In this document: in pieces, positions 1 to 64,000 of the stretch
Numbering within the stretch: the first letter of the stretch is position 1
How the letters are laid out: every line of letters begins with the position of its first letter
Program-made: the position numbers and the translations under genes
The notes under the pieces: generated by a model
Seen by the model: the letters and a program-made list of their open reading frames with translations, nothing else
What the model was told of the DNA's origin: nothing
Databases searched by the model: none
Assembly (NCBI RefSeq): GCF_018860915.1
Contig: NZ_JAHKQD010000028.1
Coordinates: 1-64,000 of the forward strand
Direction of reading: 5' to 3'
DNA: 64,000 nt
Source: Colwellia sp. C2M11
GTDB taxonomy: Bacteria; Pseudomonadota; Gammaproteobacteria; Enterobacterales; Alteromonadaceae

Positions 1-831
1 AAATAAGTTGAATCCTTTTGATACTTGTCCAACTTCATCTTCCGCATATATTTTTAAGCGGCGGGTTAGGTCACCTTCGCCTTGGCTAATATCGTCTAAT
101 GCAAGTGCGGTGTCACATAAAGGTCGGGTGATTTTAGCAGAGATATAAAGACTGATAAAAATTACAAGTGCAATTAACGAAGCACCGACAGTCCCAATGA
201 GCAACATGGCTTTATTAATACTAGCATTCACTTTTAAACGAATACTAGCAATCTCATCTTCAATATCATCAATATAGAAACCTGAACCTACCATCCATTG
301 AAATTTATCAATAGATTTAGCATAACCTAATTTAGTTACTTCCATATCTTTAGATGGTTTATGCCACATATATTCTACATAGCCACCACCATCTTGTGCT
401 TTATCTATTAATTCCTTAATAACAAGCACACCGTTTGGATCTTTTAAATTATAAAGATTTTTGCCTTCAAGCTCCGGCTTTTCTTTATGGGCAATGTTTA
501 TACCATCGTATTTATAAATAAAAATATAACCATCTTTAGACTCTTCAAAAACAATATTACGTAAATAGCCGGCAACTACATTTTTTATTTGCTCATCATT
601 AATCCCACTCGCTTGTTCAACTAAACTACTCACGGCAGACAATGATATATCAACATAATTTTTAAGGGTTGCTCGTTTATCCTCCATCATTTTACTTTTA
701 GTATTTTGAACTTGTTCTTCACCAAGTTCTTTAAGTTGGATATTGACCAAAAACATAACCACTAGAACAGCGACTGTTATAGGAGCAATTGAAAGCAACA
801 AAATCCTTTGCTTAATACTGAGTGTGTTCAT
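1..831 (-). CDS. Methyl-accepting chemotaxis protein, N-terminal part (gene continues beyond window start)
   Basis: The frame is open from an ATG at 831 to the window edge (277 codons, no stop). The product begins with a short cytoplasmic stretch and a membrane segment (about residues 8-30). A periplasmic region with an sCache_2-type small-ligand sensor follows, including a Y-I-F-I-Y strand, and then a second membrane segment (about 215-235). After it comes a HAMP start with the typical I-T-R-P-L motif and an E-G-D-L-T-R-R stretch. This is the layout of a single-Cache chemoreceptor; the cytoplasmic signalling hairpin lies outside the window. The ligand is unknown; sCache_2 domains often bind small organic acids. 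A sensor kinase or cyclase with the same N-terminus cannot be fully excluded. Confidence 0.82.
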   Translation of the reverse strand, partial: MNTLSIKQRILLLSIAPITVAVLVVMFLVNIQLKELGEEQVQNTKSKMMEDKRATLKNYVDISLSAVSSLVEQASGINDEQIKNVVAGYLRNIVFEESKDGYIFIYKYDGINIAHKEKPELEGKNLYNLKDPNGVLVIKELIDKAQDGGGYVEYMWHKPSKDMEVTKLGYAKSIDKFQWMVGSGFYIDDIEDEIASIRLKVNASINKAMLLIGTVGASLIALVIFISLYISAKITRPLCDTALALDDISQGEGDLTRRLKIYAEDEVGQVSKGFNLF

Positions 832-995
832 GATATTCCTTACCAGTTAGAGTGTTTTTTTAAGAAGGTAAAGCTAACCTTAAATCGATTGGAAGCCCTT
901 ACATGCTTATTTTTAAATAATATTTTATTTATCAAGGAGTATAGATAAATTAGTTATTTCTACAAAGAAGTGAGTGTAAATTTTTTGTTTTATTA

Positions 996-1011
996 TTAGA
1001 GTAAACTCTAA
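996..1011. promoter_or_regulatory. Perfect 7-bp inverted repeat, possible operator
   Basis: TTAGAGT and ACTCTAA are separated by two bases, just upstream of a purine-rich Shine-Dalgarno-like element. The size fits a dimeric regulator's operator. No regulator can be assigned and the gene it would control is not evident. Confidence 0.25.
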
Positions 1012-1092
1012 AAGAGGAGCAAAATGGTAATCACAAGTGATGTGAACTAAACCAAATCTACACATACTTTACTTAGTCGATTCTAGCGAATT

Positions 1093-1138
1093 GTAAGAAA
1101 TATTACTATTATTTACGCTCTCTAATAATATTTCTTAC
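1093..1138 (-). terminator. 13-bp hairpin downstream of the HExxH lipoprotein gene
   Basis: Arms 1093-1105 and 1126-1138 are perfect complements around a 20-base loop. It lies about 30 bases past the stop of the minus-strand gene, where a terminator is expected. No clean U-tract follows on either strand, so it could also be an RNA-stabilising structure. Confidence 0.4.
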
Positions 1139-1168
1139 TGCTTTTGATGTCAAAGTTTGATGTTTAAA

Positions 1169-3070
1169 TTAATGCTTGGGCAATGGCTTATGATGATACA
1201 AATAGGGGATAGCTTGTTGATCTTGTTTCGTTGTAAATACACGTTTGGCATTTTTAAGGTTATTGGATTGTATCGGGCCTATGGTTAAATTTTCTATCCA
1301 ATCATTACCACTTGTCATTTGAATAGGGGTAGGTACATTTAGTAAAGCGGTTTCACTATCAAATTCAGGTAATACTCGGCTAGCACTAAATAATACTCTA
1401 GGTTTAATATCTTGTTCGCCTATTCTACCGCGTTGACCCCAGGTAACCTTATAATCACTACTGGAAATAGTATCACCAATAGGTTGATTTGTTATTGCAA
1501 CATCTCTAAAAATATTAAAACGTTTTTGCATCATCAATTCTTCAAACAACATGGCGTAATCTTCTCGTAAACTTGAATAAGCATAAAAGTCGGTGGCAGA
1601 ATCAGGGCTAAAAATTATTTCTATATCTGTTGGTAAATAGGATTTTTGTGTATTGGTGGCACTTTCACCAGCAAAGCTAACTTGAGCCAAATCACGCATC
1701 GTTTGACTTTGCAGAGGGTACGCTACAGACAAGTTGTCTGATTCTGTATTATTGCTAACAGCAGCATCTAATATACGTTGTGAAGAAGAGTAGGTTGACC
1801 ATCGACTACTAGGAAAAAAATCATTTGCATGGGCTAATTCATGGTACATTAAAGATGTAAGTCGATACAGACCATCACTTTCGGTTCGGTCAGTACGTAC
1901 TGAACTAGGAATAGTAGAATAAGCGTAATCATTATCTTTTACATAACGCCAAGGCATTACAAATTGAAGATCGTTTCCAAAATCAGCACGATAATCTGGA
2001 GCTTCATTTATTGTGTCTCGCTCTTGCGCAGTTAACCAAAAATTATTGGCATCAAGATAAATAGCACCTGTTGCCGCCCAGTAAAATGAGGGACGAACAT
2101 CGTAGCTGATAACAATTGCAGTTGTTGCTCTAAGTAGGCGTTTTATATCATCATGAGGATCATTATTAATTAAAAACGATTTAAACTTTTCCCCCATCCA
2201 TTGGTGGGATACAACAACTCGATCCATAATGGTATCTACAGATGGAATATCTGCAGCGTTTTGAACCTCACTCGCAATAAGAGGTAATTTATTTAGCGTA
2301 CAAGAACTCGTTAAGGCATTTGAGTATACACAATCAACTAAATCATCTTTATAAGGGCTAGATTCATTGTAAGAGAATACCTTAGCAACGCGTGTCTCAA
2401 AATAAGCGTTATTGCTGATCGTATCAGCTGATTCAACAAGTATTGTTACTGTATCACTATATTTTACTCCATCTGAGGAAATTGAGGCTGTAAAGCTCAG
2501 ATAAGTATCTTTATTAACTTGTGGTGCATCGAAAAAAATTGCTAATTTTCCGTTAGTGTCAGTATCAGTTAATGTCACAGTAGGACCAGCAACTTGTTCC
2601 CAATTTAATAAATTACTATCAATGTCTTCATTAATTTCAGCTCTTAAGGATACTTTATTACCGCTACGTACTTCATGTGCTAATCGTGTGGTGATTAAAC
2701 TTGATTCCCCTGTTACCGTGATAGTTTTTGTTAATGTTTGACTTGCACCACCATCATTATTAAAACTTACCGAAAAACTATATTCTCCTGCGCTAGCAGG
2801 TGTAAACCCTATAGCTTTACTTTTAGGAGCAAGCAAGTCTACAGCGTCACCAGCTGTTTGTTGCCACTGTATATTGGTTAAGTCACCATCAGGGAAATAC
2901 AAAATTAAATCTACACCTTGGTTTATTGAAAGTGAGTCTTCAAGTTGCAAAATACTTCCTATAGTATCAACATTATTAGTATTATCAGATTGAGAGCTTC
3001 CACCACCGCAAGCTGACAACATGAGTGTTGATGAAAGTGTTAAGTGTAAGAAAGTATTTTTAAATGTCAT
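1169..3070 (-). CDS. Secreted lipoprotein with Ig-like repeats and an HExxH metallopeptidase-like domain
   Basis: The 633-residue product starts with a lipoprotein signal; the lipobox L-S-A-C puts the lipidated cysteine at residue 21, followed by glycines and a Ser/Asn-rich linker. Residues about 40-215 look like two PKD/Ig-like beta-sandwich domains (each with a W-E/W-Q-Q ... G-P/G-D core). A domain with H-E-L-A-H at 410-414 follows; a glutamate in the E-D-Y-A-M-L-F-E-E stretch (503-511) could be the third zinc ligand. Cysteines 247 and 257 might form a disulfide. The family is not one I can name. A surface-anchored zinc peptidase is an inference from the motif. The gene appears to be monocistronic. 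Confidence 0.75.
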   Translation of the reverse strand: MTFKNTFLHLTLSSTLMLSACGGGSSQSDNTNNVDTIGSILQLEDSLSINQGVDLILYFPDGDLTNIQWQQTAGDAVDLLAPKSKAIGFTPASAGEYSFSVSFNNDGGASQTLTKTITVTGESSLITTRLAHEVRSGNKVSLRAEINEDIDSNLLNWEQVAGPTVTLTDTDTNGKLAIFFDAPQVNKDTYLSFTASISSDGVKYSDTVTILVESADTISNNAYFETRVAKVFSYNESSPYKDDLVDCVYSNALTSSCTLNKLPLIASEVQNAADIPSVDTIMDRVVVSHQWMGEKFKSFLINNDPHDDIKRLLRATTAIVISYDVRPSFYWAATGAIYLDANNFWLTAQERDTINEAPDYRADFGNDLQFVMPWRYVKDNDYAYSTIPSSVRTDRTESDGLYRLTSLMYHELAHANDFFPSSRWSTYSSSQRILDAAVSNNTESDNLSVAYPLQSQTMRDLAQVSFAGESATNTQKSYLPTDIEIIFSPDSATDFYAYSSLREDYAMLFEELMMQKRFNIFRDVAITNQPIGDTISSSDYKVTWGQRGRIGEQDIKPRVLFSASRVLPEFDSETALLNVPTPIQMTSGNDWIENLTIGPIQSNNLKNAKRVFTTKQDQQAIPYLYHHKPLPKH

Positions 3071-3106
3071 GCTTTGAATCCTTTAAGTGCAGATAAAACA
3101 ACCAAG

Positions 3107-3508
3107 TTAATCAGCTTTATCCGTTTTAGGTTTACGAATACTAAGTCCAAGTTCTTGTCCTTTATATTTTGCATAATAGCTACATCCTAAAAACATAGTA
3201 GAAGCAAATATAAGCTCTAATAGCGCCCAAATTCTATCACTTGGTAAGACCCATAATGTAGTTAATGAGTGTAAAAAGTAAATTAATACAATGAAATTTG
3301 CCCAAGCATGGGTAAATGGATTACCTTGTAAAATTCCCTTCATAGGGAAGAGTAGTGGCAAAATAAATAATAGAAATGTTGTTAAAGCGCTTAAACTTTC
3401 GCTCGGTGATAATACAAGCAACCATAAAGGCATAAAAATAAGTAAAGAAAAATAGCCAAATAAGGCTAATTTTCTGAGGTTTGGGGTAGAGATTTTTTGA
3501 GTTTTCAT
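3107..3508 (-). CDS. DUF2069 inner-membrane protein
   Basis: The 133-residue protein has four predicted membrane helices and a short, positively charged C-terminal tail (R-K-P-K-T). Length and pattern match the DUF2069 family, small membrane proteins widespread in gammaproteobacteria and often next to wrbA or arsC. It lies 32 bases downstream of the arsC-family gene on the same strand, so the two are probably cotranscribed with bepA. The function of the family is unknown. No odd feature was seen. Confidence 0.8.
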   Translation of the reverse strand: MKTQKISTPNLRKLALFGYFSLLIFMPLWLLVLSPSESLSALTTFLLFILPLLFPMKGILQGNPFTHAWANFIVLIYFLHSLTTLWVLPSDRIWALLELIFASTMFLGCSYYAKYKGQELGLSIRKPKTDKAD

Positions 3509-3540
3509 TTATTGCTTATAACCTTTAATCTAGAGCAAAG

Positions 3541-3882
3541 TTAGCATAAAGCTAGGGCATTTTGTGGCGGTCTACCTATCACGGCTTTATTACCATCACT
3601 TACAATAGGGCGTTCAATTAATTTTGGTGTAGCAACCATTGCCGCTATCAGTGTTTTATCATCGGCTTTACTTAGGTTTTGCTCCTTAAACTCAGCTTCC
3701 TTTACTCGCATCATTTCGATAGGAGTACAAGATAGTAAGGATAATATTGTTTCAATTTCTGCTTCGGTTAGTGGCTCTTTAAGATATTCAATAACTTTAA
3801 TTTCTTTTTGTGAATTTTCTTTAATCAGCTCAAGAGTTTGTCTGCTTTTTGAACATCTTGGGTTGTGGTAAATTGTTAACAT
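3541..3882 (-). CDS. arsC: ArsC/YfgD family glutaredoxin-dependent reductase-like protein
   Basis: This 113-residue thioredoxin-fold protein carries N-P-R-C-S-K-S-R at residues 7-14, with the catalytic cysteine at 10, and an R-P-P-Q region at the C-terminus as in ArsC proteins. Classical ArsC reduces arsenate with glutaredoxin. This branch sits next to bepA (yfgC) as yfgD does in E. coli, where the physiological substrate is not established, and no arsenite pump or ArsR is nearby. It lies 29 bases from bepA, same strand. I am confident of the family and less so of arsenate as the substrate. Confidence 0.88.
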   Translation of the reverse strand: MLTIYHNPRCSKSRQTLELIKENSQKEIKVIEYLKEPLTEAEIETILSLLSCTPIEMMRVKEAEFKEQNLSKADDKTLIAAMVATPKLIERPIVSDGNKAVIGRPPQNALALC

Positions 3883-3911
3883 AATATATTCTTAATCAGT
3901 AAGGGTTAGTA

Positions 3912-5378
3912 TTATAAACGTTTCAGCTTATTCTCTTGTTCTTGAAGTTGTAATATTCTAGCTTTTACGCGTTTTTGTAAAAGCGGTTGTCCTTCAATAA
4001 AATCATAACTTGTTTGTAATTCATCTACGGCTTTTTTATATGCACCCAATAAAGCTAATACCTCAGCGTTTGTTATATGCATTAAGCCTTTATTTTCTTG
4101 TTTTCTATAAACTTTTGTTAAAATATCATAAGCAATAAAGTTCTCTGGACTAACGATTAAAAAATCTTGAAGAACACTTGCAGCTTGTTCATATTTACCA
4201 GCAGTAAGTAACGCATTAGCATGATTTAAACTAATAACTTGATTGTTCGGCATCAATAAACTTAATTCACTTAACATGGATATTGCTTTGTCATATTCTT
4301 TTAATGATAAATAAACATCAGTTAGCGCATCAATATAAAATAGATTATTTTTATCTTCTTGCCTTAGAGCTTCTAAAATACTTTTAGCTTGTTCATAATT
4401 TTTATTTTCGAAATATGATAACGCTAATCCATATTTTGCACCAGCCTCTACAGCATAACTTTGCGTTCGTAATTGTCGTGCAAAATAGGCAATATTGTCG
4501 TTCGGGTTACCTTGATATCGAGCTTGAATTCTAGACTTAGCTAATTCAAAGTTGAGACTTGGAGCTAAACGACGTATTGGGTAATTATGAGCACGTTGTC
4601 TTGCGTCGGCTATTCGTGATTCAGGTAAAGGATGTGTAAGTAACATTGCAGGTGGTTTACTGGCGTAGCGGTATTTCTCAGACATCTTAGCAAAGAAACT
4701 TGGAGCACCTTGAGGATCAAAATTACTGTTTGCTAGCAAAGCAATACCAACTCTATCGGCTTCTTTTTCATTACTACGAGTATAATTGATACTGGCTTGT
4801 TGAGAAGCAGCCATAGAAGCACTTAATGCCGCCATGCCAACGGTAGGATTGACTAGGGCAAGTAATATACCTGAAACCATTCCTGCCATCGTTAACGATT
4901 GGCTATTACTTTGTGATTCTAAACGGCGTGCTAAATGACGTTGTGTAACATGAGATATTTCATGAGCTATAACAGATGCAAGCTCACTTTCATTATCAGC
5001 AGTTGTTAATAAACCACTATGAATACCAACATGACCACCAAAAAAAGCAAATGCGTTGAGTTCATCATTGTTAATTAAAAAAAATTCAAACGGATAATTA
5101 ACATCATTAGCATTCTTAACTAGTTGATTGCCTAAATGATTGATGTATTCTATTAAAACGGGATCTTGAATGACAGGCTGAGTGGCACGAAGTTGGCGCA
5201 TCATTGCTGTACCTATTTGTCCCTCTTTATCTAAAGAGAGGACACTAAAACCCGAAATACCTATCTCAGGTAATTTGTTTTTATTGTTTTGCCCATGGGC
5301 CTCGGCATCTAAATTAAACGTATTTGCTATTAACGTGGTGATAGCAATGCCTATTAATAAAGGTTTTATGTTAAACAA
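3912..5378 (-). CDS. bepA: BepA, periplasmic M48 metalloprotease/chaperone with TPR domain
   Basis: The 488-residue protein has a signal peptide ending near residue 27 (A-E-A). An M48 protease domain follows, with H-E-I-S-H at 139-143 and the downstream E-K-E-A-D glutamate ligand, and then a C-terminal TPR array from about residue 300. Length and architecture match E. coli BepA (YfgC). That protein matures LptD or degrades stalled LptD at the BAM complex, and it acts in the periplasm at the outer membrane. The gene heads a minus-strand run with yfgD and DUF2069. Its start codon is followed by a normal Sec signal, which supports this start. Confidence 0.93.
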   Translation of the reverse strand: MFNIKPLLIGIAITTLIANTFNLDAEAHGQNNKNKLPEIGISGFSVLSLDKEGQIGTAMMRQLRATQPVIQDPVLIEYINHLGNQLVKNANDVNYPFEFFLINNDELNAFAFFGGHVGIHSGLLTTADNESELASVIAHEISHVTQRHLARRLESQSNSQSLTMAGMVSGILLALVNPTVGMAALSASMAASQQASINYTRSNEKEADRVGIALLANSNFDPQGAPSFFAKMSEKYRYASKPPAMLLTHPLPESRIADARQRAHNYPIRRLAPSLNFELAKSRIQARYQGNPNDNIAYFARQLRTQSYAVEAGAKYGLALSYFENKNYEQAKSILEALRQEDKNNLFYIDALTDVYLSLKEYDKAISMLSELSLLMPNNQVISLNHANALLTAGKYEQAASVLQDFLIVSPENFIAYDILTKVYRKQENKGLMHITNAEVLALLGAYKKAVDELQTSYDFIEGQPLLQKRVKARILQLQEQENKLKRL

Positions 5379-5612
5379 TATGTAATCCTGTAATTAGTTT
5401 TATGAGAATGATATAAATAAAAGCAGTATATTAATGCTAAATACCCATCATTCTTTGACACCGATTATGAAGAAAGATTCGGTTAAAAATTAAATTATTA
5501 TAAATTAAGTTGTTTGAGTAAGCTGTTCATTTAGCTATTTATATAAGAACAGTTAAGATAAGATATCAAATTGATTGTCGCAGATTACCTTGTTAAAAAA
5601 AAGAACTAAATA

Positions 5613-5837
5613 ATGATCTTTCAATATGATGCTAGTCAAGAAAAGTGTCCACTTCCATTGGTTCAGTTACGCTTGATTTTGAAGAAAATGACTAAAGATG
5701 ATGTTTGTGTGTTAAAAATACGTGATTCAGGCTCTAAAGAAAGTATACCTAAATTATTGTCTAAGTTAGGGTATGGTTTTAAGCAAAATATTATTGGCAA
5801 TAACATTGTAGAAATAACGTTATCTAAAAATAATTAA
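5613..5837 (+). CDS. TusA/SirA family sulfur-carrier-like protein
   Basis: The 74-residue protein has the family motif C-P-L-P at residues 12-15, the single catalytic cysteine being C12, followed by the alpha/beta sandwich typical of TusA-like proteins. TusA relays persulfide sulfur for tRNA thiolation and other uses. This short branch next to perM is a separate clade, often called 'sulfurtransferase TusA family', and its partner is unknown. It precedes perM by 49 bases on the same strand, an arrangement common in Alteromonadales. Transcribed divergently from bepA. Confidence 0.85.
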   Translation: MIFQYDASQEKCPLPLVQLRLILKKMTKDDVCVLKIRDSGSKESIPKLLSKLGYGFKQNIIGNNIVEITLSKNN

Positions 5838-5886
5838 ATTTAATTAATGTAAAATATAATAAAACACAGTGGAGTAAAGGAAATAT

Positions 5887-6957
5887 ATGTTTAAGCTTTT
5901 TAGCGACTGGTATACCCGTAAGTTTTCAGACCCTCATGCTGTTACGCTTGTGGTTATTTTGCTCGGTCTATTTTTATTCCTCGCCTTATTTAGTCATTTA
6001 TTAATGCCAGTACTTGTTGCGTTAGGAATTGCTTTTTTATTAGATCTACCTGTCAATAAATTGGTGGCTTTAAAACTTTCCAGAACTGGTTCAACCGTTG
6101 TTATTGTAGCAAGTTTTGTCGGGATATCATTAATTTCTCTGCTTGGCTTGATGCCAATTATTTGGCAACAAAGTAGTAATTTATTGCAAGAAGTACCAAA
6201 CATGGTGACTGAAGGACAAAAATATTTATTAACGTTACCTGAAAAATATCCAGATATTATTCAAGCTTCACAGATTGAAACTTTTATTAATACAATTAAA
6301 GATAAGTCCCTTGAATGGGGGGAAGTTGCACTTAAGGCGTCTCTTAATTCTATTTCTGATATTGTAGCCTTAATGGTTTATCTTATTTTAGTGCCTCTGA
6401 TGGTGTTCTTTTTTCTGAAAGATAAGCAAGATTTGTTTGCTACTTTCAGTCGATTCTTACCTAAAGAGCGTCGTATGGCGACAGCAGTTGGTAAAGAAAT
6501 GAATCAGCAAATATTAAATTATATACGCGGTAAAGTAATTGAAATTCTTATTGTTGGCGCTTCTACCACTATCGCATTTGTATTTCTTGATTTACGATAT
6601 TCTGTTTTATTAGGCGTATTAGTTGGTTTGTCAGTATTAGTGCCTTATGTTGGAGCAACGATTGTAACTATTCCTGTTTTTCTAGTTGCCTTGTTTCAGT
6701 TTGGTTTTAGTCAAGAGCTAGGATATGTAATGTTGGCTTATGGGATTATTCAAGCCATAGACGGTAATGTAATAGTGCCATTATTATTTTCAGAAGCCGT
6801 TAACCTTCACCCTGTCACTATAATTATTGCTGTAATACTCTTTGGTGGTTTATGGGGATTTTGGGGAATATTTTTCGCGATACCTTTAGCAACATTAGTT
6901 AAAGCAGTGATTAATGCTTGGTCTTCAACACAGGAAGACTTTGAATCTATAAATTAA
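5887..6957 (+). CDS. perM: PerM, AI-2E transporter family membrane protein
   Basis: The 356-residue inner-membrane protein has about eight hydrophobic segments and the family's central cytoplasmic/amphipathic part (about 70-150). The conserved C-terminal half carries a P-Y-V-G-A loop and a G-G-L-W-G-F-W-G stretch. AI-2E transporter (UPF0118) proteins include TqsA, which exports autoinducer-2, and PerM, a putative permease of unknown substrate. The position beside bcp and the tusA-like gene matches PerM. An SD-like GGAGTAAAGG precedes the ATG. Convergent with bcp. Confidence 0.88.
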   Translation: MFKLFSDWYTRKFSDPHAVTLVVILLGLFLFLALFSHLLMPVLVALGIAFLLDLPVNKLVALKLSRTGSTVVIVASFVGISLISLLGLMPIIWQQSSNLLQEVPNMVTEGQKYLLTLPEKYPDIIQASQIETFINTIKDKSLEWGEVALKASLNSISDIVALMVYLILVPLMVFFFLKDKQDLFATFSRFLPKERRMATAVGKEMNQQILNYIRGKVIEILIVGASTTIAFVFLDLRYSVLLGVLVGLSVLVPYVGATIVTIPVFLVALFQFGFSQELGYVMLAYGIIQAIDGNVIVPLLFSEAVNLHPVTIIIAVILFGGLWGFWGIFFAIPLATLVKAVINAWSSTQEDFESIN

Positions 6958-7048
6958 CTTAACTAGCAAGTAACATAAAGCGGCTATTGTTGTTTGTGCT
7001 GTGAAACCAGCGATATTACAGATAGTGATAGATAAATAAACGCTTTTC

Positions 7049-7092
7049 ATTGATAAAGTCTCCATAATTAACATATGGTAGACTTTATCAAT
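7049..7092. terminator. Bidirectional hairpin between convergent perM and bcp
   Basis: Arms 7049-7061 and 7080-7092 are 13-bp perfect complements, extended inward by a further 4 bp (CCAT/ATGG) across one bulge. The location between two converging stops fits a shared terminator. No long U-tract is present on either side, so termination efficiency is uncertain. Confidence 0.5.
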
Positions 7093-7100
7093 ATTAACGC

Positions 7101-7577
7101 TTAAGCTTGGTTTTCAGTTAAGTAATCAATTACTACTTGGTGATGATCTTTCGTTTTGAACTTGTTAAATACATGCGCTATTTTACCATCTAAGCCAATT
7201 AGAAAACTTAAACGGTGAATGCCGTCGTATTCTTTACCCATAAATTTCTTTAACCCCCAAACACCAAATTCATCAGCTACTTTATGATCAACATCAGAAA
7301 GTAAGGTGAAGTTAAGTTGGTCACGCTCGCAAAATTTAGCTAAACGTTTAGGTTCGTCTGGAGAAATACCAAAAACAACAGTGTTTAGATTACTTAATTC
7401 ACTTTTATTGTCACGTAGGGCTTGCGCTTGAACTGTACAACCAGGGGTCATCGCTTTAGGGTAAAAGTAAACCAATACCTGCTTCTTACCAATATAGTCT
7501 GCTAATGCAACCTTGTTTTCATTTTCATCTTTTAACGTAAATAATGGCGCAGTATCACCAATAGTTAAGGTGTTCAT
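7101..7577 (-). CDS. bcp: Thioredoxin-dependent thiol peroxidase Bcp (PrxQ type)
   Basis: This 158-residue peroxiredoxin reduces hydroperoxides in the cytoplasm. The peroxidatic cysteine is C47 in the motif T-P-G-C-T. The position five residues later, a resolving cysteine in E. coli Bcp, is glutamine here (Q52). The only other cysteine is C83, in the K-F-C-E-R stretch, where the alpha-3 class of PrxQ proteins keeps its resolving cysteine. The enzyme is therefore either an alpha-3-type two-Cys or a one-Cys form. It lies 34 bases downstream of gcvR, same strand, as in many gammaproteobacteria. Confidence 0.95.
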   Translation of the reverse strand: MNTLTIGDTAPLFTLKDENENKVALADYIGKKQVLVYFYPKAMTPGCTVQAQALRDNKSELSNLNTVVFGISPDEPKRLAKFCERDQLNFTLLSDVDHKVADEFGVWGLKKFMGKEYDGIHRLSFLIGLDGKIAHVFNKFKTKDHHQVVIDYLTENQA

Positions 7578-7611
7578 ATTTATCCTTTCTTAAATAATTT
7601 TGTTTAAATAA

Positions 7612-8139
7612 CTATACAAGCCCGTGAGTTGTTTCTTTTATACACCCTTGTACGCCAAATTGCTCGCAAAGTCGTAAAAAATCATTCTCAATATCATTAA
7701 TGCTTATTTTTTGCGTTAATGCAATGGAAATACTCGCACTTATAATGCTAGTTTTGGGGTCTATTTCAGATTTCAATGAGGAAATATCGATTTTTCTTGT
7801 GGCAAAAAACGCAGTCATTGCCTTGAGTAGACCGGGTTGATCAGTACCGGTGTAATCCGCTTGATAATGTTCAACAAGGTCATAAGTTTTGTGACCAGAA
7901 GTGCGTTTCATCATTGTGATTAAATCTAGCGCATGAGCGACCATGGGAAGCCGAGTTTCAATCTTATTTATAGCACGGTTATCGCCATGCAAAAGCATTA
8001 TAAACGTAAACTCTTGCCCGAATATAGCCATCCTGCTATCTAAAATATTACAGCCGCATTCACTTGCTAATTTAGTTAATTCGCTAACACAGCCTGTTCT
8101 ATCAGAACCCATAGCGGTTAACACTAAATATTGAGACAT
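7612..8139 (-). CDS. gcvR: GcvR, glycine cleavage system regulator with tandem ACT domains
   Basis: The 175-residue protein has two ACT folds (about residues 3-75 and 90-165). The first begins with L-V-L-T-A-M-G-S-D-R-T-G, the second with Y-T-G-T-D-Q-P-G. This is the GcvR layout; in E. coli GcvR binds GcvA and holds glycine cleavage genes repressed when glycine is low. It is cotranscribed with bcp. The divergent neighbour is bamC, whereas dapA usually occupies that place. Confidence 0.9.
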   Translation of the reverse strand: MSQYLVLTAMGSDRTGCVSELTKLASECGCNILDSRMAIFGQEFTFIMLLHGDNRAINKIETRLPMVAHALDLITMMKRTSGHKTYDLVEHYQADYTGTDQPGLLKAMTAFFATRKIDISSLKSEIDPKTSIISASISIALTQKISINDIENDFLRLCEQFGVQGCIKETTHGLV

Positions 8140-8390
8140 TTATTTGCCTAGTCGGTGAAAAGGGAGATTATAACGTATCTAATTAATATAGCGTACCCAT
8201 ATAGGGAAAATAACCGTCACGAATCATAATAATAGGCTTGTGTTTGCAAAAACAGGCAAGTACCATGGTGCGCTAATAAATCGATGTGTTTTAAACTCAA
8301 TATTTTTTAATGTTACAATTGAACCAATTACGCTTTAAACCATCAAATGAATACTATTATATACCCAAGTGGGATTTCTCAGGAGTTTTA

Positions 8391-9512
8391 ATGAATCGCC
8401 AATTGTTTTATTTTTCTGTTATCAGCTTAACATTATCTGCATGTAGTAGTGTTGATAGTAAGCGGGCGCAGGGAGATTTTGATTATGCAAAAAAACAAGA
8501 GTCTAAAGAATTTGTTGTCCCTGAAAATTTGGATAAACCAACAAGAAAACAGCAATTTGCTATTACGAGTATTGTAAATACTCGAGGCCCTGTTGGTGAA
8601 GAGATGGATATCAGAGCGCCATCTTTGGTATTGCCGCTAGCTGATTCTTCACGAACGATCCCTGAATCAGCGGATCCTATCATTTGGTTTGATAAAGTAC
8701 TTGAAGATAGAAGCTTACTTACCTTTGTTAAAGATGCTCTTATTGGACAGTTAACTTCAGATGGTGTTAATTATAATACCGTTAATGTTGATCCTAAAAA
8801 GAATGATGAAGTAGGGGGCACGACTGAAATCATTGAATCGCAATGGTATCATCAAGAAGTTGAAACAGGTTGGTTGTTTAAAGAAATAGAACAATCTATC
8901 AGCATGCGCTTTCGTTATGAGTTTTACCTTAAACCACATGGCCGTAGTTTATCTTTAAAAGTTTCTTTAATTGATTATATGAAAACTGATATGCGTGGTG
9001 GTACTAAAACTATTGATCCTATTGATAAACAACGTGTTGAAATGGCGATGTTAAATGAAGTGATCGGACAAGTTGATTATAATTATCGCTTACAACAGCG
9101 AGAAAGTCGCTTAGTACGTGCGAACCAAAAACTGGTCACGATTAGTGAAAATAGAGCAGCCGAAAATGCCTATGCTGTTGAAATGAGTTTAGATAATTTA
9201 TGGGATAATATGCCTATATTTTTCGAAAATCATGGTTTCACAATTACCGATTTAAATGAAAATGATAAAATTTATTATGTAGATTTTGTCAAACCAACTA
9301 TGAGTCTTTGGGCTAGTATTTGGGGAGACGATCGACCTGTTATTGAACTAAATGATGCTAAGTATCAATTTGTACTTGCACCTATTGAAGACGATAGCCT
9401 AAGAACATCAGTGACTATTTATGATGCTAATGGTGAGCCTTTACCTTTATCAGTATTAGAACTGATATTTCCTGTGATGGAAAAAGGGTTATCTTTTAAA
9501 AATATTTACTAA
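8391..9512 (+). CDS. bamC: BamC (NlpB), outer-membrane assembly lipoprotein
   Basis: The reading frame is open from 8310, but the ATG at 8391 is the likely start: it has a CAGGAG ribosome site just upstream and begins a proper lipoprotein signal with lipobox L-S-A-C (C18). The 373-residue product has an unstructured N-terminal segment followed by two helix-grip domains, as in BamC. BamC is an accessory lipoprotein of the BAM machine that inserts beta-barrel proteins. It stands alone here; the dapA gene that normally precedes it is missing. A strong terminator follows. Confidence 0.88.
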   Translation: MNRQLFYFSVISLTLSACSSVDSKRAQGDFDYAKKQESKEFVVPENLDKPTRKQQFAITSIVNTRGPVGEEMDIRAPSLVLPLADSSRTIPESADPIIWFDKVLEDRSLLTFVKDALIGQLTSDGVNYNTVNVDPKKNDEVGGTTEIIESQWYHQEVETGWLFKEIEQSISMRFRYEFYLKPHGRSLSLKVSLIDYMKTDMRGGTKTIDPIDKQRVEMAMLNEVIGQVDYNYRLQQRESRLVRANQKLVTISENRAAENAYAVEMSLDNLWDNMPIFFENHGFTITDLNENDKIYYVDFVKPTMSLWASIWGDDRPVIELNDAKYQFVLAPIEDDSLRTSVTIYDANGEPLPLSVLELIFPVMEKGLSFKNIY

Positions 9513-9531
9513 AAATAGACTATTGCATATT

Positions 9532-9563
9532 AAAAAGCGCTGATGGTTCAGCGCTTTTTTTTT
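9532..9563 (+). terminator. Rho-independent terminator after bamC
   Basis: A 12-bp stem (arms 9532-9543 and 9548-9559) with a 4-base loop and a GCGC core runs directly into a long T-run. It lies 20 bases past the bamC stop. The A-rich side would also serve the converging minus-strand DUF2897 gene. Confidence 0.9.
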
Positions 9564-9599
9564 AAATTTAATTTTTAATTATTTTTAGTTTACGTAATA

Positions 9600-9794
9600 T
9601 TACTTTTTAAACTGATCTTGCTTAATCGTCGGCATTTTATGCTCAGACTTATTTGTTCTTGGTAATGTTTCTTCTCGATCATTTAACGCTTTTTTACGCA
9701 TTTTATGATTGGTGCTTTTATAGAAGGTACTAAAATTACCAATAAGTAAGGCAATCGTGACACCTATAATTAAAATCGCTAACCAATTTTCCAT
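9600..9794 (-). CDS. DUF2897 small membrane protein
   Basis: The 64-residue protein has one N-terminal membrane helix (about residues 4-22) and a basic, lysine/arginine-rich cytoplasmic tail. This matches the DUF2897 family of short single-pass proteins found in Alteromonadales and Vibrionales. No function is known. It is transcribed toward bamC and shares the terminator region. Confidence 0.7.
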   Translation of the reverse strand: MENWLAILIIGVTIALLIGNFSTFYKSTNHKMRKKALNDREETLPRTNKSEHKMPTIKQDQFKK

Positions 9795-9897
9795 GTATTA
9801 TCCTATGTATTTGTTATGCAAGATGCTATTGATAAGATCATCATAAGCTTTACTGAGTTTATTTTAGCAATGTCTCCAACAAAATAATGTTATTCAA

Positions 9898-10653
9898 TCA
9901 ATAAATTGTATTAACGTTATTGATGTAACGTTTAAAAATTACCGGTAAATGTTCAATTATAGTATCTTTGCCTGCGATATCGGTTTCTAATAATAAGTTT
10001 TGTAGTAACTCTATACTCAATATCGCTTGATATTGTTTAGCAAGTGGAGCGTAAGACAAATGCCACGGTTCTTCTGCTATACCACCTCGGAAACGATCAT
10101 ATGGAAAATAAAAACCATATTGTTCAGCATGCTCTACTAACCAAGATGACAGCTTAGCGAAAGGACCTGAAGCAGCATACTCCCATGGCTCTAATTGTAA
10201 TTTATCATCACCTAATAAATTGGGTGCATAAATATCAATATCACAGCCCCAATGATGCCTACTTCCACCTGGAAGAGCAGAAAATAGTAAGATAGCATTC
10301 ATTATCTCAAATTCAGAAAGTTTATTAATATTTATTACTTTACCATCAATATCTTTAATGGCCGTTTTACCGGTAAATTTATTATTCCAAATTAACAATT
10401 GTCGTTCAAATGAGCGAAAGCCACTTGCAAGTTGTATTTCAATACCTGCTTTAGCTGCATGGTCTACTAATGCTTGGTAATCGTTTTGCATCAGTTTATG
10501 TATGCCTAATACTTTTGCATTAGCCGGTTTATCTGTATTAAGTGACGTAGCATTTTCAAAAAAATCGATATGTTGATCAGTTAAGCCAAGTGCTTGCGCT
10601 GAAAATTGACCACTTATTTTTTTATTAGTTACTCCAGGGCTCATAGCAGTCAT
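9898..10653 (-). CDS. M15-family D-alanyl-D-alanine carboxypeptidase-like protein
   Basis: The 251-residue protein carries the VanY/M15B zinc motifs [10 protein letters not shown] and E-E-P-W-H-L-S. These supply the zinc ligands and the catalytic acid used to cut D-Ala-D-Ala or related peptidoglycan peptides. No signal peptide is evident at the N-terminus, so it may act on internal or recycled muropeptides. The start overlaps the dapE stop by four bases (ATGA), implying translational coupling. The pairing with dapE is notable because DapE makes the diaminopimelate that ends up in these peptides. Confidence 0.85.
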
Positions 10654-11831
10654 TCAGTTTTATCTTGCAGTAATACTTGCTGTAAACAAGTATAATAAAT
10701 ATCACAAAGTTTTTCTAAATCCTCACATGTAACCGATTCATTGACTTGATGAATAGTTGCATTACATGGCCCTAACTCTATTACTTTTGCACCTGTTGGC
10801 GCAATAAAACGGCCATCAGAAGTCCCTCCTGATGTTGAAAGTTTTGGTGCTATACCGGTAACAGAGCTGACAGCTTGTGTTACTGATGTTAGAAAATCAC
10901 CTTTTTCATTACCCAGTTCGGTAATAAAAGGCTTGCCGTTAAATGTCCATTTTATATCGTAGTCTAATTGATGCTTATTGAGAATTGATTCAACTTGTTG
11001 AACAATAATTTGATCTGTTAACTCTGTACTATAACGTAAATTAAACAACGCAGTTAAATGCCCAGGGACAACATTAGTCGCACCGGTACCTGAATTAATG
11101 TTTGATATTTGAAAACTTGTGGCAGGGAAGTAATCATTTCCATTATCCCAATGATATTGACTGAGCTCTGTTAAAGCAGGCATTGCTATATGAATTGGAT
11201 TGATAACATGTTCAGGGTAGGCAACATGTCCTTGTTTTCCTTTAATATCTACATCTGCCGAAATAGAGCCTCGACGACCATTCTTTATCACATCACCAAC
11301 AAAATCGGTACTTGATGGTTCACCAACAATACAATAAGTTATTTTTTCATTTCGTGCTTCTAATGCATCAATAACACGAGTGGTACCATTAATAAAAGGG
11401 CCTTCTTCATCGCTCGTTATTAAGTAGGTGATAGCGCCATGATAGTGAGGGTAATCAGTAACAAATCGCTCTGTTGCCACAAGCATTGCAGCAAGACTGC
11501 CTTTCATATCTGCAGCACCTCGTCCATAGAGAACTCCATCAATAATGGTTGGCTCAAAGGGTGGTGTATGCCATAGTTCTAAATTTCCAGCGGGAACAAC
11601 ATCAGTATGACCTGCAAAACAGAATATAGGGTCACTTTCATTTAACGTTTTACCATCACGTCTAGACCATAAGTTAGTCGTATCTTCAAACACCATTGTT
11701 TCGTTAATAAAACCAAGCTTTGCAAGTCTATCTTTCATTAATTGCTGACAACCCGCATCTTCAGGGGTTACTGATGGGCGCGAAATTAAATCGATTGCTA
11801 GCTTGATCACATCACTAGTTTGGTCAGACAT
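10650..11831 (-). CDS. dapE: DapE, succinyl-diaminopimelate desuccinylase
   Basis: The 393-residue M20 metallopeptidase-fold enzyme hydrolyses N-succinyl-LL-diaminopimelate in lysine and peptidoglycan synthesis. Dinuclear zinc motifs are visible: G-H-T-D-V-V-P near residue 75, R-G-A-A-D-M-K-G, and the S-D-E-E-G-P catalytic glutamate. The C-terminal G-G-T-S-D-G-R-F is also characteristic. It is followed by the translationally coupled M15 peptidase and preceded by yffB, the usual partner of dapE. Confidence 0.95.
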
Positions 11832-11897
11832 AAGGATCCTTGAAATATAAATAATTTACATAGCTATCATAGGTAATTTGCACAGGTAATTTGATAT

Positions 11898-12269
11898 TTA
11901 TTGGCAAATACTTTGGTAGAGTTCAGCTTTAAAGCCTAAGTGTAACAGTTGACTTGACTCATCAGATGACTCTATTAACAACAAAGGTCGCTTCAACAAA
12001 GTAGGTTGCGCAATAACTTGTTCAAAAGCGACTTCATCAGTGAGATTATTTTTAATATCATCACTTAAGTTGCGATAAGTCGTACTACGTTTATTCAGTA
12101 GAGTACTCCAATCATTAAGTTCAACAAATTTAGTTAATAGAGCCTCTGTCAGTGGCTGCTTTTTAAAATCGTAAAATTGATGCTCGATATTATTTGTTGT
12201 AAGCCATTTTAAAGCCTTTTTAACTGTATCGCAGTTATTGATTCCGTATAGTGTTAATTTTTTAGTCAT
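11898..12269 (-). CDS. yffB: YffB/Spx-MgsR-like ArsC-fold protein
   Basis: The 123-residue protein has a thioredoxin fold with Y-G-I-N-N-C-D-T-V-K-K at residues 8-18; the redox cysteine is C13, in a C-D-T-V rather than C-x-x-C arrangement. The pattern matches YffB, the ArsC-related protein encoded next to dapE in many gammaproteobacteria. Its substrate is not established. It lies 66 bases upstream of dapE, same strand. Confidence 0.85.
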   Translation of the reverse strand: MTKKLTLYGINNCDTVKKALKWLTTNNIEHQFYDFKKQPLTEALLTKFVELNDWSTLLNKRSTTYRNLSDDIKNNLTDEVAFEQVIAQPTLLKRPLLLIESSDESSQLLHLGFKAELYQSICQ

Positions 12270-12324
12270 AATAGTTACTAGTTGATTATCCTATTGTAAA
12301 ATTGAATTGTAGCTGAAAAATTAA

Positions 12325-12705
12325 TTATTCAATCACGTTGTAATCGTTTAATTTAAGTGTTTCGATTGCTGCCGAAATAGCCTCTTTTTTTACTAATATG
12401 TAGTCGGTATCAAATGTAGAAATAGCGAAAATGCTAATGCTTTCATTAGCCAGCAAAGTGGCAATGCGCGATAAAATTCCTGTTAACGAGAAATCTAATG
12501 GGCCAACAACTTCTAATGCTTGCCAATTAGTTTCAATTGCATCGCTATTAATTTTAATGTTTTCAGGTAAAACGATAGAGACTTCATTAAACGTTTTCGC
12601 AATAAAATAAATAGGTGCGGTAAAAACTTGATCGGGTATGTCACGCTCTTTAGATAAGCGATGAATAGTAAAAGATTCATTTAAGCGTTTTAAGGTTAAA
12701 GCCAT
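12325..12705 (-). CDS. ACT domain-containing protein (CASTOR/ACT type)
   Basis: The 126-residue protein resembles the family of short proteins with a CASTOR-like ACT domain in the C-terminal half (L-D-F-S-L-T-G-I-L-S ... I-S-I-F-A-I-S-T-F-D-T-D-Y). These domains bind amino acids, but no ligand or partner is known for this one. It lies 55 bases upstream of yffB on the same strand and could be first in the yffB–dapE–M15 transcript. Confidence 0.75.
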   Translation of the reverse strand: MALTLKRLNESFTIHRLSKERDIPDQVFTAPIYFIAKTFNEVSIVLPENIKINSDAIETNWQALEVVGPLDFSLTGILSRIATLLANESISIFAISTFDTDYILVKKEAISAAIETLKLNDYNVIE

Positions 12706-13034
12706 TGTAAATCCATATTTTATTAAAGGTGTTATTATAACTATTTTTTAGTATGAACTCTAGCAAAGGACAAAATATTGCAGTAGTGATAACATCCACA
12801 AAACCTGTGGACATCTTTGTGTGTAATTATGTGGGTAAAGTTTAAGGTATTGATTGTAATGGGTTTAATGCTGTGTTTGTTTTTTAACACATCGTTAGTT
12901 TTCTCGATTGCGCTTCATTTGTGGATGTTATTAACGTTGAAAATGCAAGCTATAAAATAATTTTTTTAGTTTGTCATGCTAAGTTTATTTTCGAGTCACT
13001 TTTCCAGACTGTACATTAGTGCTATAGTTTAAAT
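12706..13034. other. Divergent intergenic region with long inverted repeat and DnaA-box-like words
   Basis: This 329-base gap lies between the ACT gene (minus) and yfbV (plus). It contains a 14-bp perfect inverted repeat with widely spaced arms, 12789-12802 and 12918-12931. Four 9-mers resemble the DnaA box TTATCCACA; the closest, at 12830-12838 on the minus strand, has one mismatch. No coding frame is visible. Confidence 0.5.
12789..12931. repeat. 14-bp inverted repeat with DnaA-box-like cores
   Basis: The arm at 12789-12802 is the exact reverse complement of 12918-12931, separated by 115 bases. Each arm contains a word two mismatches from a DnaA box. Two more such words lie between them at 12806-12814 and 12830-12838. 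This could be a paired protein-binding site upstream of yfbV; DnaA is only one candidate. Confidence 0.45.
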
Positions 13035-13505
13035 ATGAATATATCTGTAATAGACCTCATTAAATTAGGTCAAAAATATTGTAAGCTTTGGCCTGAAAAA
13101 GCCGAATTAGCTCGGTATTTTTCTGATTATCGTGCGGTACAAAGTGCACGGTTTGTTTGTCGCTATTTCCCTGCATTGTCGTTATTTACTGTTATTATGC
13201 AGCTTTATTTTGCGTCTGGCTTTTTTAGTGGCAATGGTAATATCAATAATGCGATTAACGCATTACCCCAAGCTTTAGTGTATGGAATCTTTTTATTATC
13301 TATTCCTGTGCAAGCTTTAGTGATGTTAGGCGTTAAAGCGGATAAAATTTTACCTCCGCCTTTAGCATCTTGGTATCGGAGCGGATTAGAAAAAGCATTA
13401 ACTCAAGGAAGTAATAAACACCTTAATGATTTAGCCACGTCAAACCCAAGATATATTGATTTAGCCCAATTGTTGCAGATTACTTACGCCTCTCGAAATA
13501 CATAA
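13035..13505 (+). CDS. yfbV: YfbV, UPF0208 membrane protein (terminus macrodomain insulation)
   Basis: The 156-residue protein has the YfbV pattern: an N-terminal G-Q-K-Y-C-K-L-W-P motif, two membrane helices (about 42-62 and 80-102), then L-P-P-P-L-A-S-W-Y. In E. coli YfbV limits the reach of MatP around the Ter macrodomain. The upstream region carries a conspicuous inverted repeat. A terminator hairpin follows within 30 bases of the stop. Confidence 0.88.
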   Translation: MNISVIDLIKLGQKYCKLWPEKAELARYFSDYRAVQSARFVCRYFPALSLFTVIMQLYFASGFFSGNGNINNAINALPQALVYGIFLLSIPVQALVMLGVKADKILPPPLASWYRSGLEKALTQGSNKHLNDLATSNPRYIDLAQLLQITYASRNT

Positions 13506-13532
13506 TTTTAGGTCATATAAGCGTTTTATCAC

Positions 13533-13570
13533 TAATACTTATATTTTAATGAAAGAATAAGTATTATTTT
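13533..13570 (+). terminator. Terminator after yfbV
   Basis: A 10-bp AT-rich stem (arms 13533-13542 and 13557-13566) leads into a T-run. The hairpin abuts the stop codon of the converging rlmA gene, so it may serve both. Confidence 0.6.
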
Positions 13571-14379
13571 TACTTTTTGTATAAACGTAAAATAAAGTCT
13601 GCCTGGCAAGTAAATTGATCCATTGCTTTAATTTGTGCCATTAATTCTTTTGAGGCTTTAAAGGCAAAGGGTGTCATCGCTAATAAGTTTAAGACATCTT
13701 CACTGCTGCTAAAGTGCATTGGGTATGTTAATTTCTGCTCTTCAATGAGCGTTAAATTTTCAATAGGACTCTTACTCGTGTCATGCTGGTTAGCTTGTTC
13801 ATAAATAAGTTCTTTTAATTCAAATAGGTGTTTTTCAGCCGGGGTCACTGTTAAAAGGTAGCCGTTTTCACTAAGAATACGTGTAAATTCCGTTTCTAAA
13901 ATTGGCGCATACACAGATACAAGCCAAGCAAAGTAATTATCACTAAAACTTAATTTAGATAATGTCCCTACACTAAAGTGGCAGGTCTTATAACGTTTAG
14001 CGGCAATTTTTATTGTTTCTTTGGCAATATCAACACCGTACACATTATTTGTACCATTTTTATGTTGATGAGTATAAAAACCTTCTCCACAACCCGCATC
14101 AAGTAAAGGCGCACTTGTATTGCCATATTGCTGATAAAGCTCAAGCATTTTATCAACTAATGGTTGATAGAAACCTTTATCAAGAAAAGCTCTTCTGGCA
14201 ACAACCATTGCTTTATTATCACCTGGCTCTTTTGAGTGTTTAAATTGCACAGGAAGCAAATTTACATAACCTTGTTTAGCCTGATCAAAACTATGTTTAT
14301 TATCACAACAATAAGTTTTACCGATAAGAGATAATGGTTGCTGGCAAAGAGGGCAGAGGTATTTTTCTAATTGAGACAT
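13570..14379 (-). CDS. rlmA: RlmA, 23S rRNA (guanine-745-N1)-methyltransferase
   Basis: The 269-residue protein begins with the RlmA zinc finger: C9-P-L-C12, then C25 and H29, the same spacing as in E. coli RlmA. A Rossmann methyltransferase follows with the S-adenosylmethionine loop L-D-A-G-C-G-E-G-F-Y near residue 93. The enzyme methylates G745 of 23S rRNA. It is probably cotranscribed from the xthA side or independent (56-base gap). Confidence 0.92.
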   Translation of the reverse strand: MSQLEKYLCPLCQQPLSLIGKTYCCDNKHSFDQAKQGYVNLLPVQFKHSKEPGDNKAMVVARRAFLDKGFYQPLVDKMLELYQQYGNTSAPLLDAGCGEGFYTHQHKNGTNNVYGVDIAKETIKIAAKRYKTCHFSVGTLSKLSFSDNYFAWLVSVYAPILETEFTRILSENGYLLTVTPAEKHLFELKELIYEQANQHDTSKSPIENLTLIEEQKLTYPMHFSSSEDVLNLLAMTPFAFKASKELMAQIKAMDQFTCQADFILRLYKK

Positions 14380-14434
14380 AGTTTACCTTTAGCATTAACG
14401 TATAATAGTTAATGCTAATATTTTATAGAAATAT

Positions 14435-15244
14435 TTAGTGGTTAAAAGTAGACCAAATTGGTGCATGATCAGATGGCTTTTCTATACCGCGTAATTCATA
14501 ATCAATATCTGATTCAATACATTGTTCACTTAAGCTTTGTGTTGCTAGTACAACGTCAATTCGTAAACCACGATTGTCATCAAAACCCCGTGAACGATAA
14601 TCAAACCAAGAATATTTTTCAGTCTGTTCAGGATGAAGTTGACGGAAAGTATCAATAAAGCCCCAAGCCATTAATTTGGCTAACCATTCACGTTCTTCTA
14701 ATTGAAATGAACATTTTCCTGACTTTAACCAACGCTTACGATTTATCTCACCAATACCAATATCTAAATCGAGTGGAGAGATATTGATATCACCCATCAC
14801 AACAATTTTCTCATCTTTGGTGTGATGTTCATTTAAGTAAGTCATTAGATCTTGATAAAATTTACGTTTATAAGGAAATTTAGTTTCATGGTTAATATTC
14901 TCACCTTGTGGGAAATAACCATTTAAAACGGTGATCTTTTCGCCTATATCATTAGTGGTTTCTACCATGATCATTCGGCGTTGCGCTTCTTCATCATCAG
15001 TAGGAAATCCTTTTTGAACTTTTATTGCAGGTTTTTTACATAGCATTGCCACACCATAATGGGCTTTTTGTCCATGAAAATATACGTGATATCCCATGGC
15101 TTCAACCGCTTCAAGTGGGAATATCTCATCGTGAACCTTGATTTCTTGTAGGCCAATAATATCGGGTTGGTGTTTATCAATAATGGCTTGTAATTGATGA
15201 AGACGAGCGCGAAGGCCATTAATGTTAAAAGAGATAATTTTCAT
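14435..15244 (-). CDS. xthA: XthA, exodeoxyribonuclease III
   Basis: The 269-residue protein shows the exonuclease III/AP endonuclease motifs N-G-L-R-A-R, L-Q-E-I-K with the metal-binding glutamate, G-D-I-N-I-S and the terminal S-D-H-A-P-I. It cuts abasic sites and degrades duplex DNA 3'-5' in base-excision repair. Length matches E. coli XthA. It is divergent from the tldD operon. Confidence 0.95.
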
Positions 15245-15556
15245 AAAACAGACTCAGTAAAAAATTTGTTGAATATGCTAACAGAAACTTTTTTTAAAAA
15301 CCCTAATTATTACCTGATCTTACTATTTTTACTCAAAGATGTTTATTTTTTAACTTTTGTAATAGATTGTTACCGATTTAGTTTTTTTAAGCTATTGAGC
15401 TTTTTTGTATTATTGTTATAAACTGAAGGTATAAGTTATATTAAAAAATATTTTTAGAACCTTTTTTGATATACCTTATGAATGAAGTTAATAACTTGAA
15501 TTACATTAAAAATAATTACAATGAATAAAACAAATAACTAATAGAAGGGAATACCA
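15245..15556. other. Intergenic region between xthA and the tldD operon
   Basis: This 312-base AT-rich gap holds the divergent promoters. The best plus-strand promoter match is annotated separately at 15466-15494. No open reading frame, RNA gene or strong repeat was recognised. Confidence 0.5.
15466..15494 (+). promoter_or_regulatory. Putative sigma-70 promoter of the tldD–moxR gene train
   Basis: TTGATA (15466-15471) and TAATAA (15489-15494) are 17 bases apart, about 60 bases before the tldD start. A second, weaker pair (TTGAAT/TACAAT with a 15-base gap) overlaps at 15496-15522. This is consensus matching only. Confidence 0.35.
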
Positions 15557-17185
15557 ATGCAAAGACGTGACTTTATTAAACTCACTGGTGTCGGTGTCGG
15601 CGGGCTTGTACTGCCTATGTCGGGCATGGCTGTTTCAGCAGAACAATTATTAGACAAACCAATGGATGTCGTGTTTAAGAAAAAACTTGCCGATATAGCG
15701 CTCAATGCTGCTAAAGCGAAAGGCGCAACTTATGCCGATGTACGTATTGGACGGTATTTAAATCAATTTATTACCACACAAGAAAAGCGTGTTGATAACA
15801 TAGTTAATACTGAGTCTGCTGGTATTGGTGTTCGTGTTATTGCAAATGGTACATGGGGATTTGCTTCTACCTCTAATATGACACCAGATAGCGTAGCTAA
15901 AGCCGCTGAACAAGCGGTTGCGGTTGCTGTTGCTAATTCAAAATTTCAAACCGTGCCAGTACAATTAGCACCAGTTAAAGGGGTTGGTGATGTTACTTGG
16001 AATACACCAATCACAAAGAATGCATTTGAAGTACCTATTAAAGATAAAGTTGATTTATTGCTGTCAGTAAATGATGCAGCCATGACGAATGGTGCTAATT
16101 ATATTACGTCAGTGCTATTTCTGGTTAATGAACAAAAATATTTTGCTTCTACTGATGGCTCTTATATTGATCAAGATGTACATCGTTTATGGGCACCATT
16201 TTTTGCTACTGCTATTGGCGAATCAGGCTTTAAGCAACGTACAGGTTTAGGTAATCCTGTTGGTATGGGGTTTGAGTACTTAGACGGCAAAGAAGAAGAT
16301 AAAATTCGTATTTCTGGTGCTAATGTTGGTTATAAAAATTCTTACGATATACTCGAAGATGCTGCTGAAGCAGGTAAACAGCTCAAAGTTAAGCTGAAAG
16401 CTAAATCAGTTGAACCAGGAAAATATGATTTAGTGTTAGACCCTGCGCATTTAATGTTAACTATCCATGAATCAGTAGGCCATCCATTAGAGTTAGACCG
16501 AGTATTAGGTTATGAAGCTAACTTTGCTGGAACAAGTTTTGCTACTTTAGACAAATGGAAAAGTGGCAAGTTTAATTATGGCTCTAAAATAGTTAATTTA
16601 GTAGCAGATAAAACACAACCTTATTCATTAGGGAATGTCGGCTTTGATGATGAAGGCGTTAAAACCAAAGAATGGGATCTAGTTAAAGATGGTACGTTAG
16701 TCAATTACCAAGCTACTCGCGATCAAGTACATATGATTGATCAAAAAGAATCACACGGTTGTTGTTATGCACAAAGCTGGCGTGACGTGCAATTTCAACG
16801 TATGCCTAATGTATCATTAAAACCAAACAAAGAAGATATTTCAGCAGAAGATGTTATTAAAGATGTTGAAAATGGTATTTATATCGCAGGTCGTGGTTCG
16901 TTCTCAATTGATCAACAACGTTATAACTTCCAGTTTGGCGGTCAATTATTTTATGAAATTAAAAATGGTAAAATTACTGAACAAATTGAAGATGTTGCTT
17001 ATCAATCGAATACGCAGGAGTTTTGGAACAGTTGTACGCAAATGGCAGGAAAATCGGATTACAGAATAGGCGGTTCTTTCTTTGATGGTAAAGGTCAACC
17101 TTCGCAAGTGAGTGCAGTATCTCACGGTTGTCCAACGACACGTTTTAACAATATAAATGTGATTAATACCGCACGTAATGTGTAG
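15557..17185 (+). CDS. Tat-exported TldD-family metalloprotease homologue
   Basis: The 542-residue protein starts with a twin-arginine signal, R-R-D-F-I-K at residues 3-8, a glycine-rich hydrophobic stretch and a cut near residue 28. The rest is a TldD-type fold with the zinc motif H-E-S-V-G-H at 304-309. E. coli TldD works in the cytoplasm with TldE, processing microcins and unfolded peptides; this one should act in the periplasm. The Cys zinc ligand of E. coli TldD (in G-M-C-G-K) aligns with a stretch lacking Cys here; C493 or C525 (H-G-C-P-T) might substitute. SD AGAAGGGA precedes the ATG. It is first in a train with a TldE homologue 48 bases downstream. Confidence 0.85.
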   Translation: MQRRDFIKLTGVGVGGLVLPMSGMAVSAEQLLDKPMDVVFKKKLADIALNAAKAKGATYADVRIGRYLNQFITTQEKRVDNIVNTESAGIGVRVIANGTWGFASTSNMTPDSVAKAAEQAVAVAVANSKFQTVPVQLAPVKGVGDVTWNTPITKNAFEVPIKDKVDLLLSVNDAAMTNGANYITSVLFLVNEQKYFASTDGSYIDQDVHRLWAPFFATAIGESGFKQRTGLGNPVGMGFEYLDGKEEDKIRISGANVGYKNSYDILEDAAEAGKQLKVKLKAKSVEPGKYDLVLDPAHLMLTIHESVGHPLELDRVLGYEANFAGTSFATLDKWKSGKFNYGSKIVNLVADKTQPYSLGNVGFDDEGVKTKEWDLVKDGTLVNYQATRDQVHMIDQKESHGCCYAQSWRDVQFQRMPNVSLKPNKEDISAEDVIKDVENGIYIAGRGSFSIDQQRYNFQFGGQLFYEIKNGKITEQIEDVAYQSNTQEFWNSCTQMAGKSDYRIGGSFFDGKGQPSQVSAVSHGCPTTRFNNINVINTARNV

Positions 17186-17233
17186 TCGTTAATTCGATAC
17201 ACAAAGCAAAATAATTTAAAGAAGGAATATGTA

Positions 17234-18610
17234 ATGACTATTTTATCAGAGCAACATGCAAAAACATTGCTTACTAAAGTTTTAAAGTTTTCAAAGGCAG
17301 ATGAATGTGAGTGTAATTTAGATGGCCAAGTTGGTGGCAATATTCGTTATGCACGTAACACTGTCTCTACCGCGGGCGAGCAAAGTGATTTAACACTTTC
17401 AGTTCAGTCTACTTTTGGACTTCGTACCGGTGTTGCGACTATTAATGAGTTTGATGATGCTTCAATTCAAAAAGTAGTACAACGCTCGGAAGAGTTAGCT
17501 AAATTAGCACCAGAAAACCCAGAAAGAATGCCTGTTTTTGGTCCGCAAAAATATAGTAAACCAACAGGTTTTTTTGATTCAACAGCTAATGTTACTCCTG
17601 AAGATAGAGCACAAGCAGCTGAAAACAGTATTAAACCCTCAAAAGCGAATAAATTAGTCTCTTCAGGTTTTTTACAAGAAGGTACTAGCTTTACTGCAAT
17701 CATGAATAACAAAGGTTTGTTCGCTTATGACAAATCAACTAATGTCGATTTCACGGTAACCATTAGAACTGAAGATGGTAAAGGATCGGGTTGGGCAACG
17801 AGCGATTACAGTGATGTGAGTTTACTTGATACTAAAAAAACTTCAGATGCGGCTATTAAAAAAGCATTAGGTTCGGTTGATGCTAAAGAAATGGAGCCAG
17901 GTAAATATACGGTAATTTTAGAGCCTGCCGCGAGTGTGCAACTACTAAGTAACATGTTTGGCAGTATGGGACAGAGACCAGCAGATGAAGGCCGTAGTTT
18001 TTTAAGTAAAAAACAAACTAAAGATAGTGAAGGTAACTTGGTTGGTGCAACGAATAAATTAGGTGAGAAGCTTTTCGATGAGCGAGTTCATATTTATTCA
18101 GACCCAATGCACCCTGAAGTACCAACACCACCTTTCTCTGGTGACGGTTATAGTGTGAGTAAAACTGACTGGGTAAAAGATGGCAAAATTATCAATATGC
18201 CAAATTCTGCTTATTGGGCTAAAAAAACGGGTGTTGAATATAAACCTACAGCTTATGCGGGTTCAGGTATTTTTGGTGGTGCAGCACAGTTTATTATGGC
18301 CGGTGGTGATGAAAGTCTTGAAGAGATGATCAAAAATACACGTCGAGGGGTATTGGTTACTCGTTTATGGTATATCCGCGCTTTAGACCCACAAACCTTG
18401 CTTTATACTGGTTTAACGCGCGATGGTACTTTTTATATTGAAAACGGCAAAATTAAGTATCCAATTAAAAATTTCAGATTTAATGAAAGTCCTATCGTAA
18501 TGTTAAATAATATCGAAGCATTAGGTAAGTCAGTGAGAATAAATGGCTCTATGGTACCACCTATGAAAATTCGTGATTTTACCTTTAGTAGTTTATCTGA
18601 TGCGGTATAA
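17234..18610 (+). CDS. TldE/PmbA-family protein without export signal
   Basis: The 458-residue protein has the TldD/TldE fold but no HExxxH zinc motif, so it is the TldE-like (PmbA) partner. The ATG at 17234 has a clear GAAGGAAT ribosome site, and the N-terminus is hydrophilic with no Sec or Tat signal. Because the TldD partner is Tat-exported, either this subunit travels with it as a folded complex or the two meet before export. TldD and TldE form hetero-oligomers in E. coli. The export idea is an inference. Confidence 0.82.
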   Translation: MTILSEQHAKTLLTKVLKFSKADECECNLDGQVGGNIRYARNTVSTAGEQSDLTLSVQSTFGLRTGVATINEFDDASIQKVVQRSEELAKLAPENPERMPVFGPQKYSKPTGFFDSTANVTPEDRAQAAENSIKPSKANKLVSSGFLQEGTSFTAIMNNKGLFAYDKSTNVDFTVTIRTEDGKGSGWATSDYSDVSLLDTKKTSDAAIKKALGSVDAKEMEPGKYTVILEPAASVQLLSNMFGSMGQRPADEGRSFLSKKQTKDSEGNLVGATNKLGEKLFDERVHIYSDPMHPEVPTPPFSGDGYSVSKTDWVKDGKIINMPNSAYWAKKTGVEYKPTAYAGSGIFGGAAQFIMAGGDESLEEMIKNTRRGVLVTRLWYIRALDPQTLLYTGLTRDGTFYIENGKIKYPIKNFRFNESPIVMLNNIEALGKSVRINGSMVPPMKIRDFTFSSLSDAV

Positions 18611-18635
18611 ATCTATTTCATTATCGTAAATATGC

Positions 18636-18678
18636 TGAATTAACTTCAAACCTTGGTTTATTGTTTGAAGTTAATTCA
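18636..18678 (+). terminator. Long perfect hairpin between the tldE-like gene and the DUF4159 gene
   Basis: A 16-bp uninterrupted stem (arms 18636-18651 and 18663-18678) closes an 11-base loop, 26 bases past the stop. There is no clear U-tract, so it may be a weak terminator, an RNase-processing site or a stability element that sets the ratio between the two halves of the gene train. Confidence 0.5.
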
Positions 18679-18740
18679 ATTCTAGTAAGAAGAGTTTATA
18701 TTCTTTACTATCATCTTCTAATTACGCTAATTTTTTTATT

Positions 18741-19442
18741 ATGAATAGACGCTATTTTCTAAAATCACTTTCTGCACTTACAGGTATTACAGCCTTAGGA
18801 AAGGTACCTTCAGTATTATCAGCGCCTTATTTTGATTTTTACTTCACCCGTTTAAGTTATGAATCGGGAGATTGGGAGGTTGATGAGCGAATGCCTGCCA
18901 ATGTTTTAAATTCGCTGATTGAATACACAAGTTTACGAGTTGATATAAAAGAACGAATTGTCCCGTTATCTGATCCCATTATGTTAACCGCACCATTTTG
19001 TTATTTAGCGGGCCATCGGTTAGTACAATTTAATCATGAAGAAAAACAAAATTTTAAACGTTATGTAGAAAATGGCGGCTTCGTTTTTGTTGACGATTGT
19101 AATCATGATATTGATGGCATGTTTGCACGTAGCTTTGAACAACAAATGAGGGAAATTTTTGGCGAGAACTCATTAAACAAAATACCAAATGACCATGCTA
19201 TTTACTCTTCTTTTTTTAAGTTTGATGGGCCGCCTCGAACATCTATTGAGCTGAATGGCTGGGGAGACGATCTAGTGCATGATTATCTAAAAGCGATTGA
19301 AGTAGATGGCCGAATTGGTGTGCTTTATAGCAATAAAGATTTAGGATGCGAATGGGATTATGACTTTAGAAATAAGCGTTGGTTAAAAGTTGATAATACA
19401 CGCTTTGCCGTCAATATTGTTATGTATGCAATGACAGCTTAA
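18741..19442 (+). CDS. DUF4159 protein with Tat-type signal
   Basis: The 233-residue protein begins M-N-R-R-Y-F-L-K-S, a twin-arginine signal like that of the TldD homologue upstream. A DUF4159 domain follows, with L-T-A-P-F-C-Y-L-A-G-H and G-G-F-V-F-V-D-D-C-N-H stretches. DUF4159 has a glutamine-amidotransferase-like fold in larger relatives and no known activity. It lies 10 bases before moxR and is probably part of the same operon. The shared Tat signal suggests it works in the same compartment as the TldD homologue. Confidence 0.8.
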   Translation: MNRRYFLKSLSALTGITALGKVPSVLSAPYFDFYFTRLSYESGDWEVDERMPANVLNSLIEYTSLRVDIKERIVPLSDPIMLTAPFCYLAGHRLVQFNHEEKQNFKRYVENGGFVFVDDCNHDIDGMFARSFEQQMREIFGENSLNKIPNDHAIYSSFFKFDGPPRTSIELNGWGDDLVHDYLKAIEVDGRIGVLYSNKDLGCEWDYDFRNKRWLKVDNTRFAVNIVMYAMTA

Positions 19443-19452
19443 CCGTACAACA

Positions 19453-20475
19453 ATGGATGAAAGAATGAACGAACAAGAGATTACCGCGACATTAGATAAA
19501 CTTTCTCAAGTCATCGATGAAGTTGGAAAAGTAATTGTTGGCCAAAAGAATGTGATGGAAGAGTTGCTAATCAGCATTTTAGCAGGAGGGCACTGCTTAC
19601 TTGAGGGTGTACCAGGCTTAGCAAAAACGTTAATGGTGAGTTCATTAGCGCAAACATTAGAACTAAACTTTAATCGCGTGCAATTTACCCCTGATTTAAT
19701 GCCGAGTGATATTATTGGTACCGAAATATTAGAAACAGACCATAGCAGTGGTGAGCGTTTTTTTAAATTTCAAAAAGGACCTGTTTTTACCAATATTTTG
19801 TTAGCGGATGAAATCAATCGTACACCACCGAAGACGCAAGCCGCACTCCTTGAAGCAATGCAGGAAAAGAGTGTCAGTTATGGTGGGGAAAGCCATGCCT
19901 TACCTAAACCATTTTTTGTTTTAGCAACCCAGAATCCAGTTGAGCAAGCAGGCACTTATCCTTTACCAGAGGCACAATTAGATCGTTTTTTAATGTTTAT
20001 TCGTGTGGGCTACCCAACTCAAGCCGAAGAAGTAGAAATATTAAAAAGAACCACAGGTAACGCAGAATCTACCTTAACACGCGTATTAAAAGGTGAAGAG
20101 TTACTCGTATTGCAACAACTTGTACGCTCAGTTGAAGTATCTGATACTTTGCTTGATTATGTGAGTGCACTTGTTAGAACAACAAGGCCCGATTCAAGCG
20201 ATAATGAGCTTGTTAAGTGTGATAAAGTTAACTCGTTTGTACGTTGGGGAGCAGGACCTAGAGCAGGGCAAGCATTAGTACTATGCGCTAAAGCTAAGGC
20301 ATTATTGTCAGGACGTTATGCGATGACTTTAGCCGATCTTATTTTTGTTGCCCCTGCTGTTTTACGGCATCGAATTTTACTTAATTTTCAAGCTGAAGCT
20401 GACAATGTATCAACAGATGATGTAATTAGTGATTTATTATTAAGCGTTCCAAAACCTACTAGTCCGTTAGCATAG
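19453..20475 (+). CDS. MoxR-family AAA+ ATPase
   Basis: The 340-residue ATPase has Walker A G-V-P-G-L-A-K-T near residue 55, Walker B L-L-A-D-E-I-N-R, and the MoxR pattern P-K-T-Q-A-A-L-L-E-A-M-Q-E. MoxR proteins act as chaperones that mature metal- or cofactor-containing proteins, usually with a VWA/DUF58 partner, and a DUF58 gene follows 20 bases downstream. The first ATG (19453) has little ribosome site; the ATG at 19465 behind GGATGAAAG is an alternative start. Confidence 0.93.
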   Translation: MDERMNEQEITATLDKLSQVIDEVGKVIVGQKNVMEELLISILAGGHCLLEGVPGLAKTLMVSSLAQTLELNFNRVQFTPDLMPSDIIGTEILETDHSSGERFFKFQKGPVFTNILLADEINRTPPKTQAALLEAMQEKSVSYGGESHALPKPFFVLATQNPVEQAGTYPLPEAQLDRFLMFIRVGYPTQAEEVEILKRTTGNAESTLTRVLKGEELLVLQQLVRSVEVSDTLLDYVSALVRTTRPDSSDNELVKCDKVNSFVRWGAGPRAGQALVLCAKAKALLSGRYAMTLADLIFVAPAVLRHRILLNFQAEADNVSTDDVISDLLLSVPKPTSPLA

Positions 20476-20495
20476 GTTGGGTTTAAGTTATTACA

Positions 20496-21404
20496 ATGCA
20501 TGAATTTGTTGATCCCAAAACATTATCTCGAATTAAAGACCTACCTTTAGTTGCTAAAACCTTAGCACAAGGTTTTTTACATGGCCTACATACTGGTACT
20601 CAACGAGGCGTTGGCATAGAGTTTAGCCAATACCGTGTTTATGAGCCTGGTGATGATCTGTCTCGAGTTGATTGGAAGCTGTTTGCTCGTTCTGATAAGT
20701 ATTTTGTCAGAGAGGCTGAGCGGGAAAGTGACATTAATGCTTGGTTTGTCTTAGATACCAGTGCTTCAATGTTACAAAAATCTCAGTTCAGCTCAAATGA
20801 AAATTCATGGCATAAACTTGATTATGCGCGTTGCTTAGTAGCAACGGCTGCTTATCTTGCCCAAAAGCAAGGTGATAATGTTGGCTTTTTATCCTTAGAT
20901 AACGATAATCAAACGTTTCTTCCTGCGTTATCTGGCGAACGTCATTGGCAAAAAATTCTTCTAGGATTAACGCGCTTAAAAGCACAAAACACTTTTCCTA
21001 CGCTTGAACATGTTATGAATCAATTAGGTCGTGTACAAAGAAACGGCATTATTTTTGTTATTAGTGACTTTCATCAGCAAAGTGATGAAATTGTTGAGCT
21101 GGTAGGGCAACTCAGTAATACCAGAACTGACGTCGTTACTATTCAATTAAGCTGTGATGATGAGGAGCTATTTCCTTATAAAGGTGCGATTCGATTTGAA
21201 GATTTAGAAACTAAGGAGCAAGTGTTAGTTTCGGCAAATCAAGTTAAAGAAAAGTACTATGTTGAAAAGAAAAAATATCAAACGGACTTGCTGAATAGAT
21301 TAACCAAAAACAAAGTGAAACACTTTATTGCTAATATAGATGAGCCGCTTGATCAAACCTTATTTGATATTCTAACGATGAGAAATAAGGCTGTTATAAA
21401 ATGA
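20496..21404 (+). CDS. DUF58 domain protein (MoxR partner)
   Basis: The 302-residue protein has the DUF58 core motif E-P-G-D-D-L-S-R-V-D-W-K-L-F-A-R near residue 50 and a downstream VWA-like segment with D-T-S-A-S-M, a MIDAS-type metal site. DUF58 proteins pair with MoxR ATPases. There are no membrane segments. Its end overlaps the next start by 4 bases (ATGA), so translation is coupled to the BatA-like gene. Confidence 0.9.
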   Translation: MHEFVDPKTLSRIKDLPLVAKTLAQGFLHGLHTGTQRGVGIEFSQYRVYEPGDDLSRVDWKLFARSDKYFVREAERESDINAWFVLDTSASMLQKSQFSSNENSWHKLDYARCLVATAAYLAQKQGDNVGFLSLDNDNQTFLPALSGERHWQKILLGLTRLKAQNTFPTLEHVMNQLGRVQRNGIIFVISDFHQQSDEIVELVGQLSNTRTDVVTIQLSCDDEELFPYKGAIRFEDLETKEQVLVSANQVKEKYYVEKKKYQTDLLNRLTKNKVKHFIANIDEPLDQTLFDILTMRNKAVIK

Positions 21405-22870
21405 CATTTCCTTCAATAGCCTACTGGTTTGTACAATCGCCTTGGATGCTACTTGCGCTTTTGAGTTTACTTGTACCGTTAATTATTCATTTATTCAGTA
21501 AAAGTAAGGGGAAATTAGTCCCTTTTGGTAATATTCGGTTAATTCAATTAAGTAAACCGGTAAAAATGAATGAAATACGTTTAGTTGAGCGCTTATTATT
21601 ATGTTGTCGTTTACTTATGCTGTTTTTTTCGGTGCTATTGTTAGCTCAGCTTTATTACGATGAGAGAAGTAATACTGATGGCGCTACTGAAGGTAATATC
21701 TTAATTACTAATGATTGGCTAAATAATGCCACTGAAGCGGAATTAAAGACCTTAGCATTAAAAGCTGAAAATGTGCCTACTTATCTTTTATCAGCAAGGG
21801 TTGAACGATTAACCAGTGATAAAATTGTTACTTGGAAAAATACGGTCACCAATACTAATAAAAGCAATTATTTAAAAGAAAGTAAGCAACAAAATACTTG
21901 GTTACTTGTTAATAACTATGCCAAAACTTTACCTAATAACGTAAATATCAAGGTTTATACTACTAATCGTTTATCACAATTTATTAACGGTAAAATCTAT
22001 TTTCCGGATAATATTACATGGAATATTAAGCACTTATCTGAAGATGAAATCACTAACTCAATGGAGTCATTAATCAATAAAACACTATCAGTAGTCGTCA
22101 TTAGTGATAAAAGTAATAGTGAATATTTACCGGCGTTAAAGGCTGTTCTTTCTATTATTCAAACGACTAAGCTTGAGAACTTAGCCTTTAGTTTCCACCT
22201 TTCTGATGAACTTAACGATGAACTATTTCAATATGAGCAACCTAAAGATGATTTACCTAAAGGTAACTCTCTTGAATATGAACCATCCAAAAGTGATCAG
22301 CTTCATAATAATATTACAGGCAAGTATGATTCGATTTTATATTTAAGCTCTGCGCCAATTCCTTTGTTTATTAATCAAGAAGTTCGAAAAGGAACAAGCT
22401 TAATTGCTGATATAACGCATGCAAAAGATCCTACTGTGACTCATTTGGTGAACTGGGATGAACTTGTGACAAAAATAACGTTTCCATCAGAATTGATGTC
22501 ACTATTGCTAGATGAAGCAATAAAAGATCACCGAATGCAGCAACAGTTAAGCGATGAACAAATAACGAGTCAACTTGTCCATGAAAGCTCTGCTATTGCA
22601 TCGACCTTAGGTGATAAAGATGATTATAAAGAACAAACTAATAAAGAACACTATGCAAGTAAGTATACGGAATCATTTAAAAACGAATCAATGACTCAAT
22701 TATTGATTATACTGTTAGTGCTTTTCTGGTCGCTTGAGCGCTTGTTAAGTGAAAGATTTCGAAAAGCGCAGGAGGAAAGTACGCTAACTAAGGCGTTTAA
22801 CTCAGATAATGTCAGTCATTCTAGTGACATGCTTGTTACTCAGACATTGAGAGGTAAGGATAATGTCTGA
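21401..22870 (+). CDS. BatA-like membrane protein (aerotolerance regulator N-terminal domain)
   Basis: The 489-residue protein starts with the BatA N-terminal module: a membrane helix, the P-L-I-I-H-L-F motif and F-G-N-I-R-L-I, then a second helix (about 63-85). A long periplasmic-type region follows and a C-terminal membrane helix (about 435-452), with a charged tail. BatA-like proteins accompany MoxR–DUF58 sets. Unlike classic BatA, no VWA MIDAS motif is obvious in the middle part. It overlaps the next gene by 8 bases. Confidence 0.8.
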   Translation: MTFPSIAYWFVQSPWMLLALLSLLVPLIIHLFSKSKGKLVPFGNIRLIQLSKPVKMNEIRLVERLLLCCRLLMLFFSVLLLAQLYYDERSNTDGATEGNILITNDWLNNATEAELKTLALKAENVPTYLLSARVERLTSDKIVTWKNTVTNTNKSNYLKESKQQNTWLLVNNYAKTLPNNVNIKVYTTNRLSQFINGKIYFPDNITWNIKHLSEDEITNSMESLINKTLSVVVISDKSNSEYLPALKAVLSIIQTTKLENLAFSFHLSDELNDELFQYEQPKDDLPKGNSLEYEPSKSDQLHNNITGKYDSILYLSSAPIPLFINQEVRKGTSLIADITHAKDPTVTHLVNWDELVTKITFPSELMSLLLDEAIKDHRMQQQLSDEQITSQLVHESSAIASTLGDKDDYKEQTNKEHYASKYTESFKNESMTQLLIILLVLFWSLERLLSERFRKAQEESTLTKAFNSDNVSHSSDMLVTQTLRGKDNV

Positions 22871-25226
22871 TAATAATAACGCAGAAAATTCGATTAACGT
22901 TCAACTTAATGCTGTAGTGAAACAACTAAAAGTTAGATGGCATTGCTATACTGTGGTTAATTTTTTGCCATGGCTAATAGTATTGTTAACTATGGGGTTT
23001 TACATAAACATACCTATTATTTTACTCATTATAATAAGCACATTAACTCTTATTTTAACTATTTGGATAAGAATTAAATCTTCAAGTTATCAACAACTAA
23101 CGTTAAGTAATTTATTACAGCATTTAAACCGGCTATACCCTGAACTACAAGAAAGTGCACAACTCGTTACTCGAGATGACGATTCACTTTCAATATTACA
23201 GACATTACAAAAACAAAAAACAATTAGCAATATTGAACTTTTATTAAGCGATAACCAGGGTGCAATTTACCCTAAAATATCTTATCAAAATAGTATTGTG
23301 TCATTTGTTTGTGCGATGATAATTTTACTATTAATGTATTTTAGTCATCTATGGTTACCATTACTGACTGTAAGCGAGAATGACGCTATTAAGGTAACTG
23401 TTAGTAAAGATAAAATGGCAGAGACTAGCCAAACACTTTTATTGACACAACATGAAGTCCTTATAACACCACCAGGTTATACCAAGTTACAAAGCCGCCA
23501 GCAAAATGATTTAAATGTATCAGCTGTTGAGGGCTCAATTCTGCGTTGGCAATTAGCTTTTACTAACACTGTCGATAATGTTTTCATTGAATTTTCAGAT
23601 AATCAAAAATTATATTTTACCAAAGAAAGCCAAGATTTTTATAGCCTAGAAAAATCCGCTGATTATACCAGTGTTTATCGTTTGGGCATTCTCGTTAACG
23701 GCGTTGAGACCTTATTACCTGAGGTTTATACTTTAACAATAGTTAAAGATCAAAAAGCTAAAATCACTATTATTAGCCCGAAAAAAACGATTACTGAAAT
23801 TGCGACACAAGATCATACTGACGTGTTGACACAGGTTAAAATAACCGATGATTATAATGTCGCTAAGGTTGAAATATTAGCTTCTATCGCTAAAGGCTCT
23901 GGTGAGTCGGTTAAGTTTAGAGATCAAACTTTTAATTTTGATTCCACTGACGTAATTGACGGGGTTGATCATTATTATATTAATTGGCAGTTAGAAAAAT
24001 TGGGTATGGAGCCAGGTGATGAACTTTATTTTACTGTCAAAGCATGGGATAACCGCCAACCAACTCCGCAAATAACACGGTCAATAACAAAAATAATACG
24101 TTGGCTTGAAGATGAAGATCAGGCTGTGATGTTTGACGGTGCATTGTTTGATTTTATGCCGGAATATTTTAAAAGTCAGCGACAAATTATTATTGAAACC
24201 ATTGAGCTTATAAATGATAGAACAGAGTTAACTACGGAACAATTTGTTGAAAAATCAGAGTTATTAGGTATTGCTCAGCGTGAGTTGAAAGAAAAGTATG
24301 GCCAGTACTTGGGTGATGAAGTAGAAGATGGCGGCGGTAGCCATGCCATGAGTCATGAAGCTAGTGAGCAAGTTTCGAGTCGAGTAGAGAGTGTCACGAA
24401 TCAAGATAATCATGATGAATCAGAAGAACATCATCATGCTCCTGAGCATCACCATGAAGAAGCAGGACACCATGCCAGTGATGATTTTGCAATGAAAGGC
24501 TTTGGTACAGATAAATCAGGTAGTAGTGAGGTTATTAGTCAATTTGGGCACAATCATGAAGAAGCAGATATTGGTATTATGGCACGCCAAGACCCTAAAG
24601 CTTTAATGAAACGTTCTATCACTAATATGTGGCAAGCAGAGTCGCACTTAATGTTATCAGTACCTGAAAAAGCGCTTCCTTATGAAGAAGAAGCATTAAA
24701 GTATTTAAATATGGCAAAAAAAGCAGAGCGTATTTATGTTAAACGCCTTGGGTTTGAACCACCACCGGTGACTGAACAGCGGCGATATCAAGGTGACTTG
24801 GATGATATTTTAAGCTATCGACACCATCAAACCATAGATTTAACTGATAATGAAAAAAATCAGTTAAATAAATTTTATCGTTTATTAAATAGATTGCTAA
24901 GTCGTGTGAACAATAAGGTGCCAACGTCAAAAGAAATGTTGCTCTCAAATACAGAGCGACAACTTGTTAGCAATGTAAAAAAGCAACTTGAAGCGTTACT
25001 TGATAAACGCCCTGTATTGATAAAATATGTCGCTATTATAGAGCGAATATTACTCGCTAATAGTTTTACACTTGATAATTGTCAATTGTGTTTACCTGAC
25101 TTAGCAGAAAAAATTTGGCAATTACTACCTGAGCCTAATGCAAAACCCCAAGTATTGAGAAAGCCTTACCTTACTACAGATGCTTTAACTCAGCAGTACG
25201 CTGAATTTTTGTCGGTACAACCATGA
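22863..25226 (+). CDS. DUF4175-family membrane protein with His-rich insert
   Basis: The 787-residue protein has two N-terminal membrane helices (about 35-70), another near 145-165, then a large domain resembling DUF4175. Residues about 517-537 form an acidic, histidine-rich segment with H-H-H and H-H-H clusters, followed by G-H-N-H, which looks like a metal-binding loop. The C-terminal third is helical. It overlaps both neighbours (8 bases upstream, 4 downstream), so it is part of a tightly coupled operon. The function is unknown; the context suggests a periplasmic metal- or cofactor-linked maturation complex. Confidence 0.78.
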   Translation: MSDNNNAENSINVQLNAVVKQLKVRWHCYTVVNFLPWLIVLLTMGFYINIPIILLIIISTLTLILTIWIRIKSSSYQQLTLSNLLQHLNRLYPELQESAQLVTRDDDSLSILQTLQKQKTISNIELLLSDNQGAIYPKISYQNSIVSFVCAMIILLLMYFSHLWLPLLTVSENDAIKVTVSKDKMAETSQTLLLTQHEVLITPPGYTKLQSRQQNDLNVSAVEGSILRWQLAFTNTVDNVFIEFSDNQKLYFTKESQDFYSLEKSADYTSVYRLGILVNGVETLLPEVYTLTIVKDQKAKITIISPKKTITEIATQDHTDVLTQVKITDDYNVAKVEILASIAKGSGESVKFRDQTFNFDSTDVIDGVDHYYINWQLEKLGMEPGDELYFTVKAWDNRQPTPQITRSITKIIRWLEDEDQAVMFDGALFDFMPEYFKSQRQIIIETIELINDRTELTTEQFVEKSELLGIAQRELKEKYGQYLGDEVEDGGGSHAMSHEASEQVSSRVESVTNQDNHDESEEHHHAPEHHHEEAGHHASDDFAMKGFGTDKSGSSEVISQFGHNHEEADIGIMARQDPKALMKRSITNMWQAESHLMLSVPEKALPYEEEALKYLNMAKKAERIYVKRLGFEPPPVTEQRRYQGDLDDILSYRHHQTIDLTDNEKNQLNKFYRLLNRLLSRVNNKVPTSKEMLLSNTERQLVSNVKKQLEALLDKRPVLIKYVAIIERILLANSFTLDNCQLCLPDLAEKIWQLLPEPNAKPQVLRKPYLTTDALTQQYAEFLSVQP

Positions 25227-27259
25227 TTTTTAATATAACGGAAAACTTACAGTTAGCTCTTCCAAGCCATCTTATCGCTATTGAATATGGGCTTATTATG
25301 CTGAGTTTTATTATCTTAGGCATTACCATTGTTGCAGCTTATCAACGCTTAACTTATTCACGCCGCTTTTTTGTGATTGTTTTACTTAATATGCTCTCAT
25401 TTTGTGCAATTATTGGTTTGATAAGTGATATAAAAATAAAAACGCAAACTGAAATGTCAGCTGTGTTATTAACCTATGGAACGAGTCAGCAACAAATTGA
25501 ATCAATACCTAAGGATAATAATACACAGATTTTTCTTTTATCTTCGCTACCCAATTGGCAAGCTTCGTTAGATTTATCTACGTTAACTAAACCCTTGCTC
25601 ATTGATAATGTGGGTGAAATATTGTTATATCAGCCTCAGATTACTCAGTTAAGTGTTTATGGCGATGGCTTGGCGACACCAGAGTGGCAAATATTGAATA
25701 GCTTGATTAATTCAACAGCGCATGAAAACTTAAGTAAACAGCAATTTAATGTTAATTTTTATCCTTCAAGTATTCGAACTGGCCCAGTAAAACTTAACTG
25801 GCCTAAACAATTAGTACTAGGCCAACCTTTCTATATTTCTGGAACATTAAGAGCACAAAAGCAAGATGAAGAACGAATTTTTAAAATAAGTTTATCAAAT
25901 GCTTATGATGAAGTTGTTGATGAATTTTTAATTAAACATAATGAACGTTTTAATTTATCGGCTTCGTTAAAAAGCCAAGGTTTATTTACGTATCAGTTGA
26001 AAGTTTTCGATGATGATCAAACGTTGCTAATGTCAGAGCCGGTATCATTTAGTGTTACTTCAGCTGAAAAAATAAAAGTTGTTATTAAGCAGTCGGCAGC
26101 TTCTTTTGAAAGTAAACATTTAAAAAATTGGTTAGCAGAGCAGGGTGAGGAAGTATTAGTTTTTACACAAGTGAGTAAAAATAAACATATTCAGCAAGTT
26201 GTTAATGCGACGACTGATGTAGAAGTTATATCTAAGCCAAATAAGGGAGATAAAAGTACTGTAAACATAATTGACAAAGCGTTTACAAGCATTTTATTGA
26301 AAGATACTGACTTACTTTATATGGATGGTCGTGCAGTTTTATCCTTAACGCAGGAAGAAAGTACACAAGTTGAAATGGCTGTAAAAAATGGCCTAGGTTT
26401 AATTATTATTGTCGATGATGAATTACTGTTATCTTCTAATGAAGCGTTAAGTCATTCATTATTAAAGCGTGTTTTTTCACAAGAATCATGGCCATTAAGT
26501 ACAAAAGTGAATCAAGGGTTAACCACTATACCGCGTTGGTTACATAGCCAAGAAGAGCATACTTTATCCTATACCAATGCAATTTTACCTAAAGTTAACG
26601 GTGAGGTGCTTGTTGAGGGCAATGTTGAGGGCAATGACAGTCAAACGTTGGCGATTGCACATAATTACGGTTTAGGCACCGCAACTTTCTCATTAATTAA
26701 TAGCAGTTACCAATGGCTAACCTCTGATAATAAAAGTCATTATAGTCGCTATTGGCAGCATATTATTGAAAATACTGCGCGTTCAGCGCAAGAGTCAGGA
26801 TGGCAAAAATCACCTATTGAACAGATTTATTTTCAAGGTAATACACAACCAATGTGCGCGCAACTAAATGGAGATGATATCAGTGACTTACAAGTTGAAA
26901 ATATTAATTTATTACCGTCAGTTGTTCTCGATTCTGCTTATTGTGGCGTGTATTTAAGTGATTATTTAGGTTGGCATAACTTTACTCTTAAGAATGAAAA
27001 GACGGATTTAAATCAAGTTAATATGAGTACATCATTACAAAATAATATACGCTCAAATAGTCAATCAGTTTTTGTGTATTCACAACGAAATTGGCTAACT
27101 TGGCAACAATTATTGAAGCATGAAGCGAGTCATTTAGCACATAAAAACTCATCAAAAATAGCAGACAAATTCAGCTACTTACCTATTGATAAATTGGCGT
27201 TTTGGTGGTTATTGTTTATCAGTTCATCTTTATTGTGGTACGAAAGAAAAATATTTTAA
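25223..27259 (+). CDS. Large membrane-anchored protein, last gene of the moxR operon
   Basis: The 678-residue protein has two N-terminal membrane helices (about 20-42 and 50-70), a long periplasmic region and one C-terminal helix ending K-L-A-F-W-W-L-L-F-I-S-S-S-L-L-W-Y. This arrangement is common for the last gene of moxR–duf58–batA operons, whose products resemble class I glutamine-amidotransferase-like proteins. I see no catalytic cysteine triad. Its ATG overlaps the DUF4175 stop. Function unknown. Confidence 0.7.
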   Translation: MIFNITENLQLALPSHLIAIEYGLIMLSFIILGITIVAAYQRLTYSRRFFVIVLLNMLSFCAIIGLISDIKIKTQTEMSAVLLTYGTSQQQIESIPKDNNTQIFLLSSLPNWQASLDLSTLTKPLLIDNVGEILLYQPQITQLSVYGDGLATPEWQILNSLINSTAHENLSKQQFNVNFYPSSIRTGPVKLNWPKQLVLGQPFYISGTLRAQKQDEERIFKISLSNAYDEVVDEFLIKHNERFNLSASLKSQGLFTYQLKVFDDDQTLLMSEPVSFSVTSAEKIKVVIKQSAASFESKHLKNWLAEQGEEVLVFTQVSKNKHIQQVVNATTDVEVISKPNKGDKSTVNIIDKAFTSILLKDTDLLYMDGRAVLSLTQEESTQVEMAVKNGLGLIIIVDDELLLSSNEALSHSLLKRVFSQESWPLSTKVNQGLTTIPRWLHSQEEHTLSYTNAILPKVNGEVLVEGNVEGNDSQTLAIAHNYGLGTATFSLINSSYQWLTSDNKSHYSRYWQHIIENTARSAQESGWQKSPIEQIYFQGNTQPMCAQLNGDDISDLQVENINLLPSVVLDSAYCGVYLSDYLGWHNFTLKNEKTDLNQVNMSTSLQNNIRSNSQSVFVYSQRNWLTWQQLLKHEASHLAHKNSSKIADKFSYLPIDKLAFWWLLFISSSLLWYERKIF

Positions 27260-27387
27260 ATTTTTATTAAATTAATACTAAAGCTTTACATTTTTGGGTC
27301 GATAACTTCTTTACATAACATTATTTAATCAACAACTTTTTTAAATTTAAATTTTTAATTATAGTTTTGTAAAGAAGAGATAATCCT

Positions 27388-27969
27388 TTGGCTGTAAACG
27401 TTGTAGATGACACAGTTAACACTAATTCGGTAGCTTCAAAGCCTTTATTGCATGAATTGCAATTAGGTGAGCAGTTAAACGAATGTGTGCATCAGTCAAG
27501 ACGTTCCGACTTTTCTTTAATGTTAGCGATGCTTTGTGATGATGTTAGAGAGCAAAGCCAATTTATCTTACCAAAGTCTGCACCAATCGATGGTACGTCA
27601 ACAGATATCAAAGAAGTTAACAATAAAACGTTAAGAAAACATTTTGATCTGCCAGATGAAGCACCGTTAGCATTAAAAAACATGCAACAAATTAATCGCT
27701 ATAACCAAAGCCAATTGATTATTGATAATGATTTAGCTTCCTTGCATTTATCTAATGCTATATCACCAAATCCACTTGCGTTTCGTGATGATAAAAAACA
27801 TATTGAGAGTAATATCTTAACTAACACGAATGTGATCTGCCAAGAAAAACATGCCAATAAACAAGAAGGGCAAGTGATGAACAAGCCGTTAAATATGGAT
27901 GTTGATGGTTGGTTGAAAGCGGTTCAAAATTCAGTTGTTGAATCAAGCTTAGTTAATGTAGCAGCTTAA
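27388..27969 (+). CDS. VC2046/SO_2500-type conserved protein, TTG start
   Basis: The 193-residue soluble protein has a conserved N-terminal segment (L-L-H-E-L-Q-L-G, then S-R-R-S-D-F-S-L-M-L-A-M-L) that fits the gammaproteobacterial VC2046/SO_2500 family. No function is known. The start is TTG at 27388, preceded by AAGAAGAGA at good spacing. The first in-frame ATG lies inside the conserved segment, so the TTG is needed to make a whole protein. It is separate from the moxR operon (128-base gap). Confidence 0.7.
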   Translation: MAVNVVDDTVNTNSVASKPLLHELQLGEQLNECVHQSRRSDFSLMLAMLCDDVREQSQFILPKSAPIDGTSTDIKEVNNKTLRKHFDLPDEAPLALKNMQQINRYNQSQLIIDNDLASLHLSNAISPNPLAFRDDKKHIESNILTNTNVICQEKHANKQEGQVMNKPLNMDVDGWLKAVQNSVVESSLVNVAA

Positions 27970-28091
27970 GATCTCATATTTTAAATAACTCTTAAATCTG
28001 CGTTACCTCTACTTAAGTTAAAACTTAATTGATGAGTCTGAAAATTAGTAGTTTTATTTTCTAACAACTCTTATGAATGTTCGTCAATTGC

Positions 28092-28679
28092 TCACTTATC
28101 ACAACATTGTTTAAATTTTTTGCCTTTTTTTATTGACCAGGCAGTAGGGTAATTATTGCAAGGGCATAAATCTTTTCGTTTTATTTGCTTTAGTTCGCTA
28201 TGTTCAATAATTTCACCATCGATATAACGCCATTGTAAGTTTTGTCTTTCTTCAGCATTATTCTCTAAGGTAACGGGGTTTGATGAAACATGCTCTAGAA
28301 TAAAGCGTGAGTTTTCTCTTAATTCACACAGAGTATTATTTGTTATATAAAAAGCTGAAAATTCAACAAATTGATCAGAATATTCATTATATATTGTATT
28401 TGAATTATTGTTTATTGCATGAATTTTAAGTGCTATCCATGTACAAGACTTCCCCCAATCATTAATTTCTTTCACCGACTGTGAAGCTTGGCTTATTTTG
28501 GCGTAAGTGTCATAAATGTATTGACCATTTCCCAAGGCATAAGCACTAAAGCGTGAGCGCATTAATTGTTCAGGGTCCTCAGGATATATTGCTTTTATTT
28601 CATTATTTTCAATAAAAACTTGGCAGCAATTAGCAAAGCTTTTTTCTGAGCCGCAAAAACAGGGATTATTAGTTAACAT
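28092..28679 (-). CDS. ychJ: YchJ-family protein with SEC-C motifs
   Basis: The 195-residue protein has a SEC-C zinc motif at each end: C-F-C-G-S-E-K-S-F-A-N-C-C near residue 8 and C-P-C-N-N ... K-Q-C-C near the C-terminus. A YchJ core lies between them, with M-R-S-R-F-S-A-Y-A. SEC-C motifs bind zinc and in SecA contact SecB and ribosomes. YchJ itself has no established function. It is monocistronic. Confidence 0.88.
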   Translation of the reverse strand: MLTNNPCFCGSEKSFANCCQVFIENNEIKAIYPEDPEQLMRSRFSAYALGNGQYIYDTYAKISQASQSVKEINDWGKSCTWIALKIHAINNNSNTIYNEYSDQFVEFSAFYITNNTLCELRENSRFILEHVSSNPVTLENNAEERQNLQWRYIDGEIIEHSELKQIKRKDLCPCNNYPTAWSIKKGKKFKQCCDK

Positions 28680-28848
28680 AGAGGACTACACATACAAAAA
28701 ATAGGACTTTAGTGATTAATGAATTAGGATTCGTTTTATTATAGCTTTTATTGTTGTTAACCTTAACTTGGTTTTCGTGTTATTTAGCGAGTTTTATCGC
28801 AGAAACCAGGCTACTGGTGGTTTTCCCTTACACTTTCGCAAAAAATTA

Positions 28849-28875
28849 CAATACTCTATTCTCCTATGAGTATTG
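28849..28875. promoter_or_regulatory. 8-bp inverted repeat upstream of the S9 peptidase
   Basis: CAATACTC (28849-28856) and GAGTATTG (28868-28875) are exact complements 11 bases apart, about 95 bases before the S9 peptidase start in the 289-base gap after ychJ. An operator is possible; no regulator can be named. Confidence 0.25.
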
Positions 28876-28968
28876 ATCAATTCCTATTTGATTAGTATAA
28901 CTGTGAACACGTGAATAAATTAATCCAATATATTAATTCTTACTCTCAAATTAAGAGACTATAACTTT

Positions 28969-31455
28969 ATGAAATTAAACTTAATAGCGGCTGTTTTAAG
29001 TATTTCTTTAGTTGCTTGTGCAAGCACTGAAGATACTACAAAAACTAGCTCAACTTCGTTAAAATCGCCTGCCACTGTTTTATCACCTACAAGCAATAGT
29101 GGCGATGTAACCAATAATAATGAAGTTATTACATTAAAAAAAATCACATTAGAAAAAATCATGTCAGATCCTGACTGGTTTGGACGTGCGCCTGAATCTT
29201 GGTATTGGGGTGATGATAGCAATACCATTTTCTATAAACAAAAACAGTTAGGTAACCCGCTAAGAGATCTTTGGGTTAAAAATTTAGGCTCAGGCTCACA
29301 AGCACAGCAAGTTAGTTTATCTGAGCTACATAAAGTTGCAGACAGCAATGCAAAAAGTAATAGCGATGGTAGTCTTGAGATTTATAGCTTTGAAGGTAAT
29401 GTTTTTGTTAAAAATGTTGCGACTAAATCAGTAAAACAGATTACGTATACTTCTGCCAATGAAAGCGATGCGTTATTTTTAACTAACGGAAAAATCGCTT
29501 ACCGTATCGACAATGTTTTTTATGCACATGACTTAGTCACCGGGCAGGTTGTTGAATTAGCTAACTTACAAATGGCTGAAAAACCTAAAGGTATTGAAGC
29601 ACCTACAAGTTACTTAGCTAAAGAACAGCATAAACTGATTAACTACATTGCATTACAGCAACGTAATGGCGAATTAAAAGAGCAACAAAAAGACAGCTTA
29701 ACAGCACAAAACACGACAGTGACACAAACCAAATATTATTTTGGTAAAGATAATCAAGTAAGCCACGCAAGCTTGTCGCCAGCGGGTGATAAATTATTTG
29801 TGAGTATTACTGAGGCTAAATCAAGCCGAGATGATTCGGATATTATGCCAAACTATGTTACTAAAGATGGCGTGATTGCCGCTGAAAAAGTACGCGCTCG
29901 TGTGGCTAATAACCGTCAGTATAAAGAAGAGCTATTTTTTATCGATTTAAAAGCAGGTAAAAAAGTGGCGTTGAACTACGAATCACTGCCTAATTTTGAT
30001 ACTGATGTGCTTGCAGCAGTAAAAAAAGAGAACTATGCACGTGAAGGAAAAACCTATAAAAGTAGTAAAACGGCTAGAAATATTCATTTATTACAAATGT
30101 GGTTTCCTGTTAAATGGAACGACGATGGCAGCCAAGTTGCTTTAATGTTAGAAGCTTGGGACAACAAAACTCGTTGGTTAGCTACTGTTGATTTTGAAAA
30201 AGAAGCCTTAGTTAATCAGCACGAGTTACAAGATGATGCTTGGATTAACTGGAGCTTTAACGAATTTGATTGGGTAGGAAATGACGCGCTTTACTATTTA
30301 TCAGAAGAAAGTGGTTATTCTCATCTTTATTACAAAACGTTAAATAATGGTAAAACTAAACAGCTAACGTCGGGTAAATTTGAAGTAAGTGACGTTACTC
30401 TAACAAAAGACCAAAAACGCTTTATTTTTAAAGCCAATAAAAAACATCCTGGTATACATGAAATTTACCAAGTTGATTTGGCTAACAATGTTACGGCATT
30501 AACAGATCTTGGTGGTCAAAATAGCTATGCTTTAAGTCCTGACGAATCTGCATTGCTTATTGAACATTCTAGCTTAACTATGCCGCCAGAATTATATGTT
30601 CAATCATTAACGTCAAATGCACCAGCTACACAAATAACGCATACCGTTTCTGATGAATTTAAAGCTTTACCATGGGTTTCACCAAGTATTGTGGCTATAC
30701 CGTCAAGCAAGCAAAAAGAGCCGATTTACTCGCGTGTTTATTTACCTAAGAATTATGACAAAACAACTGAGAAAAACCGCGCAGTAATGTTTACGCATGG
30801 TGCTGGGTACTTACAAAATTCTCACCTTGGTTGGTCTGGTTATTTCCGTGAATTCATGTTTCATTCAATGTTAGTACAGCAAGGCTACGTGGTTATTGAT
30901 ATGGACTACCGTGCTTCAGCAGGTTACGGCCGAGATTGGCGTACTAGTATTTATAGACATATGGGAAAAGTTGAAGTTGAAGATATGCGTGATGGTGTTA
31001 ACTGGATTGTTGACAATGCTAACGTAGATGCTAAGCGTGTAGGCACTTATGGTGGGTCTTATGGCGGGTTCTTAACATTAATGTCAATGTTCACAGACCC
31101 TACGTTATTTGAATCTGGCTCAGCTATTCGTTTAGTATCAGATTGGGCTTATTATAATCATGGTTATACGTCTAATATTTTAAATACTCCTGAAGATGAT
31201 GCCATTGCTTATGAGCGTAGTTCACCTATTTATTTTGCCGAAGGTTTAACTAAACCCTTATTAATTAACGCACCAATGGTTGATGATAATGTGTTTTTTG
31301 AAGACACTGTTCGTTTAGTTCAACGTTTAATTGAATTAGAAAAACAAGACTTTGAAACGGCTATTTATCCGGTTGAACCACATGGTTTTGTACAACCGAG
31401 TTCATGGTTGAATGAATACCGTCGTATTTATAAGTTGTTTGAAAATACATTATAA
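28969..31455 (+). CDS. S9-family (DPP IV-like) prolyl oligopeptidase, lipoprotein
   Basis: The 828-residue protein begins with a lipoprotein signal (lipobox L-V-A-C, cysteine near 17). A beta-propeller region of about 550 residues follows and then an alpha/beta-hydrolase domain with the nucleophile motif G-G-S-Y-G-G (S697), the acid in D-D-N-V (D772) and the base in P-H-G (H805). This is the DPP4 subgroup of S9, which releases dipeptides from Xaa-Pro or similar N-termini, here at the periplasmic face. The usual H-G before the acid is replaced by N-A-P-M-V. A strong terminator follows. Confidence 0.9.
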   Translation: MKLNLIAAVLSISLVACASTEDTTKTSSTSLKSPATVLSPTSNSGDVTNNNEVITLKKITLEKIMSDPDWFGRAPESWYWGDDSNTIFYKQKQLGNPLRDLWVKNLGSGSQAQQVSLSELHKVADSNAKSNSDGSLEIYSFEGNVFVKNVATKSVKQITYTSANESDALFLTNGKIAYRIDNVFYAHDLVTGQVVELANLQMAEKPKGIEAPTSYLAKEQHKLINYIALQQRNGELKEQQKDSLTAQNTTVTQTKYYFGKDNQVSHASLSPAGDKLFVSITEAKSSRDDSDIMPNYVTKDGVIAAEKVRARVANNRQYKEELFFIDLKAGKKVALNYESLPNFDTDVLAAVKKENYAREGKTYKSSKTARNIHLLQMWFPVKWNDDGSQVALMLEAWDNKTRWLATVDFEKEALVNQHELQDDAWINWSFNEFDWVGNDALYYLSEESGYSHLYYKTLNNGKTKQLTSGKFEVSDVTLTKDQKRFIFKANKKHPGIHEIYQVDLANNVTALTDLGGQNSYALSPDESALLIEHSSLTMPPELYVQSLTSNAPATQITHTVSDEFKALPWVSPSIVAIPSSKQKEPIYSRVYLPKNYDKTTEKNRAVMFTHGAGYLQNSHLGWSGYFREFMFHSMLVQQGYVVIDMDYRASAGYGRDWRTSIYRHMGKVEVEDMRDGVNWIVDNANVDAKRVGTYGGSYGGFLTLMSMFTDPTLFESGSAIRLVSDWAYYNHGYTSNILNTPEDDAIAYERSSPIYFAEGLTKPLLINAPMVDDNVFFEDTVRLVQRLIELEKQDFETAIYPVEPHGFVQPSSWLNEYRRIYKLFENTL

Positions 31456-31530
31456 AGATAAATTTATAATGAAAACCAATTAGCTAAGCTAAATTAGTTA
31501 AACCAAATTGGATAAGATAAGTAGTTTATA

Positions 31531-31573
31531 AAGCTTTTTAGCGATCATCAGTGGTTGCTAAAAAGTTTTTTTT
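31531..31573 (+). terminator. Terminator after the S9 peptidase
   Basis: A stem of 9 bp (31534-31542 with 31557-31565), extendable to 12 with one wobble pair, leads into an 8-base T-run. It lies about 75 bases past the stop codon. Confidence 0.75.
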
Positions 31574-31614
31574 AAACAAAATAATTATTTAGAAAAGAAG
31601 ATAATACGTGAATT

Positions 31615-31631
31615 AAAAGCGTTAGGCTTTT
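31615..31631 (-). terminator. Small hairpin after the rhombosortase gene
   Basis: AAAAGC (31615-31620) and GCTTTT (31626-31631) form a 6-bp stem with a 5-base loop, 25 bases past the minus-strand stop. It is short, and the U-tract is partly in the stem. Confidence 0.35.
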
Positions 31632-31655
31632 GGCGTGAAAGGTGAGTTTATTTCA

Positions 31656-32273
31656 CTAATCGATAGTAATGGTTTTAAAACGAAAGAAACGTAAATAAAT
31701 CACCGTAAATACTAATCCACCAATCGCGCCCCATAAATGCGCATCAACAGCAACACTCGCTTCAATTAAATCACTGACCTCGGTACTAGCACCATAAATT
31801 TGTTCGTGAGCTATTTTCATAAAAACGCCGATAAAAAGTAAATAACCTGTTCTATCTTTTGCAGCAATATCCATTATCGCCCCGAACACAAATATGCCAT
31901 GTAATACACCAGATAAACCAACATATTGTATTAATGACGGTGAGCCATAATAAATACCCATGCTGGTAATGAAGGCGCAGAAAGTAAATAAAGCACAATA
32001 ATTTTTAATGGTGTAGAAACGCCCATGTAATGCCCAAAGCAGAACTAGTGCGGCTAAGTTGAGCAATAAATGATAACCGTTAGTGTGTAATAAATGTCCT
32101 GTGAATAATCGCCATATTTCACCTTGAGTAATTAAATTACGGTTATAAACGAATACCTGAGTAACAGAATCATTAATGAAAAACTCAGCAGCAAAAGCAA
32201 CAATTGAAATAACAGCAAGAATTAATACCATTAGCACGTGCTGTTTTGAAAATGGAAAAGAACTTAATTTCAT
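31656..32273 (-). CDS. Rhombosortase (rhomboid-family protease for GlyGly-CTERM proteins)
   Basis: The 205-residue protein has about six membrane helices and the catalytic pair of the family: G-L-S-G-V-L-H-G with S121, and D-A-H-L-W-G with H179. The L-S-G-V-L-H-G and V-A-V-D-A-H-L-W-G-A patterns point to rhombosortase rather than GlpG. Rhombosortases cut GlyGly-CTERM tails of type II-secreted proteins and help attach them to the cell surface. No GlyGly-CTERM substrate is encoded in this window. It is divergent from tapT. Confidence 0.85.
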   Translation of the reverse strand: MKLSSFPFSKQHVLMVLILAVISIVAFAAEFFINDSVTQVFVYNRNLITQGEIWRLFTGHLLHTNGYHLLLNLAALVLLWALHGRFYTIKNYCALFTFCAFITSMGIYYGSPSLIQYVGLSGVLHGIFVFGAIMDIAAKDRTGYLLFIGVFMKIAHEQIYGASTEVSDLIEASVAVDAHLWGAIGGLVFTVIYLRFFRFKTITID

Positions 32274-32360
32274 TTATGTTGATGCTTTAGGCTGAACTCA
32301 TTGAAAGTTGAGTATACAATGTTAGCCTATTAATTTTAAGATTCTTGATGTTTTTCTTTT

Positions 32361-33023
32361 ATGGCCAGAAATTTATGCACACAATGCCAACGCCCCACAA
32401 GCGCTTGTATTTGTCGTTTTATCATAGAAACACACAATAAAACGCCTTTGTTAGTATTACAACATCCGAATGAAGTTAAACAAAGTAAAGGCACTGTCGC
32501 TTTATTAAATGGTTCGCTAACATCTTGTAAAGTACTGGTAGGCGAAGACTTTACTCATCACACTGAGCTGAATGAAATATTAGCGTCGCATCAAGTTTTA
32601 CTACTTTATCCTGGTGAACACTCACAAATTCTCTCTTTACCTGATAAAAAGAATGGAGGTAAGTTTACACAAACAGATAAGGCTAAGCCGCTTTTGTTAC
32701 TGGTACTCGACGGCACCTGGAAAAAGTCGTACCGTATGTTTATGTTGTCTAAAAACCTACATTCATTGTCACAAGTCAGTTTACCTGATTATCTGGCGAA
32801 TAATGGGCAATACTTAATTCGTAAAGTCGCCAAAAAAAATGCGTTATCGAGTTTAGAAGCAACTTGTTATGCATTAGCATTATTGGAAGGGGAAATGAAA
32901 ATTACAACAGCAGACAAAAGGCTGAATACGGTAGGAGTCGATAATATCGATTGTGGTAATTATCAACCTATGCTAAATAATTTTATAAAATTCAATCACT
33001 TTCAGTTATCTTTTAGAGGGTAA
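32361..33023 (+). CDS. tapT: TapT/DTW-domain tRNA-uridine aminocarboxypropyltransferase
   Basis: The 220-residue protein has the N-terminal cysteine cluster C-T-Q-C-Q-R-P-T ... C-I-C and the DTW-type motif L-D-G-T-W-K-K-S near residue 117. These features define the TapT/YfiP family, which adds the 3-amino-3-carboxypropyl group to U47 of tRNA (acp3U). The conserved motif reads D-G-T-W here, a common variant. It stands alone between the rhombosortase and a TonB-dependent receptor. Confidence 0.85.
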   Translation: MARNLCTQCQRPTSACICRFIIETHNKTPLLVLQHPNEVKQSKGTVALLNGSLTSCKVLVGEDFTHHTELNEILASHQVLLLYPGEHSQILSLPDKKNGGKFTQTDKAKPLLLLVLDGTWKKSYRMFMLSKNLHSLSQVSLPDYLANNGQYLIRKVAKKNALSSLEATCYALALLEGEMKITTADKRLNTVGVDNIDCGNYQPMLNNFIKFNHFQLSFRG

Positions 33024-33272
33024 CAGTTTTAATATTAGTGTTAAGTACCATCGTAACTTTTCATTATTCCTGTTTTAATATAAATAATAACTGTCATTAA
33101 ATGCTTTCTAAACCCCTTTTAACATTATCTACGGTGAGTTTACTGTTAATTAGTAATCTACGAATATTCAATATATTCTCCTTTCATCGAATAAAACAGG
33201 TGTTTACGAGTAACAACTCCCTTTGTTAAAGTGCTATTTTTCCCGCAATACCTCTTAAAGGATACAGTATAG

Positions 33273-35423
33273 ATGTTATCAGGATTCCCCAGAACAGTTG
33301 TTAGCACGGTTTGTTTATCTATGGTTAGTTGCTCAACCTTAGCTGCTACTAATAAAACAGTGTTATCCACGTCGAATGATAGTAAGAATATAGCAGAGGT
33401 TATCGTTGTTACCGGTACGCGTCATCAATCAGATCTTCTTTCACTAACCGGTAATATCGATCGTATATCAAGTGATGATATTGCTTTAGTTAACGCTGTT
33501 CATCCAAGTGACATTTTAAACAGAGCAACAGGCGTTCATATACAAACTAATAATGGTATGGAAACGTTACCTTCGTTACGATCTCCGGTGTTAAGTGGTC
33601 CAGGCGCTGCAGGCGCTTTTTTATTTCTTGAGGACGGTGTTGCTACCCGAGCAGCCGGCTTTGCTAATAATAATGCGTTGTCAGAGTTAAACTTAGCTCA
33701 GGCGAGAGAAATAGAAATAATTCGCGGTCCTGCCAGTGCAATTTATGGATCAAATGCGGTTCATGGCGTGGTGAATGTTCTAACTAAAGCTCCTAAAAAT
33801 GGTGGGGATGTAACACTACTTGCTGGGCCTAACGACAGGTATCAACTGCAGGGAACAATTGGTAGCGAATCAGATAATCAAGGTGTTAGTGCTAGTGTTC
33901 AAGTTGTTGATGATGGTGGTTACCGTGATGATAGTGACTTTCGCTCTTTAAAATTGGGACTTCGTCATGATTATGTTAACGGAGATGATCATTTCAAAAC
34001 GGTCATTGCTGGTTTTGTGCTTGATCAGAATACCGCTGGGTTTGTATCCTCTGGAGACAATGGCAATGAATGCTATAGTTCAATTTATTCAGATGAAACA
34101 CTTTACAAAGATACTAACGCCATGCAAAAAAATTGTGATAGCGATGCTTATCGTGAATGGTCTTCAGTTCGTGTTGCAACGAGTTGGCAAAGAGAGTTAA
34201 GCGCAGACAGCAGCTTTACTATAACGCCATATTTTCGACTTAACCAAATGGAGTTTAGCCAGCATTATTTACCGTCAAAGGCTATTGAAGAAAATAGTCA
34301 TTATAGTGTGGGCATCATAAATAACTATCATTGGCAGATCGATCAAGACCTTGCTGTTGTAATGGGTATTGATCTGGAATGGACAGAAGGGGAGTTAACA
34401 CAAACTCAAGAACAGCCTGACAGCTATAGCTTTGGTAAAGCACGTCAACAAGGCTTACATTATGACTATAATGTTGATGCCTCAATTATTGCTCCTTATA
34501 TCCAAACAGATTGGCAATTAACAGAACAATTGCAACTTACCGGTAGTGTCCGCTTTGATGCAACTCAATATCGATATAATAATTTAATTGCCGATGGCAC
34601 GACTAAAGCCGACGGCAGTGCATGTGTAAATAGTAATAACGAGCCTATAGCTTGTTTATTTAAACGTCCTAGTGATAATAACGATAGTTTTAATAATACT
34701 AGTACTAAATTAGGGTTTAATTATCGATTAAATAACAAAATTGCATTTTTTGGTAGTTGGTCACAAGGCTTTAGAGCACCGCAAACAACCGACATGTACC
34801 GACTTCAAAACCAACAGTTGGTTGGTGAGATTGAAGCTGAACAACTTGACAGTTTAGAGCTAGGTTTACGTGGAATAAGTAATAGCCTCACTTATGAACT
34901 TGTTATTTATAGCATGAATAAAGATAATTTCTTTTTTCGTGATGACGACGGTTTAAATGTTACGGATGGTGAAACCTCACAGAAAGGGCTTGAACTGAGT
35001 ATTAATTATGATTTAACTGAGCAATTTAGTGTGGCAGTTAATTATAGTTATGGTCAGCATGAATATGAATTTTATCGTGCTAGCAGTGGAGTTACTAAAG
35101 GCAATAAAGTAGACACAGCACCAGAGCAAATGGCTAATATTCGCTTTGCTTGGCAGCCTACAGATAACAGTAAACTTGAACTAGAATGGCTACATATGGG
35201 TGAATATTATTTAGATCCTGCTAACGAACATAATTATGCTGGACATGACTTATTACAACTTAGAGCCTCACTAGCACTCAATCATAATACGCGTATATTT
35301 GCGCGAATAGAAAACCTTACGGATGAGCAATATGCAAGTAGGGCTGACTTCGCCTTTGGAACATACCGTTTCTTTGGTGGTCAAACTCGAGCATTACACA
35401 TAGGTGCCGCTATTTCTTTTTAA
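33273..35423 (+). CDS. TonB-dependent outer-membrane receptor (substrate unknown)
   Basis: The 716-residue protein has a signal peptide (about 1-25), a TonB-box-like E-V-I-V-V-T-G-T-R segment near residue 46, a plug domain with R-G-P-A-S-A-I-Y-G, and a beta-barrel ending in an aromatic-rich strand (A-A-I-S-F). An AAAGGA ribosome site precedes the ATG. Two cysteine pairs in extracellular-loop positions (N-E-C-Y ... N-C-D, and A-C-V-N ... A-C-L-F) may form disulfides. No transporter or siderophore gene is adjacent, so iron, B12 or another ligand cannot be chosen. A terminator follows. Confidence 0.88.
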   Translation: MLSGFPRTVVSTVCLSMVSCSTLAATNKTVLSTSNDSKNIAEVIVVTGTRHQSDLLSLTGNIDRISSDDIALVNAVHPSDILNRATGVHIQTNNGMETLPSLRSPVLSGPGAAGAFLFLEDGVATRAAGFANNNALSELNLAQAREIEIIRGPASAIYGSNAVHGVVNVLTKAPKNGGDVTLLAGPNDRYQLQGTIGSESDNQGVSASVQVVDDGGYRDDSDFRSLKLGLRHDYVNGDDHFKTVIAGFVLDQNTAGFVSSGDNGNECYSSIYSDETLYKDTNAMQKNCDSDAYREWSSVRVATSWQRELSADSSFTITPYFRLNQMEFSQHYLPSKAIEENSHYSVGIINNYHWQIDQDLAVVMGIDLEWTEGELTQTQEQPDSYSFGKARQQGLHYDYNVDASIIAPYIQTDWQLTEQLQLTGSVRFDATQYRYNNLIADGTTKADGSACVNSNNEPIACLFKRPSDNNDSFNNTSTKLGFNYRLNNKIAFFGSWSQGFRAPQTTDMYRLQNQQLVGEIEAEQLDSLELGLRGISNSLTYELVIYSMNKDNFFFRDDDGLNVTDGETSQKGLELSINYDLTEQFSVAVNYSYGQHEYEFYRASSGVTKGNKVDTAPEQMANIRFAWQPTDNSKLELEWLHMGEYYLDPANEHNYAGHDLLQLRASLALNHNTRIFARIENLTDEQYASRADFAFGTYRFFGGQTRALHIGAAISF

Positions 35424-35431
35424 ACAAAGTG

Positions 35432-35478
35432 AATGGCTTAAATTAGTTTGTATTTTAATCATACCTAAGCCATTTTTT
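35432..35478 (+). terminator. Terminator after the TonB-dependent receptor
   Basis: Arms 35432-35440 and 35466-35474 (core TGGCTTA/TAAGCCA) enclose a 25-base loop and run into a T-tract. The loop is long, so the element is less certain than a compact hairpin. Confidence 0.55.
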
Positions 35479-35685
35479 CATGGTGATGATTTATATTACT
35501 TATGTTAATGTAATGTAAATTTATTGCGCACCTATTTATTACACGCTTAGTTTTCCTCTTTTATATTGATAGAAGACAGAGCAAAGTGTTTTCTATACTG
35601 TGAAAGCGAAAATAACGCAATAATGGATGTCGCATGGTAAATGCTAAACATTACATATTAAATACATATATTGGTTGATAAGTTT

Positions 35686-36156
35686 ATGAATTATAAAGCA
35701 GTTAAGAGTGTACTTTTTGTTTGTATGGGCAATATTTGTCGCTCACCAAGCGCTGAAGCTGTTTTTAGGCAGAAAGCACAAGCGGAAGGTTTATCATTAA
35801 AGGTTGATTCAGCTGGTACTGTAGGTGCTCATGTTAGAGAAAAACCTGATCATCGAGCGCAAAAAGTAGGTGTTGAACGTGGCTATTCATTTAAAGGTAT
35901 TAAAGCCCGAAGAGTGACAGTACAAGATTTTGATAACTTCGATCTTATATTAGCGATGGACAATGCTAACCTTGCAGAACTTCATAAAATTGCACCTGAG
36001 CACTTACAATATAAAGCTAAACTTTTTTTAGATTTCGCTGATAACCATGACGAAGAGGAAGTACCAGACCCTTATTACGGTGGCGCTAATGGTTTTCGTT
36101 TTGTTCTAGATTTAGTTGAAGATGCCAGTGACGGTTTACTAAAACAGTTGAAGTAA
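35686..36156 (+). CDS. Low-molecular-weight protein-tyrosine phosphatase
   Basis: The product from the ATG at 35686 has 156 residues; the frame opens at a TTG 15 bases earlier, but the ATG gives the normal family N-terminus. The P-loop C-M-G-N-I-C-R-S lies near residue 13 and the catalytic acid in V-P-D-P-Y-Y near residue 125. In exopolysaccharide loci such enzymes dephosphorylate tyrosine kinases. No Wzc/Wza partner is next to it here, so it could also be the housekeeping type (YfkJ-like). Confidence 0.88.
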   Translation: MNYKAVKSVLFVCMGNICRSPSAEAVFRQKAQAEGLSLKVDSAGTVGAHVREKPDHRAQKVGVERGYSFKGIKARRVTVQDFDNFDLILAMDNANLAELHKIAPEHLQYKAKLFLDFADNHDEEEVPDPYYGGANGFRFVLDLVEDASDGLLKQLK

Positions 36157-36215
36157 GTGCTTATAAAGTTATTCAATTTGAACTGTTTTATGATTTTTAG
36201 AAAATTATCAGAATT

Positions 36216-36242
36216 TAAAAAGGAGTACACGTGTTGTACTCC
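36216..36242 (-). terminator. Terminator of the fucose-catabolic operon
   Basis: On the minus strand an 8-bp GC-containing stem (36242-36235 with 36229-36222) and a 5-base loop are followed by a run of five T. It sits 66 bases past the stop of the last operon gene. Confidence 0.7.
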
Positions 36243-36308
36243 ATATAGTTATGAACCTTTGCGATAGTAAACAATTTTTTATAGCGTTTTTAATATAATA
36301 AAATCACA

Positions 36309-37154
36309 CTACTTTAGTGATGTAACTACTTGCTCTTGGCTACCTAAACCTTCAATACTTAGAGTGATTTTATCACCTGGCTTTAAATATAAAGGTGGAG
36401 TTTGACCTAATCCAACACCTGGAGGCGTCCCTGTCGAGATAACATCACCCGGTTGTAAACTCATAAATTGGCTTAGATAACTGACAATATATGCGGGCTT
36501 GAATACCATAGTTTTGGTATTACCATTTTGAAATGTCTTTCCGTTAACAGCTAAATGCATTGATAAGTTATTTGGATCTTTCACTTCATCACTGGTAACT
36601 AACCAAGGTCCAATAGGACCAAAAGTATCACAGCCTTTACCTTTATCCCACTGGCTGCCTTTTTCTAGTTGAAAAGTGCGCTCAGAAACATCGTTACATA
36701 CACAATAACCAGCAATATAATCGGTCGCTTCTTCTTCGCTAACATAGGAAGCATGTTTACCTATAACTATGGCAAGCTCAACTTCCCAGTCTAACTTATC
36801 ACTGTTTCTAGGTTGTACTATGTCATCATTAGGGCCAGAAATGGCACTGGTGGCCTTAGTGAAAACTTCAGGCTCGTTTGGAATTTTCATACCAGATTCT
36901 GCAGCATGATCTGCATAATTAAGACCAATACAAAGAAACTTTCCTACATTACCCACACAGGCACCTAGTCGAATATCAGTACTGATTATTGGTAAACTTG
37001 ATAAATCTAAAGCTTGAATACGTTGCAAGTTATCATCTGATAATATCGTACCGTCAATATCACTAACAACACTATGTAAACTCCTAATATTGCCATGATC
37101 ATCCATAATTCCTGGTTTTTCTTGACCTACAGGTCCATAACGAAGTAATTTCAT
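36309..37154 (-). CDS. Fumarylacetoacetase-family hydrolase, probable 2,4-diketo-3-deoxy-L-fuconate hydrolase
   Basis: The 281-residue protein has the FAH-fold C-terminal domain with G-L-N-Y-A-D-H-A-A-E, D-W-E-V-E-L-A and S-T-G-T-P-P-G-V-G motifs, which include the acidic metal ligands. In the non-phosphorylating L-fucose pathway this family cleaves 2,4-diketo-3-deoxy-L-fuconate to pyruvate and L-lactate. The neighbours (SDR, lactonase, aldo/keto reductase, UxaA-type dehydratase) give exactly that pathway, so the specific role is inferred from context. It is last in the operon. Confidence 0.85.
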   Translation of the reverse strand: MKLLRYGPVGQEKPGIMDDHGNIRSLHSVVSDIDGTILSDDNLQRIQALDLSSLPIISTDIRLGACVGNVGKFLCIGLNYADHAAESGMKIPNEPEVFTKATSAISGPNDDIVQPRNSDKLDWEVELAIVIGKHASYVSEEEATDYIAGYCVCNDVSERTFQLEKGSQWDKGKGCDTFGPIGPWLVTSDEVKDPNNLSMHLAVNGKTFQNGNTKTMVFKPAYIVSYLSQFMSLQPGDVISTGTPPGVGLGQTPPLYLKPGDKITLSIEGLGSQEQVVTSLK

Positions 37155-37209
37155 TTGATTTTTCTCTTAATTTCAGTTGTTCAGTTAAATTTTAGTAAGT
37201 TCTGTTACC

Positions 37210-37986
37210 TTAATTATTTAAGGTGACAAAGCCGCCATCTATCGGAATATTACTTCCTGTAATGAATGCCGCATCATCTGTACAAAGATAATCGACTAAT
37301 CCTGCAATTTCATCAGGAGTTCCCATACGGCCGATAGGCTGACTTTTTGATAACTTTTCAAACATTTCTGCTTTGTTATCTGCATAATTATTTTCTAAAA
37401 AATTATCTACAAAAGGGGTATGAACTCGACCAGGAGATATACAATTACAACGAATACCATCAGCCAAGTAATCTTTAGCAACAGAATACGTCATAGTTAA
37501 CACCGCACCTTTAGTCATTGAATATGCAAATCTGTCAGCAATACCAACGGAAGCAGCCACAGATGCCATATTAATAATAACTCCACTTTTTTGTGCTTTC
37601 ATTGCCTCGATAGTGCCTGATATACAGTTATAAACGCCTTTAACATTGATATTGTAGAGTCGATCTAAGTCTGATTCGCTGGTGTGTTCAATATTACCAA
37701 TATGTGCTATGCCAGCATTATTAACTAATATATCGATAGTGTGTTCTTCATTAATTTTTTTAAGTAAAGCTAATACTTCTTTATTGTTTGCTACATCAAG
37801 AGCATAGGCTTCAGCATTTCCGCCTGCACTGATGATTTCCTCTACGGTTATCTGAGCGGCTTCAAGATTAAGATCCGCAACCAATATTTTTATATTTTTT
37901 TGTGCAAGGCGCAAACAAATACTTTTACCTATACCACTTGCACCTCCAGTTACTAATGCAACTTTCGTTTTATTTTCTAATGTCAT
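37210..37986 (-). CDS. SDR-family dehydrogenase, probable 2-keto-3-deoxy-L-fuconate dehydrogenase
   Basis: The 258-residue short-chain dehydrogenase has the cofactor loop T-G-G-A-S-G-I-G, N-N-A-G near residue 90, and the catalytic Y-S-M-T-K. The acidic A-D-L-N after the second strand suggests NAD rather than NADP. It would oxidise 2-keto-3-deoxy-L-fuconate, feeding the FAH hydrolase 56 bases downstream. The family is certain; the substrate is from operon context and could alternatively be L-fucose itself, since some fucose dehydrogenases are SDRs. Confidence 0.88.
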   Translation of the reverse strand: MTLENKTKVALVTGGASGIGKSICLRLAQKNIKILVADLNLEAAQITVEEIISAGGNAEAYALDVANNKEVLALLKKINEEHTIDILVNNAGIAHIGNIEHTSESDLDRLYNINVKGVYNCISGTIEAMKAQKSGVIINMASVAASVGIADRFAYSMTKGAVLTMTYSVAKDYLADGIRCNCISPGRVHTPFVDNFLENNYADNKAEMFEKLSKSQPIGRMGTPDEIAGLVDYLCTDDAAFITGSNIPIDGGFVTLNN

Positions 37987-38007
37987 AATTAATTCCTAAA
38001 TTGATAA

Positions 38008-38880
38008 TTAATGTGAAGGTAATTGATAAAACTTGCGAGCATTGTCTGCCCAAATTTTATGTTTATCTTCATCTGTATACTTGCTGAGTAATAATTGGGT
38101 TAACTCTATCCATGAGTCATAGTTACCATTGACTTTGAGTACCGGCCAATCACTGCCCCACATGATTCTGTTTGAGCCAAACTCTTGAATAATGTGATCA
38201 ACATAGGGTTGTATAATATTGGCATCAACTTGCCCATGAGGCGCTTCTGTTAATAAGCCCGACAGTTTAATGTAGACATTTTTGCAGCTAGCAATGCTCG
38301 TTATATGTCTTTCCCAAAATCGAGATAGTGGCGTAGATAAATTTGGCTTAGCGCAATGATCTATCACAATTTTTAACGTTGTATGTCTATTGGCAATGCT
38401 CTTAATATTTGATAAATGAACATCGTTAACTAACGCATCAAAAGTTAATTGCTTTTTTGCCATATATTCAAAAATAAGATTAAACTTATCGTTTAAGATC
38501 CAATTCACGTCGTCAATATCTTGTAGCATTGGACGAAGGCCTTTGAAGTAAGGATTCTGAGCCAAACGTTCTAAGGTTGTTATTGCGTTAACGTCTTCCA
38601 TGTCAATCCAACCAACCACGCCTGCTACAAACCTTGTATTCTCGGCAATTTTAAGTAAAAAATGTGTTTCTTCTTCAGTAGCAGCTGCTTGTACTAATAT
38701 GGTTTGATTAATACTTTGCTGCTCAAGATCAGGAGCCAATTGTCCAGGTAGAAAATCTTGATAAAGTACCGACAATTCAGGGGTTAGCCAATGATAGTCA
38801 CCCCGCGATAGTTGCCAAAAATGTTGATGACTATCAACGCGCGCTATATTGGGTTTATTGTCTATTTTTGAATTAGCCAT
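38008..38880 (-). CDS. Amidohydrolase-2 family lactonase, probable L-fuconolactonase
   Basis: The 290-residue TIM-barrel protein has the metal motif D-S-H-Q-H-F-W near residue 16, then I-D-H-C-A-K-P and W-G-S-D-W-P, typical of the COG3618 group that includes L-fucono- and L-rhamnono-lactonases. It would open the lactone made by fucose dehydrogenase. Its ATG overlaps the stop of the aldo/keto reductase (TAATG), so the two steps are translationally coupled. Confidence 0.88.
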   Translation of the reverse strand: MANSKIDNKPNIARVDSHQHFWQLSRGDYHWLTPELSVLYQDFLPGQLAPDLEQQSINQTILVQAAATEEETHFLLKIAENTRFVAGVVGWIDMEDVNAITTLERLAQNPYFKGLRPMLQDIDDVNWILNDKFNLIFEYMAKKQLTFDALVNDVHLSNIKSIANRHTTLKIVIDHCAKPNLSTPLSRFWERHITSIASCKNVYIKLSGLLTEAPHGQVDANIIQPYVDHIIQEFGSNRIMWGSDWPVLKVNGNYDSWIELTQLLLSKYTDEDKHKIWADNARKFYQLPSH

Positions 38881-39926
38881 TACACAGTACCGGCTGAGGA
38901 GGGTAATGGTGCGTCTTTATCTAGCAAGTTTTCATCTTTCAATGTTTGCCAAAACTCTGCAGGGATAACCTCATTAAATAGCGCGATAGTTTGCTCTACA
39001 CGTTTAGCACTACCTAGCCCAGGAATAACAGAGGCAACAACTGAGTGCCCCAAGGGAAATTGTAAAGCAGCGGCAGCTAAGGTGACTTGATATTGATGAC
39101 AAACTGCTTCAATTTTGGCAACTTTATTAATAATATGCTGTGGCGCAGGCTCATAATCATAATAAGGCGTGTTATTACCTTTGACCCCCGTCGCTAAAAT
39201 ACCTGAATTATAAGGGCCGCCTAAAATAATTGACGCGCCATGAGCTTCACATTGTGGAAAAAATTGCTGAAGCGGTGCTTGCTCCAATAATGAGTATCTT
39301 CCCGCTAGCAAAAAGCAGTCAAACTGACCAATATTCATGACCCGTTCGCAAATTTCAATTTCATTCACACCTAAGCCTACTGCTTTTATATGGCCATGTT
39401 TTCTTAGCTCATCTAAGGCTTTATAACCATCAATCTCAAATTGGTCAAAGTAGCGTTTGTCACTATCTCCATGCGTATAAGCACCCAGATCATGTACCAA
39501 CAAAACATCTATTTCAGCTAAACCTAAACGTTGTTGACTGTCTTCAAATGAACGCATAATGCCGGTGTAAGAGTAATCATAATGGGCATCGAAGGGCATA
39601 GGAGTAATAAAGCCATGACGCAATTGACTGATATCGGCTTTCGCGTCAGGTTTAAGCAATCGGCCAACTTTTGTTGATAACACATACTGGTCATGAGCTA
39701 AGGGTCTTAACGCATCTCCTATTCGGCGCTCACTAAGACCAGCGCCATAACGAGGTGAAGTATCAAACAAAGTCATACCCAATTTAATAGCTTTATCTAA
39801 TGTGGATTTTGCTTCTTTATCTGACACAGGTTGATACAGGTTACCCATTGAAGCAGCGCCAAAGCCCAATGTTGATAAGTAAAGTGAGGTTTTACCGAGT
39901 TGTCTTTTATCGTCAATATTATTCAT
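38880..39926 (-). CDS. Aldo/keto reductase, probable L-fucose dehydrogenase
   Basis: The 348-residue protein has the aldo/keto-reductase tetrad in context: F-D-T-S-P-R-Y-G (Asp, Tyr), L-S-T-K-V-G-R (Lys) and L-L-V-H-D (His). The N-terminal G-F-G-A-A-S-M-G-N-L and the long S-E-R-R-I-G-D-A-L-R match the D-threo-aldose/L-fucose/galactose 1-dehydrogenase group. It would oxidise L-fucose to the lactone with NAD(P). It is coupled to the lactonase and lies 133 bases downstream of the UxaA large-subunit gene. Confidence 0.87.
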   Translation of the reverse strand: MNNIDDKRQLGKTSLYLSTLGFGAASMGNLYQPVSDKEAKSTLDKAIKLGMTLFDTSPRYGAGLSERRIGDALRPLAHDQYVLSTKVGRLLKPDAKADISQLRHGFITPMPFDAHYDYSYTGIMRSFEDSQQRLGLAEIDVLLVHDLGAYTHGDSDKRYFDQFEIDGYKALDELRKHGHIKAVGLGVNEIEICERVMNIGQFDCFLLAGRYSLLEQAPLQQFFPQCEAHGASIILGGPYNSGILATGVKGNNTPYYDYEPAPQHIINKVAKIEAVCHQYQVTLAAAALQFPLGHSVVASVIPGLGSAKRVEQTIALFNEVIPAEFWQTLKDENLLDKDAPLPSSAGTV

Positions 39927-40059
39927 AAGTAATTACTTCTTTTAAGTACCGCTTTCATTAACTACATTGTTAATAAAAATGTTACGTTTTACATCTTAGC
40001 TGTTTCATTATTTTAGTTAATTTCAGCTTATTCGAATTAATGGTATGAACTCTTCCTCA

Positions 40060-41262
40060 TTACCTAAGGCAAGATGGGCCTATTGCAATAGGCTTTCCAG
40101 TGTCATTAAAGGCTTTATAAGTCAAAATAAACTCCTTGTGTCCTAATTGTTCTGACTTACTCATATTACCACTAGCAACACTAATCACTTGATCTAAAAT
40201 AGTTTCCCCTACTTCAGTAACAGTAGATTTACCTTCAATTATTGATCCTGCATTCACATCCATATCTTCGCTTAAATTATTATATGTTTCAGGATTTGCG
40301 CATATTTTTATTACAGGAGATATGGCCGAGCCAACTACAGATCCTCTTCCAGTAGTAAATAAAATTAATAAAGCGCCAGAGGCAATCATTTCAACAATTT
40401 CAGCATTATCTGATATATTTGGGAAGCCGAACATTGGTTCACCGTCGGGTACGACATCCATAAGAAATAAACCTTTCTTATTAGGAAGCTCGCCTGGTTT
40501 AATCAATCCGTTAATCTTTGACGCTCCAGATTTTGCATAGGCACCCATTGATTTTTCTTCTTGAGTGGTTAATCCACCTTCGGCGTTCCCGGGTGCAAAA
40601 CTACCATAGCCCATTTTAGTGTAGTATTTTTCAGCTTTTTCAACACAAGTGACTAGAGCTTTACCTAATTTTGGTGTTTCAGCTCTATCAGCCATAATGT
40701 GTTCACAACCAATTAATTCACCGGTCTCCTCAAAAATACAAGTAGCCCCTTTAGCTAATAGCATATCAAAGCAAACTCCTACAGCTGGGTTTGCACTAAT
40801 TCCGCTAGTTCCGTCTGAACCACCACAAATTGTACCTATAACTAAATCTTCAATGGCTAACTCTGCGCGATCTGCTGTTGCTATTTCATTTAATATAGCT
40901 GTGCCTTTCTTAATACCTAACTCTATAGTCGTTTTGGTTCCACCACATTTTTGAATGATTAAGGTTTCTACTGGGCGTTTACTGTCAATAATAGTTTGTA
41001 ATAGTTTCTCACGATTAAAACCCTCACAGCCAAGAGAAACTAGTACTACACCACCTACATTAGGGTGTGTACAAAGCTTTTCCATCATCTGTAAAGAATA
41101 GTCATTTGGGTAACAACCAGGAAAACCAATAAGTTGTACATCATCATGATCTATTTTGTTAACAATAGTTTTTGCTACATGATGTGCACACTCTACTAAA
41201 TAAGCAACAATGACAGTATTTCGAATACCTTTACGGCCATCTGATCTTAGAAACCCTTTCAT
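40060..41262 (-). CDS. UxaA-family dehydratase, large subunit (probable L-fuconate dehydratase)
   Basis: The frame opens at a TTG at 41274, but the ATG at 41262 is better: a GGAG ribosome site lies upstream and M-K-G-F-L-R-S-D-G-R is the usual family start, giving 400 residues. Motifs include G-F-P-G-C-Y-P-N-D-Y, C-G-G-T-K-T-T and I-C-G-G-S-D-G-T-S-G, as in the altronate dehydratase C-terminal domain. Altronate dehydratase needs iron. In a fucose operon the role fits L-fuconate dehydration, as proposed for the split UxaA genes of the Campylobacter jejuni fucose locus. It starts two bases after the small-subunit stop. Confidence 0.85.
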   Translation of the reverse strand: MKGFLRSDGRKGIRNTVIVAYLVECAHHVAKTIVNKIDHDDVQLIGFPGCYPNDYSLQMMEKLCTHPNVGGVVLVSLGCEGFNREKLLQTIIDSKRPVETLIIQKCGGTKTTIELGIKKGTAILNEIATADRAELAIEDLVIGTICGGSDGTSGISANPAVGVCFDMLLAKGATCIFEETGELIGCEHIMADRAETPKLGKALVTCVEKAEKYYTKMGYGSFAPGNAEGGLTTQEEKSMGAYAKSGASKINGLIKPGELPNKKGLFLMDVVPDGEPMFGFPNISDNAEIVEMIASGALLILFTTGRGSVVGSAISPVIKICANPETYNNLSEDMDVNAGSIIEGKSTVTEVGETILDQVISVASGNMSKSEQLGHKEFILTYKAFNDTGKPIAIGPSCLR

Positions 41263-41263
41263 A

Positions 41264-41560
41264 TTACTCTCCAATTACTAATGATTGTCTGGTATGGCTA
41301 GGAATGTAATCACTTTTCATATTATGCAAATGCACATGCTCACCGACTGCTATATCAGAAATAGCAGAGCCAATAGGAACACCGTATCGAATTATTTTTT
41401 GACCATTTTTAATCGCTTTCTTAGCTATTTTATGACCAACATCTATTGAAGTAGTTAAGGGGTACTCTAGCTTATCAATACATACGCTTTCTCCTGCTTT
41501 TGCTGCTTGACAACAGATAAAAACATTATCTGCATTATTCAGTAAAACAAATTTTGACAT
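41264..41560 (-). CDS. UxaA-family dehydratase, small (SAF-domain) subunit
   Basis: The 98-residue protein is the SAF-domain half of altronate dehydratase: I-R-Y-G-V-P-I-G and the terminal G-E-H-V-H-L-H-N-M-K are diagnostic. In E. coli UxaA both parts are in one chain; here they are separate genes in tandem. A GAGGATG ribosome site precedes the ATG. It is the first gene of the six-gene catabolic operon and is divergent from the TonB-dependent receptor. Confidence 0.88.
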   Translation of the reverse strand: MSKFVLLNNADNVFICCQAAKAGESVCIDKLEYPLTTSIDVGHKIAKKAIKNGQKIIRYGVPIGSAISDIAVGEHVHLHNMKSDYIPSHTRQSLVIGE

Positions 41561-41660
41561 GTCTATTTCATCCTCTAAAACTTCAAATTAGGTATTTTTA
41601 TAGGTATTGCAGTGGTGAATATATATCCAATACACTATGTTTTATATATAAAATATTATT

Positions 41661-41677
41661 TTATGTACAAAACATAA
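41661..41677. promoter_or_regulatory. Candidate operator 1 of the fucose locus
   Basis: TTATGT-ACAAA-ACATAA is a perfect 6-bp inverted repeat with a 5-base centre. A copy with 15 of 17 identical bases lies at 41852-41868. IclR regulators bind short palindromes of this size, and an IclR gene closes the locus. Confidence 0.35.
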
Positions 41678-41851
41678 GTCTTAATGTTAAACAAGTCAAC
41701 TTTTTTTAATTTTTATTCGATATAATAGTTCATATTTACACTTACTTTTTAAGTTAACGTGTTGATAATATGGAGTATTTAAAAAAAACATATCTTTTAA
41801 GTGTAAAAATGATTTGCATATATGAAATTATTGTGTGAGTCTATAGTTAGT

Positions 41852-41868
41852 TTATATACAAAAAATAA
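41852..41868. promoter_or_regulatory. Candidate operator 2 of the fucose locus
   Basis: TTATAT-ACAAA-AAATAA matches candidate operator 1 at 15 of 17 positions and lies 67 bases before the receptor start. The sub-word TATATACAAA recurs at 50641-50650 ahead of the IclR gene. The AT-richness makes chance matches likely, so this is tentative. Confidence 0.3.
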
Positions 41869-41935
41869 TTCTAAATGTAAATAAATAGACCTTCCTTAAA
41901 GAGAAGGTTAACTTAATGATAACGGGGAGATAAAA

Positions 41936-44695
41936 ATGAAGAGTTCAATAGGTGTTAATAGATTTGCACATAACAAGACTGCGAAGTTAGTCAATTTAGC
42001 AATAAAGGGAATGGCGATTACTGCGCTCAGTATGCCGATTATGTTCCAGGCATCTGCTGAAGAGAGTAAAGAAGAAATTGAAAAGATAACTGTGACAGGA
42101 ATTAGAGGTAGTATAGCTAAAGCTACCGAAGTTAAACGTTCGTTAGATGTGGTCGCTGATGTTATTTCAGCGGAAGATATTGGTAAGTTTCCAGATCAAA
42201 ATTTAGCCGAATCTTTACAACGTATTAGTGGCGTCCAGATTTCTAGAAATAGAGGTGAAGGTGACGATGTAAGTATAAGAGGTTTAAGCCCAGCATTTAC
42301 ACGTATTCAATTTAATGGTAGAACATTACCTTCAGCTACAGGTGGTCGTAGCTTTGACTTTACTATTTTGCCTTCAGACTTTGTAAGTTCATTAGAAGTA
42401 TATAAAACACCTTCTGCAAACATGGAAGAAGGCGCTCTATCTGGAACAGTTAATGTAAAAACTCCTCGCCCCCTTGATTTAGGTAAAAGTTCGCTCATTG
42501 CAAGTGTCAAAGGTATTTATGAAGAAAACTCAGGGAAAACAACGCCTGATTTATCTGTACTTTATACTAATGTTAATGACGATAATAGTTTTGGTATAAC
42601 ACTCGGCGCGCATTACGATAAACGGACATTAGAATCTCATTTTTATGAAGCCTTTGGACTAGAGCCTGCCTCTGAATCTGCGAAAGGTTTGGATTATGAT
42701 TTAAATGGCACTATTGATGGTTCACGATATCAATTTGATCACGCGACAAACTTTGCTCAAGCACAAGAAGATCGTGAACGAACTACTTTTTTAGCAACAG
42801 CGCAATGGCGTCCATCTGATAAAGTAGATATATGGTTAGAGGGCTTATATTCAGAATTTGATATTGCTGGCGCTAAAGCGTTGAACTCATTCCGTTGGAC
42901 TAACGTTGTTGCTGGTGGTTCAGTATATGATAGCCAAATTTCAGGTGATTTAATTGAGAGTTTAGGCGTTATTGGTGTTGATAACCGTAACAATGCCAGA
43001 ACTTCAGATTCAAACGATACTTTAACCTCTGTGTCTTTAGGCTCTGATTATCAGCTTAGTGATGATTGGCTTATTTCGGGGGAAATTGCTTATGCTAAAT
43101 CTGAAAATGTTAGTTCGTCACTTTCACATGAAGTCATCGGCCGTGCTAATGCAGCTTATGACTTTAGTGATGACTACGCTGGTATACCAACATTAACGTA
43201 TGCTTCAGGTTACGATCCTTTAGACGGTAATAGCTTTCGCTCACTTGGCTTTAATGGTGCTCTTGACCAACCAATAAGCGATAAGAATATTGATCTTAAA
43301 ATTGACGTGAAACACAGTATAGAATGGAAAATGGGAGATAGTATTTCTTTTTATAATCTAGAGTTCGGTGCAAAATATAGCTCAAGAGAAAAATTTAATG
43401 GCTTTCGCAATATTGGTGTAAGTTCAGAGTCACTGGCTGGCCTTTTAGGTGAAACATTTGATCCAAGTATTGAAGGCGGGAGCTTTAATGCTGCTAACTA
43501 TATGTCTGTGTATAGCCCAAGTAATTTCTTTGATGGTTATGGTGGTTCTGCCACTTACCCAACACAATGGCTTTCTGCTAATGTAGATACATTGTTATCG
43601 CATGTTTCTTTAGCTGAATTAATTGCAGCAGGCACGCTTACAGAAGGTGGTTCAAGCGTAATTGATGTCAAAGAAAATGTATTTTCTGGCTATGCAAAAC
43701 TTAGCTTTACCAGTGCTGATGATCGACTTAATGGTAATTTTGGTATTCGCGTAGTTTCAACTGATCAAGAGTCAAGTGGTAATATTCCTGACTTTTCAAC
43801 AGTTAAGTTTGACCAAGGTGGTGCCCAAACTTTTGTAGACACTTCTGAAAGCTCAGTTAGCCGTTCATACACTGAAGTACTGCCAAGCTTTAACTTAGCC
43901 TATGACGTTTCTGACGATGTCATCGTTAGATTTGGCGCGGCACGAGTTATGTCTAGACCTGATTTATCGGTATTGTCTCCAGCGACAACGATCAATGTAA
44001 ACATTAAATCAATTAACTCAAGTAACCCAAATGTAGATGCCTACTTAGCAGATCAACTCGATTTGTCTTTTGAATGGTATTTTGAAGAAGCAGGTATGCT
44101 TTCCGTTTCACCATTTGTTAAATTTATTGACTCGTTTGTTGTTTCTTCAACAAACCAAGAAGAGGTAACTTATACCAACTTAGATGGCAGTAATTCAAAA
44201 ACAGAAACGTTTACACGATTTTTGCCAGATAACGGTAAAGGCTCAGACATGTATGGTTTTGAAGTGAACTGGCAGCAACCACTTGATATTATTGTTGAAG
44301 GTCTTGGTTTTATGGCCAACTTTACTGTGGTTCATGCTGATGAAATTCAAACAGCAGAAAATGGTCCACTATTGACCTTAGATGGTTTATCTGAAACAAG
44401 TTATAACATGGTTGCCTATTATGAGAACGAAACCTTCGGAGCAAGATTAGCTTATAACTACCGAGATAAATTTGTAAACAATGGTACTAACTATTTTGGT
44501 GATGGTTCATTTACTAATGAATATAAACAGTTAGACTTTTCAGCTAGTTACAATGTAACAGAGAATATATCAATTGATTTTGAAGCACTTAACTTAACTA
44601 ATGAAGTTCAAATACAAACTAACTCATTAGGTGTTAACCGTGGTTTAGAAGATGTTGGCAGTCGTTTCACTCTCGGTGTTAGGGCTTCATTTTAA
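41936..44695 (+). CDS. TonB-dependent receptor of the carbohydrate (TIGR01782) type
   Basis: The 919-residue outer-membrane receptor has an extended signal peptide (about 1-42, A-S-A). A TonB-box region follows (I-E-K-I-T-V-T-G-I-R), then a plug with F-P-D-Q-N-L-A-E-S-L-Q-R-I-S-G-V-Q-I, and a barrel ending in G-V-R-A-S-F. The F-P-D-Q-N-L-A-E-S-L-Q-R signature marks receptors that import oligosaccharides in Alteromonadales and Xanthomonads. Here the cargo is probably a fucose-containing, sulfated oligosaccharide. No SusD homologue is present, as expected outside Bacteroidota. A terminator hairpin follows immediately. Confidence 0.92.
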   Translation: MKSSIGVNRFAHNKTAKLVNLAIKGMAITALSMPIMFQASAEESKEEIEKITVTGIRGSIAKATEVKRSLDVVADVISAEDIGKFPDQNLAESLQRISGVQISRNRGEGDDVSIRGLSPAFTRIQFNGRTLPSATGGRSFDFTILPSDFVSSLEVYKTPSANMEEGALSGTVNVKTPRPLDLGKSSLIASVKGIYEENSGKTTPDLSVLYTNVNDDNSFGITLGAHYDKRTLESHFYEAFGLEPASESAKGLDYDLNGTIDGSRYQFDHATNFAQAQEDRERTTFLATAQWRPSDKVDIWLEGLYSEFDIAGAKALNSFRWTNVVAGGSVYDSQISGDLIESLGVIGVDNRNNARTSDSNDTLTSVSLGSDYQLSDDWLISGEIAYAKSENVSSSLSHEVIGRANAAYDFSDDYAGIPTLTYASGYDPLDGNSFRSLGFNGALDQPISDKNIDLKIDVKHSIEWKMGDSISFYNLEFGAKYSSREKFNGFRNIGVSSESLAGLLGETFDPSIEGGSFNAANYMSVYSPSNFFDGYGGSATYPTQWLSANVDTLLSHVSLAELIAAGTLTEGGSSVIDVKENVFSGYAKLSFTSADDRLNGNFGIRVVSTDQESSGNIPDFSTVKFDQGGAQTFVDTSESSVSRSYTEVLPSFNLAYDVSDDVIVRFGAARVMSRPDLSVLSPATTINVNIKSINSSNPNVDAYLADQLDLSFEWYFEEAGMLSVSPFVKFIDSFVVSSTNQEEVTYTNLDGSNSKTETFTRFLPDNGKGSDMYGFEVNWQQPLDIIVEGLGFMANFTVVHADEIQTAENGPLLTLDGLSETSYNMVAYYENETFGARLAYNYRDKFVNNGTNYFGDGSFTNEYKQLDFSASYNVTENISIDFEALNLTNEVQIQTNSLGVNRGLEDVGSRFTLGVRASF

Positions 44696-44721
44696 AGGGA
44701 GTTAATCTTTTAATATAGCTC

Positions 44722-44752
44722 AGGAGATAGCAAGTTCAGCTATCTCCTTTTT
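44722..44752 (+). terminator. Intrinsic terminator/attenuator after the locus receptor
   Basis: A 10-bp perfect stem (44722-44731 and 44739-44748) with a 7-base loop is followed by a T-tract. It lies between the receptor and the beta-helix enzyme gene 36 bases further on, so it should lower downstream expression relative to the receptor. Confidence 0.8.
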
Positions 44753-44787
44753 CAATTATTATCCAAATTTAATCTTAGGTGTAGTCA

Positions 44788-47187
44788 ATGCGTATTCTTA
44801 TATCGTTTATTAGTCTCTTTTTATTTTCATGCTCAGGAATGAATGAAAGTTCAGAAAAGGAAAGTAACTCTTCTATTAGCACGACAGAACGCTTAATTGT
44901 TTATCCTGAAAGCCAACAGGACAAAAATGGTTTCAGCTTAGATGACGCTCTGGCGAAAGCTAAAATATTATTATCAGCGAAAAAGAATGTTGAAATAAGA
45001 CTAACTTCTGGCACCTATTACTTAACAAAACCTATTATTCTGGGTCCTGAATTTTCAGGAACCAAAGAACAGCCTTTTATCATCCGTGCAGATGAAAATG
45101 CGACGGTAATCTTGAGCGCTGCAAAATTATTAGATGTTAATTGGCAAACTAATAACCAACTGATGAAAGCTCAACTTTCGGTTGATAAAATAGACCAATT
45201 ATACATTAATGGACAAAAACAAATTAGCGCACGCTTTCCTAATTTTGATTCATCGGTACAAGTGTTTAATGGTTATGCTGCAGATGCCATTTCACCTGAA
45301 CGTGTCGCCACATGGAAAAATCCTAAAGGTGGTTTTGTTCATGCTCTACACGAAGGACGATGGGGTGGAATGCATTACTTAATCAAAGGGGTTACTAATC
45401 AAGGTGAGCTGACCCTTGAAGGTGGTTTTCAAAATAACCGTCAATCACCTATGCATAAAAAATACCGCTATGTAGAGAATATATTTGAAGAGTTAGATGC
45501 CCCTGGTGAATGGTATTTCGATCAAAACTTGTCGGTCTTATACTTTTATCCCCCCGCAGATTTAGACTTAAGTAATGCTAGAGTTGAAATATCACAGCTA
45601 GATAATTTAATAGAATTACGCGGTAACTCAAAAAATCCAGTAAAACATATTAATATACATGGTTTAACGTTTACCCAAACTAATCAAACATTTATGAAAA
45701 CTAAAGAGCCACTTTTACGCAGTGATTGGGCTATTTACAGAGGTGGGGCAATATTATTAGAAGGTACAGAAAATATTCATATTTCTAATAATGAATTTAA
45801 CAATCTAGGCGGAAATGCCATTTTTGTTAGCAACTATAATCGTAATGCTAATATTTCTGGCAATCAGATATTTGATATAGGGGCCAGTGCTATTAGTTTT
45901 GTTGGTAATGCCTCTGCCGTTAGATCCCCTAGTTTCGAATACCATGAGTTTGTTGATATTACTAAAATGGATATGAAGCTAGGGCCAAAAAATGAAAACT
46001 ACCCTGCTCATTCAATTGTTAGTGATAATTTAATTCACGACATTGGTTTAGTTGAGAAACAAGTTGCTGGCGTGCAGCTATCTATGTCATCAGATATTAC
46101 GGTTAGCCATAACTCGATCTATCGAGTACCACGCTCAGGTATCAATGTAAGTGAAGGAACTTGGGGCGGCCATATTATTGAATATAACGATGTTTTCGAT
46201 ACTGTGTTAGAAACCGGAGATCATGGTGCATTTAATTCATGGGGCAGAGATCGTTTTTGGCATCCAGAACGTGCTGAAATGGATAAATTAGTTAAAGAGC
46301 ACCCTAATTTATACAAAGCTGACGTACTTAATCCAATTATAATAAGAAACAACCGCTTTCAGTGTGATCATGGTTGGGATATAGATTTAGATGATGGTTC
46401 TTCCAACTATAAAATTTACAATAATGTTGCGTTAAGTGGCGGTTTAAAATTGCGTGAAGGCTTTAATCGCACCGTTGAAAACAATATTCTTTTAAATAAC
46501 TCTTTTCACCCTCATGTATGGTTTGAGAACAGTGATGATACTTTCCGCCACAACATAGTATTAGCAAGCCACAAGCCAATATTAAATAACTATTGGGGGA
46601 ATGAAGTCGATAAAAACTTTTTTACCACCGAGCAAGCCTTACTAAAAGCTCAAAAATTGGGACTGGACTCTCATTCAAAATTTGGTGACCCAAAATTTAT
46701 AGCACCTGAAAAAGGTAATTATCAAGTCAGTAAAAATTCACTCGCGCTAACCGTCGGTTTTACTAACTTTCCTATGGATGAATTTGGTGTAACAAGTGAA
46801 AAGTTAAAAGCAAAGGCAGAAAAACCAGAATTCCCTAATTTATATCTCAATGCTAATGATGTCTCTAACTCAGCCGATTTGGAGTTATTTGATGCGACCT
46901 TTAAGTCAGTAATGACACTTGGTGAACAGTCAGCTTTAGGTATCCCCGAAATTGCAGGAGCGCTTATTCTAGAAATTGTTCCTAATGGTAAGGCGCATTT
47001 AAGCGGATTAAAAAAAGGTGATGTTATTTTACGTGTTATCGATAGTGAGTTTGGTGGTATGGATAAAATTACAACTATTAAAGATTTGTTGACCTCATAC
47101 CGTTCGCGTAAATGGCGCGGTAACTTAGAGGTGGTTATTATGAGAAATCAACAAGAACAACTTTTAGTTATTAATTTACTCGATTGA
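44788..47187 (+). CDS. GH141-like parallel beta-helix lipoprotein with C-terminal PDZ domain
   Basis: The 799-residue protein has a lipoprotein signal (F-S-C, cysteine 15). An N-terminal cap follows (G-F-S-L-D-D-A-L-A-K-A), then a long right-handed beta-helix (about 280-640) with repeated N-I-H-I-S-N-N-E-F and N-I-I-L-N-N-type turns. The stretches E-T-G-D-H-G-A-F-N-S-W-G-R-D and W-D-I-D-L-D-D-G-S-S-N resemble GH141 alpha-L-fucosidase/xylanase-type enzymes, and their acids are plausible catalysts. Residues about 700-799 form a PDZ domain (S-G-L-K-K-G-D-V-I-L). With the sulfatase and fucose pathway, action on sulfated fucans is inferred. Another polysaccharide-active beta-helix family is the alternative. 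Confidence 0.75.
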   Translation: MRILISFISLFLFSCSGMNESSEKESNSSISTTERLIVYPESQQDKNGFSLDDALAKAKILLSAKKNVEIRLTSGTYYLTKPIILGPEFSGTKEQPFIIRADENATVILSAAKLLDVNWQTNNQLMKAQLSVDKIDQLYINGQKQISARFPNFDSSVQVFNGYAADAISPERVATWKNPKGGFVHALHEGRWGGMHYLIKGVTNQGELTLEGGFQNNRQSPMHKKYRYVENIFEELDAPGEWYFDQNLSVLYFYPPADLDLSNARVEISQLDNLIELRGNSKNPVKHINIHGLTFTQTNQTFMKTKEPLLRSDWAIYRGGAILLEGTENIHISNNEFNNLGGNAIFVSNYNRNANISGNQIFDIGASAISFVGNASAVRSPSFEYHEFVDITKMDMKLGPKNENYPAHSIVSDNLIHDIGLVEKQVAGVQLSMSSDITVSHNSIYRVPRSGINVSEGTWGGHIIEYNDVFDTVLETGDHGAFNSWGRDRFWHPERAEMDKLVKEHPNLYKADVLNPIIIRNNRFQCDHGWDIDLDDGSSNYKIYNNVALSGGLKLREGFNRTVENNILLNNSFHPHVWFENSDDTFRHNIVLASHKPILNNYWGNEVDKNFFTTEQALLKAQKLGLDSHSKFGDPKFIAPEKGNYQVSKNSLALTVGFTNFPMDEFGVTSEKLKAKAEKPEFPNLYLNANDVSNSADLELFDATFKSVMTLGEQSALGIPEIAGALILEIVPNGKAHLSGLKKGDVILRVIDSEFGGMDKITTIKDLLTSYRSRKWRGNLEVVIMRNQQEQLLVINLLD

Positions 47188-47230
47188 TATTTTATTTCAG
47201 TTTTTTATTAGCAATTATTTAGAGGCAAAC

Positions 47231-48706
47231 ATGGTAATCAATAGAATGTTAGTTAAATTTGTTGGCGCTTCACTACTAACAATTTTCAGTATGTCAAGTG
47301 CTTACGCACAAAATAGTAAACCTAATATATTATTTATTTTAACCGACGATCAAAGCTTTGATGCTTTAGGTAGCGCAGGCAATACTGTAATAAAAACACC
47401 TAACTTGGATAAATTAGCTGCCCAAGGGACAAAGTTTACACATGTCTATAATCAAGGCTCATGGTCTCCAGCCGTTTGTGCTCCAAGTAGAGCAATGATT
47501 AATACAGGACGAAATTTATTTGAAACAGGTATGCAAAACCGAAAAATCCCTCTTAATGCTAGGCCTGATTACCCACTGTGGGGAGAAACATTTAGGAATG
47601 CTGGCTATGAAACTTTTATCACGGGCAAGTGGCACATCTCGCGAGACGCATTGCTACGAAGTTTTAGTGTAGGTAAAGCGGTTCATGAAGGCGGTATGAC
47701 TTATGATCATTATAACGCTGTCATGCTAGATATTAATGATTCTGAAAATAGAGTTTCTGCAACCTACCCATCGAAGAAACATACGAGTGAATTAATTGCT
47801 GATGAAGCTGTTAATTTTTTGCAGAAAAATAAAGCAATTCAAGATAAACCTTTCTTAATGTATGTCGCTTTTTTAGCGCCTCATGATACACGACAATCAC
47901 CAAAAAAATTTCTTGAAATGTATTCCAAAGCATCAATACCGTTGCCAAATTCTTTTAAGCAGCAACACCAATTAGATCAAGGTGATTTTTGGATTAGAGA
48001 TGAGAAATTACTCAGCATTCCAAGAGACAAAGATAAAACAAAACAATTTATCGGCGAATACTATTCAATGATCACTCATTTGGATGAGCAAATCGGTCGG
48101 ATACTTGATTCACTTGACTCATCACCTTATGCAGATAATACCCTTATTGTTTTTACTTCTGACCATGGTTTAGCGGTAGGTCGTCATGGATTATTAGGTA
48201 AACAAAATCAATATGACCATAGTGTTCGTGCCCCATTTATCATTGCGGGAAAAAAAATTACTAAAGGAAAAACACTTAAAGGTAGTATTTATTTAAATAG
48301 TATTTTTCCAACAACAGCTGAATTAGCAGGTATTGAAATTCCTAACACTGTACAAGCACAAAGTTTTGTTCCTTTATTAACAGGTGAACAAGATTCAATG
48401 AATAAATATATTTATGGTGCTTACCGTCATTTTCAACGCATGGTTAGAACGGATGATTTAAAATATATTTACTATCCAATGATAAAAGAAACTCAGCTTT
48501 TTGATTTACAAAATGATCCTGAAGAATTAATTAATATAGCTACCAATCCCAAGTATTCTAAGCAGCTAGTAGATATGCAGAGTAAGCTTAAGGAATTAAT
48601 GACAAAATACAATGACCCTGTCGATCTTGATAGTCCAATGAAATCATACAGTGAAGCTGGCTTTAATACTGATGCTTGGTCGCTTCAGTATACAGAATAT
48701 CATTAA
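47231..48706 (+). CDS. S1-family formylglycine sulfatase, periplasmic
   Basis: The 491-residue sulfatase has a Sec signal (cut near A-Y-A, residue 26), the metal site L-T-D-D-Q-S (about 38-42) and the active-site motif C-A-P-S-R-A with C83 as the residue converted to formylglycine. The metal/substrate motifs G-K-W-H-I and S-D-H-G-L follow. It removes sulfate esters from a carbohydrate, here probably a fucan oligosaccharide. It lies 43 bases after the beta-helix gene. No formylglycine-generating enzyme or anSME gene is present, so maturation must come from elsewhere in the genome. Confidence 0.92.
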   Translation: MVINRMLVKFVGASLLTIFSMSSAYAQNSKPNILFILTDDQSFDALGSAGNTVIKTPNLDKLAAQGTKFTHVYNQGSWSPAVCAPSRAMINTGRNLFETGMQNRKIPLNARPDYPLWGETFRNAGYETFITGKWHISRDALLRSFSVGKAVHEGGMTYDHYNAVMLDINDSENRVSATYPSKKHTSELIADEAVNFLQKNKAIQDKPFLMYVAFLAPHDTRQSPKKFLEMYSKASIPLPNSFKQQHQLDQGDFWIRDEKLLSIPRDKDKTKQFIGEYYSMITHLDEQIGRILDSLDSSPYADNTLIVFTSDHGLAVGRHGLLGKQNQYDHSVRAPFIIAGKKITKGKTLKGSIYLNSIFPTTAELAGIEIPNTVQAQSFVPLLTGEQDSMNKYIYGAYRHFQRMVRTDDLKYIYYPMIKETQLFDLQNDPEELINIATNPKYSKQLVDMQSKLKELMTKYNDPVDLDSPMKSYSEAGFNTDAWSLQYTEYH

Positions 48707-48829
48707 CAAGCTAGAAAGTAATCATGTCAGATTAATTTTGTATTAAAGCTAGAGATGATCCTTATTCCTCAAGCTAATGAAGTGCGTTAATTCTTTATTA
48801 TTTGAATATTTACATTGAAGGAAAATTAT

Positions 48830-50245
48830 ATGAGTAAACATACGAGTTCTGAAGTATTAGCTGAATCAGACACTAAACACTCGCTTGTCGCACCTGGGAT
48901 GTTAATTCCATTTTTAATGATTACTGCTTTATTTCCGCTTTGGGGATTTGCAAATGATGTTACGAACCCTTTAGTTAAAGCGTTTAAAGACATTTTTCTC
49001 ATATCAAACACGCAAAGCAGTATGGTGCAATTTGCCTTCTATTTAGGTTATGGGATTATGGCTATTCCTGCGGCTATTTTTATCCGCAACTACTCGTATA
49101 AAGCTGGAATTCTATTGGGGCTTGTACTATATGCTGCAGGGGCAATATTGTTTATTCCTGCGAGTATGTATATGGAGTTTAACTTTTTTCTCGCAGCGCT
49201 TTGTATTTTAACTTGTGGCTTGGCCTTACTTGAAACAACAGCAAACCCTTATGTGTTATCTATGGGACATCCAGATACGGCAACTAAACGTTTAAATTTA
49301 GCACAAGCATTTAATCCTATAGGTTCGTTAACAGGAATGTTTGTTGCTTCGACACTAATCCTCAATAAGTTACAAGTTGAAGAGTTTAGAGCAGCAGAGA
49401 AAGCCGCTCACCCAGAATATAATGATTTATTGCCATCGGTGGTTGATGGTAAGTTAACCGAAGCATTAAAGAGTTTTTCAGTTGATGACCCCATTGCTCA
49501 TCAGGCAATGCAAGCTGCAGATTTGGTAACCGTTAGAGGTCCATACGTGGCCATTGCCACTATTGTTACCGTATTGTTTTTTATTTTTTTATTTTATAAA
49601 TTGCCTAATACCATGTCGCATAAGGCGCCGTTAACCTTGCATGAATTAAAAGCAACCTTTGCGCGTTTATTCAAAAATAAAATATACAGGGAAGGCGTTA
49701 TTGCTCAAGCTTTTTATGTTGGGTCGCAAATCATGTGTTGGACCTTTATTATTCACTATGGCATGACTGTTGTAGGCTTAACGTCATCACAAGCACAAAA
49801 CTATAACATTATCGCCATGAGTATATTTTTAGTTAGTCGATTTTTGTGTACTTTCCTTCTTGGCTATATGAAGGCAGCACAATTATTGATGCTACTTGCC
49901 ATTGGTGGCAGCAGTTTAATTGTTGGTGTGATTTTCTTAAATGGTTTTGCTGGTTTATATTGCTTAATTGGTGTTTCCGCGTGTATGTCGTTAATGTTTC
50001 CTACTATTTATGGTCTTGCGCTACAAAATATGGGCGATGATGCAAGCCTAGCTTCTGCCGGTTTAGTGATGGCGATAGTTGGTGGGGCGCTAATGCCACC
50101 GTTACAGGCGTCTTTGATTGATGCTGAGCCTTTGATTCAATCTATTCCATCAGTTCAAACTTCATTCATTATGCCTCTGATATGTTTTGTTGTTATCGCT
50201 ATATTTGGCTATAGAGCCTATTTCATTCATCAACCTAGGAGGTAA
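48830..50245 (+). CDS. fucP: FucP-type sugar:H+ symporter
   Basis: The start is the ATG at 48830 with a GAAGGA site, not the TTG at 48815, giving 471 residues. The protein has twelve membrane helices of the major facilitator superfamily and the FucP signature stretch A-N-P-Y-V-L-S-M-G and N-L-A-Q-A-F-N-P-I-G near residues 140-170. L-fucose import across the inner membrane is the natural role beside the fucose pathway. The loop between helices 6 and 7 is longer than in E. coli FucP. Confidence 0.9.
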   Translation: MSKHTSSEVLAESDTKHSLVAPGMLIPFLMITALFPLWGFANDVTNPLVKAFKDIFLISNTQSSMVQFAFYLGYGIMAIPAAIFIRNYSYKAGILLGLVLYAAGAILFIPASMYMEFNFFLAALCILTCGLALLETTANPYVLSMGHPDTATKRLNLAQAFNPIGSLTGMFVASTLILNKLQVEEFRAAEKAAHPEYNDLLPSVVDGKLTEALKSFSVDDPIAHQAMQAADLVTVRGPYVAIATIVTVLFFIFLFYKLPNTMSHKAPLTLHELKATFARLFKNKIYREGVIAQAFYVGSQIMCWTFIIHYGMTVVGLTSSQAQNYNIIAMSIFLVSRFLCTFLLGYMKAAQLLMLLAIGGSSLIVGVIFLNGFAGLYCLIGVSACMSLMFPTIYGLALQNMGDDASLASAGLVMAIVGGALMPPLQASLIDAEPLIQSIPSVQTSFIMPLICFVVIAIFGYRAYFIHQPRR

Positions 50246-50253
50246 AACCACCG

Positions 50254-50601
50254 ATGAATAAACAATATTGTTTAACATTAGAGCTTCAAGATGATGATGA
50301 ACTTATTAAGTTGTATGAGGTTTATCATCAAGCAGGTAATGTATGGCCTGGAGTTATTAAAAGCATAAGAGATTCTGGCATTAAGCACATGGCTATTTAT
50401 CGGCAGGGTACTCAGCTTATGATGATATTAGATGTTGATGAGACTTTTAGCTTCGAACAAAAATCACTGAGTGATTTGGGTAATGAGCGAGTTCAAGAAT
50501 GGGAGTTACTCATGGAGAAATTTCAGAAAATTGAGCAAGGTAACTCTACTAAAAGTAAGTGGAAACTTGTAAATAGAATTTTTTATTTGGATGAACATTA
50601 G
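50254..50601 (+). CDS. RhaM-family sugar mutarotase, probable L-fucose mutarotase
   Basis: The 115-residue protein belongs to the L-rhamnose mutarotase (RhaM) family: Y-H-Q-A-G-N-V-W-P-G-V near residue 30 and H-M-A-I-Y-R carry the family's active-site His/Tyr. The gene is 8 bases after fucP with a consensus AGGAGGT site. In fucose loci this family interconverts fucose anomers before dehydrogenation. The substrate is inferred from position, and rhamnose cannot be excluded by sequence alone. Confidence 0.85.
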   Translation: MNKQYCLTLELQDDDELIKLYEVYHQAGNVWPGVIKSIRDSGIKHMAIYRQGTQLMMILDVDETFSFEQKSLSDLGNERVQEWELLMEKFQKIEQGNSTKSKWKLVNRIFYLDEH

Positions 50602-50731
50602 TTTTTACTTTACGTGATTTGAATAACAAATTTCATTTCATATATACAAATTTTTTTATTGATTGATTATGAGTTATAATTACAATTAATACAGTTAAGC
50701 TACTCAACTACCTTGTTGAAATGGAAGTCAA

Positions 50732-51523
50732 ATGACTGAAAAAAATACCACTAAAGAAACTGGCTCACGCAAGAAACATTATTCAGCTCCGGCACTTGAA
50801 AAAGGCTTAGATCTATTAGAATTACTTTCTTATGAAGTTGATGGTCTTAATATCGCAGAAATTACTCGCAGACTCGATAAATCAGTAGGCGAATTATTCA
50901 GGATGTTAGCGGTATTAGAGCAACGCGGTTTTATTGAAATGCCAATGGGGAGTGACAGGTATAGATTAACATTAAAAATGTTTAGCTTATCTAATCGCTT
51001 TCCTCCAATAAAAAGATTAACGTCTTTAGCTAACCCATTAATGCAAAGTCTTTCATATACAATTGAACAGTCTTGTCATTTAGTTATTTATTATGAGGGT
51101 AAAGGGCATGTTATTGTTCAACAAGACTCTCCATCTACTCGTATTTTTAGTGTTAGGTTAGGAGCTGAGGCGCCTTTAATGAATACCTGTTCAGGTCATT
51201 TGCTACTTGCATTTTCTAGTCCTGAAAGAAGAGAGTTGATGCTAAAGAGAATACCTAAAAGTCATCCTAAGCCGAATAAAAAAGCATTAAACAATATAGT
51301 GACAAAAATAGCAGAGCAGGGTTTTGAAAAAATTATCAGTGCACAAGCTCAAGGTGTTGAAGATATTGGTTATCCTGTTTTTGATGATACAGGTCAAATA
51401 GCTGCTGCACTAGTAGTACCTTTTATTGGTTTTCTTGATGGTTCACGTTTAGTTAGTTCAGATTCAGCTCATGAAAAAATTAAAGCTACTGCGGAAGATA
51501 TGTCGCGATTGTTAGGTTATTAA
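50732..51523 (+). CDS. IclR-family transcriptional regulator
   Basis: The 263-residue regulator has an N-terminal winged helix (about 18-80; L-N-I-A-E-I-T-R-R-L-D-K-S) and a C-terminal IclR effector domain (about 95-258) ending S-D-S-A-H-E-K-I. It lies last in the locus, in the receptor direction. As in many sugar-acid clusters it probably represses the divergent operons until a pathway intermediate binds. Possible target words are at 41661 and 41852. A GGAAG ribosome site precedes the ATG. Confidence 0.9.
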   Translation: MTEKNTTKETGSRKKHYSAPALEKGLDLLELLSYEVDGLNIAEITRRLDKSVGELFRMLAVLEQRGFIEMPMGSDRYRLTLKMFSLSNRFPPIKRLTSLANPLMQSLSYTIEQSCHLVIYYEGKGHVIVQQDSPSTRIFSVRLGAEAPLMNTCSGHLLLAFSSPERRELMLKRIPKSHPKPNKKALNNIVTKIAEQGFEKIISAQAQGVEDIGYPVFDDTGQIAAALVVPFIGFLDGSRLVSSDSAHEKIKATAEDMSRLLGY

Positions 51524-51762
51524 GCGGTATTTATCATTTTGAGTATTTAGTTATTAAATTTTATTTTAGTATCTTTTTGCTTAAGCTGATAAAAAGTAGA
51601 TAACTAATAGTACTCATGTGTGAACTTCAATTTTATAACGGAGATAGCTATTTGCTTGAGTAAAGTTTTGTAAATTACCTGAAAACAACTGCATAGCTTT
51701 GTATAGTCACCCAAGTTAAAGAATATGAAATCATTATATTCTTGCAATATTGGGTGTTTACT

Positions 51763-54147
51763 ATGAAAAAAACCATCATTACAGGACTTCTATCGGGGTT
51801 TGCGATATTTCTATCCGCTTTTATTTTTTTACCAACTGTTAATGCTGCTGAGCAACTTACCGCGACCATTATTGGCTCAGGTTCGCCGATTTATAATGAA
51901 AGCCGTGCAAGTGCTAGTACGTTAATTTCAGCAGGTGATACCCATATTTTAGTCGATATGGGAAACGGCACACAGGCTAATTTGAATAAATTAGGTTTTG
52001 ATGTCCGTAACCTTTCTGCATTAATGTTCACTCATCATCATCTTGATCATAATGAAGAATTTGTACCTATGTTCATCCGTTTGTTATTAGGGCGAGGTGA
52101 TTTCAACATTGTGGGGCCGCCTAATACTGTTACGCTTACCGAGTCAAATTTAAACTTTTATGAAGAGGATATCTCATACCGCTTAGGTAAAACTAATCGA
52201 AAAATTTCAGAGCGTGTGAAAGCCTTTGAAGTGAATGATTTAACCGGTGGGGAATCCTTTAAGATTGGCGATATTCTTGTTACTACGTTGAAGGTACCAC
52301 ATACTATTTATACCCTTGCTTATCGTTTTGACTATCAAGATCAAGCGGTTGTTATTACGGGAGATCTTACTTATTCTGACGAGTTACCAACACTAGCCAA
52401 AAATGCCGATTTTATGATTATAGATTCAGGCGGTATGGTAATGAAAGATGGACGTCGTAATACGAATAAAGGCAATAAAGTTAATAAAAATGGTAGTCAA
52501 AGTCTTCGTGGTAAAGGGAAACAGTCAACAGAGCGTGCCCATCTTAATTTAGCCGACTCAAGTAGTATGGCAGAGCAAGCGAATGTTAAAAATTTAGTGT
52601 ATACCCATTTTAATGCTACTACGGTTGATACGGTTGCCAGTTTAAAAGAAATTCAAAAGAATTACCGTGGTAATGTAATTTTTGGTGAAGACTTAATGGT
52701 TATACAAGCAGGCATTGTTTCGGTGCCAACTGCACCGTTAATATCAACTTCTAATTTGCCTAAAGTAGATAGCAGCTACGCTATTGTTGATACTGGGCAA
52801 CGAATTGCTTATAGCAATAATGATATTATTTCATTACCGGCGGATAATGATAAGTTTTTCGGGCAAGATTCAAGTTATATCATTAATGCACCGTCTTATA
52901 CTGACAATAATGACGGCACTATAACCGATAATGTTACAAGCTTAGTATGGCAAAAAGATATGGGACAGAAACTATCTTTTGAGGAAGCGTTAACAAAAGT
53001 TAATGAAGTGAAATTAGGTGGCTATAGCGACTGGCGCATACCTACAATTAAAGAGCTTTATTCGTTAATTCAATTTTCAGGCAGTGTGAAAGGCGAAAAA
53101 GCGCTTTATCCTTTTATAGACACAAGATTCTTTACTCAACCTATTGGTGATACAAGTTCGGGCGAACGTGAGATAGACGCGCAAACCTGGTCGAGTACTG
53201 AGTATGTTGCTAAAACAATGAAAAATGATGATACGGTTTTTGGTGTTAATTTTGTTGATGGCCGTATTAAAGGTTATCCAAAGTATAATCCACGTAGCAA
53301 AGCAGCTAATAAAATGTACTTTAGGTTTGTACGAGCTAATACTGATTACGGCAAAAACAGTTTTGTTGATAATAATGATGGTACGGTATCAGACACTGCA
53401 ACAACACTAATGTGGCAACAAGCGGATAGTACGCAAGGACTAAACTGGCAAGAGGCACTGGAATATGCACAGCAATCGACGTTAGCTGGTTACAATGATT
53501 GGCGTTTACCTAATGCGAAAGAGCTACAAAGTATTGTTGATTACACACGTTCACCAGAAACCTCAAATTCAGCAGCGATAGACCCTATATTTAAGGCTTC
53601 ATCAATTAAAAATGAAGGTGGTGAGCTAGATTATCCGTACTATTGGAGTTCAACGACTCACCTTGATGGCCCTGTACCAGAATCAGGTGCTGTTTACGTT
53701 GCTTTTGGTAAAGCTTTAGGTGAAATGCAAGGTAAAACAATGGACGTTCATGGTGCGGGGTCGCAGCGTAGTGATCCGAAAACGGGCGAGCCAATGTCTA
53801 GAGGTCCACAAGGTGACATGATTCGCGTTGAAAACTATGTACGTTTAGTGCGTGGTGGCGAAGTTAGTATTGCAACAGGGGAATTATTAGAAGTAAAAAG
53901 TGAATATAACAATCCTAGTTCATTACAAAGCAGTTCATCACTAAGCAATTCTATATCGAAAAACACAGAAAAATCGCTAAATAGTAGCAATAAATTCATT
54001 AATCGCTTTGATAAAAATAATGATGATAAGGTTGAATTGTCAGAGTTTAAGGCGGGTGAACAACGCTTTAAGCATTTTGATAAAAATAACGATGGTTTCA
54101 TCAGCGCAGATGAAGCACCAACCGGACCACCGAAAGGTGATCATTAA
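51763..54147 (+). CDS. Secreted metallo-beta-lactamase-fold protein fused to two DUF1566 domains and EF-hands
   Basis: The ATG at 51763 starts a Sec signal peptide (V-N-A, about residue 27); the TTG at 51742 is less likely. The 794-residue protein has an MBL-fold hydrolase domain (about 30-320) with the zinc motif H-H-H-L-D-H at 91-96 and G-D-L-T-Y-S-D for the bridging Asp. Two DUF1566 (Lcl-type) domains follow, each starting D-N-N-D-G-T (about 380 and 533) and carrying D-W-R-I/L-P. A pair of EF-hand loops D-K-N-N-D lies at about 750 and 772. The MBL part resembles arylsulfatase AtsA/RNase Z-type proteins. The position next to the sulfated-glycan locus suggests sulfate-ester hydrolysis, but this is inference. 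Confidence 0.8.
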   Translation: MKKTIITGLLSGFAIFLSAFIFLPTVNAAEQLTATIIGSGSPIYNESRASASTLISAGDTHILVDMGNGTQANLNKLGFDVRNLSALMFTHHHLDHNEEFVPMFIRLLLGRGDFNIVGPPNTVTLTESNLNFYEEDISYRLGKTNRKISERVKAFEVNDLTGGESFKIGDILVTTLKVPHTIYTLAYRFDYQDQAVVITGDLTYSDELPTLAKNADFMIIDSGGMVMKDGRRNTNKGNKVNKNGSQSLRGKGKQSTERAHLNLADSSSMAEQANVKNLVYTHFNATTVDTVASLKEIQKNYRGNVIFGEDLMVIQAGIVSVPTAPLISTSNLPKVDSSYAIVDTGQRIAYSNNDIISLPADNDKFFGQDSSYIINAPSYTDNNDGTITDNVTSLVWQKDMGQKLSFEEALTKVNEVKLGGYSDWRIPTIKELYSLIQFSGSVKGEKALYPFIDTRFFTQPIGDTSSGEREIDAQTWSSTEYVAKTMKNDDTVFGVNFVDGRIKGYPKYNPRSKAANKMYFRFVRANTDYGKNSFVDNNDGTVSDTATTLMWQQADSTQGLNWQEALEYAQQSTLAGYNDWRLPNAKELQSIVDYTRSPETSNSAAIDPIFKASSIKNEGGELDYPYYWSSTTHLDGPVPESGAVYVAFGKALGEMQGKTMDVHGAGSQRSDPKTGEPMSRGPQGDMIRVENYVRLVRGGEVSIATGELLEVKSEYNNPSSLQSSSSLSNSISKNTEKSLNSSNKFINRFDKNNDDKVELSEFKAGEQRFKHFDKNNDGFISADEAPTGPPKGDH

Positions 54148-54420
54148 AATATTATTGATTTATTTACTAATTACGGCGGTTTCTATGCTACCTTTTACTG
54201 ATAATGTTGGGGATAACAAAGATGATAACCGTGTCTATGCAGCAATTTCAGTCATCTTTTGTGGCTGTATTGCAAGGTGAATTATCCTAGTTTGCAAAGT
54301 TTAGGCTAGTACCTTAAAGCCCTAACTAATAAAATTAATAAGCATAAAGACGTTTCATCACAGGTTGAAATATAGTTATGCTTTTTACCTATTGTTAGCG
54401 TTATTAGGAGTTTTAATAAA

Positions 54421-54714
54421 ATGTATTCAGCAGAGCTATCAATTTTATTCTTAAATTTAATTATTATTTTACTTGCGTACTTCTCTATCTATCCAAAATT
54501 AGCAGGCAACAGCTTTAATAGAATTTCTTTTTATGACATTTTCACATCTGGCTTTGCTTTGTGCGTTGTTGGATTTAATTACTGGGAAAGTGGGCATCAA
54601 TTCAACTTGTTATTTTATCCAGTAAACTGGTTTTGGTTTACGCTGTTAACTTATGCGGCAATAGAAATACCAATTATGCTTTTGTACTTTAAAAAATATA
54701 ACGTTAAGCTATGA
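54421..54714 (+). CDS. Small membrane protein, unknown family
   Basis: The 97-residue protein has three membrane segments (about 8-26, 41-57, 66-88). An AGGAG ribosome site precedes the ATG. I recognise no family. It stands next to two other small membrane protein genes. Confidence 0.55.
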   Translation: MYSAELSILFLNLIIILLAYFSIYPKLAGNSFNRISFYDIFTSGFALCVVGFNYWESGHQFNLLFYPVNWFWFTLLTYAAIEIPIMLLYFKKYNVKL

Positions 54715-54803
54715 ATAACGCTAAAACAAAACATACAGTAATGGGTTTTTCAATAAAATAGTTGATTAGGCTTATGGGAAGTTAATGTAAATAAGGAAAT
54801 GAA

Positions 54804-55460
54804 ATGGATGTAGATGTATTTAGTAGAACAGAAACGAGTGACAAAATAATAGGCGCTTCAACTTACAACTTGGTTATTGGTTTGACGCTGATATGGGGTT
54901 TTGCCATTAACTGGTTTATGGTGCAAAATATTTCAGTTGAATCTATTAGTAATATCAATCCAATAGTTTTTTTTATTGGTTATTTTGCCTCGTGTTTTTT
55001 CGGTATTTATTTGTTTCGTAAATCTGACAGTCCATTAGTTAGCTTTATTGGTTACAATTTTGTGGTTGTTCCTTTTGGGCTAATTATTAATTTAGTCGTT
55101 AGTCAATATAACCCCGACATTGTTCTCGAAGCGATAAGAGTTACGGGCATGGTAACCTTTGTTATGATGTTGTTAGGTTCAATGTATCCTGCGTTTTTTA
55201 ATAAAATAGCCGGGGGGCTTACTATTGCTCTGTTTTGTGTGATTGTAGTAGAGCTAATTGAGATATTTATATTTAATACGCATCATGGCATTTTAGATTG
55301 GATTGTTGCCGTTATTTTCTGTGGTTATATTGGTTACGATTGGGCAAGAGCAAATGCGATCCCAAAAACATACGATAACGCGGTTGATAGTGCCGCGGCT
55401 TTATATATGGATATTATTAATTTATTTATACGTATACTAAGAATATTGGGCAGAAAATAG
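54804..55460 (+). CDS. BI-1/YccA-family membrane protein
   Basis: The 218-residue protein has seven hydrophobic segments and ends with the Bax-inhibitor-1 family signature, A-A-A-L-Y-M-D-I-I-N-L-F-I-R-I-L-R-I-L-G. The preceding Y-D-W-A-R / Y-D-N acids match the region that in bacterial BI-1 homologues forms the pH-sensitive acid pair. Such proteins are calcium-leak channels or interact with FtsH (YccA). AAGGAAATGAA precedes the ATG. Confidence 0.78.
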   Translation: MDVDVFSRTETSDKIIGASTYNLVIGLTLIWGFAINWFMVQNISVESISNINPIVFFIGYFASCFFGIYLFRKSDSPLVSFIGYNFVVVPFGLIINLVVSQYNPDIVLEAIRVTGMVTFVMMLLGSMYPAFFNKIAGGLTIALFCVIVVELIEIFIFNTHHGILDWIVAVIFCGYIGYDWARANAIPKTYDNAVDSAAALYMDIINLFIRILRILGRK

Positions 55461-55519
55461 TATTTGAACTAATAATAAATAACGAATTGCTCAATCGAGA
55501 GAATATGGAAAATATATAT

Positions 55520-55888
55520 ATGAAATTATTAGCAAATATTTTTGTTTTTTTTGTGGCAATAAGCCATGTTGGCATTTTAGTTTTAGAAATGTTTTTTTGG
55601 AATCACCCTATTGGGCAAAAAATATTTTTGATGACGCCTGAAGTCGCAGAATCATCAGCAGTGCTTGCTATGAATCAAGGTCTTTATAATGGTTTTCTTG
55701 CCGCGGGCTTGTTTTGGGGGCTGATCATCAGTCGTTTTGATATTAAAGTGTTCTTTTTATCTTGTGTCATCGTTGCCGGTATATTTGGTGGCCTTACTGC
55801 AAAAATGAGCATTATATTTACACAAGGGTTACCAGCATTAATTGCTCTAATTTTTGTGATTATCAGTTCCCGTAAAACTGTTCATTAA
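55520..55888 (+). CDS. DUF1304-like small membrane protein
   Basis: The frame is open from a TTG at 55487; candidate ATGs are at 55505 and 55520. The latter gives 122 residues starting directly with the first helix, as in DUF1304 proteins. Four membrane segments and the L-E-M-F-F-W ... N-Q-G-L-Y-N-G-F-L-A motif support the family. The function is unknown. It lies 59 bases after the BI-1 family gene on the same strand. Confidence 0.72.
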   Translation: MKLLANIFVFFVAISHVGILVLEMFFWNHPIGQKIFLMTPEVAESSAVLAMNQGLYNGFLAAGLFWGLIISRFDIKVFFLSCVIVAGIFGGLTAKMSIIFTQGLPALIALIFVIISSRKTVH

Positions 55889-56016
55889 TAGTGTGTTAGG
55901 CTCGGTGGTGCTTGCAAATAAATCATTCAAGCATCACATTTACAGTCTTTTCCATTTTAAATTAGCTTTAGTTTTATAATACCTTATTCCATTATTCACC
56001 TAAGAAGTAAGCAGAT

Positions 56017-56343
56017 ATGAAAGTACTCACTGTTTTTTTGTTCACTTTGTTTATATGCTCATGTGCAACAATTAAAACGATTAATCCTTACAATAACCAT
56101 ATTAATATCTCTCATTTTGGCAAGAAAAGTTATTGTAAAGATATACCAAGAATTTATAGTGGTATTTCATACAACCTTTGTCTTATGTACGGGGAACCAA
56201 GTAACAAAAAAAACATAGGTAGCTCTGTTAATAATGTTCCCTTAGTGTTTATTGATACGGTTTTCTCTGCCGTTTCAGATACAGTTGTTTTACCCTATAC
56301 CATCGTTATGCAGGCTGAAAAGGGCGATATTAAGGTTAATTAA
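56017..56343 (+). CDS. YceK/YidQ-type (DUF1375) lipoprotein
   Basis: The 108-residue protein has a lipobox I-C-S-C (cysteine near residue 16). The conserved C-terminal segment I-D-T-V-F-S-A-V-S-D-T-V-V-L-P-Y-T-I is the mark of the YceK/YidQ family, outer-membrane lipoproteins of unknown function. It precedes the SGNH hydrolase by 51 bases, same strand. Confidence 0.75.
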   Translation: MKVLTVFLFTLFICSCATIKTINPYNNHINISHFGKKSYCKDIPRIYSGISYNLCLMYGEPSNKKNIGSSVNNVPLVFIDTVFSAVSDTVVLPYTIVMQAEKGDIKVN

Positions 56344-56394
56344 TAAAAACTTCAGTTTCATTACTAAGTACACAAAGGGCGAGTAACTCATTAT

Positions 56395-57000
56395 ATGTAT
56401 TGTCGATTTAAATCAATTGTTATCTTAATCTTTTTGTTTATTGTTATTGTTGGTTGTTCAGAGCAAAATAAAACAATTAAATTAACGCAAGACAGTGTCA
56501 TTCTTGCTTTTGGTGATAGCCTTACTAAAGGCACAGGGGGGACAGTAAATAAGAGTTATCCAAATATTTTACAAACAACCTTAGGTATCACGGTAATCAA
56601 TGAAGGTATACCTGGTGAAACAAGTAGTAAAGGTCTACAGAGGTTAGACAAAACACTTAAATTAACAACACCAAGCCTTGTTATTTTATGCCATGGTGGA
56701 AACGACATTCTTAAAGGTTTATCCAAAGAAAAACTTGAACATAATTTGGCACAGATGATTGAGTTGATTCAGTCTTATGGCGCAGAAGTCATGTTAGTTG
56801 GTGTGCCCAAACCTTCAATCAATTTATCAACGTTACCCTTATATGAAAGGTTAGCGAGCCAGTATATGTTGGTGTCTGATCTAAAAAGTTTACCTGATTT
56901 ACTTAAGCAGCGAAGTATGAAGTCAGATAGTGTCCATTTAAATGACAAAGGTTATCGTCAATTAGCGTTAAACCTGGCCGCTAAAATTCAAATTATTTAA
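56395..57000 (+). CDS. SGNH-family esterase/lysophospholipase (TesA-like), lipoprotein
   Basis: The 201-residue protein has a lipobox (V-G-C, C21) and the SGNH blocks: G-D-S-L-T-K-G (S42), a conserved glycine in G-I-P-G-E-T, H-G-G-N-D-I, and the C-terminal D-S-V-H-L-N-D catalytic Asp/His. These are the features of TesA/arylesterase-type hydrolases acting on esters in the periplasm. Lipid attachment is unusual relative to soluble E. coli TesA. Confidence 0.88.
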   Translation: MYCRFKSIVILIFLFIVIVGCSEQNKTIKLTQDSVILAFGDSLTKGTGGTVNKSYPNILQTTLGITVINEGIPGETSSKGLQRLDKTLKLTTPSLVILCHGGNDILKGLSKEKLEHNLAQMIELIQSYGAEVMLVGVPKPSINLSTLPLYERLASQYMLVSDLKSLPDLLKQRSMKSDSVHLNDKGYRQLALNLAAKIQII

Positions 57001-57061
57001 TGTAAATAACTAATATCTATCAGGGAGTGCTCAATCAATGAAACTGGTATAAGTTTTTTTT

Positions 57062-57376
57062 GAGCAAGCATTTGTATTGTCCTTTGTAGATTTCTGGCCT
57101 GAGTATACGGCATTTACCAATCAAGGAATTGATGGTGGTTTTTATCAGTCAGACTTCACGCTAACAACAGCTAGCGGATCTGCTTTGCTAGTGTTACTAA
57201 GCGATAACCTTGAATAATTTCTACGTCTTGTTGAATCAGTGGAAGGGAAAATTACTAAACCTATGTTCTCTTTTCCTGGCGGTCTTAGATTTCAACTTAC
57301 TGACCCCTATGGTAATGAATCACCGGTATGGGCGAAAGCTAGTGAATCGTTTGAGCCTTGCTTAGCTAATATTTAG
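57062..57376 (+). pseudogene. Broken VOC (glyoxalase-like) gene
   Basis: In one frame, 105 codons from 57062 to the TAG at 57374-57376 encode a recognisable VOC half: F-E-Q-A-F, E-Y-T-A-F-T-N-Q-G-I-D-G-G-F, then G-K-I-T-K-P and T-D-P-Y-G-N-E. A TAA at 57215-57217 interrupts it, and another in-frame TAA lies just upstream of the recognisable part, where the normal N-terminus is lost. The usual metal-binding His/Glu near the N-terminus cannot be found. It looks like a decaying copy of a VOC-family enzyme gene. Confidence 0.7.
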
Positions 57377-57382
57377 TTATTA

Positions 57383-57416
57383 TCCCACTATATTAATTTT
57401 TAACAATATAGTGGGA
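57383..57416. terminator. Hairpin between the VOC pseudogene and msrA
   Basis: A 12-bp perfect stem (57383-57394 and 57405-57416) with a 10-base loop lies between converging units. U-tracts are weak on both strands, so it may be an inefficient bidirectional terminator. Confidence 0.5.
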
Positions 57417-57448
57417 ATTATATTCTCTAATGCTTTTATATTATATTT

Positions 57449-58039
57449 CTAGTGAGTAGCGTTTTCGCCCCAAATTTCTTGTAAGCGTTTATCTCGACCA
57501 CAACCCCAACGATAAGCGTTATAACGAACAGGACTATTTTTATAAAAGTCTTGGTGATAGCTTTCATCTCCCTTAATAGGGTAAAAAGTACCAGCAGCTA
57601 AAATAGGGGTAACAACGAGTTGATTTGGGAACTTTGCTACAACAGCTTTTTTTGTCTGTTCAGCTAATGCTCTTTCTTGTTCATTGGCAACAAAAATGGC
57701 ACTTAGGTAGCTTGGTCCTTTATCGCAAAACTGGCCTTTAGCATCAAAGGGATCAATATTTACCCAAAAATGGTCCAATATTCCTTGATAGCTTACTTTT
57801 TTTGGATCATACGTTATTTCAACTGCCTCATAATGTCCGCGATGATCGCCTTGATAAGTAGGATTTTTTACTTTACCCCCTGTAAAGCCTGAAACAACCG
57901 AGGTAACGCCAGGTAATTTTTCAAAGTCAGATTCCATACACCAAAAACAACCGCCAGCTAAAACGGCCTTATCTGCATTCGCTATGGATGTATAAAAAAG
58001 TAACGATGTTGATAAAACTAATCCAAGTATTTTTTTCAT
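57449..58039 (-). CDS. msrA: MsrA, peptide methionine-S-sulfoxide reductase, exported form
   Basis: The 196-residue enzyme has G-G-C-F-W-C (catalytic C31, plus C34) and G-Y-H-Q-D-F-like motifs (Y-H-Q-D-F). A Sec signal (about 1-22, A-N-A) precedes the domain, so it repairs oxidised methionines in the periplasm, unlike cytosolic E. coli MsrA. It is monocistronic, converging with the pseudogene. Confidence 0.93.
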   Translation of the reverse strand: MKKILGLVLSTSLLFYTSIANADKAVLAGGCFWCMESDFEKLPGVTSVVSGFTGGKVKNPTYQGDHRGHYEAVEITYDPKKVSYQGILDHFWVNIDPFDAKGQFCDKGPSYLSAIFVANEQERALAEQTKKAVVAKFPNQLVVTPILAAGTFYPIKGDESYHQDFYKNSPVRYNAYRWGCGRDKRLQEIWGENATH

Positions 58040-58731
58040 AAAATTTCGCTCTAATTAATATTTATATAGATGTAATTAATAGACCTGAACTAGATAAAAA
58101 ATATTTCAATAACAGTTAAATTTTAATGAAAAGTTAGGGTAATTTCTTATATTTGAATGAACAAAAAAGATACAAATTCAACGTGTGAAAGTAGGGCTTT
58201 TTTTGTATAAATATTAACCATTTTGTTTTTTTATTTGCATAAAAAAAGTACTGAAATTTATAAAAATAGAGTAAAAGTTCTAATTTTTTTATGAATTTCA
58301 AAAAAAAATTATGCATCAAAAATAAATGATTTAAAAAACATGGCTATCTCTGAAGGCTAGTAATAACAAGGGCTTCAAGTTTTTTGTTGTTTTATCAAGT
58401 CAAAAAAAATTTATTAAAAATTATCTAAGTTTCCTTGAGGTTCGCATGGAACACTTGGCAGTTAGATTAACAAATACTACAATACGGCCTTACTAAAATA
58501 CGACAAGGATGCATTTTAGTACAAGTTATTACGCAGTTGAAAAAAATAATTTCAAGCAGTTAATTGCGTAAAAAATGTGTCTGTTTTATCGGGGTAAATT
58601 CATTCTCTATGTTAATTACTAATTCGCAAAATGACATACTAGCAATCTAATATGTACTGAACAGTAAAAACCTCATAGATAATACATACGTCATAAAATC
58701 TCTATAATCTTAAAAATAAAAGTGGTTGAAT
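58040..58731. other. Long AT-rich intergenic region before the CoA-transferase gene
   Basis: These 692 bases carry the msrA promoter side and the CoA-transferase control region. A consensus-like promoter is at 58455-58483 (see separate entry). The AT-rich stretch at 58100-58330 has an apparent minus-strand frame of low-complexity residues only, which I do not consider a gene. No RNA gene was recognised. Confidence 0.5.
58455..58483 (+). promoter_or_regulatory. Strong sigma-70 promoter candidate for the CoA-transferase gene
   Basis: TTGGCA (58455-58460) and TACAAT (58478-58483) are exactly 17 bases apart. Transcription from here would give a leader of roughly 240 bases before the ATG at 58732. 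Confidence 0.55.
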
Positions 58732-60225
58732 ATGCAATTAGAACGCATTCGAAATAGTGAGTTACATCAAAAAATAATGTCGGCGGAAGAAGCTTGTGAT
58801 TTCATTGAAGATGGAATGACAGTCGGTATGAGTGGTTTCACTCGTGCAGGAGAGGCTAAAGCAGTTCCTAAAGCATTGGCAGAAAAAGCAAAATTAAACC
58901 CTATGAAAATCAATCTAATGACAGGTGCATCATTAGGTAATGATTTAGACAAACTGTTGACGGAAGCAGGTGTTTTAGCACGTCGTATGCCATTCCAAGT
59001 AGATAACACATTACGTAAAGCGATCAATAATGGTCAAGTAATGTTTATTGATCAACATTTATCTGAAACTGTAGAGCAAATGCGTAATAAACAATTGCCT
59101 CTACCTGATGTAGCCGTTATCGAAGCTGTTGCAATTACAGAAGATGGACACATCGTCCCTACAACTTCTGTAGGAAATTCTGCAAGTTTTGCTATTTTCG
59201 CTAAAAAAATAATCGTTGAAATTAACACGTTGCATCAGCCAGAGTTAGAAGGTTTACACGATATTTATATTCCTTCTTACCGTCCAACGAGAACACCAAT
59301 TCCATTAGTGAAAGTAGATGATCGTATTGGTAGTACTGCTATTCCTATTGATCCAGCAAAAATCGCTGGTATTGTTTTCACTAACCAAAGTGATTCATTC
59401 TCTACGGTTACTGACCCTGATGAAGATACGGCAAACATTGCAAAACACTTAGTTAACTTTTTTGAACAAGAAGTTGCAGAAAAACGTCTTCCTGAAAATT
59501 TAGGGCCACTACAAGCAGGTATTGGTAACATTGCGAATGCTGTAATGATGGGACTATTAGATTCTGACTTTAAAGATCTAACAATGTATTCAGAAGTTTT
59601 ACAAGATTCTACATTCGATTTAATGGATGCAGGTAAACTAGACTTTGCGTCTGGTTGTTCTATTATTTTATCTGAACGTTGTAATTCACAAGTATTTAAT
59701 AACTTAGAAAAATATAGAGACAAACTTGTTTTACGTCCTCAAGAGATGTCTAACCACCCTGAAATTGTGCGTCGTCTAGGCATTATTGCAATAAACACAG
59801 CATTAGAGTTTGATATTTACGGTAACGTAAACTCAACGCATGTTTGTGGTACTAAAATGATGAACGGTATTGGTGGCTCAGGTGATTTCGCTCGTAACGC
59901 AAACCTTTCTTTCTTCGTAACTAAATCAATTGCTAAAAACGGTGCAATATCAAGTGTTGTTCCTATGGTTAGCCATGTTGATCATACTGAGCATGATGTT
60001 GACATTTTAGTAACAGAGCAAGGTCTAGCTGATTTACGTGGTTTAGCTCCACGTGAAAGAGCAGTAGAAGTTATTAACAACTGTGTTCATCCTGATTATC
60101 GTGAAGCAATGTTAGATTACTTTGAGCGTTCTTGTGAGCGTGGTGGACATACCCCTCATTTACTTGAAGAAGCTTTCAGCTGGCATACTCGCCTTGAAAC
60201 TACAGGTACAATGAAAAAAAGTTAA
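58732..60225 (+). CDS. Acetyl-CoA hydrolase/transferase family protein (succinyl-CoA:acetate CoA-transferase type)
   Basis: The ATG at 58732 behind AGTGG is preferred to the TTG at 58726, giving 497 residues. Conserved blocks include G-M-S-G-F-T-R-A-G-E-A-K-A near the N-terminus, G-I-G-N-I-A-N-A-V, and Y-S-E-V-L-Q-D with the probable catalytic glutamate E288. These match the YgfH/AarC-type CoA-transferases that move CoA between succinyl-CoA and acetate or propionate. A compact terminator follows. Exact acyl specificity cannot be read from sequence. Confidence 0.9.
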   Translation: MQLERIRNSELHQKIMSAEEACDFIEDGMTVGMSGFTRAGEAKAVPKALAEKAKLNPMKINLMTGASLGNDLDKLLTEAGVLARRMPFQVDNTLRKAINNGQVMFIDQHLSETVEQMRNKQLPLPDVAVIEAVAITEDGHIVPTTSVGNSASFAIFAKKIIVEINTLHQPELEGLHDIYIPSYRPTRTPIPLVKVDDRIGSTAIPIDPAKIAGIVFTNQSDSFSTVTDPDEDTANIAKHLVNFFEQEVAEKRLPENLGPLQAGIGNIANAVMMGLLDSDFKDLTMYSEVLQDSTFDLMDAGKLDFASGCSIILSERCNSQVFNNLEKYRDKLVLRPQEMSNHPEIVRRLGIIAINTALEFDIYGNVNSTHVCGTKMMNGIGGSGDFARNANLSFFVTKSIAKNGAISSVVPMVSHVDHTEHDVDILVTEQGLADLRGLAPRERAVEVINNCVHPDYREAMLDYFERSCERGGHTPHLLEEAFSWHTRLETTGTMKKS

Positions 60226-60281
60226 TTCGTTATAATGCTAGATGTTAGCAACTAACGATATAAAATTTTTTAGTCTCATAA

Positions 60282-60316
60282 AAAGCTCATTTTATTTAAT
60301 AAAATGAGCTTTTTTT
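60282..60316 (+). terminator. Rho-independent terminator after the CoA-transferase gene
   Basis: A 13-bp perfect stem (60282-60294 and 60300-60312, core GCTCATTTTA) with a 5-base loop ends in a T-run. It lies 57 bases past the stop. Confidence 0.9.
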
Positions 60317-60687
60317 ATAAATGAAGTTTAAGTTTCTATAAATAAAAATTAATGGCGCTTAAGCATAAAGGCATATATTTATACAATAGCAATAGATAAA
60401 TTTGTATAACTCTACATTAAAGAAAGCGAATTATTAAACACTCATGAGATAAATCAAAGAAAACATTACTGCCATTTTAATACTAGCCATAATCCACTAT
60501 GGATAAAATTTCACAGTTAACTCGTATGATCAACGTTATGGAATACCAAAATATACGGGTGTTATAAAATAAATTAAATGCTCTTATATAATATTACTTA
60601 ATTATTAACATAGTGTTGTATGATAGAGAATAGTCTCCGCTCAATAAGTCCAACTAATTGTAATTATAGTATTTAAGGAAAATAATC
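60317..60687. other. Intergenic region upstream of the second chemoreceptor
   Basis: This AT-rich 371-base stretch lies between the terminator and the chemoreceptor start. An AAGGAAAATAATC ribosome site closes it. No sigma-28 promoter, reading frame or repeat was recognised. Confidence 0.4.
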
Positions 60688-62571
60688 ATGAGTATTTCAA
60701 TAGGGTTTAAGCAAAGGATAATGTTGGCTTCGACGCTGTTAGTGGCCGTTTCTTTGTTGGTTACTAATTGGCTTGATTATACTAATAATCGCAATAAAAG
60801 TATGGCTAGGGTTGAGCAACAGGCAAGTTCAGAAATTAATCGTATCAAAAATGATATCAATATATGGCTAACTAACAGTATGACTGTTGTCTCTAATGCG
60901 AAAGAGCAGCTTAATAGTAATGATACAGATAAAAAAATAGAAATTGCTAAACTGCTGGTGGCTTCCACACCTTTAGATGCTATTAATTTTGCAGACAGTG
61001 ATGGCTTAACTATTGGTAATGCAGGTGTTATTAAGGACTATGATGCTAAGCAAGAAGCATGGTATCAAGATGCTAAATCTGCCAATCGGTTAATGATGAC
61101 AGAAATATATTTTGACCAAGGTATATCTGATAAATATATGTTTAGTTTTTTAGATGTCCAAAACAATGGTGTTATTGGTGGGGACATATTTCTAGAAGCT
61201 GTAAATGCCTTTATCAATAATGTTGATTTTTATGGTGCTAATGTAAGCCTTTATGATGGTAAGGGTGGGCTTATTAGTACATCAGGAGAGGGAGCTTTTG
61301 GTGATAGAATTTCTGATAATAAAGCGTTAATAAATATTGAACAAAAAGTGTTATCCACTAGTAGTGGCACATATCGTTATGAAGATGATGGTGATAAACA
61401 TTATGCTGCATACTCTGAATTAGACTTACTTGGCGGTGGTAAATGGCACATTGTTATTGATATTGATGAATCGATATCTTTCGCCTTTTTAGATGAACTA
61501 TTGTTTTCTGCCATGTTAACCACATTCATCTTAATCGTATTAACAGTGATACTGTTAATTTTTACTCTATCAAAAATATATACACCAATTATAACGCTAA
61601 AACAAAGAGTTGAAGATTTAGCTAAAGGTAATGGTGATTTAACTCATCGTATAGAGGTTAAAGGAGATGACGATTTAGCAAAAATCGCTGAATCAGTTAA
61701 TACGTTTATCAGCCAGTTACAATCAATGATGATTCAAATTTTAGCTTCATCAGATCATATTTCAAAAGAAATTGATCAACTTAAAAATATGTCAGATTTA
61801 ACTGCTCAATCTCTAACAATACATAGTAGTGAAACCGAACAAGCAGTGACCGCAATTACTGAGATGAGTGCTTCTGCCAGTACGGTTGCAGATAATGCGA
61901 AACAAACAGCATTAAGTACCAAAAAAGCAAGTGACGAAGCTTTATCATCTAAAAACTTGGTGCTTACATCTTCACAAAGTGTAGAAACCTTAGTAAATGA
62001 AGTTGAGTCTGCAGCAGCATGTATTAATACCATGAACGATAATACACAAGAAATTGTATCGGTATTAAGTGTTATCGGCGCAATTGCTGATCAAACGAAT
62101 TTATTGGCTTTAAATGCTGCAATTGAGGCAGCACGTGCAGGTGAACAAGGACGTGGTTTTGCAGTTGTAGCGGATGAAGTTCGCTCTCTTGCTGCACGAA
62201 CGCAATCGAGCACTGCTGAAATCAATGATTTACTTGCTAAATTAACCAGCGATGCAGCACTGGCGGTTAAAGCAATGGATTTAACGAAAGAAAGTTGTCA
62301 ATCAACTACCGACAATACATTATTGGTTGGGACAGGTTTAGATGCTATGGCGGGTTCTATTATTGAAATCAATGAATTGAGTACTCATATCGCCACGGCT
62401 TCTGAAGAACAAAGTCATGTAGCAGAAGAAATAAATAGAAATATGGCTTCAATCCAAGAAATGGTAGTCAGCTTGACCGAAAACGGTTTATTAACGGTCG
62501 CAAGTACAGATGAATTGTTAGCAGAGAATACTCAATTGGTTAATTTAGTCAGTCGTTTTAAATTGAGTTAA
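60688..62571 (+). CDS. Methyl-accepting chemotaxis protein with dCache-type sensor
   Basis: The 627-residue chemoreceptor has a membrane helix (about 10-27), a periplasmic double-Cache-like domain (about 35-270) and a second helix (about 275-297). A HAMP domain follows (about 298-350, G-N-G-D-L-T-H-R). The signalling hairpin has the conserved tip [18 protein letters not shown] near residue 470. dCache sensors of this sort commonly bind amino acids, but the ligand here is unknown. It lacks a CheR-binding C-terminal pentapeptide. Confidence 0.94.
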
Positions 62572-62654
62572 TGAATAACTCTGATAGTGTTATAAATCTG
62601 TAAATTAAAACTTTATAGGTTCGTAAGTAATATAAATCATAGTAAGGAAAGTTA

Positions 62655-62999
62655 ATGCCACATTTTGTAATGGACTGCTCAGAAAGCGTCCTTGAATATC
62701 ACGATGAAGAATTTATTATTGAACAGATACATCTTATTGCAAACTCTACAGGTTTGTTTGATGAAGGTGATATAAAAGTCAGAATGAACCCATTTAAAAA
62801 ATATTCTGTAGCGAATAAACGTGAAGATTTTATTCATGTATTTGCGCATATAATGCAAGGACGAACTACAGAGCAAAAGGCAAATTTATCGAAACAAGTA
62901 GTTAATAAATTAGTGCTTTTGTTTCCAGAGATCCCTAATATAGCAATGAACATTAGTGACTTTGAAAAGGCTACTTATTGTAATCGCGCTATGTTGTAG
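62655..62999 (+). CDS. 5-carboxymethyl-2-hydroxymuconate isomerase (CHMI)-family protein
   Basis: The 114-residue protein starts M-P-H-F-V-M-D-C-S, with the catalytic Pro2 of the tautomerase superfamily, and matches the HpaF/CHMI size and pattern. Enzymes of this family isomerise a homoprotocatechuate breakdown product. No other hpa genes are nearby, so the true substrate is open. AAGGAAAG precedes the ATG. Confidence 0.8.
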   Translation: MPHFVMDCSESVLEYHDEEFIIEQIHLIANSTGLFDEGDIKVRMNPFKKYSVANKREDFIHVFAHIMQGRTTEQKANLSKQVVNKLVLLFPEIPNIAMNISDFEKATYCNRAML

Positions 63000-63047
63000 T
63001 GCAGCCTATTTTTAATCTTACAAGAATTTATAAATGTTAAGTTACTT

Positions 63048-63593
63048 ATGGAAATCATTTTAATTCGACACGGGAAGCCAACGTCAGCCAACAATCCGAT
63101 GGTGAATGCTGCTGAGTATGCTAAATGGATCAGGCGATATAATTTTTCAGACGTTGCTGATAATAGCCGGCCTAAAAGTATAAATACTAATTACATATCA
63201 CAGTACACGATATCAAGTGATTTAAAACGAGCAATACACTCTACAAATATTTACGTGGGTAAAAAACCAGATGAAATTAATAGGCTTTATAGAGAAATGG
63301 ATATACCTAGATACAAACTGCCATTTAGCTTAACCGCTTGGCAGTGGGTATATTTTTGTAGAGTGCTATGGATGTTTGGTTTTACAGGTTCATTTGAGAT
63401 TTTTAAACAAGCCAAACAGCGCGCTAATATTGCGGCGAGCGAATTAATAAAAGCAGCTAATAAGCAAAACACGGTAGTATTGTTTGGCCATGGATTTATG
63501 AATCGTTATATTAGAAAATCACTTATTCAAGCCGGTTGGACGTTAACATCTAAAAGTAATGATTACTGGGGTGTTACTCGCCTTAAAATTTGA
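63048..63593 (+). CDS. Histidine phosphatase superfamily protein
   Basis: The 181-residue protein has the catalytic motif L-I-R-H-G-K at residues 5-10 (H8) and a second conserved histidine in F-G-H-G-F near the C-terminus. Members include phosphoglycerate mutase-like and SixA-like phosphatases. The substrate is unknown. Its stop overlaps the start of the following GNAT gene (TGATG frame junction), so the two are translationally coupled. Confidence 0.85.
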   Translation: MEIILIRHGKPTSANNPMVNAAEYAKWIRRYNFSDVADNSRPKSINTNYISQYTISSDLKRAIHSTNIYVGKKPDEINRLYREMDIPRYKLPFSLTAWQWVYFCRVLWMFGFTGSFEIFKQAKQRANIAASELIKAANKQNTVVLFGHGFMNRYIRKSLIQAGWTLTSKSNDYWGVTRLKI

Positions 63594-64000
63594 TGAACAT
63601 TATGAAATTAGCAACACCAACTGATCTGCAACTTGTTGAGTTAATGTCTTGGTTTACGAGTGAAAAGGAGCTCACGGTTTGGTCTGGCCCCAATTTTAGC
63701 TATCCCTTTGATCTAAAATCGTTTAAACGTGATTTAAAGCTTAACACTTTAGCGTCATTTTCGATGGTTTCAAACGAAGGCGATTTGCTAGCATTTGGAC
63801 AATATTATTTAAGGTTAGGTAAGTGTCATCTTGGCAGGTTAGTGGTTAATCCTCGCTTTCGGGGGAAAGGAATTATTGCTAGTTTGATAAGTCAGTTGAG
63901 CGTTTTAGGTAAGTCAGATTTAAATACGCAATCATGCTCACTATTTGTTTTAGCTCATAATAAAAATGCAATTAAGGCCTATACCAAGCTTGGCTTTTGT
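63593..64000 (+). CDS. GNAT-family N-acetyltransferase (partial, runs off the window end)
   Basis: The ATG at 63593 overlaps the preceding stop by one base. The 136 visible residues show the GNAT acetyl-CoA-binding segment L-V-V-N-P-R-F-R-G-K-G-I near residue 82 and the C-terminal N-A-I-K-A-Y-T-K-L-G-F that precedes the last strand. Substrate unknown. Only the final residues are missing. Confidence 0.82.
   Translation, partial: MNIMKLATPTDLQLVELMSWFTSEKELTVWSGPNFSYPFDLKSFKRDLKLNTLASFSMVSNEGDLLAFGQYYLRLGKCHLGRLVVNPRFRGKGIIASLISQLSVLGKSDLNTQSCSLFVLAHNKNAIKAYTKLGFC

What the first reader, a model, noticed from the sequence alone, without database searches (positions are those of the whole stretch)
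15557..27259. Candidate undescribed system: Tat-exported TldD with a leaderless TldE, tied to a MoxR–DUF58–BatA–DUF4175 complex
Eight genes run in one direction; from the DUF58 gene onward they overlap. The TldD homologue and the DUF4159 protein both have twin-arginine signals, so folded, possibly metal-loaded proteins are sent to the periplasm. The TldE partner has no signal and may cross as a passenger on TldD. MoxR systems insert metals or mature proteins, and the DUF4175 protein has a His-rich loop. Together this suggests a periplasmic peptide-processing or protein-maturation machine.
Basis: partly seen in the sequence, partly recalled or inferred. Interest (0 to 1): 0.8.

Follow-up and report, generated by a model that had tools for sequence, protein, structure and literature searches.

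The report
Exported peptidase tied to MoxR complex
Eight neighbouring genes in a bacterium encode a peptide-cutting enzyme pair that appears to be shipped out of the cell interior together with an ATP-driven membrane complex, and sampled bacteria from two phyla keep or lack the parts together even when the genes sit far apart, which points to one poorly known machine in the cell envelope.

Summary
At 15557-27259 eight same-strand genes encode Tat-signal TldD, leaderless TldE, Tat-signal DUF4159, MoxR ATPase, DUF58, a BatA-type protein, a DUF4175-like protein with a conserved His loop, and a membrane protein whose model has a GATase1-like domain. Of the 80 best loci found by TldD alone, 70 carry the core set, 8 are cut by contig ends, 2 have it elsewhere in the genome. 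In 296 Bacteroidota genomes close TldD and close DUF4159 occur in the same 26; a whole-length DUF4175-like match is in 25 of these and in none of 41 other genomes given. Five genomes keep the modules at separate places, so this is more than neighbourhood. TldE shows no signal in any row read; DUF4159 gained or lost its signal at least four times, which fits piggyback Tat export like PaoABC. All 146 operon-type TldD rows have Asp for the third metal ligand Cys. Export, complex, substrate and the MoxR role are inferred. A similar operon was mentioned once in print, as uncharacterised. New variant of a known kind; interest 0.7.

The parts
15557..17185 (+). TldD homologue (542 aa), Tat-type signal, HExxxH at aa 304-309, Asp510 in place of the third metal ligand Cys
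   Evidence: ORF; Pfam PF01523/PF19290/PF19289; one search match to E. coli TldD 5nj5; alignment
15557..15640 (+). Tat-type signal of TldD, aa 1-28 (cleavage site by eye)
   Evidence: RR/RK/KR motif plus hydrophobic stretch in 142 of 146 operon-type TldD rows
16466..16483 (+). HESVGH (HExxxH) metal motif of TldD
   Evidence: both His and the Glu in 102 of 102
17084..17086 (+). Asp510, position of E. coli TldD Cys454
   Evidence: Asp in 102 of 102 operon-type rows, Cys in 25 of 25 other TldDs; Asp in 146 of 146 rows
17234..18610 (+). TldE/PmbA-type partner (458 aa), no signal peptide, no HExxxH
   Evidence: sequence; (1vpb, 5nj5_B)
18741..19442 (+). DUF4159 protein (233 aa), Tat-type signal aa 1-28 (18741-18824, end by eye)
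   Evidence: PF13709 1.3e-50; solved relative 4i66; relatives
19453..20475 (+). MoxR AAA+ ATPase (340 aa), Walker A GVPGLAKT and Walker B ILLADE
   Evidence: PF07726; 2r44 1.1e-84
20496..21404 (+). DUF58 protein with vWA MIDAS-like motif DTSAS (aa 87-91), no TM
   Evidence: PF01882, PF13519
21401..22870 (+). BatA-type protein, hydrophobic segments near aa 6-24, 66-84, 431-449; soluble part predicted periplasmic
   Evidence: PF07584; TIGR02226
22863..25226 (+). DUF4175-like membrane protein (787 aa): three N-terminal hydrophobic segments, Ig-like domains (aa 190-417), disordered His-rich loop, helical tail
24342..24557 (+). His-rich loop aa 494-565 with conserved H537, H563, H565
   Evidence: His in 40, 42 and 43 of 43; pLDDT under 50 over most of it
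25223..27259 (+). P8: two N-terminal helices, Ig-like domain (aa 185-280), GATase1/ThuA-like domain (aa 282-522), C-terminal helix

Best explanation
The eight genes encode one envelope machine with two halves. TldD folds and takes its metal in the cytoplasm, pairs with TldE (in some lineages also with a signal-less DUF4159), and the folded complex is carried through the Tat pore by TldD's signal; TldE is a hitchhiker. In the periplasm TldD/TldE is a hollow-core metallopeptidase trimming unfolded peptides or protein tails. MoxR with its vWA adaptor DUF58 works on the cytoplasmic face of a membrane assembly of the BatA-type protein, the DUF4175-like protein and P8, whose large domains lie in the periplasm. 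ATP hydrolysis there remodels or gates the assembly so that substrate reaches, or the assembly activates, the exported TldD/E-DUF4159 unit. Shown: gene set, gene order, co-inheritance even when unlinked, signal pattern, ligand switch. Inferred: Tat export, passenger transport, complex, peptidase activity, membrane topology, engine role. Substrate unknown.
For: Neighbourhood: 70 of the 80 best loci found by TldD alone hold TldD, TldE, DUF4159, MoxR, DUF58 and DUF4175-like; 8 are cut by contig ends; 2 (L089, L114) have the set elsewhere in the genome. Co-inheritance: close TldD and close DUF4159 in the same 26 of 296 Bacteroidota, the same 5 of 197 in the order sample, the same 2 of 274 in the class sample (the window genome is in both). 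A DUF4175-like match over the whole length is in 25 of the 26 (not G726), in 3 further TldD genomes and in 0 of 41 others. Unlinked retention: G614, G568, G777, G626 and G489 keep TldD, DUF4159 and the BatA-DUF4175-P8 block at separate places. Export: Tat-type N-terminus in 142 of 146 operon-type TldD rows, three of the other four truncated. TldE: no signal in 85 of 85 rows (two regex hits lie in a charged helix) and none in the 32 N-terminally complete rows of 35 (three are genes already). Passenger logic: DUF4159 has a Tat-type N-terminus in 67 of 102 rows and none in 35 (partly by eye), at least 4 changes on a tree of 101; the 8 distant paralogues read (L165-L172) have Sec-like N-termini. 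Precedent: PaoABC, one Tat signal carrying three subunits (PMC4273604, abstract and passages). Catalysis: HExxxH in 102 of 102; E. coli TldD/E is a heterodimeric protease (PMC5810440, passages).
Against: No experiment. Tat signals were called by motif and hydrophobicity. TatC occurs in 36 of 36 operon genomes but also in 39 of 40 Bacteroidota genomes without close TldD, so it does not discriminate. Four genomes (G493, G760, G697, G653) have a divergent Tat-TldD/TldE pair without the close set. Genomes within one phylum are related, so the counts overstate independent events. The 41 comparison genomes were picked, not drawn: 4 with divergent TldD, 37 among genomes with a distant DUF4159. Of the 28 whole-length DUF4175-like genes three were matched in two pieces and one has an in-frame TAA. 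MoxR was not located in the genomes of G614, G568 and G777. The Cys-to-Asp change is essentially one clade-level event with one exception (L162, Tat with Cys). Nothing shows that MoxR touches TldD/E.
Confidence: 0.5

Rival explanations
1. Maturation model: MoxR and DUF58 act in the cytoplasm as a chelatase-like pair that loads metal into, or assembles, TldD/E before Tat export; the membrane proteins anchor this to the export site.
For: MoxR proteins with vWA partners help mature other enzymes and complexes (PMC3893208, passages); Tat cargo is folded before export; the metal site differs from ordinary TldD; DUF4175-like His loop conserved.
Against: The DUF4175-like protein and P8 have their large domains on the predicted periplasmic side, and the His loop lies there too. 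Recombinant E. coli TldD carried about one mole of iron plus zinc per monomer (PMC5810440, passage), with no MoxR partner mentioned in the passages seen.
Confidence: 0.22
2. Parallel model: both modules serve one envelope pathway and are kept together by selection but never touch; TldD/E clears or trims peptides that the MoxR assembly produces or releases.
For: Modules survive at separate places; distant DUF4159 and partial DUF4175-like relatives occur in many Bacteroidota without close TldD.
Against: The set lies together in 70 of 80 loci, in the window with overlapping genes, which favours production in fixed proportions.
Confidence: 0.2
3. TldE stays in the cytoplasm and exported TldD works as a homodimer or with a second TldD.
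For: Microbulbifer loci hold two TldD and one TldE; L147 shows TldD without adjacent TldE; an active TldD homodimer of Sulfolobus is cited in PMC5810440 (passage).
Against: In E. coli both subunits are needed and the heterodimer interface is larger; TldE lies in 78 of the 80 loci, the other two being cut; divergent exported pairs also keep a leaderless TldE.
Confidence: 0.15
4. Everything acts in the cytoplasm and the RR-hydrophobic N-termini are membrane anchors, not export signals.
For: MoxR and DUF58 have no signal; leaderless DUF4159 forms exist.
Against: A twin-basic motif (RR, RK or KR) with a hydrophobic run is kept in 142 of 146 TldD rows in two phyla; the 8 DUF4159 paralogues read have Sec-like N-termini.
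Confidence: 0.06

Closest known systems
E. coli TldD/TldE (PmbA) metalloprotease
   Same: Three Pfam domains, HExxxH on TldD only, paired genes
   Different: Tat-type signal, third ligand Asp not Cys, tied to a MoxR set; scores far below the NCBIfam TldD equivalog cut-off (77.7 vs 513 bits). The window genome also holds an ordinary leaderless TldD with Cys and a PmbA
MoxR-DUF58-BatA (Bat) envelope systems
   Same: MoxR AAA+, DUF58 with MIDAS-like motif, BatA double-TM domain
   Different: No TPR match among the eight by Pfam; DUF4175-like, GATase-like P8, DUF4159 and TldD/E instead
Rhizobium leguminosarum RL3499-RL3502 moxR operon
   Same: MoxR of the MRP subfamily, important for membrane integrity and cell morphology (seen only as cited in PMC3893208, and in the reference list of PMC5118466)
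   Different: The 2011 paper itself is not held; the make-up of that operon and absence of TldD/E there are recalled, not checked
Uncharacterised operon NIPOLPBK_01784-01792 of Stenotrophomonas maltophilia (PMC7688217, passages)
   Same: Two TldD proteins, a MoxR-like ATPase, a putative protease, a membrane protein, three hypothetical proteins; some genes lower in biofilm in all seven isolates. Similar in make-up to L196, where eight genes were detected with room for a BatA gene
   Different: Not compared by sequence here; no export, pairing or function is proposed in the passages seen
PaoABC Tat heterotrimer of E. coli
   Same: One signal-bearing subunit ferries two signal-less ones
   Different: Unrelated enzyme; a working analogy only

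Membership tests
PmbA/TldD superfamily | Pfam domains PF01523, PF19290, PF19289 above cut-off in both partners | tested here: met
PmbA/TldD superfamily | HExxxH on TldD, absent from TldE | tested here: met
   (102 of 102 TldD rows); window TldE sequence has none
E. coli-type TldD (equivalog) | Third metal ligand Cys454 | tested here: not met
   Asp in 102 of 102 and 146 of 146 rows
E. coli-type TldD (equivalog) | NCBIfam cut-off NF008006 (513 bits) | tested here: not met
   77.7 bits
MoxR AAA+ ATPase | AAA_3 domain with Walker A and B | tested here: met
MoxR AAA+ ATPase | Subfamily (MRP or other) | not tested
   no MoxR tree was built
Bat (BatABCDE) system | TPR-type Bat protein in the operon | tested here: inconclusive
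   no TPR match in the eight proteins at 1e-3; Pfam can miss TPR, no further test
DUF4175 family | PF13779 match | tested here: inconclusive
   window protein none; 18 of 43 family members at E up to 0.1
Tat hitchhiker complex | Signal on one partner only, conserved | tested here: met
   (motif and hydropathy)
Tat hitchhiker complex | Passenger export depends on partner and on TatC | not testable with these tools
   needs fractionation

The most novel reading that the evidence does not exclude
A cytoplasmic MoxR AAA+ motor, acting through a membrane assembly with periplasmic domains, powers a periplasmic peptidase: ATP-driven proteolysis across the inner membrane. The peptidase reaches the periplasm as a Tat-carried TldD-TldE-DUF4159 heterotrimer whose signals are redundant, and its metal site changed from His2-Cys to His2-Asp for work outside the reducing cytoplasm.
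Probability: 0.2. Interest if true: 0.9.

Novelty: new variant of a known kind. Interest (0 to 1): 0.7.

Why it matters
[quoted passage not shown] passage). Here the co-inheritance profile names a dedicated, testable partner, an exported TldD/E, in Gammaproteobacteria and Bacteroidota. If right, it gives TldD/E a life outside the cytoplasm, adds a heterodimeric (perhaps trimeric) protease to the Tat hitchhikers, and makes the question of what membrane-bound MoxR machines act on directly approachable.

Tried and rejected

Papers: ten searches. TldD+MoxR+DUF58, MoxR+DUF4159, DUF4175+DUF58 and DUF4159 alone found none; TldD+twin-arginine one, not opened; two, three, seven, of which I opened some; one search had 340 papers with two of six terms and listed 25, so a missed paper is possible; the S. 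maltophilia mention came from it. Subscription papers are mostly not held.

Counting notes. The start picker cut some DUF4159 N-termini, so this was redone. That script counted 59 Tat and 42 none of 101, with L158 unscored; by eye I moved eight rows (L057, L072, L143, L146, L183, L184, L192, L195) to Tat-type, five of them with a single Arg, and added L158 as leaderless: 67 and 35 of 102. One duplicate row was dropped for the tree. In one search three 'Tat' marks among 25 ordinary TldDs lie inside the folded domain by eye and I treat them as false; the 146 rows include some genes seen through two loci. The 80 loci are the best of 203 candidates.
Full report
What is there. Searches confirm eight + strand genes from 15557 to 27259: TldD with a Tat-type signal, TldE, DUF4159 with a Tat-type signal, MoxR, DUF58 (vWA; MIDAS-like motif DTSAS), a BatA-type protein, a DUF4175-like protein and P8. 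The last four overlap by 4 to 8 nt. TldE's frame offers only 16 codons before its ATG, too few for a hidden signal. Elsewhere the same genome holds an ordinary leaderless TldD with HEAVGH and Cys, plus PmbA: the operon pair is an extra, distinct one.

Recurrence. A scan of genome contigs with TldD alone kept the 80 best of 203 loci, from Colwelliaceae, Alteromonadaceae, Kangiellaceae, Microbulbifer, Lysobacterales, Halieaceae and Bacteroidota such as Aquimarina, Gillisia and Fulvivirga. Of the 80, 70 hold TldD, TldE, DUF4159, MoxR, DUF58 and the DUF4175-like gene; 8 end at a contig edge first; 2 (L089, L114) lack the set nearby. In the genome of L089 it lies elsewhere as one block (L173); in that of L114 it is split over L174 and L206. 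In 67 of the 70 an ORF of at least 300 aa lies between DUF58 and the DUF4175-like gene, where BatA belongs; P8 was found by BLAST in 62 of 70. L112, counted among the 70, is rearranged: DUF4159 on the other strand, three TldD and two TldE behind P8. Microbulbifer and others have a second TldD. A sample of 200 Pseudomonadota gave close TldD in 6, among them one genome of another class (G802), and a 42% relative in G947; I fetched five of these contexts: G802, G864, G888 and G918 show the operon, G947 does not.

Co-inheritance. Among 296 Bacteroidota genomes TldD at 60% identity or more (fragments in G761 included) is in 26 and DUF4159 at 69% or more in 26, the same 26; four further genomes have a 48-56% TldD and only distant DUF4159. 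In the order sample both are in the same 5 of 197, in the class sample in the same 2 of 274, the window genome being in both; two order genomes with a 32% TldD are of the Cys type. A profile of the DUF4175-like protein finds genes matched over the whole length in 25 of the 26, in G472, G488 and G489, and in 0 of 41 others (4 with divergent TldD, 37 picked among genomes with a distant DUF4159); three are matched in two pieces and one has an in-frame TAA; the miss is G726. If genomes were independent the overlap of two sets of 26 in 296 would have odds near 7e-38; they are not, so I lean on the unlinked cases. In G614, G568, G777, G626 and G489 TldD, DUF4159 and the BatA-DUF4175-P8 block (with DUF58 in all but G626) lie on different contigs or, in G614, partly about 120 kb apart, yet all are kept. 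Proximity alone cannot explain that. MoxR was not located in G614, G568 and G777. The set is patchy: of 13 relatives of the window's family, only G361 shares it.

Export. Of 146 operon-type TldD rows, 142 show a twin-basic motif, a following hydrophobic run and a start codon; three of the other four are truncated at a locus end and one (L112) has RK after an uncertain start. TldE has no signal in 85 of 85 rows (two regex hits fall in a charged helix), nor in the 32 complete rows of 35, three of which are genes already. DUF4159 is the informative partner: 67 of 102 rows have a Tat-type N-terminus, 35 start at the domain (eight rows moved by eye), and a tree of 101 needs at least four changes, two forced by starred branches; leaderless forms occur in both phyla. 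The eight distant DUF4159 paralogues read (L165-L172) have Sec-like N-termini. One domain, one compartment, signal sometimes missing: the simplest reading is that DUF4159, like TldE, can ride on TldD. PaoABC shows such three-part transport (PMC4273604, abstract and passages). This remains inference.

Active site. HExxxH is kept in 102 of 102, but the position of E. coli Cys454, the third metal ligand (PMC5810440, passages), is Asp in 102 of 102 operon TldD rows and Cys in 25 of 25 other gammaproteobacterial TldDs; with further loci Asp in 146 of 146 rows. Of four divergent Tat-TldDs three have Asp and one Cys; a 42% relative without a signal (L193) has Cys. Two His with Asp recalls aspzincin-type sites (from memory). 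It fits a site moved out of the reducing cytoplasm, but as one clade-level change it is a correlation only.

Mechanism. I favour a Tat-exported TldD/E(-DUF4159) peptidase served by a MoxR-driven membrane assembly, over cytoplasmic metal loading by MoxR, over two modules in one pathway without contact, over TldE remaining inside. My confidence in co-inheritance as one system is about 0.95, in Tat export of TldD about 0.9, in TldE as passenger about 0.75, in the motor acting on the peptidase about 0.5. No substrate is known; TldD/E elsewhere cuts a microcin precursor and is linked to PQQ supply in Gluconobacter (PMC8602642, passages), but nothing here points to either.

Novelty. In what my ten searches of the held library listed I saw no paper joining TldD with a MoxR system by function (one search listed 25 of 340). 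One RNA-seq study names a not-yet-characterised operon with two TldD and a MoxR-like ATPase in Stenotrophomonas maltophilia, some genes lower in biofilm in all isolates (PMC7688217, passages); its make-up is like L196, though I did not compare sequences. The MoxR-DUF58-BatA part is a known kind, with membrane and morphology phenotypes reported for R. leguminosarum RL3499 (cited in PMC3893208). The coupling to an exported TldD/E is the new part, hence 'new variant of a known kind'.

Noticed in passing
L161-L164 (G493, G760, G697, G653): Divergent Tat-TldD/leaderless TldE pairs (TldD 48-56% identical) without the close DUF4159 or a whole-length DUF4175-like gene: a second kind of exported TldD/E, one of them (L162) keeping Cys as metal ligand.
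   Followed up: partly
L112, L149, L157, L158, L176, L178: Loci with three TldD and two or three TldE copies close together, suggesting paralogues with different substrates.
   Followed up: no
L165-L172: 209 of 296 Bacteroidota sampled have a DUF4159 relative, mostly distant; the eight read here have Sec-like N-termini and three (L166-L168) have a long DUF4175-like gene nearby: a paralogous system without close TldD.
   Followed up: partly
window 18611-18740 and the TldE-DUF4159 gaps of Bacteroidota loci (about 540 nt in L107): Gap between TldE and DUF4159, long in some relatives; small ORFs or regulatory sites there were not surveyed.
   Followed up: no
L211 5653-7563: P8 of G761 falls into three frames, in a draft where TldD and DUF4159 are also in pieces; sequence error or decay not decided.
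   Followed up: no
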